From a virus, in IMG/VR virus record IMGVR_UViG_3300010885_021047, positions 1 through 28,548 of that record: a stretch of 28,548 nt of DNA; one strand, given 5' to 3'. The notes beneath the pieces are model-generated. The model was not told the origin of the DNA, searched no databases, and saw only the letters and a list, made by a program, of their open reading frames with translations. The translations under genes were made by a program, and so were the position numbers. Positions 1 through 28,548 of the stretch are shown here, piece by piece (positions within the stretch are counted from its first letter, which is position 1; each line of letters opens with the position of its first letter).

Positions 1-118
1 CAGGGCTTATAGATTTTACTTCACTTGCTTTATCTCTATACCAGTCTCTTGAGTCAAAATTACCAGGTTTTTTAATACCTTTTCTAGTATCGTCTAATAT
101 CTTAGTAAATATAGGCAT
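1..118 (-). CDS. 5' part of an unidentified small phage protein (runs off the window)
   Basis: The minus strand opens with ATG at 118-116 and stays open to the window edge, giving 39 residues that begin MPIFTKILDDTRKG and include RDWYRDKASEV. The ATG overlaps the stop codon of gene 4 (TAATG, shared A at 118), the same coupled junction used throughout this genome, so the start is well supported. The basic, hydrophilic N-terminus gives no family signature I can name with confidence. Its position directly downstream of the head-completion gene suggests another late virion or morphogenesis protein. That is inference from neighbourhood only. Confidence 0.6.
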   Translation of the reverse strand, partial: MPIFTKILDDTRKGIKKPGNFDSRDWYRDKASEVKSISP

Positions 119-561
119 TAAAATTTATCCAACCCTAATTCTTTTTCTGTTAACACTTTAAATTGCCATTTTCTATCTAAACAATATTGTTCTGCGGCTT
201 TCCATTTGGCTGTGTTAACTCCAAATGTTTTTAATTCGTTAATGTATCTTCTCGTATTTTTTTCTTTTTTGACTGGTATACGAGTTTGAATATCCGGTTT
301 AATCTCTATTACCATTGTATTTATGGTACCGTCTGACGTCTTAGTTCTAACCCAAAAATCTGGAAAATATCTATGTATTTTTTTATCAACTGGGCTAAAA
401 TATGGGATAGTTATTTCTTCTGAAGCCCATTCTAAAACATTAGGATGTGAATCTAAATACCTCATAAACCTTAATTCCCAGAGACTTCGATAAATTATGT
501 TGGTTGGATTACCCTTATATTTACCTGGATTATGTGGTTTAAATCTACCTTTGTATGACAT
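118..561 (-). CDS. 4: gp4-like head completion protein, TnsA-like nuclease fold
   Basis: This 147-residue protein matches the T4 gp4 head-completion family. The N-terminus is MSYKGRFKPHNPGKYKG, followed by IIYRSLWELRFMRYLD and a restriction-endonuclease-like core: E in the WELRFMRYLD helix, PDFWV, then a beta strand VIEIKP. The E...D...ExK arrangement is the TnsA/PD-(D/E)XK nuclease pattern. T4 gp4 acts with gp50/gp65 after DNA packaging to prepare filled heads for tail joining. An in-frame ATG lies at 576, but I chose 561. From the minus strand, a GGCGGA Shine-Dalgarno sits just before 561, family members start M(x)YKG, and the late promoter box at 590-597 would leave only a few bases of leader for an ATG at 576. 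It is transcribed divergently from the baseplate operon and is coupled to the next minus-strand gene by TAATG. Confidence 0.88.
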   Translation of the reverse strand: MSYKGRFKPHNPGKYKGNPTNIIYRSLWELRFMRYLDSHPNVLEWASEEITIPYFSPVDKKIHRYFPDFWVRTKTSDGTINTMVIEIKPDIQTRIPVKKEKNTRRYINELKTFGVNTAKWKAAEQYCLDRKWQFKVLTEKELGLDKF

Positions 562-573
562 TTGTTCCGCCTG

Positions 574-581
574 CATAAATA
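574..581 (+). promoter_or_regulatory. Candidate late promoter box for the baseplate operon
   Basis: The plus strand reads CATAAATA, one mismatch from the T4 late consensus TATAAATA. It sits so that transcription would begin near 587-589 and include the AGGA Shine-Dalgarno at 597-600 ahead of the gp48 start. It interleaves with the minus-strand box at 590-597. It is the only plausible promoter seen before the long plus-strand operon; it could be chance in A+T-rich DNA. Confidence 0.45.
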
Positions 582-589
582 ATATAAGA

Positions 590-597
590 TATTTATA
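590..597 (-). promoter_or_regulatory. T4-type late promoter box for gene 4
   Basis: The minus strand reads TATAAATA, an exact match to the T4 late-promoter consensus recognised by the gp55 sigma factor with gp33/gp45. The predicted transcript start, about 6 bases downstream, would give a leader of roughly 20 bases to the gene 4 ATG at 561, with the GGCGGA ribosome-binding site inside it. The position in a 44-base divergent intergenic gap makes chance less likely, although the region is A+T-rich. Confidence 0.65.
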
Positions 598-605
598 GGA
601 AAAAA

Positions 606-1397
606 ATGATGCAAACTACATTTGCTTTCCCTGCAGAAGAGCCGATTCATTATTGCAGATTAGCACTAAGAAAGTATGGTCGACCTAAACCAGGCTCGGA
701 TGCTAAAACTACAATTCAAGGTGTAATTAGGCTTCCTATGCCTTCTCAGTTAATAGATGATTATAATATTAGAGTTAATGATGTTAATTTTGATTTATTA
801 GGAGCAGCTTCAGGTATGGTAGGCAGAGTGAGTGATTCACTTTCTGCTGGCAAATCAGGCATAGAAATATTTGAAAATGAATTAAAAAATGGTATAAGCG
901 TTCTTAAAACTATTAATTTAACAGCAATGCAAGCTGCAGCAATCGCGCCGGGAATTTCAGATACTGGAGTTGGTAGATTTTTACAATCTCAATCTGGAAT
1001 GGTAAGAAATCCCCACTTAACAACTATTTTTGAAGGTGTAAATTTAAAATCTTATTCTTTTACTTGGAGATTATCTCCTACAAGTAAAGAAGAATCTCGT
1101 CAATTAAATGATATAATTGAATATGTAAAAACGTTTATGCATCCTGCTGTTAATAAAAATAGTGCAGGGTTTGCTTTAGATTATCCTTATATTGCTAATT
1201 TAGATTTTGAAGTTGGACCAGTAGCTTTTTCTCAATTACCTAAAGTAAGAGATTCATTTATTACTAAAGTAGATATTAATTCATCTTCATCTGGAGTTGC
1301 TTTTTTTGCAGATGGGCATCCAGTATCAATAGATCTAACAATTAATTTACAAGAAATAAACACATTAACTAGAGAAGATTTTGGATTTGGAACTTAA
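606..1397 (+). CDS. 48: Baseplate tail-tube cap protein, gp48-like
   Basis: The 263-residue product resembles T4 gp48, which with gp54 caps the baseplate hub and nucleates tail-tube polymerisation. Shared features are the early strand IRLPMPSQL (T4 has IFLPMPSQI), a low-complexity Ala/Gly middle, NPHLTTIF followed by LKSYSFTWRLSPTSKEE (T4: LRSFSFSWSLVPKNQKE), the DYPYIANLDFE segment, and a C-terminus FFADGHPVSIDLTINLQE then LTRED. The length is somewhat below T4 gp48 because the N-terminus is shorter. A strong AGGA lies at 597-600. Tandem ATGs at 606 and 609 are both possible starts; 609 has the better spacing. The stop overlaps the gp53 start as TAATG. I see no separate gp54 gene in the window. 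Confidence 0.85.
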   Translation: MMQTTFAFPAEEPIHYCRLALRKYGRPKPGSDAKTTIQGVIRLPMPSQLIDDYNIRVNDVNFDLLGAASGMVGRVSDSLSAGKSGIEIFENELKNGISVLKTINLTAMQAAAIAPGISDTGVGRFLQSQSGMVRNPHLTTIFEGVNLKSYSFTWRLSPTSKEESRQLNDIIEYVKTFMHPAVNKNSAGFALDYPYIANLDFEVGPVAFSQLPKVRDSFITKVDINSSSSGVAFFADGHPVSIDLTINLQEINTLTREDFGFGT

Positions 1398-1945
1398 TGT
1401 CAATATTTAATTTATATCCATACATTAATTATAATAATCAAAAAGCTACTTATATTTTGGCTAAAGGTGAAATAATATCTCAATATTTAAACAATTATAA
1501 TACTTTTTATAATTATACAATAAAAGATGGTGAGCGTGCAGATATAGTTGCATATAAAGAATACGATGACTCATCTTTAGATTGGATAATATATGTTATT
1601 AATAATGTAATAGATCCCTATTATGATTGGTATATGACGTATGATAATTTTGTTTCATACTTAGAAAGTAAATATAACATTGCTGCATATAAATTGACAG
1701 GTATACCACATCATTATTATTATGCAGGGCTTCCATCTGACTCATCAGACATTATTGCATCCTATAATTATACAATGACACCAGAAAATTATATTAATTT
1801 AAATAGACCTGCTGGATGGCAGTCTGTAAGTATTTGGGATTATGAAAATAAAATAAACGAAGATAAAAGAGATATTAAATTACTTAAACCAAATTACATT
1901 GATAATTTTCAACAACAATTTAAAAATTTGTTTATAAATGGCTAA
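1397..1945 (+). CDS. 53: Baseplate wedge protein, gp53-like
   Basis: The 182-residue protein matches the gp53 baseplate-wedge family. It has a Tyr/Asn-rich N-terminal region, then DSSLDWIIYVINNVIDPYYDWYMTYDNF, which parallels the T4 gp53 core PQLYWVLLMCNDNYDPYYGW. The C-terminus INEDKRDIKLLKPNYI parallels the T4 ENEKLRQIKIIAKSDI segment. In T4, gp53 clamps adjacent wedges around the hub and allows the six wedges to join. The length is close to T4 gp53 (196 residues). It is coupled by TAATG to gp48 upstream and overlaps the hub gene downstream by 8 bases, consistent with stoichiometric co-translation. Confidence 0.85.
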   Translation: MSIFNLYPYINYNNQKATYILAKGEIISQYLNNYNTFYNYTIKDGERADIVAYKEYDDSSLDWIIYVINNVIDPYYDWYMTYDNFVSYLESKYNIAAYKLTGIPHHYYYAGLPSDSSDIIASYNYTMTPENYINLNRPAGWQSVSIWDYENKINEDKRDIKLLKPNYIDNFQQQFKNLFING

Positions 1946-3377
1946 TTTAAATCCTTTAGAATTAAAAATAGAAGATATAACTATTGAGAAATTTAATGGG
2001 GCAGACAAACAAAGTTTGAGACCTCAATTTGTTGAACTTAGCATTTATCAATCTTTATTTGAACCTGTCATAAAAGCAGAAATGCTTATTAATGATAATA
2101 TTGGGTTGTTTGTTAATTATCCTTTAACAGGTGAAGAATTAATAACCGTTTATTACAAACATCTTATTAATACTGATTCTGGATATTCTTCTAGTTCTAT
2201 TCAATCTAAACAAATTCAATTTATTATTAAAGGTGTTAGAGATATTGCTGTATCAGATAGAGCAAGATCTATGATGTTTATTATTGATCTTGTAAGCGTT
2301 GAATTTTTACAAAATGTAAGAAAATATGTTTCTCATGCATACAATGATCTTCTAGAAGATGCAGCAGAAAAAGTATTTGATGAATATATTTTACCAGATA
2401 CTCAAACAAGATTTAAAACCACTAAAAATTTCTATAAAGAACCATCGGTAAAAGTGCGCAGATTTATTATACCTAATTTAAGACCATTTCAGGCTATTCA
2501 ATGGTTGGCTAAACATGCAGTTTCTAAAGATCATGATAATAAATTTTTATATTTGTTTTATGAAAATTTCGATGGGTTTAATTTTGTAACTATGCAATCT
2601 TTAATTGAAACTGCTCAACAGCAAATTGTTGAGTTAATGACCAATCAATACCGTTATACTTCTGATACTGAAATTTTAAATAAAACAGATGGTAATGATG
2701 TAAACCAAGATTTAAGAATTATTACTAATATAGTACATAATAAAAGATTTTCTTCTATAGAAAAAATAATGGGTGGTTATTATCAAAATGAATTATTTGA
2801 AATTAGTTTATTGCAAAAATCGTATAATTCTACTTCAACAGAATTAGATCCGGTTTCTAATGATAAATTATCTTTAGGTCAAAACCCATTAAATACTAAA
2901 GAATATATAAACTATGTTAAAAATACAAAAAGCGAAACTGAGTATTCAAATAGAATAAGATACATCATTAACAATTATGAGGACTTTGATACTGAAAATA
3001 GATCACAGCCTGATTATAGATATAAATTTGGTGCAACTACTAAATTTCTTCATGCTCTAAATCAAATAGATTTAACTATTACTGTACCTGCTAATTTAAA
3101 TTTAAATGTGGGTGATGTTATATACTGTAACTTACCAGAGACACACGGGTTTAATAATGTCTCTTTCGATAGATATATTAGCGGGATGTTTATTATTTCA
3201 GAAGCTAAGCATGTAATAGGAATAGGTAATAGAGCGGCTACTAGTTTAAGAATTTATAAAGACGGATATACTAATAAGTTGTTTGAATCATCTTTATATA
3301 ATGCAGAATCTGTTCAAAGAGGTGATAGTGTTATTGAACCTGCAACCGGTAAACTAGTACGTTCAGGTGGTGCATGA
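1938..3377 (+). CDS. 27: Baseplate hub protein, gp27-like
   Basis: The 479-residue protein sits between gp53 and the gp5-like spike protein, where T4-like phages place their hub. The N-terminal part (FVELSIYQSLFEPVIKAEML, then a TGEELITVYYKH strand) has the beta-rich pattern of gp27/gpD-type hub tube domains. The C-terminal part (TITVPANLNLNVGDVIYCNL then RYISGMFIISEAKHVI) is the second tube-like domain with the usual late strand IxGxFIIxxxxH. In T4, a gp27 trimer forms the torus that holds the gp5 spike. It is longer than T4 gp27 (391 residues). Its stop overlaps the next start as ATGA. Assignment rests on the pattern and gene order. Confidence 0.72.
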   Translation: MANLNPLELKIEDITIEKFNGADKQSLRPQFVELSIYQSLFEPVIKAEMLINDNIGLFVNYPLTGEELITVYYKHLINTDSGYSSSSIQSKQIQFIIKGVRDIAVSDRARSMMFIIDLVSVEFLQNVRKYVSHAYNDLLEDAAEKVFDEYILPDTQTRFKTTKNFYKEPSVKVRRFIIPNLRPFQAIQWLAKHAVSKDHDNKFLYLFYENFDGFNFVTMQSLIETAQQQIVELMTNQYRYTSDTEILNKTDGNDVNQDLRIITNIVHNKRFSSIEKIMGGYYQNELFEISLLQKSYNSTSTELDPVSNDKLSLGQNPLNTKEYINYVKNTKSETEYSNRIRYIINNYEDFDTENRSQPDYRYKFGATTKFLHALNQIDLTITVPANLNLNVGDVIYCNLPETHGFNNVSFDRYISGMFIISEAKHVIGIGNRAATSLRIYKDGYTNKLFESSLYNAESVQRGDSVIEPATGKLVRSGGA

Positions 3378-4315
3378 TAGAGAGTGATTTTTACGGAGAT
3401 AAATTTAGGTGGTTTGTAGGCGTCGTCAAAGATGTAGGCGATGATAGATCACGTGTTCGTGTTAGAATATTTGGTATACACCATACAGAAGATTTAGTAA
3501 GAGTGTCTGATGGAGATCTTCCTTGGGCTATGGTAATGTACCCTACAACAGGTGGTCAAACATCTGGAGGAAGTGTAAGTCATGGTTTAAGAAATGGATC
3601 ATGGGTTGTAGGATTTTTTGTTGATGGGGAAGATTCACAACAACCAATAGTAATTGGAGCTATTAACGGAGGGTTTGGGTCTACAAATAATTCACCTCCT
3701 GAAGGTCCTAACTATAATACTAACAGTAATTTTTATGGTTCTTCTACACCTACAAATGATCCTAACGCTAGTATAGATACCCCATCAACTCAACTTACTG
3801 GCAATGATAATACAATAAAAGCTTATAATTATTTTTGGGAAAAAATTTCATCTGAAAATAATTTTACAGGCGATAAAAAATGTATTGTAGCTGCTATAGT
3901 AGGAAATTTAATGGTAGAATCAGGTGATAGTTTAAATCCACAAGCTTATAATCCAAACGATTTAGGTCAATCTTCTTATGGAATAGCACAATGGAGATCT
4001 GGTAAGTATGATAGAGCAACTCCGTTTTTTAGATTTTGTGGTTGTACCGCTAATGTAACTCCTCCTAACTTACCTACATTAGACAGGCAATTAGATTTTG
4101 TATGGCATGAGTTTCATACTACTGAAAGAGCAGCTTACAGTAAACTTTTAACTTCTTCAACAATACAAGATGCTATACAAGGTATGATATCTTATGAAAG
4201 AGATGAGTCCTATAAAAATGGTAGAGTAGATACAACTAATAGAACTTATCTTAGAAAATTAGCAAAAGCTAGACAAGTTCTATCTTCTTATTCTTACTCA
4301 GGAAATAGTGTATGA
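3374..4315 (+). CDS. 5: Spike protein gp5-like: OB-fold plus tail lysozyme domain
   Basis: The 313-residue protein has two parts. Residues 1-100 form the gp5 N-terminal OB fold: FVGVVKDVGDD, RVRVRIFGIH, DLPWAMVMYPTT, GSWVVGFFVDGED and QQPIVIGAI are close to gp5 family signatures. A low-complexity Asn/Thr/Ser/Pro linker (about 105-145) precedes a helical muralytic domain (about 150-305) of the phage tail lysozyme type, with AAIVGNLMVESGD carrying the likely catalytic Glu182, then SSYGIAQWRSGKYDR. T4 gp5 joins OB fold, T4-type lysozyme and beta-helix in one chain. Here the beta-helix is on a separate gene and the lysozyme is of a different family. It should sit under the hub and digest peptidoglycan during infection. 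ATGA junctions lie on both sides. Confidence 0.85.
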   Translation: MIESDFYGDKFRWFVGVVKDVGDDRSRVRVRIFGIHHTEDLVRVSDGDLPWAMVMYPTTGGQTSGGSVSHGLRNGSWVVGFFVDGEDSQQPIVIGAINGGFGSTNNSPPEGPNYNTNSNFYGSSTPTNDPNASIDTPSTQLTGNDNTIKAYNYFWEKISSENNFTGDKKCIVAAIVGNLMVESGDSLNPQAYNPNDLGQSSYGIAQWRSGKYDRATPFFRFCGCTANVTPPNLPTLDRQLDFVWHEFHTTERAAYSKLLTSSTIQDAIQGMISYERDESYKNGRVDTTNRTYLRKLAKARQVLSSYSYSGNSV

Positions 4316-4692
4316 ACAAAGTATCTCCAGAAGCTATAGCATACTGTAAAAATTTATCTTTTGATTTTTCTAACACACTTAGAAATGAGAATGTAAATTT
4401 AAATGATTACTCTAATTATACTTTTATTATAGACGTTAATGGTATTGTATATCAGTCTTCTTCTGCTAATGAAAGCAGCGCTTCTGTTATAATTATTGGA
4501 GGTTTGGACGGATTTGCTAATGAAAAAATGGAAAGACTTTATTCTAATTTTTTTATTACTGAAACTCAAAAAGTTACACTCTATAAAGCTATAAAAGAAC
4601 TAGCTAAGTATTACGACTCTGCGCAAATTACTAGTAGTAACGATAAACTACAGCAATCTCTTTATGCTCTTTATGCTAACTATTGTGGATAA
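4312..4692 (+). CDS. Small spike-cluster protein resembling a zinc-less amidase (T7-lysozyme fold)
   Basis: The 126-residue protein has a run of segments that line up, in order and spacing, with the N-acetylmuramoyl-L-alanine amidase (Amidase_2) fold. YTFIIDVNGIVYQ (36-48) corresponds to the family yHfxIxrdGtvyq. SVIIIGGLDGF (58-68) corresponds to SIGVCLVGGID in T7 lysozyme. FITETQKVTLYKAIKELAKYY (81-101) corresponds to the FTPAQ helix. The zinc-binding residues are absent: no HCSAT-like N-terminal His motif, and the family AHHEV position reads SSND (108-111). The protein is probably not an active amidase and may be a structural or peptidoglycan-binding relic. It is ATGA-coupled to the lysozyme gene and ends 3 bases before the beta-helix gene. 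The fold call is by eye. Confidence 0.55.
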   Translation: MNKVSPEAIAYCKNLSFDFSNTLRNENVNLNDYSNYTFIIDVNGIVYQSSSANESSASVIIIGGLDGFANEKMERLYSNFFITETQKVTLYKAIKELAKYYDSAQITSSNDKLQQSLYALYANYCG

Positions 4693-4695
4693 AAA

Positions 4696-6561
4696 ATGAC
4701 AATTGATAAATTTACATCTGATCCAGAAAGAGTAAAATTTTATACTAATCAAACCAATGATGGTATTTCTAGATCACAAGCACCACAATTAATAGGAAGT
4801 GGGGGTAATCCATCTCCTTATTATGAAGTTACTGTTAAAGATAAACCTGGGTTAGGGAGCGATCAAACTATTACCCATACAGGGCCAGGCGCAGGGGTAC
4901 CTGGCGGAATAGGTAATTCAACAGATCTTCAAGGATTTGTTTCTGCTACAGGTAATAAAATAGTAATTGATAATTCTTTTGGCTCTGACACAGTAACGTT
5001 ACAGCATCATTCTGGTGCAACTATTCTTATAGACGCAGATGGTTCTATTCATATGATATCATCTGGCAAAAAAGGTTTTGGGTTAGTTGCACCCCGTGGT
5101 GACGGTACTATTTTTTCTTTAGGTCATATGATACTAAAAGGTGATGGAAGAATAACAGTTGAAACAAAAGGTGATTTAGATTTTAATGTGGGTGGTAGTG
5201 TTAATTTTCATGTAGGAGCAGATGTTTCTTATCATGTAAAAGGTTCAATGCAAGAAGTAATAGATGGTGGTAAAATTGTAGAAGTAGTAAAAGATATGGC
5301 TACTACAGTTGCAGGTGACAATAGATTAACAGTTGCTGGTAATATGCAGACCCAAGTTACAGGTAATAAAATTATTGATACTGGTGGTGATTTTACTACA
5401 AGACATGATGGTGCAGTTTCTATTAATACACAAAAGACATTAAAAGCAATTGCTAAAGCACTTATTTCTATTGATACTAAAGACACATATACTGTAACGG
5501 CAACTGGTGATATGAAGCAACAATCACAAGGTATAATAGATATGATTGCTAAAGGCAATCTTACTTTAGAAACTAAAGGTAATTATGCGTCTATATCATC
5601 TGGCACTTCTAAAGTATCTTCAACAGGATCTTTATCTCTCAACACATCAGCAGGGATGGGTGTATATGCCTCAGGTGAAATTGCTATAAAAGGATCAGAT
5701 ACTACTATTCAAACAAGTGGTTCACCTAGTGTAGATTCAGCATCAGATGCTGCAGATACTGCAACAGCTCCTCTTGCTCAATATGCGCCTGCTAATACTA
5801 TTATAGATAATATAACTACTATTAGAGTAGCACCAGATTTTCCTCTTAATGCTAAAAATATATCTAAAGAAGAATTTTCATTATATAAAAATGAAGGGTC
5901 TAATCCTAATCCTAAAGCAGAAGCTTCAGCTGCTCCTAATACAGGATCTGGAGCAGTACCAGAAATAAAAGATAGTGGTGTTAGTGCAGAGCCTGTATCT
6001 CTTAGTACATACGATAAACCTGCTGGGGGTGTAACTGCTAATGGTAAAGCAGAACAAAATCCTCTTCCAATACCTTCATCTGTTTATAATTCTAATGAAA
6101 AAATATCTAGACATATTACGGTTGGTCAAGTATTAGGGTTAAGAGGTGTACCTCAACCTCAGCAAAAACAAGTTTTAATAGAAGCAATGAATGTAGCCTG
6201 GAATATGTTAGACCCGCTTATAGAACACTTTGGTAGTAGAGTTGAGATAACTTCTTGGTGGAGAAATTGTACTACTCACCATGTTAAAGGAAGCGCTGTA
6301 GATATAAGAGCTTCTAATAAAAATGATGTATCTCTTACTGCTGAAATTGCAGCATATGCTAGAGATAATTTACCGTATAATAGAATCTTTTTAGAAAAAA
6401 ATTCATCTCCTGGCATTCACTGTCATATTGAATCTGCACAGCCCGGACAACAAGGTGGCGGTCTAGTACTAACATGTGCTGATGAACATTGTAACTCATC
6501 TATTCCTGGATTAAAATTATCTTATGCTGTAGCAGCACTAGAAGGTAGACACTATGGCTAA
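4696..6561 (+). CDS. Spike beta-helix protein with C-terminal M15 peptidase domain
   Basis: The 621-residue protein has three regions. Residues 1-95 form an N-terminal adaptor. Residues about 95-340 are beta-helical, with short repeated strands and Gly turns (VGGSVNFHVGADVSYHVKG, VAGDNRLTVAGN, TGNKIIDTGGDF), like the gp5 C-terminal needle. An Ala/Ser/Pro-rich linker follows (about 340-460), then a Peptidase_M15-type domain (about 465-590). In that domain I see WWRN, then HxxGxAxD (His529, Asp536), LEK with Glu567, and HCH (His575/His577), which are the expected zinc and catalytic positions. M15 enzymes cleave D-Ala or cross-bridge peptide bonds in peptidoglycan. The protein most likely completes the gp5 trimer as a separate needle carrying its own wall-cutting tip. 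Its stop overlaps the next gene by 8 bases. Confidence 0.8.
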   Translation: MTIDKFTSDPERVKFYTNQTNDGISRSQAPQLIGSGGNPSPYYEVTVKDKPGLGSDQTITHTGPGAGVPGGIGNSTDLQGFVSATGNKIVIDNSFGSDTVTLQHHSGATILIDADGSIHMISSGKKGFGLVAPRGDGTIFSLGHMILKGDGRITVETKGDLDFNVGGSVNFHVGADVSYHVKGSMQEVIDGGKIVEVVKDMATTVAGDNRLTVAGNMQTQVTGNKIIDTGGDFTTRHDGAVSINTQKTLKAIAKALISIDTKDTYTVTATGDMKQQSQGIIDMIAKGNLTLETKGNYASISSGTSKVSSTGSLSLNTSAGMGVYASGEIAIKGSDTTIQTSGSPSVDSASDAADTATAPLAQYAPANTIIDNITTIRVAPDFPLNAKNISKEEFSLYKNEGSNPNPKAEASAAPNTGSGAVPEIKDSGVSAEPVSLSTYDKPAGGVTANGKAEQNPLPIPSSVYNSNEKISRHITVGQVLGLRGVPQPQQKQVLIEAMNVAWNMLDPLIEHFGSRVEITSWWRNCTTHHVKGSAVDIRASNKNDVSLTAEIAAYARDNLPYNRIFLEKNSSPGIHCHIESAQPGQQGGGLVLTCADEHCNSSIPGLKLSYAVAALEGRHYG

Positions 6562-8071
6562 TATTCAATTTGATCCTAACGGTAATCCATATTCTTCTAT
6601 CCCTAGCCCGGGTATGAATAAAGATACAATGGCTGATATACAAAAAAGTCTATTGCATAAACCTGGATATTATGGTGACCAGGAGTTAAAAAATTCTCAT
6701 GTTGCTTTTAATAATGCTGTACAAAATACTGCTCAACTTACCGGGCTTGCTAATTATTTAAAAACTGCAAACCAACCTAAAAATTATTCTAGAACTAATA
6801 ATAATTATATTTTATCTACTTTAGAAAAACAAGCCATAACAAATAAATGTAATGAACTATCTTCTTATGGTCAGGTACCATATGATACTTTAGAGACATT
6901 TTTTTATATTTTAGCAGCAATAGATACGCCTTATGATCTTCAGTATGTTTCTGCAGTTACAGGTATAGAACAATTAAGTGATAGAATATATTTAAGAAAC
7001 GTATCAGGTATATGTGCGATTCCAGATATCTATAAGGTAGGATATTTGTCCCAAGGTGTGGCAACTGTAAATCAAAGATATGCTTCTCAATTTGGTAACG
7101 TTGATTATTATGGTGACTATACTCAGTCAAGTACCGGATCTTTAATAAGCAGTTCAAGATATGCTAGCAATTTAGGAGTGATAGGGCAAGTAGCTCTTTC
7201 TGTTGCTTCTAGCTTTGTTGGATACGGGGGTACGCTTTCTAAAACTCCTTCACTTTCAAATTATGCAATTACTTCTGCAGTAAACGCTCTGTCTGGCTAT
7301 TCAAGCGGGGCAACTTTATCACCTCAATCTTACAGTGCTATTCTTAATCCTACAGCAACTGCTAAGAATTTTGCAACATTAGCAGGGCAGGATGCTATTG
7401 GAAGTCTACTTAATATGACTCCTTTAGGAGGAGCAATGGGTTCATTTGGTGCCTTAGGTGGTGTTGTAGCTAGTATGTTATTAGGACAATCTGGGGGCAA
7501 TTCTGTTGGTGGGTATATGTCTCAGGTACTGTTTGGCCAAAGAATGAAATCTTCACAGATTGCAAACAATCCTATGCTTATTCCTCCTTCTTATGCCGGA
7601 AGAGCTTTCTTTGGAGAGGCTCCTGTATCGTTCCCTGCTATTGATCAAGTATTCTGCAGAAGAATAGGATCTTTTGGTCATACTAATGGAAGCAATGGTA
7701 CTGTTAGTTTTGGAATGCAAAATTTTGGTTCTTTTGGCGGCGCTATTTCTTTAACTTCTATGGTTTCTAATTTATTGTTAGGTACTTCAGAAGCACCAGA
7801 TCCAAGCACATATATGGGTCAGCAATTAAGCAATACAACAGAAAATATTGCAAATGTTTTAAATATTAGTCCTTTTTCTAAAATAGAACCAAGAAGATCA
7901 GATAATGGCATACCATTCCTACTTGGAATGAGTGCAGCATTAGTAGGTGAGACCTTCTCTCCTTTTGGTTCTAAAACATTTACAGAAGGTTGGAAATTAG
8001 CTGCTTCAACCGGTAACGATATACAAAAATACAACCCTCAATACATGGAAGTATGTAGAACGTCACTATAA
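6554..8071 (+). CDS. Unknown 505-residue protein of the baseplate cluster
   Basis: I do not recognise this family. The N-terminal third (to about residue 200) is hydrophilic, with a Tyr-rich stretch around DTLETFFYILAAIDTPYDLQ. Residues about 200-320 are Ala/Gly/Ser-rich with hydrophobic segments (IGQVALSVASSFVGYG near 205, GALGGVVASMLLG near 298) that could be packed helices or membrane-active segments. A further Gly-rich segment GSFGGAISLTSMVSNLLLG follows near 395. The C-terminus is mixed. There is no signal peptide. It overlaps the spike gene by 8 bases and directly precedes gene 25, so a virion role at the hub-wedge interface or an ejected protein is plausible. That role is inference from context and composition only. 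Confidence 0.7.
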   Translation: MANIQFDPNGNPYSSIPSPGMNKDTMADIQKSLLHKPGYYGDQELKNSHVAFNNAVQNTAQLTGLANYLKTANQPKNYSRTNNNYILSTLEKQAITNKCNELSSYGQVPYDTLETFFYILAAIDTPYDLQYVSAVTGIEQLSDRIYLRNVSGICAIPDIYKVGYLSQGVATVNQRYASQFGNVDYYGDYTQSSTGSLISSSRYASNLGVIGQVALSVASSFVGYGGTLSKTPSLSNYAITSAVNALSGYSSGATLSPQSYSAILNPTATAKNFATLAGQDAIGSLLNMTPLGGAMGSFGALGGVVASMLLGQSGGNSVGGYMSQVLFGQRMKSSQIANNPMLIPPSYAGRAFFGEAPVSFPAIDQVFCRRIGSFGHTNGSNGTVSFGMQNFGSFGGAISLTSMVSNLLLGTSEAPDPSTYMGQQLSNTTENIANVLNISPFSKIEPRRSDNGIPFLLGMSAALVGETFSPFGSKTFTEGWKLAASTGNDIQKYNPQYMEVCRTSL

Positions 8072-8078
8072 ATATATA

Positions 8079-8471
8079 ATGGCTACAACAAATAAATTTT
8101 ACTCAGATCTACCTACTAATTTTTTTGTTCACCCATTAAAAGGTGACCTGCTTCCTTATATTAATGAGGATGCTGTAAAAAGTGCTATAAAAAATTTATT
8201 ACTTACAGATCCTTATGAAAGATTTTTTAATCCAGATATAGGTGCAGGTATTAGAGCTAGTTTATTTGAAAATATTGGTAGAGATACTGAATATTTTTTA
8301 AAACAAAAAATTACCGATGTTATTAATAATTATGAAAAACGTGCTAAATTATTAAGTGTTAACGTAAAAGCTTTACCTGACGAGAATGCTTATAGCGTAG
8401 TAATTTTATTTTCTGTTTTAAATAATACATCTCCTGTTAAATTAGAATTAGTATTAAGAAGAGTAAGATAA
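8079..8471 (+). CDS. 25: Baseplate wedge protein gp25-like
   Basis: The 130-residue protein belongs to the GPW/gp25 family. The start MATTNKFYSD parallels T4 MANINKLYSD, and the body has ALKNLLLT-type helix, PYERFFNPDIGAGIRASLFEN (family xxRpFxPxxGxxlxxlLFE) and a C-terminal strand pair ending LELVLRRVR. The length equals T4 gp25 (132 residues). In contractile systems gp25 ties the wedge core to the sheath initiation layer. A perfect TATAAATA lies at 8067-8074 but only four bases before the ATG, too close to act as this gene's promoter with a normal leader. No clear Shine-Dalgarno is seen, so translation is probably coupled to the gene ending at 8071. Its stop overlaps gene 6 as TAATG. Confidence 0.92.
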   Translation: MATTNKFYSDLPTNFFVHPLKGDLLPYINEDAVKSAIKNLLLTDPYERFFNPDIGAGIRASLFENIGRDTEYFLKQKITDVINNYEKRAKLLSVNVKALPDENAYSVVILFSVLNNTSPVKLELVLRRVR

Positions 8472-10264
8472 TGAGCAATCAAGGGTTTTTAAACGTATCA
8501 GAATTAAGTTTTGATGGTATAAAAAATAATCTTAAAACTTATTTAAGGGCGCGCCCTGAGTTTACAGACTATGATTTTGAAGGCTCTAATTTAAGTGCTT
8601 TATTGGATGTATTATCTTATAATACTTACATAAATGCTTACTATTTAAACATGATTGGAAGTGAATCTTTCTTAGATTCTGCACAGGTAAAGAGCTCTGT
8701 AGTATCTCATGCAAAAGAATTAAATTATGTGCCTAGATCTAGAACTTCACCTCGTTCACAGGTAACTTTTACAATTAATACTGGCGCTGATACTCCAAAA
8801 ACAGTAATAATTCCAGAATTTTTTACTGTTAAAGCTACAGTTAATAATGTGTCAATGGATTTTTCAACTGATTCTGCTATTACAGTTTATCAGAATGCAA
8901 GCGGCGCTTATCAAAGCGACTCTGTATTTGTTTATGAAGGTAAAATAGTTACAGAAATTTTTAATTATCCTTCTGATAAAAAATTTATCTTAAGTTCTTC
9001 CAATATTGATACATCTAGTATTAAAGTTCAAGTAATTAATTCCTCTACAGATAATACAACAAATGCTTTTAATTTTTCAGATAGTTTAGTCGGTCTTACC
9101 CCACTATCACAGGTTTATTTTATTCAAGGTGTTAATAGTGATCAGTATGAAATAGTATTTGGAGACGGTGTAGTAGGTCAAGCGCTTTCTCCTGGTAATA
9201 TTGTAAAGGTTATGTACAGATCTACTAATGGTGAATTAGGTAATAAAGTATATTCATTTACTTCTCCTAATAAAATAGGAAACTATAGTGTTGCAGTTTC
9301 TACTAATTTAGCTGCTGCTCATGGCTCCGAAAGAGAAAATATAGATTCAATTAAATTTTATGCTCCTCGTCACTTTACTACTCAAAACAGAGCAGTTACT
9401 AAAGATGATTATATTAATCTTGTTCGTGAAAAATATTCTGAAATTAGTGCTATCAATGTATACGGAGGAGAAGATGCTGATCCTCCGCAATATGGCAAAG
9501 CATTAATTTCTATGGTTGCTAGTGGAAACAACCCTATTATACCAGACGATTTAAAAACTAATATTATTGAATATTTAAAAACTAAATCTTTAACTATTGC
9601 TCCTGTTATTGTAGATCCTGTATTTTTATTTGTAGAAATAAATGCTGACGTATATTATAATCCTACATTAACTTCTAAAACTGCGCAGCAATTAAAGTCA
9701 GATGTATTAAATCAGATAATTAGTTTTGATACTTTAAATCTAACAGACTTTGGTAATGATCTAAGACGCTCAAAGTTATCAACTTATATTGATGCGGCAG
9801 ACACATCTATTGTTAGTAATAAGTTAGATTTACGAGCAGTATATAAAATTACCCCAACAAGAACAGTAAAAGATAGTGTAATTTTTTCTTTTGATAATCC
9901 AATTAACCGTCCAATAAAATACGCATATAATAGTAATGAAACAGAAGTTATAAGAAGTTCTACTTTTTACTATAATTTTAATAATACTATTATTAATAAT
10001 GCTAGACTTACAGATGATGGTAAAGGTAATTTAAGAATTTATTATAGTACACCTTCTCAACCCGTTGTTATTTTAGATTCTAATGTAGGTACAATAGATT
10101 ATACTACCGGTAAAATGAATTTTAATATTAATGCATGGGATTATAATCAATCAATAGACATTTATGCAAAATTTTTAAATCCTGATATTATTGTTAATGC
10201 TAACAAATATTTAAAGATTGACTATTCAAAAATTAACATTAACATAGATGTATACAGTTACTAA
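8471..10264 (+). CDS. 6: Baseplate wedge protein gp6-like
   Basis: The 597-residue protein matches the gp6/gpJ wedge family by N-terminal pattern and position. It opens with a helical segment SFDGIKNNLKTYLRARPEF followed by DYDFEGSNLSALLDVLSYNTYINAYYLNM, the hallmark gp6 region. Later it has VFGDGVVGQALSPGNIVKV and APRHFTTQNRAVTKDDYINLV, typical of the baseplate_J core, where the late wedge strand reads QNRAVTxxDY. T4 gp6 (660 residues) forms the dimeric iris around the hub that drives baseplate opening. It is coupled by TAATG at both ends to genes 25 and 7-like. Confidence 0.9.
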   Translation: MSNQGFLNVSELSFDGIKNNLKTYLRARPEFTDYDFEGSNLSALLDVLSYNTYINAYYLNMIGSESFLDSAQVKSSVVSHAKELNYVPRSRTSPRSQVTFTINTGADTPKTVIIPEFFTVKATVNNVSMDFSTDSAITVYQNASGAYQSDSVFVYEGKIVTEIFNYPSDKKFILSSSNIDTSSIKVQVINSSTDNTTNAFNFSDSLVGLTPLSQVYFIQGVNSDQYEIVFGDGVVGQALSPGNIVKVMYRSTNGELGNKVYSFTSPNKIGNYSVAVSTNLAAAHGSERENIDSIKFYAPRHFTTQNRAVTKDDYINLVREKYSEISAINVYGGEDADPPQYGKALISMVASGNNPIIPDDLKTNIIEYLKTKSLTIAPVIVDPVFLFVEINADVYYNPTLTSKTAQQLKSDVLNQIISFDTLNLTDFGNDLRRSKLSTYIDAADTSIVSNKLDLRAVYKITPTRTVKDSVIFSFDNPINRPIKYAYNSNETEVIRSSTFYYNFNNTIINNARLTDDGKGNLRIYYSTPSQPVVILDSNVGTIDYTTGKMNFNINAWDYNQSIDIYAKFLNPDIIVNANKYLKIDYSKININIDVYSY

Positions 10265-11901
10265 TGATTACTGAAATTCAACAAATAGCACCTTTTGTTG
10301 CTAAACAATTTCCAGCCTTCTATAATGAAGAAGGGCCTAACTTTATTCAATTTGTAAAAGCTTATTATGAATGGCTTGACGAACAAGGCCCTACGTTTAA
10401 AGCTAGAAGACTAGAACAATATACAGATATTGATTCAACTGTAGATGACTATATCACTTACTTTACAAACAAATATTTAAACGGCATACCTACAAGCATT
10501 TTAGCTAATAAAAAATTATTAGAAAAACATATTTTAGATTTATATCGCACTAAAGGTACAGTTGAAGGTATAAAATTACTTTTTAGATTGCTTTATAATT
10601 TAGATGCAAATATATATTTACCACAAGATGATGTTTTAAAAATTTCTGATGGTAAATGGGTAAAAAGAAAATTTTTAGAAATAGAAGATAATTCAAATAA
10701 TTTTACTTATATTAAAAAACAAATAACAGGTAGCACATCTGGAGCTACGGCACATGTAGAAGACGTAGTTCAAATAAATTATGGCGGTAAAATAAATTAT
10801 CTATTTTATATTACTAATATTCAAACAGGATCAAATGGATTAGGGTTTGTAGCAGGTGAGCGTTTACTTTATGATGGTTTAAATATTAAACAATCATCTA
10901 AAATTTTAGGATCTTTAGTATCTGCAGATGTACTAGGTTCAACAGAAGATAATTATATCGGTGAAGTGTTGATTCCTTTTAATGTACCTCAAGGGGAAGG
11001 AGCTAAATTTGTAGTTTCTGGATTAATAGATCCTATAAGAACTAAAGGTTATATTACATTTAGATTATTAGATGGTGGAGAAGGATACACATTAAATTCT
11101 ATTGTAAATATATCTTATCTATCTGCCACCACAGGTTCTGGTGCATCATTTAAGATTGGATCTATTTTAAATCCTACTCAATTTACTTATAATTTAAATC
11201 AAATAGCACCAGTATTAAACACGAGATTAAATGCTTCTAATTTTGGTAGTACTTTAAATTTTGCAGTATTAACAACTACATTAAATGCGGCATTAACTAA
11301 TCAAACTACTTCAGTAGGATCAATTGGTAGTTTAATTAATGTTACATCTGGAGATAGAAATTACAATGGCACATTAAATGTAAACATTTATGAACCTATA
11401 ACTGCAGTTTATGGTATAGTAGGTAAAAACGGTGGACTTTGGGGTCAAAATGCTTTAATTTCTGCAACTCCTGCTACAGGTAATGGGATAATTTCTCAAG
11501 TAAACGTGCTAGCTTCCGGTTATGATTATTCTGAAGGTGATATTATTAATGTATATAATAGCGCTAATAGCGCTTTAAATGCACAAATACAAGTACATGT
11601 TGGAGGTGTAGGTTCTGAAGAAGGTTTCTGGAAAAATGATGATGGTTTTATAAATTCTGACAAATATGTACAAGATAGCTACTATTATCAAACATATTCA
11701 TATGAAATTCAAATAGAAAAATCTCTAGATAAATATTTTGATATATTAAAAAAAGTTATGCATCCTATTGGTAATAAAATTTTTGGTAAAAATTTATTCA
11801 TTGACAAAGATGAGAATTTATTAGAAGATGTTTATGATGCTGTTGAAATCTACCAAAATGGTTTACCTTGGAGTGGCGGCACTTTAGTATTAACGGTATA
11901 A
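10264..11901 (+). CDS. 7: Baseplate wedge protein, gp7-like
   Basis: The 545-residue protein lies between gp6 and gp8 homologues and begins with ITEIQQIAPFVAKQFPAFY, then EEGPNFIQFVKAYYEWLDEQG, the conserved N-terminus of the gp7-like wedge proteins of marine T4-like phages. A second helical block (LEKHILDLYRTKGTVEGIKLLFRLLY) follows. The middle holds beta modules: ITGSTSGATAHVEDV (about residue 154), LLDGGEGYTLNSIVNISY and VLASGYDYSEGDIINVY. The C-terminal 100 residues return to a helical KVMHPIGNKIFGK segment. T4 gp7 is far longer (1032 residues), so this is at best a shortened version keeping the N-terminal core. In T4, gp7 links gp6, gp8 and gp10 in the wedge. Assignment relies strongly on gene order. 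Confidence 0.65.
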   Translation: MITEIQQIAPFVAKQFPAFYNEEGPNFIQFVKAYYEWLDEQGPTFKARRLEQYTDIDSTVDDYITYFTNKYLNGIPTSILANKKLLEKHILDLYRTKGTVEGIKLLFRLLYNLDANIYLPQDDVLKISDGKWVKRKFLEIEDNSNNFTYIKKQITGSTSGATAHVEDVVQINYGGKINYLFYITNIQTGSNGLGFVAGERLLYDGLNIKQSSKILGSLVSADVLGSTEDNYIGEVLIPFNVPQGEGAKFVVSGLIDPIRTKGYITFRLLDGGEGYTLNSIVNISYLSATTGSGASFKIGSILNPTQFTYNLNQIAPVLNTRLNASNFGSTLNFAVLTTTLNAALTNQTTSVGSIGSLINVTSGDRNYNGTLNVNIYEPITAVYGIVGKNGGLWGQNALISATPATGNGIISQVNVLASGYDYSEGDIINVYNSANSALNAQIQVHVGGVGSEEGFWKNDDGFINSDKYVQDSYYYQTYSYEIQIEKSLDKYFDILKKVMHPIGNKIFGKNLFIDKDENLLEDVYDAVEIYQNGLPWSGGTLVLTV

Positions 11902-11911
11902 CGGAAATATA

Positions 11912-13444
11912 ATGAGTAATTATAATAGTGTTTTTACACAGAGCATAAAAACCAAATTCATTGATGAATTTATTAATGATGTTGCGAGCAATTCATCTAA
12001 TTATTATCTAGCATTTGGTGGATCTAACCAATGGGCAGATGATAATAACCCCTACATTGATGATCAAAATCCTCCTATTCCAGATGGCAGTGTAACCAGC
12101 TCTCACTATAAAGTATTATCAAATATACTTTTTGGTAAAAAAGTAAGTGTATCTGATATTGCATATATGGCTAAAAATATAGTTTGGAAATCCGGTACTG
12201 TTTATGATTATTATTCAGATACTGACGCTAGTTTGTATACTAAAAATTTCTTTGTAGTAAACTCTAGAGGTTACGTGTATAAATGTTTATTTAATAACTA
12301 CGGTGCCCCATCTACTGTAATGCCTTCGTCTACTAGTGTTCAAGGTGATTTTAAAACTGCTGATGGGTATGTATGGAAATACATGTTTTATATTACCAGT
12401 ATTAACCAGAAGAAATTTAGTACAGCAGATTTTATTCCAGTTAATACAGACCCTCAAGTATTATTTTATTCTGAAAACGGTGCTATTCATATTATAACAG
12501 TACAAAATTCTGCTACCGGTTACCCTAATGCGAACGGTAACATAGTATCATTTAAATCCGGTAATCCAAATATACTTCAAATACAGAGTCAAGGCGCTTC
12601 ATCTATAAGCGGTGAGTATAATACAGCTGCTATTTACATTTACAATGGTACTGGTGCAGGGACATATGCTCAAATTCAAAATTACGTAGTTAATTCTGCA
12701 GGCAAATTTGTATACGCTGGTACTGGAACATTAGATGTAACTTCTCAATATATAATATCACCATATGTGTCTATAGTTGGTGATGGTACGCAAGCAGTTG
12801 CTTATGCAGTAGTTAACAATTCTACAACCGCTGTTGACTCAGTTCAAGTAATTAACAGAGGAATTAATTATACAACTGCTGCGATATCTTTAATATCTAA
12901 TGTAGCATTTACTACTGGCACTTCTTTAGTTAATGCTATTATTTCACCTCCAGGAGGTCATGGTTCAAATCCAAGATATGAATTAGGATGTGATACTACA
13001 GGGCTTTCAGTTGCAGTTTTATCTTCAGATAATTTTCCAATAAGTATAGATTATAGACAACTATCTTTAATTAATAATCCTAAAGCGTATGCTAATAGTT
13101 CATTATTTACTGCACCTACATTTAGTCAATTAACAAAAATAAATATCGATAATTTTAATATTTTGTTTAATAGCGGTGAAACTGTTACGGGATCTATAAG
13201 TGGCGCAACTGCTACAGTTTTAAATTCTTCTACTACACAATTAGTATTATTTAACGTTAATGGATCATTTATAATAAACGAGACTTTAACTGGTTCTTCA
13301 ACTGGTGCTACTTGTACTGCATCAGCCATTATATTAAACGACTGGGTAAAAAATACAGGTGAAGTATATTATTATAGAAATTTTTCACCTATTACAAGAA
13401 ACGCAGTATCTACTGAACAAGTAAAATTATTTTTTAAAATTTAA
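11912..13444 (+). CDS. 8: Baseplate wedge protein gp8-like with inserted beta modules
   Basis: The 510-residue protein matches the gp8 wedge family in its first half: SIKTKFIDEFINDV, NYYLAFGGSNQWADDNNP, VYKCLFNNYGAPS, and DGYVWKYMFYI (T4 gp8: DGYVWEYLFEI). T4 gp8 is a 334-residue dimer joining gp7 and gp10. The extra length here is due to a long C-terminal beta region that includes two tandem modules, GETVTGSISGATATV and NETLTGSSTGATCTA (about residues 421-475), and ends EVYYYRNFSPITR before EQVKLFFKI. Those last strands resemble the gp8 end (RLVLEF-like), so the modules look inserted ahead of the final strands. A CGGAAA ribosome-binding site lies in the 10-base gap after gene 7. Confidence 0.85.
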   Translation: MSNYNSVFTQSIKTKFIDEFINDVASNSSNYYLAFGGSNQWADDNNPYIDDQNPPIPDGSVTSSHYKVLSNILFGKKVSVSDIAYMAKNIVWKSGTVYDYYSDTDASLYTKNFFVVNSRGYVYKCLFNNYGAPSTVMPSSTSVQGDFKTADGYVWKYMFYITSINQKKFSTADFIPVNTDPQVLFYSENGAIHIITVQNSATGYPNANGNIVSFKSGNPNILQIQSQGASSISGEYNTAAIYIYNGTGAGTYAQIQNYVVNSAGKFVYAGTGTLDVTSQYIISPYVSIVGDGTQAVAYAVVNNSTTAVDSVQVINRGINYTTAAISLISNVAFTTGTSLVNAIISPPGGHGSNPRYELGCDTTGLSVAVLSSDNFPISIDYRQLSLINNPKAYANSSLFTAPTFSQLTKINIDNFNILFNSGETVTGSISGATATVLNSSTTQLVLFNVNGSFIINETLTGSSTGATCTASAIILNDWVKNTGEVYYYRNFSPITRNAVSTEQVKLFFKI

Positions 13445-13453
13445 GGAAATAAA

Positions 13454-16405
13454 ATGGCTGACTTACAAACTAATTTTAATGTTGCTCCTTTTTATGATGA
13501 TTATGATGAAAATAAGCAATATTATAGAATTCTTTTTAGACCTGCTACTGCAGTTCAAGCAAGAGAATTAACTCAGCTTCAAACTATTTTACAAAAACAA
13601 ATTTCAAGATTTGGTGATAGCGTATATCAAGACGGTTCTATTGTTGAAGGTTGTAATTTTACAACCTACCCAAACATGAAACAAATAAAGTTTAAAGATA
13701 GTAATAATGTAACTATAGATTTTTTAACTTTAACAACTACTTATACAGACGTTGACGTTGATGCAAACGGTAATACAGTAAATGCATCTAATACATTTCT
13801 TTTAGTATCTAATACTACTGGGTTAAGAGCAGGTATTTTTAGAGCATTTGAAGGATCAGAAGCTAACATTCCTAATACTAATCGTGCTTATGTGCAGTAT
13901 ATTACTTCTGGAGTAAATGGTGAATCGCAGTTTAATGTAGTATCAGAACAAATAGATGTTTATGATAAGCATCAAGATAAAAGCGGTCCATTAAATGCAG
14001 CTAATCGATTAGGTGTAATTTATACATTAACTTCTAACTCTACAGTAAATGCACTCGGTATTGGTTACGGTATGCATGTAGGACCAGGTACAATTTATCA
14101 AAAAGGGTTTTTCTTAAAAAATCTTCCACAAAACTTTATTCTTACCGAGCATTATTCAAACGCAGCAGGTTATAAAGTAGGATTTGACACAAGAGAGTAT
14201 ATTATTCAAGAAGCTCAAGATCCTTCTTTATTTGATAATTCAATAGGTAGTACTAATTATAGTGCGCCAGGAGCTTGGAGATTAAAACTAGTTCCAGTTC
14301 CTACTTATTATGATGCATCAAATACTTCAGTATCTATCCCTGTTAACTTTCTATCTGTAGTTGATTTTGATGGCGGAGATGGAAGAGCAGTAGTTAATAA
14401 CTTAAATCCTCAATATAGTATATTAGGGGATACATTAGCTACTCGTGTATTCGAAACAGCTGGTGATTTTATGGTAAAATCATTTCAATTAGATGTAGTT
14501 GCTCATGAATCAAATACACATGCAATGTATTATGTAGCCTCACCTGGTATTGCTTATGTAGATGGTTACAGGGTTGAATATCAAGCACCGAGAAGAGTTT
14601 ATGCTCCTAGAGCAAATGATACAGCCAGTTTTCCTAATGATTCTTTAAGACTTTCATTAGGTAGTTATTATTATGTTAATGAATGCTGTGGGGTTTTAGA
14701 TACACAGAGTTTACAAGAAATTACTTTCTATGATACTCCTCAACAAACATTATCTTTATATTTAGAGAGAACTAATTTTTCTGGCAATGTTTTAGGAAAA
14801 GCAAACGTAAGAGCTTTTAAATTTTTTGACGGTGTTCATGGAACCCCGGCTGCCAGATATTTAATTTATATTTTTAATGTAAGAATGACAGGTAACCCTG
14901 CTAATATAAGAAGTATCTGCGCTACTAGCGGCACCTATGGTAATTTTTATGCTGATGTTGTTCCTGATCCTATAACAGGTCTTTATACAACATATGATGA
15001 TAATTTAAAAGCTGCTTTGTATGATACTGGTCTTACAGGATTAAAAAGTCTGGTAGATGCTTCTAATAATAACGGGACAACTTTTTCTTATAGACCTCTT
15101 TTAAATACTAATTTAGTACCTACTTATTTTGGAAGCTCAGCCACATTTACTCTACCTGGACCAGATACATTTGGTTATGGAGTAGGTTTCTTAGACGATC
15201 CAACATCACAGGATGTATATGTTACTTGGGCTCAAGATAGTCTTGGTACTACAGTTTCTAATAGTATAACTATTAGTACTTCTAATTCTACTACTTCTAC
15301 TATAGCAAGTATATATCCATTTACTGCTGGACTTTACGTCGGTGACGCGCTAGCCATTACAAATACAGCTATTAATGCTACGAATCATGTATCTATTACT
15401 CAAGTGCTTGGCATTTCTTCTTTAGTAGTACAGCCGCCATTAACAGTAGTAGATACTCCAGGTAAATTAGAAATGAAACAGTTCTTTAAAAAAGGAACAA
15501 GAGTTAATTTTATTGGAAGTGGTAATACCGTACAAGAAAATTCTACTACTTCTTTAACTGTAAATTTATGTGTACCCCCTCTTTTGAACAATTACAATGT
15601 AATAGGTCAGATTCCTGTTACTAGAAATACAGCTCAACCAATCGGTAAAGTAGTAAAGAAAAATCAATATGTTAAAATTGATTGTAGTTCTGCTAGTTTA
15701 ACCGGTCCATGGTCGCTTGGTATTTCTGATGTTTATAAGATAGCTAACGTTTTCGTTGGTACAACTTATAGTGAAAGTAATCCAGATTATGGTTCTTGGT
15801 TTATTTTAAATAATGGTCAACAACCAGACACTTACTATAATTCGTCTATGTACATTGACCCACAATATAATGGAAACCTTACTTCATCTTCTAAATTACT
15901 AGTAAAATTTCATTGTTTTACCGCTAACATTACATCTACACAAGCAGGGTTTTTCTCTGTTAATTCTTATCCTATAGATGATATTGCTCCATCAACAGAT
16001 CCTAATGCTATAGCTACTGCAGAAATACCAGTATTTACAGATACTCTAGGTAACAAATATGATTTAAGAAATTATATTGATTTTAGAAATATTATGGCAA
16101 ACACTGCAGTTATTACAGATAATATTTCTTTAGCTACTATAAATCCTGTTGCTGGTAATACAATTTTTGCAACTGGTGGAGGTAATCAAAAAGTATTAGA
16201 TCCCGGTTCAGTTTTTAATTATAATGCTACGTATTATCTTCCAAGAAGAGATTATGTAGTTATAGATAAAAATTCAAATTTACAAGCAAAATTAGGACAA
16301 TCATCAAACAAGCCTCAATTCCCTGCCCTAAATAAATCAGGACTAGTAATTGCAGAAGTTTATGTGCCTCCATATCCATCACTAACATTTAAAGAAGCTG
16401 AATAA
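13454..16405 (+). CDS. DUF4815-type structural protein, first of three frame-split parts
   Basis: The 983-residue ORF starts after an AAGGA ribosome-binding site that overlaps the gp8 stop. The N-terminus FNVAPFYDDYDENKQYYRIL, then RPATAVQARELTQLQTILQKQI and GDSVYQDGSIVEG, is the DUF4815 signature found in very large baseplate/fibre proteins of T4-like marine phages. Further features are YVDGYRVEYQAPRRVYA, NKYDLRNYIDFRN (the usual DLRxYIDFR motif) and an end at VYVPPYPSLTFKEAE. In the homologues I know, VYxPPYPSL is followed in the same chain by the sequence now found in the next frame, so this ORF appears to lack its C-terminal half. It stops in TAA at 16403-16405, one base before the next ATG. 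It probably forms the outer baseplate attachment for fibres (gp9/gp10-like role, inferred). Confidence 0.85.
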   Translation: MADLQTNFNVAPFYDDYDENKQYYRILFRPATAVQARELTQLQTILQKQISRFGDSVYQDGSIVEGCNFTTYPNMKQIKFKDSNNVTIDFLTLTTTYTDVDVDANGNTVNASNTFLLVSNTTGLRAGIFRAFEGSEANIPNTNRAYVQYITSGVNGESQFNVVSEQIDVYDKHQDKSGPLNAANRLGVIYTLTSNSTVNALGIGYGMHVGPGTIYQKGFFLKNLPQNFILTEHYSNAAGYKVGFDTREYIIQEAQDPSLFDNSIGSTNYSAPGAWRLKLVPVPTYYDASNTSVSIPVNFLSVVDFDGGDGRAVVNNLNPQYSILGDTLATRVFETAGDFMVKSFQLDVVAHESNTHAMYYVASPGIAYVDGYRVEYQAPRRVYAPRANDTASFPNDSLRLSLGSYYYVNECCGVLDTQSLQEITFYDTPQQTLSLYLERTNFSGNVLGKANVRAFKFFDGVHGTPAARYLIYIFNVRMTGNPANIRSICATSGTYGNFYADVVPDPITGLYTTYDDNLKAALYDTGLTGLKSLVDASNNNGTTFSYRPLLNTNLVPTYFGSSATFTLPGPDTFGYGVGFLDDPTSQDVYVTWAQDSLGTTVSNSITISTSNSTTSTIASIYPFTAGLYVGDALAITNTAINATNHVSITQVLGISSLVVQPPLTVVDTPGKLEMKQFFKKGTRVNFIGSGNTVQENSTTSLTVNLCVPPLLNNYNVIGQIPVTRNTAQPIGKVVKKNQYVKIDCSSASLTGPWSLGISDVYKIANVFVGTTYSESNPDYGSWFILNNGQQPDTYYNSSMYIDPQYNGNLTSSSKLLVKFHCFTANITSTQAGFFSVNSYPIDDIAPSTDPNAIATAEIPVFTDTLGNKYDLRNYIDFRNIMANTAVITDNISLATINPVAGNTIFATGGGNQKVLDPGSVFNYNATYYLPRRDYVVIDKNSNLQAKLGQSSNKPQFPALNKSGLVIAEVYVPPYPSLTFKEAE

Positions 16406-16409
16406 TATG
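16403..16409 (+). other. Frame 2 to 3 junction TAATATG inside the long structural gene
   Basis: The first part stops at TAA 16403-16405 and an ATG in the +1 frame follows at 16407. The new frame is open only from 16386 (an in-frame TAA lies at 16383-16385), so any ribosomal slip would have to fall within about 20 bases, and no slippery heptamer is obvious there. The identical TAATATG string joins the genes at 19831-19837, and an AAGAAG lies 10 bases upstream. A split with stop-start re-initiation is therefore the simplest reading. A single-base sequencing or assembly error remains possible. Confidence 0.6.
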
Positions 16410-16829
16410 ACTTATAATAGACAAGATATAGCAGTACAAGTAAATATTAAGTCCATTAAAGGCTATACCATGAGAGAAATTGGGCGCCTTGATGATAGAA
16501 TTAAAAGACTAGAATATTATACAGTATTGAACGCTCTTTCATTAGATACTAAAACCTTATCTATTAGAAGTCCTGATGGTAAATATGAACGTCTTAAAAA
16601 CGGCCTTTTTGCAGATCCGTTTAATGATCACTCATTAGGCAGAGTAGATGACCCAGAATATCATATAGCTGTAGATTCAACTCAATCAATTGCAAGACCT
16701 GCATACAGCGAGACTTTTAATGGGTATCGTGTTAACTACACCGGTACTGGATTTAAAATTAAAGGAAGAATAGCTTTAATAGATTATGATAATGAACAGG
16801 TAATCAAACCCATACGCTACAACATATAG
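16407..16829 (+). CDS. Long structural protein, second of three frame-split parts
   Basis: The 140-residue ORF begins MTYNRQDIAVQVN and contains YTMREIGRLDDRIKRLEYYT, a conserved segment (YTMRDIGxxExRIxxLEYYT) that in DUF4815-family proteins follows directly on from the VYVPPYPSL segment seen at the end of the preceding ORF. Next come KNGLFADPFNDHS and DPEYHIAVD, also typical continuing sequence. The last residues, PIRYNI before the stop at 16827-16829, look like out-of-frame translation. The family-like continuation NPYATTYRNC instead lies in frame 1 from about 16807. The ORF is therefore a middle fragment of one polypeptide, either expressed separately or extended by +1 frameshifting near 16806-16812. 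It is coupled to the first part by TAATATG. Confidence 0.75.
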   Translation: MTYNRQDIAVQVNIKSIKGYTMREIGRLDDRIKRLEYYTVLNALSLDTKTLSIRSPDGKYERLKNGLFADPFNDHSLGRVDDPEYHIAVDSTQSIARPAYSETFNGYRVNYTGTGFKIKGRIALIDYDNEQVIKPIRYNI

Positions 16830-19800
16830 AAATTGCACAGAAGCTTACTATAGTTTTAAAGGTATTTTAAATTTATACCCTAACTATGATAATTATACAA
16901 GCGTTAATCAAGCAGCTCCTCAAGTTATAAATGTAGATTTGGCTGCCGGATTTTCAAGTCTTTTAGCTAATAATAAATTAAAAACACAAGATATATCTAC
17001 TGTATCTGCAGCTCCAGTTCAAGTAGATAAACAAGGTAGTACTAATTATTGGTCTCAGACTACTACAACTACAGTAAAAGATATTTCAGTTCAATCTACA
17101 ACACTAAAAAATGATTTAGGTGATTTAGTTACTGATGTTTCAAACCTTCCATATATGAGAAGCAGATTAATTTCAATTGCTGCTTATGGAATGAAACCTA
17201 ATACAAAATTATTTTGTTATTTTGATAATGTCAATGTAACTCAATATTGTGCTCCGGCAAAAATTAATCCTAGCTATGCAGATGTTAATGGTAATATAGA
17301 TCCTACTAAATTAGATACTTTACATGCAGGTTATGAAGATCAGGTCCTTTTACAAACAGGTGCTTTTTCAACTAATAATTCTGTATCTGTAGTAACTACT
17401 GATAGCAAAGGTCAAGCTTTCTTACAGTTACAACTTCCAGGTAATACATTTAGAGCTGGAGATAGATCTGTACTTTTAACGAATGTAGATAATTTATCTG
17501 CAACTGGTGCTATTTTAACTACTGCAACTGGTACTTATACTGCATCATCTTTATCAGTTACTAAAAAGAATGTATCTTTTAATATTATACAACCTTCATT
17601 TTCTACTACTACAGTACAGAGTAGTACTTCAACAAACTATACAACACAAGACCCTCCTCCTCCTGCTCCAAATCCTCCATATGTTGATTATGGTGGTGGT
17701 TCATGCTTTGTAAAAGGTTCTTTAGTAACTATGGCAGACGGGTCGCTTAAAGTTATAGAAGATGTTGTTATCGGTGACGTTTTAAAAGGTTATAATACAG
17801 ATAATTTAGTAGTAAAATTTGATCATCAAATGCTAGATAACGGAAGTAGAAAGCCTAACCTATACGGTATTAATGGTATGGGTAAACTAATGACTTCCGA
17901 GCATCCAGTATTAACTACTAATGGATGGAAATCTATTGAACCTAGTGAAACTCAAAGATTAGAGCCGCAGATATTTGATATTATTACTGGTAAATTAGAA
18001 GTAGGTGATAAAATTATTTGTCAGGATGATTCATATCTTTTAGTTGAAAGTATTGAAAAATATGAAAATGAGCCACAACAAGAAGTTTATAACTTTAAAT
18101 TAAATGGCGATCACACATATATTGTAAATGGTTTAATAGTTCATAATAAAGATGGTGACGGGGCAGGAAACGATTCTGGTGGTGGAGATAATGATGATCC
18201 AGTAGCAGAAACGTTTCAAATTAAAACAAACTCAAATGCTAACGTTCCAGGATTTTTTATTACTGGAGTAGGTGTTTACTTTAAAAGAAAAAGTGCTACT
18301 TTAGGTGCTACAGTTCACGTATGTGAAACTATTGCAGGCACTCCTAATGTAGTTAGACAGGTTGCAAGAGCACGTTTAAATTCAGCAGATATTGGAGTCA
18401 GTGATGATTCTTCTGTAGAAACAATATTTTATTTTGATACTCCTGCTCTGATACAAGCTAATATAGATTATGCTTTTTATATTGTTCCAGATGGCAATAA
18501 TCCTGATTATGAAATATGGATTTCAGAAGTAGGTGGTACTGATAAGTTAACTTCTAGAGCAGTTACTCAACAACCATATCCTGGAATAATGTGGGTATCT
18601 TCGAATGGTAGATCTTGGACATCAGTTCAATCTTCTGATATTAAATTTAATATCTATAGAGCTTCATTCAAATATGGTTCAGCTCAGTTAGTATTTAGAA
18701 ATGAACCTAATGATTTTATTACAATGTCTGGTTTATTAAGAAATAATACTGCTACTGCTATCCAATTAGGAGACGTAGTGTATGCAGCTAACACTTTAAA
18801 CACCAGTCAAATTTTATCTGATACAACTAAAAAACCTTTTGGTATAGTAAGTCAAATTGATGAATTAAATCAAAAAGTAGTTATAAGTAGATCAAACGGG
18901 TTATTTAGTAATACAGCGTTTCCATTAATTAAATTTTTAAGAGTTTCTCAGATTGGCAATACTCAACAATTAATTAGCTCTAATATTATTGCATCTGCAA
19001 ACGTAGCTACAATAGATGATATCTATTATCATGGAGTAGTACCAAAATTTACTACTACAGAACCAGCAGGCACAACTACAACCTTAACATTTTATGGAAC
19101 TGCTAATAGCACATATGGGTATGCATATGATTCAATAGGAACTAATGTTTTTAAAGAATCTTTACATTTATTTACTGATTATGAAAGAGTAATAAAAAGT
19201 TATTCTAATGAAATAGCTATTGGAAGCTTTGGCGCTAACGGTACTTCTGCTGTTGCAATTACTATGTTTACTAATCAAAAATATCTATCTCCTGTAATAG
19301 ATTTAGCAACTAAAACTAGTAATTTTATTAAAAATTTAATTAGTTCAAATAGCTATAATGAATCTACGAGATATGGTGGTGCATTAAATAAGTATATTTC
19401 AAAACCGGTACAGATGGATATTGATGCAGAAGATCTATTAGTTTACGTAACTGGTTATAGACCAGCAGGTACTGATATTTTAGTATATGGTAAATTTAAA
19501 AATAAATTAGATAATGCTAATTTTAATGATATTCCATGGACTCTAATGACATTGTCTAAAACACAATCTAGCCAGTTTAATTCTCCAAAGGACACACAAG
19601 ATTATTCTGAATACATTTATTATGTTCCTACAGGCAGTACAACATCTAATCAAACTACTGCTTATTTGGATCCTGCAACTACACCACCTAATATTCTTTC
19701 TTATTATAGCACACTAGGTGGAGCAGAGCTTAACCGATTTAATATGTTTATGATAAAGATTATTTTAATTTCAAACGATCCAATTAAAATTCCTACTATG

Positions 19801-19833
19801 AGGGACGTAAGAGCTCTTGCGCTTATGAAATAA
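16804..19833 (+). CDS. Long structural protein, third frame-split part with embedded Hint domain
   Basis: The frame is open from 16804 (after a TAA at 16801-16803). No ATG occurs before 17155; a TTG at 16939 lacks a ribosome-binding site, and upstream codons already read like family sequence (NPYATTYRNCTEAYYSFKG). It therefore probably depends on a +1 shift from the preceding part. Contents: NLPYMRSRLISIAAYGMKPNTKLFCYFD, a Gly/Thr region, a Pro-rich linker (DPPPPAPNPPY), the Hint domain at 17704-18147, an acidic Gly linker, then DPVAETFQI with the conserved C-terminal modules (DYAFYIVPD, IWISEVGG, GIMWVSSNGRSW) and NKYISKPVQMDIDAEDLLVYVTGYRPAGTDI. This is the distal part of the DUF4815-associated baseplate/fibre protein. 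It ends TAATATG into the next gene. Confidence 0.8.
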   Translation, partial: SNPYATTYRNCTEAYYSFKGILNLYPNYDNYTSVNQAAPQVINVDLAAGFSSLLANNKLKTQDISTVSAAPVQVDKQGSTNYWSQTTTTTVKDISVQSTTLKNDLGDLVTDVSNLPYMRSRLISIAAYGMKPNTKLFCYFDNVNVTQYCAPAKINPSYADVNGNIDPTKLDTLHAGYEDQVLLQTGAFSTNNSVSVVTTDSKGQAFLQLQLPGNTFRAGDRSVLLTNVDNLSATGAILTTATGTYTASSLSVTKKNVSFNIIQPSFSTTTVQSSTSTNYTTQDPPPPAPNPPYVDYGGGSCFVKGSLVTMADGSLKVIEDVVIGDVLKGYNTDNLVVKFDHQMLDNGSRKPNLYGINGMGKLMTSEHPVLTTNGWKSIEPSETQRLEPQIFDIITGKLEVGDKIICQDDSYLLVESIEKYENEPQQEVYNFKLNGDHTYIVNGLIVHNKDGDGAGNDSGGGDNDDPVAETFQIKTNSNANVPGFFITGVGVYFKRKSATLGATVHVCETIAGTPNVVRQVARARLNSADIGVSDDSSVETIFYFDTPALIQANIDYAFYIVPDGNNPDYEIWISEVGGTDKLTSRAVTQQPYPGIMWVSSNGRSWTSVQSSDIKFNIYRASFKYGSAQLVFRNEPNDFITMSGLLRNNTATAIQLGDVVYAANTLNTSQILSDTTKKPFGIVSQIDELNQKVVISRSNGLFSNTAFPLIKFLRVSQIGNTQQLISSNIIASANVATIDDIYYHGVVPKFTTTEPAGTTTTLTFYGTANSTYGYAYDSIGTNVFKESLHLFTDYERVIKSYSNEIAIGSFGANGTSAVAITMFTNQKYLSPVIDLATKTSNFIKNLISSNSYNESTRYGGALNKYISKPVQMDIDAEDLLVYVTGYRPAGTDILVYGKFKNKLDNANFNDIPWTLMTLSKTQSSQFNSPKDTQDYSEYIYYVPTGSTTSNQTTAYLDPATTPPNILSYYSTLGGAELNRFNMFMIKIILISNDPIKIPTMRDVRALALMK
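16806..16812 (+). promoter_or_regulatory. Candidate +1 frameshift site (AAA CCC A)
   Basis: Frame 3 reads ATC AAA CCC ATA CGC and soon terminates. Frame 1 reads AAC CCA TAC GCT ACA ACA TAT and continues for about 1,000 codons. A proline tRNA on CCC (16809-16811) slipping forward one base onto CCA (16810-16812) would join the two as IKPYATTYRNC, matching the expected continuous protein. The two frames overlap only from 16804 to 16829. +1 slippage on CCC is a known mechanism in phages. No stop codon or clear downstream stimulator was seen beside it, so an indel or sequencing error is an equal alternative. Confidence 0.4.
17704..18147 (+). other. Hint (intein-like) domain without homing endonuclease; +1 residue is Lys
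   Basis: Intein blocks are visible in order within about 148 residues. Block A starts at Cys (17704-17706): CFVKGSLV, MADGSLKVIEDVVIGD. Block B has TSEHPVLTTNGWKSIE, with the TxxH His at 17902-17904. Block F/G is VYNFKLNGDHTYIVNG, ending LIVHN at 18145-18147. The next residue is Lys, not the Cys/Ser/Thr needed for canonical splicing, which is the pattern of bacterial-intein-like or Hedgehog-like Hint domains that cleave rather than splice cleanly. There is no space for a homing endonuclease. Pro-rich and acidic Gly-rich linkers flank it, as expected for an autonomous inserted module. Self-processing is inferred, not shown. Confidence 0.85.
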
Positions 19834-19834
19834 T

Positions 19835-20047
19835 ATGGATAATTTTAAACAAATGAAAAGTAATCCAGGTGCTCTAGTAAATGTAGATGTTGCAAATTAT
19901 AATAGCTACTGGCTTCAAAGAAGGTCTAATGAAGCGGATAAGAATAAATTAGATGAAATAAATATTTTAAAAAATCAAATTAATGAAATAGCTTCAGAAC
20001 AACTGCAAATTAAAGATTTGCTTATTAAATTGTTGGAAAAAAAATAA
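19835..20047 (+). CDS. Small coiled-coil protein before the tail fibre
   Basis: The 70-residue protein has MKSNPGALVNVDVANYNSYW at the start and a clear amphipathic helix after residue 28 (NKLDEINILKNQINEIASEQ, then IKDLLIKLLEKK) with heptad-spaced Ile/Leu, so it probably forms a short coiled-coil oligomer. The junctions are TAATATG upstream and TAATG downstream, which supports it as a real gene. Its place between the baseplate-periphery protein and the S74 fibre suggests a fibre linker, a trimerisation cap or an assembly helper. No family is recognised, and the functional idea is positional inference. Confidence 0.7.
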   Translation: MDNFKQMKSNPGALVNVDVANYNSYWLQRRSNEADKNKLDEINILKNQINEIASEQLQIKDLLIKLLEKK

Positions 20048-21798
20048 TGACTGTAAGAATTAGTACTATCAATCAAACTACAGATACATTTGGAACTTGG
20101 TTAGCTAAAACCAACCAAGCTATTGTAGCTATAAATGCTTATTCTGTAACTGTTAATTCAAATACAGCCATAGGTAATGCTGCTATTTCAGGTCAATTTA
20201 CAGCTAATACTTTAGTAGGTAATAATTGGTTATATGTAGGTTATGGTTCATCTAATATAGTTGCTAATGCTGTTTCTTTTACTGTACAATCTTCTTCTAC
20301 TACTAATACGGTAATTACTGCTTCAGGTATGTTATCTAGTATTGGTCCTAATGTTACATCCTATACGCAATCTTTAATGAAATTAGGTAATACTGCTATT
20401 AGAGGTGCTAATGTTACAGCTGATAATTTATATCTTTCTACATATGCTAATGTAGGTAATACATTCTTATCTAGAACTACTGTATATGCCGATAATATGA
20501 ACACCCATGTATTCTATGCTACGGCTAATGCAACTTTCGGTGATAAAGAAGCTAATACTTATATTGACAGATTTGGTGTTATAATTTATTCTAAACCTGT
20601 TGGAACTTATGTAGTAAATACTAATATTACTTCAACTTCTGTAACTACAGTTGATGTTTATGCTAACAATATACATGGCAATTTACTAGCTCCTCCTGGC
20701 AAACCTATAGTATTTACTGGAAATACTAGATTTTCTGGAGCTAATAATTATTTTGATTATGGTTTAACTTCAAATGGTAATGTAGAAATTTATGGCCCAG
20801 CCTTACATTTCTCTCATAGTTGGAACTATAAAACTACTCCATATCAATCAAGTAATAATATATTTTTATTCCAAGGTTATCAAGGTGGTGCTAATTTCTC
20901 TAGAAATATATTTGAACAACCAGATGGTACTATATGGTCTTCACAAGGATCTGGTGAAAGATTAAATCTTAATAGTGGTACATTAACTTATCAAGTTTTT
21001 CAAAACGGAACAATTAATGCAGCTGCACCTTCGCCATTAGTACCTTTAACTGTAAATGCAATAGTTGCAAACATTAATTCTTCTTCAATTACTAATATAC
21101 TTTCCTCTAATACTAATTTTGGAAATGCTTCAACTATTTCAACACCTACAATATATGGTCAAAGATTAATTATTGCAGGTCAATCTGTAGCAGATATTGT
21201 ATTTACAGATGATAAAGATCCAGATAGAGGTATAACAAATTATACTTTAAGAATGGACGATGGAGCATATAACTTTGCTTTCTCAACATCTGCAACTAGA
21301 TTAGATTACGGTACATCTTCAGCAACTATAGATTTTGCTGGAAATATAACTGCACAGGCTAATGTTAACGCAGGGCGTAATGTTTATGCCACCAAGGATG
21401 TGCTTGCTGGAAATAGTATGTATTCTACCCATGATATAGGAGCGGGTGGAACTATCTCTGCTGGAGGTGACGTAATTGCCTATCAAACATCAGATATAAC
21501 TTATAAAACAAATATTATTAATATACCTAATGCATTAGAAAAAATTAATCAGATTAACGGTGTAGAATTTGATTGGTCAGATGAATACATTGCTGAAAAA
21601 GGCGGTGAGGATGGGTACTTTATTCGTAAGCATGATGTAGGTGTTATTGCCCAAGAAGTAGAAGAAGTACTCCCAGAAGTTGTAGCTACCCGTGAAGATG
21701 GAACCAAAGCTGTTAGATATGAAAAGTTAGTAGCGCTACTTATTGAAGCAGTAAAAGATCTTTCTGCTCAACTTGAAGATCTTAAAAAGAAAGATTAA
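20047..21798 (+). CDS. Tail fibre with C-terminal S74 intramolecular chaperone
   Basis: The 583-residue fibre protein begins TVRISTINQTTDTFGTWLAKTNQAI, the baseplate-attachment motif (TFGxWxxKTN) common in fibres of marine T4-like phages. A long repetitive beta region rich in Asn/Thr/Ser/Gly follows (NTAIGNAAISGQFTANTLVG, GNTFLSRTTVYADNMN and similar). The C-terminus from about residue 475 is a Peptidase_S74 chaperone: GGDVIAYQTSDITYKTNI, DVGVIAQEVEEVLPEVV, AVRYEKLVALLIEAVKDL and a terminal coiled coil. The catalytic Ser482 and Lys487 are present in SDITYK (usual SDxRLK), so autocleavage before Ser482 would release about 102 residues after the fibre trimer folds. It sits directly upstream of the adhesin, like gene 37 to 38 order. 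Confidence 0.88.
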   Translation: MTVRISTINQTTDTFGTWLAKTNQAIVAINAYSVTVNSNTAIGNAAISGQFTANTLVGNNWLYVGYGSSNIVANAVSFTVQSSSTTNTVITASGMLSSIGPNVTSYTQSLMKLGNTAIRGANVTADNLYLSTYANVGNTFLSRTTVYADNMNTHVFYATANATFGDKEANTYIDRFGVIIYSKPVGTYVVNTNITSTSVTTVDVYANNIHGNLLAPPGKPIVFTGNTRFSGANNYFDYGLTSNGNVEIYGPALHFSHSWNYKTTPYQSSNNIFLFQGYQGGANFSRNIFEQPDGTIWSSQGSGERLNLNSGTLTYQVFQNGTINAAAPSPLVPLTVNAIVANINSSSITNILSSNTNFGNASTISTPTIYGQRLIIAGQSVADIVFTDDKDPDRGITNYTLRMDDGAYNFAFSTSATRLDYGTSSATIDFAGNITAQANVNAGRNVYATKDVLAGNSMYSTHDIGAGGTISAGGDVIAYQTSDITYKTNIINIPNALEKINQINGVEFDWSDEYIAEKGGEDGYFIRKHDVGVIAQEVEEVLPEVVATREDGTKAVRYEKLVALLIEAVKDLSAQLEDLKKKD

Positions 21799-21800
21799 TT

Positions 21801-22628
21801 ATGGCATTAGCAGTACCAGTACCATTAACAGGCCTTATTAATATAGAAGAAATAAAAGCTGCATTTCCTTCTACTAATAGTAATAGTCTACATGCATATT
21901 TTGGTAAGACCTGGTACAAACCTTCTGATGGATCTACTGGTACTTTTACTAGTACAGGGCCTTTAAGAGATTCTGATTTTAGAGGCAAAATGGAAATGCC
22001 TTCGATCCATATAACTGTAGACTCCTATAATGTTGATATATTAAATCTTGTAAAAAGTAAAATAACTTATAGTGCAGGACAAACAGCTGCAATGGTATTT
22101 GTTGATTCTGGTGTAAAAGTTGGAAGTACTAGTACTGGCAGCCCGTCTATGGTAGTTAACGGATTTGTTGCAGGTGATTTTATCGGTATCACTAACAATG
22201 GAAGTATTATTGGTGCTGGAGGTAATGGAGGTAATGGTGGAGGTGGTGGAAATGGTGGTACTGCTTTACAATTAAGATTCCCTACTCCAATAACTAATAA
22301 TGGTACAATTGCCGGAGGCGGAGGCGGAGGCGGAGCCGGAGCCTCAGGTAAAACTAAAGGCGGCGTTTTTGGCTTTACCAGCCAGGGATATAATGGCGGA
22401 CAAGGCGGCGGAGGAGCAGGGTTTAATCCTGGTAATAATGGAGCTACAACTACTCAAGGAGGTGGTGGCCTTTCTGATAATGGAACTACCGGAGGCCGTG
22501 GAGGTAATTTAGGACAAGTTGGTACCGGATCCGGTCAAGGCGGTGGTGGTAATCCAGGTTACTATATTGATGGAAGTAATTTTATTGTAGGTACTGTGGG
22601 TGGTATTAAAATAGGCCCTATTAGATAA
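21801..22628 (+). CDS. Glycine-rich distal adhesin, gp38-like
   Basis: The 275-residue protein has an N-terminal attachment half: PVPLTGLINIEEIKAAFPST, LHAYFGKTWYKPSDGS and RDSDFRGK (fibre-tip binding pattern), then a beta segment ending VAGDFIGITNNGSIIGAGGNG. The C-terminal half is a series of glycine-rich blocks (GNGGNGGGGGNGG, NNGTIAGGGGGGGAG, GYNGGQGGGGAG, TQGGGGLSDNGTTGG, GSGQGGGGNPG) separated by short variable segments. This is the architecture of gp38 receptor-binding adhesins of T2/S16-type phages, where the blocks form polyglycine-II helices and the segments between them form receptor-contact loops. The position right after the S74 fibre fits. Specific receptor unknown. The DNA is locally GC-rich because of GGA/GGC codons. 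Confidence 0.78.
   Translation: MALAVPVPLTGLINIEEIKAAFPSTNSNSLHAYFGKTWYKPSDGSTGTFTSTGPLRDSDFRGKMEMPSIHITVDSYNVDILNLVKSKITYSAGQTAAMVFVDSGVKVGSTSTGSPSMVVNGFVAGDFIGITNNGSIIGAGGNGGNGGGGGNGGTALQLRFPTPITNNGTIAGGGGGGGAGASGKTKGGVFGFTSQGYNGGQGGGGAGFNPGNNGATTTQGGGGLSDNGTTGGRGGNLGQVGTGSGQGGGGNPGYYIDGSNFIVGTVGGIKIGPIR
22314..22343 (+). repeat. Tandem GGAGGC/GGAGCC hexamer repeat in the adhesin gene
   Basis: Five hexamers in a row (three GGAGGC then two GGAGCC) encode consecutive Gly-Gly and Gly-Ala pairs of a polyglycine block. The run is sharply GC-rich compared with the A+T-rich surroundings. Such repeats can gain or lose units by slippage, which would change the length of the polyglycine helix. Confidence 0.8.
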
Positions 22629-22637
22629 GGAAATAAT

Positions 22638-23015
22638 ATGCAACACGTTAATGTACATTTAATAGACTATGATGAAAATAATCATAGTATTTTAGTATCT
22701 TTTTCTTCAGACAAATTTAAATATGAAGAAGGTGAAGAAAGAATTATGTCTTATGATTTAGCTACCTGGCCAAATAAATCTATAGATGATATTTTATTTG
22801 AAATATCTAAAACTGGTTTAACAGAAATGCATCGTGAGATTGTAAAGCAAAATAAAGATGAATCTTTAATTGCATCTATAGTAAATAAAGTAGGTACAAA
22901 AACTACTTTTAATGTTAGAGAAATAAATCCATTTTATACTAGTTCAGCTGATATGGATGTACATCCGGAAGATACAGAACCACCTGCTAATCAAGATGAA
23001 TATAAAGTATTTTAA
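22638..23015 (+). CDS. Hypothetical protein downstream of the adhesin
   Basis: The 125-residue acidic protein begins with an AAGGA ribosome-binding site that overlaps the stop region of the adhesin gene. Visible features are a beta-hairpin-like start (QHVNVHLIDYDENNHSILVSF), SYDLATWPNKSIDDILFEIS, a helical middle, and an acidic Pro-containing tail (HPEDTEPPANQDEY). No family is recognised. The position suggests a fibre-assembly helper or a small virion protein. It is TAATG-coupled to the next gene. Confidence 0.65.
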   Translation: MQHVNVHLIDYDENNHSILVSFSSDKFKYEEGEERIMSYDLATWPNKSIDDILFEISKTGLTEMHREIVKQNKDESLIASIVNKVGTKTTFNVREINPFYTSSADMDVHPEDTEPPANQDEYKVF

Positions 23016-23572
23016 TGTATAAAACATACACTACAAAAGTATACAGAGATATTGATATTTTTATTAATAAAACTGTATTTTTAAATGCAGGAGAAAGCGT
23101 TACTTTTCCTTTAAATAATGTTGGATTGTCAGTAAACACTTATGATAGAAGACATTACGTAACACAAGGTGGATTTAAATTTGAAGGAAAAAATTTACAA
23201 CGCAACGCATCTATGGCTCCTATGCAAGATAATATAGGTAGAATATGGCCTGATATTGACGATGCTAATATAAGAGCTTTATCTTTAATTGATAGTTTTA
23301 ATATAATTCCTACAGAAGATAATTCCTGTTATTTGTGCATAAGAACATGCTCAACAGTAGGAAGTGCTATTAAACATGAAAATTTTAATGTAAACTCGGG
23401 AGACAATTTTATATTAAGTACAGGAAATCTTTACATAGCGAATATTGATTTAACTATAGATGATATAAACATAGTTGCACATACACCTATTCCAGTTATA
23501 AAAAATAACAAAAATATAATTATAAATGAAAATGGAAGAATCAGTCGTTTTTATTCAACAGGGAACTTATAA
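23015..23572 (+). CDS. Hypothetical protein in the fibre cluster
   Basis: The 185-residue protein has mainly beta-predicted sequence: YTTKVYRDIDIFINKTVFL, then AGESVTFPLNNVGLSV, a central NASMAPMQDNIGRIWPDID and a C-terminal half with NFILSTGNLYIANIDLTIDD. A pair of Cys residues (SCYLCIRTCS) lies in the middle. There is no signal peptide or membrane segment. I do not recognise the family. Coupled TAATG junctions on both sides mark it as a member of the late operon. A role as a small virion or fibre-associated beta protein is inferred from context. Confidence 0.65.
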   Translation: MYKTYTTKVYRDIDIFINKTVFLNAGESVTFPLNNVGLSVNTYDRRHYVTQGGFKFEGKNLQRNASMAPMQDNIGRIWPDIDDANIRALSLIDSFNIIPTEDNSCYLCIRTCSTVGSAIKHENFNVNSGDNFILSTGNLYIANIDLTIDDINIVAHTPIPVIKNNKNIIINENGRISRFYSTGNL

Positions 23573-23901
23573 TGTCTGCACAAAATAATCTAACTATTGA
23601 TAGAGGCACAGATTTTATTTATAATATAACTTTAATAGATTCAGCAGGGGTAACTGTAGACTTAACAGGGTATACTGGCAACTCCCAGTTAAGAACTTCT
23701 TATAATTCAAATGTTTATATTACAATGAACGTTGCTGTGTCCACCGTAAACACTGGAATAATTACATTATCAATGAACTCGCATACTACTAGTTCTCTAA
23801 CCGCTCCAAGGTATCTTTATGACCTAGTTTTAACGAGCAATAATGTTGTATCTAGATTACTTGAAGGTTATATAACTGTAAACCCTAGCGTTACCCGTTA
23901 A
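23572..23901 (+). CDS. Small beta-sandwich phage structural protein
   Basis: The 109-residue protein follows a pattern common in small phage tail/baseplate-associated proteins: an N-terminal IDRGTDFIYNITLIDSAG, then VTVDLTGYTGNSQLRT, a GIITLSMNS strand and a final LYDLVLTSNN...RLLEGYITVNPSVTR. The order rGxdfxxxixlxDxxGxxvDLTGyt, then Gxixlxl, then YxYDlxxt, then rllxGxixvxPxVTR is that of an Ig-like or BppU-N-like beta sandwich. It ends the plus-strand operon, and its last 11 bases overlap the 3' end of the convergent glycosyltransferase gene. I see no terminator hairpin in this overlap. Confidence 0.72.
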   Translation: MSAQNNLTIDRGTDFIYNITLIDSAGVTVDLTGYTGNSQLRTSYNSNVYITMNVAVSTVNTGIITLSMNSHTTSSLTAPRYLYDLVLTSNNVVSRLLEGYITVNPSVTR

Positions 23902-26683
23902 CCTTGTATACAAATGATCCTGTATGGTCGCATAAGATAGTAGGGTCTGCATATATTTTAAACCCTTTTTGCTGACACATCTTAGCAAAATATAAATCTT
24001 CTGAAAATGTATGCGCATGATCTATTGCAGATTTATAGACAAATTGCGGATAACCTATTTCAACTATTACATGCTTTTTAATTAAAGCACATCCAAATCC
24101 GCATGCACCTACTTGTGTTAATCCTCTATCTTTAAGTTTGTCATAGGGCATATGTGTAAACCCGCCATTGTCATTGGCTTCAAAAATTTCTAAAGTATGC
24201 TGCCCTTGTATACGTTGTATATACAAACCAGATACAACATCCTTATCATGATTAAGAAGTTTAATAAGTGTATCAGGTGCAAATGAAATATCTGAATCAA
24301 TTGCAAATAGATAATCATAAGGACCTTTAACTACCCACTCTGCAATTAAATTTCTTACCTGATCAACTTGATATCCGTAAAAAAATTGAAAATCAGTTTC
24401 ATATCCTTCCGGAATAATAAGATCGTAAATAGCTTTAAAAGTAGTAGCTTCAATATTTCTAGCTGTTGGAATTGCGATTAAAATCTTTTTTTTTGACATA
24501 TTATTTAACTTCTCTGTTGTATCATATGCAATGATATCTTTAGTAGGAATTATTTCTACATTTAATGGACGTGGGTTTGAATTTACTTCAACTTTATTAA
24601 TTTGTAGTTTTGCATCACCAGCAATCTTAGATGCATTTTTATTTTGAATATCACCGTTAACTTTATAGTCATTAAGAGGATTCTTATCATTATAAAGCAT
24701 TACAATATCAGAAACAACTGCTATCTTATTAGGATCAGCTTGTTCTAGGATATTATAAAATGTGGCATTATCACCACCTGCTTTAAACCATTCACCATTT
24801 TCATCTTTAAATACAGAATCATCTTCAATATTGTGAACCAATTCTGATTTAAAAACTCGAAGATGTGGATAAGGCATTCCCCAATTGAATTTGTAATTTC
24901 GGTATGCTTTAGTATCTCTTACTTCTTTTGGATATGGTTGTGATTGAAGAGGAATATTATCAACCTCAGACCAGCAACTACCATAAGCATAATCTGTCTT
25001 ATTATCCGCAAATAAATTGTTATACATGTTAAAGATATTTGGATCGTTAACAAGAGCATCATCTCCATCAAGGAGTACTACAAGACTGTCTTTAGGTACA
25101 TCTCGTTTAATGTTTACTATTTGATTGTATACTGCACCACGGTTTACTGGATTATCTACAACAGTAAAATGTTTAATTAAATTAGGATATCTACCTTTAA
25201 TATATTGTACTACTAAATCTAAACTACTATCATTACTACAATCATTTATCAGGTGCATATGCCAATTATTATAATTCTGTGTTGCAACAGAATCAATACA
25301 TCTAATCAAATAATCAAATGCATTGTAGAATGGTGTGATAACGTGTATTCGTTTTTCTTCTGATAATCTATACGTATTCCATTCCTCTGGATTACTAAAA
25401 CGTCTACCAAATACTTTGTGAACACGGTCGTTGATATATGATACTTTACGATAATCTTCTACTGGTAGATACAAACCAAGTTTTTTAAAGAAATGTTGCT
25501 TCCATTGTAATGCAACAGAATCCCATCCTGCAATATCCTTTACTATACTGCAAGCATACATTTTCTGCTGATGCAAATACTTATTATTGTAAGCTTCAAT
25601 ACACATGCGAGCAAATTTATTAGCCTGATAGTTAATATCTATATTAGGATATAAACTATTACCTTCAATAGCATAATCTAAATGATAGCATGCTGATTCA
25701 ATTGCAGTTTCTTCTAAAGCACCAAACCTTACAGTTAAAAGAGGAGTATTATAGTATAATGACTCTAAAGCTGAAATACCAAACGTCTCAGGAAACGCAC
25801 CAGGGAAGACAAAGAAGCTAGCTTTTTGAAATAATTCTGCTACTTCTTTTTGCGGTATAATACCGGTAAAAGTAACGTCTTGCTCCTTGTATATTTTTTG
25901 TTGAGCAAGATCTTCTAGTTGTTTTTGTTGTTCATCTGGTTCTGCAGTAGAACTAAATTTATAGTACCCACCAGCCACTACTAATTTTGCATTTGGTATA
26001 TTACGTTTAATTAAAGGCCAAACATTGTTTAATAGTGGCTTAAGACCTTTAGAAACAGCCGCCACATATACAAACAAATTAGGATCTTTTTGTGAAACGT
26101 TTGTTTCGTCAAAATACTTAACTATACCATTTCTAGTCTGATATACTTTTTTCTTTAATACTTCAAAATTACGGCGATCACCTCCATGCCAACAATTAGT
26201 TACATATGAAGTATGGAAGTCTGATAATGTGAACATCTCATGAATATAGTTATTCAAAAGGAGCTTCTCTACATGCGGATCACCCCAGATAAACGTATCA
26301 TGCATCCATAAAACTTTATGTTTGCTAACACTTCTTACTTTATTAAAAATACTATACGGATGTTTCGTGGGATTTTCTATTTGTGATTGAAGTTCTACTG
26401 GAACGAATGGAGCGATGCAACGGGATGAAATCATTACATCATAGTAATCAGCACAATTTGCAAGATTTCTAATATGCTGATATGTTACTCCAGAATAAAT
26501 TCCTGGTTTGCAGTCGACATCTTCACAATGATTAAAAACTGTAACATCAAAACCGACTTTAACCAATTCTTCAGCCATAAGACATAAGGCTGATTCAGAA
26601 CCGCCAAGAGCACGGTTTTTAATAGTATTACCATCATATACTAGACCAATAGAATCAATAATAACAATAGATGGTTTGCTCAT
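23891..26683 (-). CDS. Three-domain glycosyltransferase (GT4 + GT2 + GT2-like)
   Basis: The 930-residue protein starts MSKPSIVIID. The start at 26683 is chosen over 26728 because GGGG lies six bases upstream and a sigma70-like promoter places the transcript start near 26710. Residues 1-410 are a GT4 (GT-B) enzyme: RALGGSESALCLMAEEL, LWMHDTF, AKLVVAGGYY, and the E-x7-E motif PETFGISALESL. Residues about 440-665 are a GT2 (GT-A) enzyme: IHVITPFYNAFDYLIRCIDS, LINDCSND, and the DxD motif VVLLDGDDALV. Residues 729-930 are a second GT-A-like domain: ILIAIPTARN, QVDQVRNLIAEW, and YLFAIDSDISF with DSD. Such chains transfer successive sugars; in a phage the targets could be virion proteins, host surface glycans or DNA. 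It is the only minus-strand gene inside the fibre region. Confidence 0.88.
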   Translation of the reverse strand: MSKPSIVIIDSIGLVYDGNTIKNRALGGSESALCLMAEELVKVGFDVTVFNHCEDVDCKPGIYSGVTYQHIRNLANCADYYDVMISSRCIAPFVPVELQSQIENPTKHPYSIFNKVRSVSKHKVLWMHDTFIWGDPHVEKLLLNNYIHEMFTLSDFHTSYVTNCWHGGDRRNFEVLKKKVYQTRNGIVKYFDETNVSQKDPNLFVYVAAVSKGLKPLLNNVWPLIKRNIPNAKLVVAGGYYKFSSTAEPDEQQKQLEDLAQQKIYKEQDVTFTGIIPQKEVAELFQKASFFVFPGAFPETFGISALESLYYNTPLLTVRFGALEETAIESACYHLDYAIEGNSLYPNIDINYQANKFARMCIEAYNNKYLHQQKMYACSIVKDIAGWDSVALQWKQHFFKKLGLYLPVEDYRKVSYINDRVHKVFGRRFSNPEEWNTYRLSEEKRIHVITPFYNAFDYLIRCIDSVATQNYNNWHMHLINDCSNDSSLDLVVQYIKGRYPNLIKHFTVVDNPVNRGAVYNQIVNIKRDVPKDSLVVLLDGDDALVNDPNIFNMYNNLFADNKTDYAYGSCWSEVDNIPLQSQPYPKEVRDTKAYRNYKFNWGMPYPHLRVFKSELVHNIEDDSVFKDENGEWFKAGGDNATFYNILEQADPNKIAVVSDIVMLYNDKNPLNDYKVNGDIQNKNASKIAGDAKLQINKVEVNSNPRPLNVEIIPTKDIIAYDTTEKLNNMSKKKILIAIPTARNIEATTFKAIYDLIIPEGYETDFQFFYGYQVDQVRNLIAEWVVKGPYDYLFAIDSDISFAPDTLIKLLNHDKDVVSGLYIQRIQGQHTLEIFEANDNGGFTHMPYDKLKDRGLTQVGACGFGCALIKKHVIVEIGYPQFVYKSAIDHAHTFSEDLYFAKMCQQKGFKIYADPTILCDHTGSFVYKVNG

Positions 26684-26693
26684 AATAAACCCC

Positions 26694-26701
26694 AATAAAT
26701 A
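26694..26701 (+). promoter_or_regulatory. Possible late promoter box for the collagen-like fibre gene
   Basis: AATAAATA is one mismatch from the T4 late consensus TATAAATA and lies about 50 bases before the plus-strand fibre ATG at 26753. A new promoter is needed here because the minus-strand gene separates this fibre from the upstream operon. Weak evidence. Confidence 0.3.
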
Positions 26702-26716
26702 CATAATATAGTTATT

Positions 26717-26745
26717 AATATATATCACCTTTAAAAAACAGGCAA
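26717..26745 (-). promoter_or_regulatory. Candidate sigma70-type (early) promoter of the glycosyltransferase gene
   Basis: On the minus strand TTGCCT (26745-26740) is followed after 17 bases by TATATT (26722-26717), matching four and five of six consensus positions. The predicted start near 26710 gives a leader of about 27 bases to the ATG at 26683 and includes the GGGG ribosome-binding site. This suggests expression independent of the late baseplate operon. The local A+T richness makes chance matches possible. Confidence 0.45.
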
Positions 26746-26752
26746 CTTTTTT

Positions 26753-28548
26753 ATGTCAGTACTAAATTATTATCAATGGGCGTCTTATAACGGATTGCCT
26801 CAATTTGAATTGGTTGTTACTTCTGAATTAATTCCACCTGGTGGGCCTCCTCCTGGAAAAACAGAATTAGGTGATTTTATTTTATGTGATAAAGGTGTTA
26901 TTGTACCTCCATCGTTTTATTATTTACATGAGATGGTATATAATGGATTTTACAGTGGACAAACTATAAGATTTTTAAACTATCCTAATGCTTATGGACC
27001 TTTCCAAGTTGTTCCAGTATGGAACCAAACTTTAGGAATAGATGGCACTAATCTTACTGTTCAAACGTTTTGCGACGGGTTCTCTTCTAAATTTTATATT
27101 CCGCAATTTTTTTGGGATAAAAACACTGTAAAATCTAGTGACGTCACAGTATCTATTAACGGAACTGTATTAACTTCTGGCTATACTTATAATGCTAGCG
27201 ATGCTTCTGTTACATTTGATACAATACCTGATTTTGACCCTGTAACACATGCAGCTGCTGCTCTTACTTTTTCTGTACCTATTACACTTTCAACCTATGC
27301 TGCAGCTGGTGCAACTGGATATACAGGGTCTGCTGGGTTTACCGGATCGTCTGGATTTAATGGATCAACTGGATTTAACGGCTCAAAAGGGTTTAATGGG
27401 TCTATAGGTTATACAGGTTCTACAGGTGCAGGTTATACTGGATCAGCATCAACTGCTGCAGGATATGCAGGGTCAAAAGGATTTACAGGGTCAGCAGGTG
27501 CACCTGGTTCTGCAGGTGGTGTAGGTACACCTTCTGAAATTCAATATTTTTTAAGTACTGGTGTTGCTACCTATACTTTAAATAGAGCACCTAATTCTAC
27601 AAAAAACATTTTAGTAGTAGTGAACGGTCTAATTCAAGTCCCGGATGTTGATTATAGTATAGCTGGTTCTTCTATTACTTTCAACTCTAATTTAGATGTT
27701 AAATCTGAAATAGAAATAATATATTTTGGTAATGATGTTGGTTATCGTGGCTCTGAAGGATATATGGGGTCTGTAGGGTATGCAGGATCAGTAGGATCTT
27801 TAGGATATACCGGTTCTATAGGATATAGTGGTTCAGTTGGATATATTGGTTCTAAGGGCTATTCTGGATCTGTGGGTTATACTGGATCTCTAGGATATAC
27901 AGGTTCAGTTGGGTTTACAGGGTCTAAAGGTGATAATGCAGCAGTGTTTATATCACCAGGAGCTCCTCCTGCAGGTGCATTTTCACCCGGTGAACTTTGG
28001 TGGGATTCAGATAGCGGTATTTTAAGTATTTACTATAATGATGATTTAACATGGGTAGCTGTTGACAATACTTTAATAGGTCCAATAGGATATACTGGCT
28101 CTTCTAGTTCCGGCGGAGGTGGCAATGGGTATACAGGATCTAAAGGTAATATTGGATACAATGGGTCTGCAGGTTATACTGGTTCAATAGGAATGTTGGG
28201 TTATACTGGATCTGCTGGTTCTGGAGGTGGTGGCAGTGGGTATACAGGATCTGCAGGTTATACTGGTTCTATAGGAATAGGTTATACTGGTTCAATAGGA
28301 ATGTTGGGTTATACTGGATCTGCTGGTTCTGGAGGTGGAGGCTCAGGTTATACTGGATCTAAAGGTGATTTGGGAAATATAGGTTATACTGGATCTTTTG
28401 GAATAGGATACAATGGGTCTGCAGGTTATACTGGTTCAAAAGGAATAGGGTTTACAGGATCAAAAGGTGATCAAGGTATACAGGGTACTACAGGGTATAC
28501 CGGTTCTTCTGGATCCGGAGGAGGAAGTTCTAGTTTTACTAACATTTA
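26753..28548 (+). CDS. Collagen-like tail fibre, 3' end beyond the window
   Basis: The open frame starts ATG TCA GTA at 26753 (AGG ten bases upstream) and is still open at the window end, 598 codons on. Residues 1-180 are a non-repetitive N-terminus (SVLNYYQWASYNGLPQFEL) with a beta module VTVSINGTVLTSGYTYN. Three collagen-like blocks of Gly-X-Y triplets, mostly GYTGSx/GFTGSx, lie at about 185-260, 333-395 and 440 onward. Between them are a fibre module ILVVVNGLIQVPDVDYSI (about 264-330) and a second module with GELWWDSDSGILSIYYNDD then TWVAV (about 400-440). It should trimerise into an elongated fibre. The Ser/Thr richness of the Y positions and the neighbouring glycosyltransferase invite a glycosylation hypothesis. 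No C-terminal tip is visible. Confidence 0.85.
   Translation, partial: MSVLNYYQWASYNGLPQFELVVTSELIPPGGPPPGKTELGDFILCDKGVIVPPSFYYLHEMVYNGFYSGQTIRFLNYPNAYGPFQVVPVWNQTLGIDGTNLTVQTFCDGFSSKFYIPQFFWDKNTVKSSDVTVSINGTVLTSGYTYNASDASVTFDTIPDFDPVTHAAAALTFSVPITLSTYAAAGATGYTGSAGFTGSSGFNGSTGFNGSKGFNGSIGYTGSTGAGYTGSASTAAGYAGSKGFTGSAGAPGSAGGVGTPSEIQYFLSTGVATYTLNRAPNSTKNILVVVNGLIQVPDVDYSIAGSSITFNSNLDVKSEIEIIYFGNDVGYRGSEGYMGSVGYAGSVGSLGYTGSIGYSGSVGYIGSKGYSGSVGYTGSLGYTGSVGFTGSKGDNAAVFISPGAPPAGAFSPGELWWDSDSGILSIYYNDDLTWVAVDNTLIGPIGYTGSSSSGGGGNGYTGSKGNIGYNGSAGYTGSIGMLGYTGSAGSGGGGSGYTGSAGYTGSIGIGYTGSIGMLGYTGSAGSGGGGSGYTGSKGDLGNIGYTGSFGIGYNGSAGYTGSKGIGFTGSKGDQGIQGTTGYTGSSGSGGGSSSFTNI
28171..28338 (+). repeat. 60-base direct duplication in the collagen-like gene
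   Basis: Bases 28171-28230 recur identically at 28279-28338, 108 bases (36 codons) apart. They encode GYTGSIGMLGYTGSAGSGGG. Silent third positions are identical as well, so the copies arose by recent duplication rather than by convergent codon choice. Shorter related units (GGTTATACTGG-type) recur throughout the gene. Confidence 0.8.

Follow-up and report, generated by a model that had tools for sequence, protein, structure and literature searches.

A putative self-processing Hint domain followed by a conserved lysine in the hinge of a viral VrlC/DUF4815 baseplate protein

The window, i.e., the whole stretch of 28,548 nucleotides that was analysed (IMG/VR virus record IMGVR_UViG_3300010885_021047), carries an operon organized as a T4-like baseplate module, in which the wedge proteins phrog_219, phrog_17744, and phrog_438 are followed by a DUF4815/VrlC gene and then by fibres. 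DUF4815 and phrog_358 matches over the gene and the baseplate operon context identify it as VrlC, which is regarded as a component of two-layered baseplates (PMC7029224). The first domain of its C-terminal part resembles ORF65, the DUF4815 protein in the solved baseplate of Staphylococcus phage phi812; the model of this domain matched ORF65 residues 792–947 with Z 20.7 and 18.7 at 32% identity, and profile comparison gave an E-value of 6e-29. The host of the Hint domain is thus a homologue of a baseplate protein (phrog_358, PF16075, phi812 ORF65), as expected from the first-pass annotation, which had placed the domain in a virion protein. The tail module further comprises an opposite-strand ORF of 945 aa (23891–26728, minus strand) that resembles a glycosyltransferase by eye only, and a collagen-like fibre ORF with GYTGS repeats (26753–28546; PF01391, E 4e-20) that is cut by the contig end.

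The VrlC gene is a single ORF in Rhizobium phage RHph_I1_18, Ochrobactrum phage OC, and Sinorhizobium phage phiM7, and is read in three frames in the window (Table 1). At the first break, a stop at 16405 is followed one base on by an ATG at 16407 (EAE-stop, then MTYNRK). This EAE-stop/M.YNR split (window 16385–16440) recurs in six related contigs (L104, L105, L109, L110, L111, and L113), which identifies it as genuine: a conserved fission of the gene for a baseplate protein that other phages encode as a single chain. The second frame change near 16829 (window 16795–16850) has no clear start codon for the next frame, was not seen in L104, L105, L109–L111, and L113, and could be either genuine or an artefact of assembly. 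The third frame is open from 16804, with a TTG start at 16939 that was assigned mechanically, and is homologous to one chain in the cultured relatives L002–L004.

Table 1. Features of the VrlC/DUF4815 gene and its Hint domain in the window
Feature	Position	Strand	Basis
VrlC/DUF4815 gene, first ORF, N-terminal part, ends ..LTFKEAE-stop	13454–16405	+	PF16075 E 1e-39; phrog_358 E 1e-139
VrlC/DUF4815 gene, second piece	16407–16829	+	phrog_358 E 2e-31, profile 947–1073
Third VrlC frame, carries Hint and C-terminal VrlC modules	16804–19833	+	phrog_358 E 2e-86
Pro/Gly-rich linker DPPPPAPNPPYVDYGGGS, N-flank of Hint	17650–17703	+	Sequence; low-complexity hinge in relatives
Hint (BIL-type) domain, Cys1–Asn148	17704–18147	+	Translation, profile search, AF2, Foldseek/VIA matches
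Cys1, predicted N-S acyl shift nucleophile	17704–17706	+	Cys in 81/81 relatives
Block B TSEH, T64-x-x-H67 (T64, 17893–17895; H67, 17902–17904)	17893–17904	+	His in 81/81, T/S in 80/81 relatives
Block G His147-Asn148	18142–18147	+	HN in 81/84 relatives scoring >60
Lys +1 (AAA)	18148–18150	+	Lys in 51, Arg in 11 of 87 non-redundant relatives
Acidic Gly-rich linker DGDGAGNDSGGGDND, C-flank past Lys	18151–18195	+	Sequence
First domain of VrlC C-part (DPVAETF...), beta-rich	18196–18690	+	AF2 pLDDT 87; phi812 ORF65 match

Translation of 17704–18150, in the same frame as the ORF ending at 19833, reads CFVKGSLVTMADG...LMTSEHPVLTTNGW...VYNFKLNGDHTYIVNGLIVHN, then K. All residues listed by the first-pass annotation (Cys1, TxxH, terminal HN, then Lys) are present, and the flexible linkers it described on both sides (DPPPPAPNPPYVDYGGGS upstream, KDGDGAGNDSGGGDND downstream) are seen in the sequence. 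By itself, the window sequence scored 20.3 bits against PT-HINT, compared with a Pfam gathering cut-off of 27.7 bits; because its Pfam scores lie below the gathering cut-offs, the domain would be overlooked by routine annotation. A Pfam AXH match over the same stretch, also below cut-off, was read as a fold-level echo. The top phmmer match was the BIL domain of C. thermocellum (2lwy, E 1e-5), and a profile of the window Hint and its relatives matched 2lwy, an A-type BIL, with E 1e-17 and 6y75 with E 5e-15. Full-length matches with 30% identity were found to inteins in Vibrio phage helicases. The AlphaFold2 model built from 36 relatives has a Hint fold (pLDDT 91, pTM 0.85), for which Tetrahymena BUBL1 BIL2 ranked best in Foldseek and VIA (Z 19.3, 143 residues, 2.0 Å, 23% identity), followed by the gp41-1 intein (Z 16.2) and the C. 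thermocellum BIL (Z 15.9); Hedgehog 1at0 was also matched (Z 13.6). Structure prediction with matches to BILs and inteins therefore bears out the fold that had been called from the letters alone, and a chance match is excluded because the profile matches solved BIL and intein structures and the predicted fold reaches Z 12–19.

With a predicted horseshoe beta fold, Cys1, and the block-B His, the domain belongs to the Hint superfamily. Its C-terminal His-Asn, the absence of Cys, Ser, or Thr at +1, and its placement in an inter-domain linker of a conserved baseplate protein, from which it is missing in near relatives, are those of A-type BILs. Class 1 inteins have Cys, Ser, or Thr where the window has Lys (AAA, 18148–18150). 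BUBL BIL2 domains have ubiquitin-like flanks, whereas here the N-flank is VrlC and the C-flank matches the phi812 baseplate protein ORF65. Of the BIL2 zinc site (H48, H125), H125 falls at Asn130 of the family by hand count on the alignment (Asn in 68, His in 2 of 81).

A scan of viral contigs with the single window sequence returned no close relative; relatives were recovered only with alignments and a DNA pattern. Among 87 viral HN-ending domains, which are non-redundant after removal of copies at 80% identity, the +1 residue was Lys (n = 51), Arg (n = 11), Gly (n = 6), Cys (n = 5), Ser (n = 5), Ala (n = 3), or another residue (n = 6). Grouped by profile score, Lys or Arg occupied +1 in 26/26 domains above 150 bits, 21/23 at 120–150 bits, 11/13 at 100–120 bits, and 4/19 at 60–100 bits. 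Information content is 2.26 bits at +1 versus 0.79, 0.70, and 0.66 bits at +2, +3, and +4; Lys/Arg is conserved at +1, and positions +2 to +6 vary. Members with Lys at +1 have a median identity of 34%, and Cys1, the block-B His, and HN are invariant in 81/81 relatives. Seeds of the scan behind these counts (A3) were all Lys members with the +1 residue removed, which leaves bias possible; a counter-scan against this seed bias (A6), seeded entirely with members that have Cys or Arg at +1, added 19 non-redundant HN domains, of which 16 have Lys at +1, 2 have Arg, and 1 has Cys. The pattern HTYxVxGxxVHN, used in the first pattern scan, mixes true inteins and other Hint groups and gave Ser (n = 41), Cys (n = 29), Gly (n = 12), and Lys (n = 11) at +1. 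Given this mixture, Lys is a clade trait that is not general to viral Hints. What the first-pass annotation had presented as a single odd site is instead conserved in a clade of viral Hints, and retention of Lys in dozens of related domains of unrelated viral proteins suggests a role for this residue in the reaction.

The +1 residue was also compared between contexts. All 16 ORFs that stop one residue past HN end with Lys (5 to 8 groups at 40–50% identity). Viral ORFs with HNK-stop ends include L219, L227, L233, L240, L245, L249, L254, L056, L106, L214, L241, and L277, among others. Where +1 precedes other sequence, 20 Lys stand against 1 Arg, versus 13 Lys and 9 Arg where a further Hint follows; nine of the 11 Arg lie in the latter context (Fisher p 0.0008, kinship ignored, with many Arg rows representing one clade). 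Selection on Lys, and for Lys over Arg outside arrays, suggests a further role for Lys. An N-degron role of an N-terminal Lys was set aside as inapplicable to HNK-stop ends. Several Hints per ORF, with a single Lys or Arg between them (..VHN-K-CF.., ..VHN-R-CF..), occur in L284, L296, L218, and L207; in such arrays, the spacer residue serves both as +1 of the domain before it and as −1 of the domain after it. A second, HN-less Hint type closes arrays or ORFs in L031, L083, L017, L186, L289, L290, and L311 and ends with NGYAV[TS][GS]W[PI]R[ED]DDF[DE]Y plus ~30 residues. A separate viral group (L022, L026, L036, L037, L054, L063, L074, L075, and L080) has poly-Gly, a Hint starting CFLPGT.., and HN-S-K-[DEQN] before the stop, i.e., Ser at +1 and a three-residue tail.

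The Hint is absent from the hinge of the cultured VrlC relatives examined (L002–L004), which have a short low-complexity linker there. The majority of the 80 VrlC contigs closest in the C-domain also lack it, including those nearest to the window (L104, 61%; L110, 58%; L105 and L109, 56%). Because these closest VrlC relatives are without it, the Hint is dispensable at the VrlC hinge. Hints at the same hinge were found in L008, L106–L108, L126, the L083/L031/L095 group, L190, L191, L193, L199, L209–L212, L215, L216, L218, L229, L231, L235, L236, and L247 and, as judged by the following sequence, in L287, L294, and L321; in many hinge-Hint contigs, the folded C-part begins 2–17 residues past the Asn. 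The closest relatives of the window Hint itself (L068, L189, L188, L021, and L186; 49–53% identity) sit in other proteins, and the same Hint type is also found in unrelated viral proteins. Mapping location in VrlC onto a tree of 81 Hint domains takes 11 changes, of which well-supported branches force at least four, and the Hint has therefore moved repeatedly between virus proteins. It is thus a mobile and dispensable module that has nevertheless retained its catalytic residues. VrlC of the L083 group stops past three tandem Hints, of which the first two have Cys at +1 and the third lacks HN, and the C-part is a separate new ORF starting MTKPIAQTF..; in L106, the N-half ends with HNK-stop and the C-half begins at MNLSGNPIAQTF, and L107 and L108 are similar. 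Since VrlC is split at the Hint hinge in these viruses, it can work as two chains there. As read from the ORFs, these forms document supply as two chains and do not imply cutting by the Hint. Hint-less hinges of L111 and L113–L116 carry ..NCGGGGCGG.., which is akin to the Gly/Cys linkers between the Hints of L031; such a sequence may be what a lost or spliced-out domain left behind.

A pattern-limited scan of ~85,000 bacterial and archaeal genomes for a cellular origin returned only two distant actinobacterial matches, and the Lys +1 clade therefore looks viral. No virion protein with a member of this clade was found among cultured phages. Providencia phage PSTNGR1 (L265, 4554–5507) and Achromobacter phage 2-1 (L270, 2083–3525) have Hint-like domains with Cys1 and without HN, located near the C-terminus of proteins that we take to be virion proteins and that are possible laboratory models for N-terminal cleavage alone. 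The Hint in the tape measure protein of Ruegeria phage DSS3-P1 is intein-like, with Thr at +1.

In HINT domains, Cys1 forms a thioester with the preceding residue and the terminal Asn cyclises. The chemistry and the biological purpose that we infer for the window Hint go beyond its residues, position, conservation, distribution, and predicted fold. That it processes itself in some way is probable. In our preferred reading, to which we give not quite an even chance, the insert is an active self-processing Hint of the A-type BIL kind in the VrlC/DUF4815 hinge that makes a thioester, cyclises its Asn, cleaves, and to some extent re-joins. Once folded, Cys1 would take the acyl group of Ser −1 with assistance from H67, giving a thioester, and Asn148 would cyclise with help from H147, releasing the C-part with an N-terminal Lys. 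Most of the N-part thioester would then be hydrolysed, leaving two chains, and some would be captured by the alpha-amine of the new Lys, giving a re-joined chain without the Hint. Lys +1 would be under selection because its positive charge or its amine favours one of the processing steps. Without Cys, Ser, or Thr at +1, the standard branched ester cannot form (PMC4031507). In type A BILs, which have HN and no +1 nucleophile, cleavage predominates and splicing can proceed by aminolysis (PMC4031507; PMC7664689). The earlier verdict that the domain could not perform standard splicing holds for the branched ester, which is impossible at Lys (PMC4031507), but is too strict with regard to aminolysis, by which A-type BILs can splice.

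Several lines of evidence are consistent with the A-type BIL reading: the invariant catalytic set, the modelled fold with BILs as best matches and the 2lwy profile match (E 1e-17), conservation of Lys/Arg at +1 beside variable positions +2 to +6, also in the Lys-free-seeded scan, and the encoding of VrlC in several viruses as two chains, with the division falling at this hinge beside a Hint. Against it, A-type BILs in the literature are found in bacterial and not in virion proteins, and pure cleavage offers no obvious reason for the terminal Lys at all 16 ORF ends. In a rival reading, the side-chain amine of Lys +1 would attack the thioester at Cys1, either ahead of Asn cyclisation or following it, whereby N-part and C-part become joined by a Ser-(epsilon)Lys isopeptide bond and the Hint is lost; in HNK-stop ORFs, the product would be an N-part capped by one side-chain-linked lysine. 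Such isopeptide splicing, which we consider unlikely but worth serious attention, draws on BIL2, the closest solved fold, reported to form an isopeptide with the lysine epsilon-NH2 (PMC8616854), on the near-exclusive use of Lys at one-residue ends and before other sequence, with Arg mainly before a further Hint, and on the exchange of Lys for the nucleophile Cys at the VrlC site in L126 and L031, which are nested in the Lys clade. It is weakened by Arg, which is unable to accept an acyl group this way and yet stands at +1 in 11/87 domains and in 2/19 of the counter-scan, by the neglect of kinship in the Lys/Arg context test, and by the poor nucleophilicity of lysine side chains unless their pKa is lowered. 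The clade as a whole may have turned +1 into a built-in lysine acceptor by which the two parts of a virion protein, or such a protein and a single lysine, are isopeptide-joined and the Hint is removed; this would be protein splicing that uses Lys as its +1 nucleophile, an idea we also hold to be unlikely.

The acceptor could instead lie in trans, with an amine of a different virion protein or of the host surface attacking the VrlC N-part thioester and producing an inter-chain cross-link at baseplate assembly or adsorption. BIL2 needs no ATP to couple ubl4 with ubl5 and Ras (PMC8616854), a Hint at the very C-terminus (HNK-stop) in many relatives makes in-cis joining of two folded parts impossible, and in L106–L108 the Hint closes the N-half while the C-half has an ORF of its own. 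The acceptor would be hypothetical, however, the window C-part follows in cis, and pure N-terminal activation would not require that HN be kept; trans-conjugation is therefore, in our judgement, distinctly improbable. Retention of the catalytic residues also bears on the view that the Hint is a catalytically inactive folded domain left as an idle spacer in a tolerant linker. Its linker position and its absence from the closest VrlC relatives (L104, L105, L109, and L110) do mark it as dispensable, but an idle spacer would lose Cys1, the block-B His, and HN, which are invariant despite the low median identity, and a third, HN-less Hint type in some arrays (L031, L186) illustrates how a decayed or otherwise employed domain appears; we therefore think inactivity quite improbable. 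Descent from an ordinary mobile mini-intein that lost its +1 nucleophile has the least credit with us and seems very remote. The Hint fold, the full-length matches to the Vibrio phage helicase inteins, and the Cys +1 relatives at the VrlC site (L126, L031) fit such an origin, whereas the variable linker in place of a conserved active site, the missing homing endonuclease, the lack of the intein hallmark at +1, the retention of Lys over deep divergence, and the frequent change of host protein do not.

If active, the Hint would be a self-processing step built into phage baseplate proteins. Members of the Lys +1 family are widespread among environmental viral contigs but score too low for routine annotation to pick them up, and their conserved +1 residue bears on what decides between cleavage, aminolysis, and conjugation in HINT domains that lack a +1 nucleophile. 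Should Lys prove to be the acceptor, the reaction would add a new chemistry to protein splicing and would be useful for building defined isopeptide links. BIL domains are already known in bacteria and ciliates; our search of the open-access literature turned up neither a report of BIL domains from virion proteins of phages nor a Hint group for which a conserved Lys/Arg at +1 is described.

The host protein corresponds to VrlC/DUF4815 of T4-like, Twort-like, pelagi-, and cyanomyophages and shares its fold with phi812 ORF65; unlike the window protein, VrlC of the cultured relatives examined (L002–L004) has no Hint in its hinge. PT-HINT domains of polymorphic toxins share the superfamily with the window Hint (31/36 of its relatives match PF07591) and in some cases the C-terminal placement, but the window Hint scores below the Pfam cut-off and is followed by a baseplate domain and not by a toxin. 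Class 1 inteins (gp41-1, DnaB, RecA) share the fold (Z 13–16), Cys1, TxxH, and HN, and differ from the window Hint, which has Lys at +1, no conserved catalytic site as its insertion point, and no endonuclease. With the C. thermocellum BIL (2LWY), the window Hint shares the Hint fold, Cys1, the block-B His, the terminal His-Asn, the absence of Cys, Ser, or Thr at +1, and the position in a variable region between domains. The +1 residue of that BIL is reportedly Ala, as ascribed to Dassa's work of 2004. An A-type BIL of Magnetospirillum has Tyr at +1 (PMC4031507). The window Hint departs from A-type BILs in its host, a phage baseplate protein, and in its conserved Lys/Arg at +1. Tetrahymena thermophila BUBL1 BIL2 (6TMM, 6Y75), the best structural match, is likewise without a +1 nucleophile; its authors describe splicing with an isopeptide bond to the lysine epsilon-NH2 and conjugation of the N-flank to other proteins (PMC8616854). 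The coupling through an activated thioester that the first-pass annotation had envisaged would thus have a real precedent in BIL2, whose N-flank is joined to lysine side chains (PMC8616854), although BIL2 belongs to a eukaryotic locus, has ubiquitin-like flanks, and is zinc-regulated, whereas the window Hint has baseplate flanks and its Lys +1 in cis.
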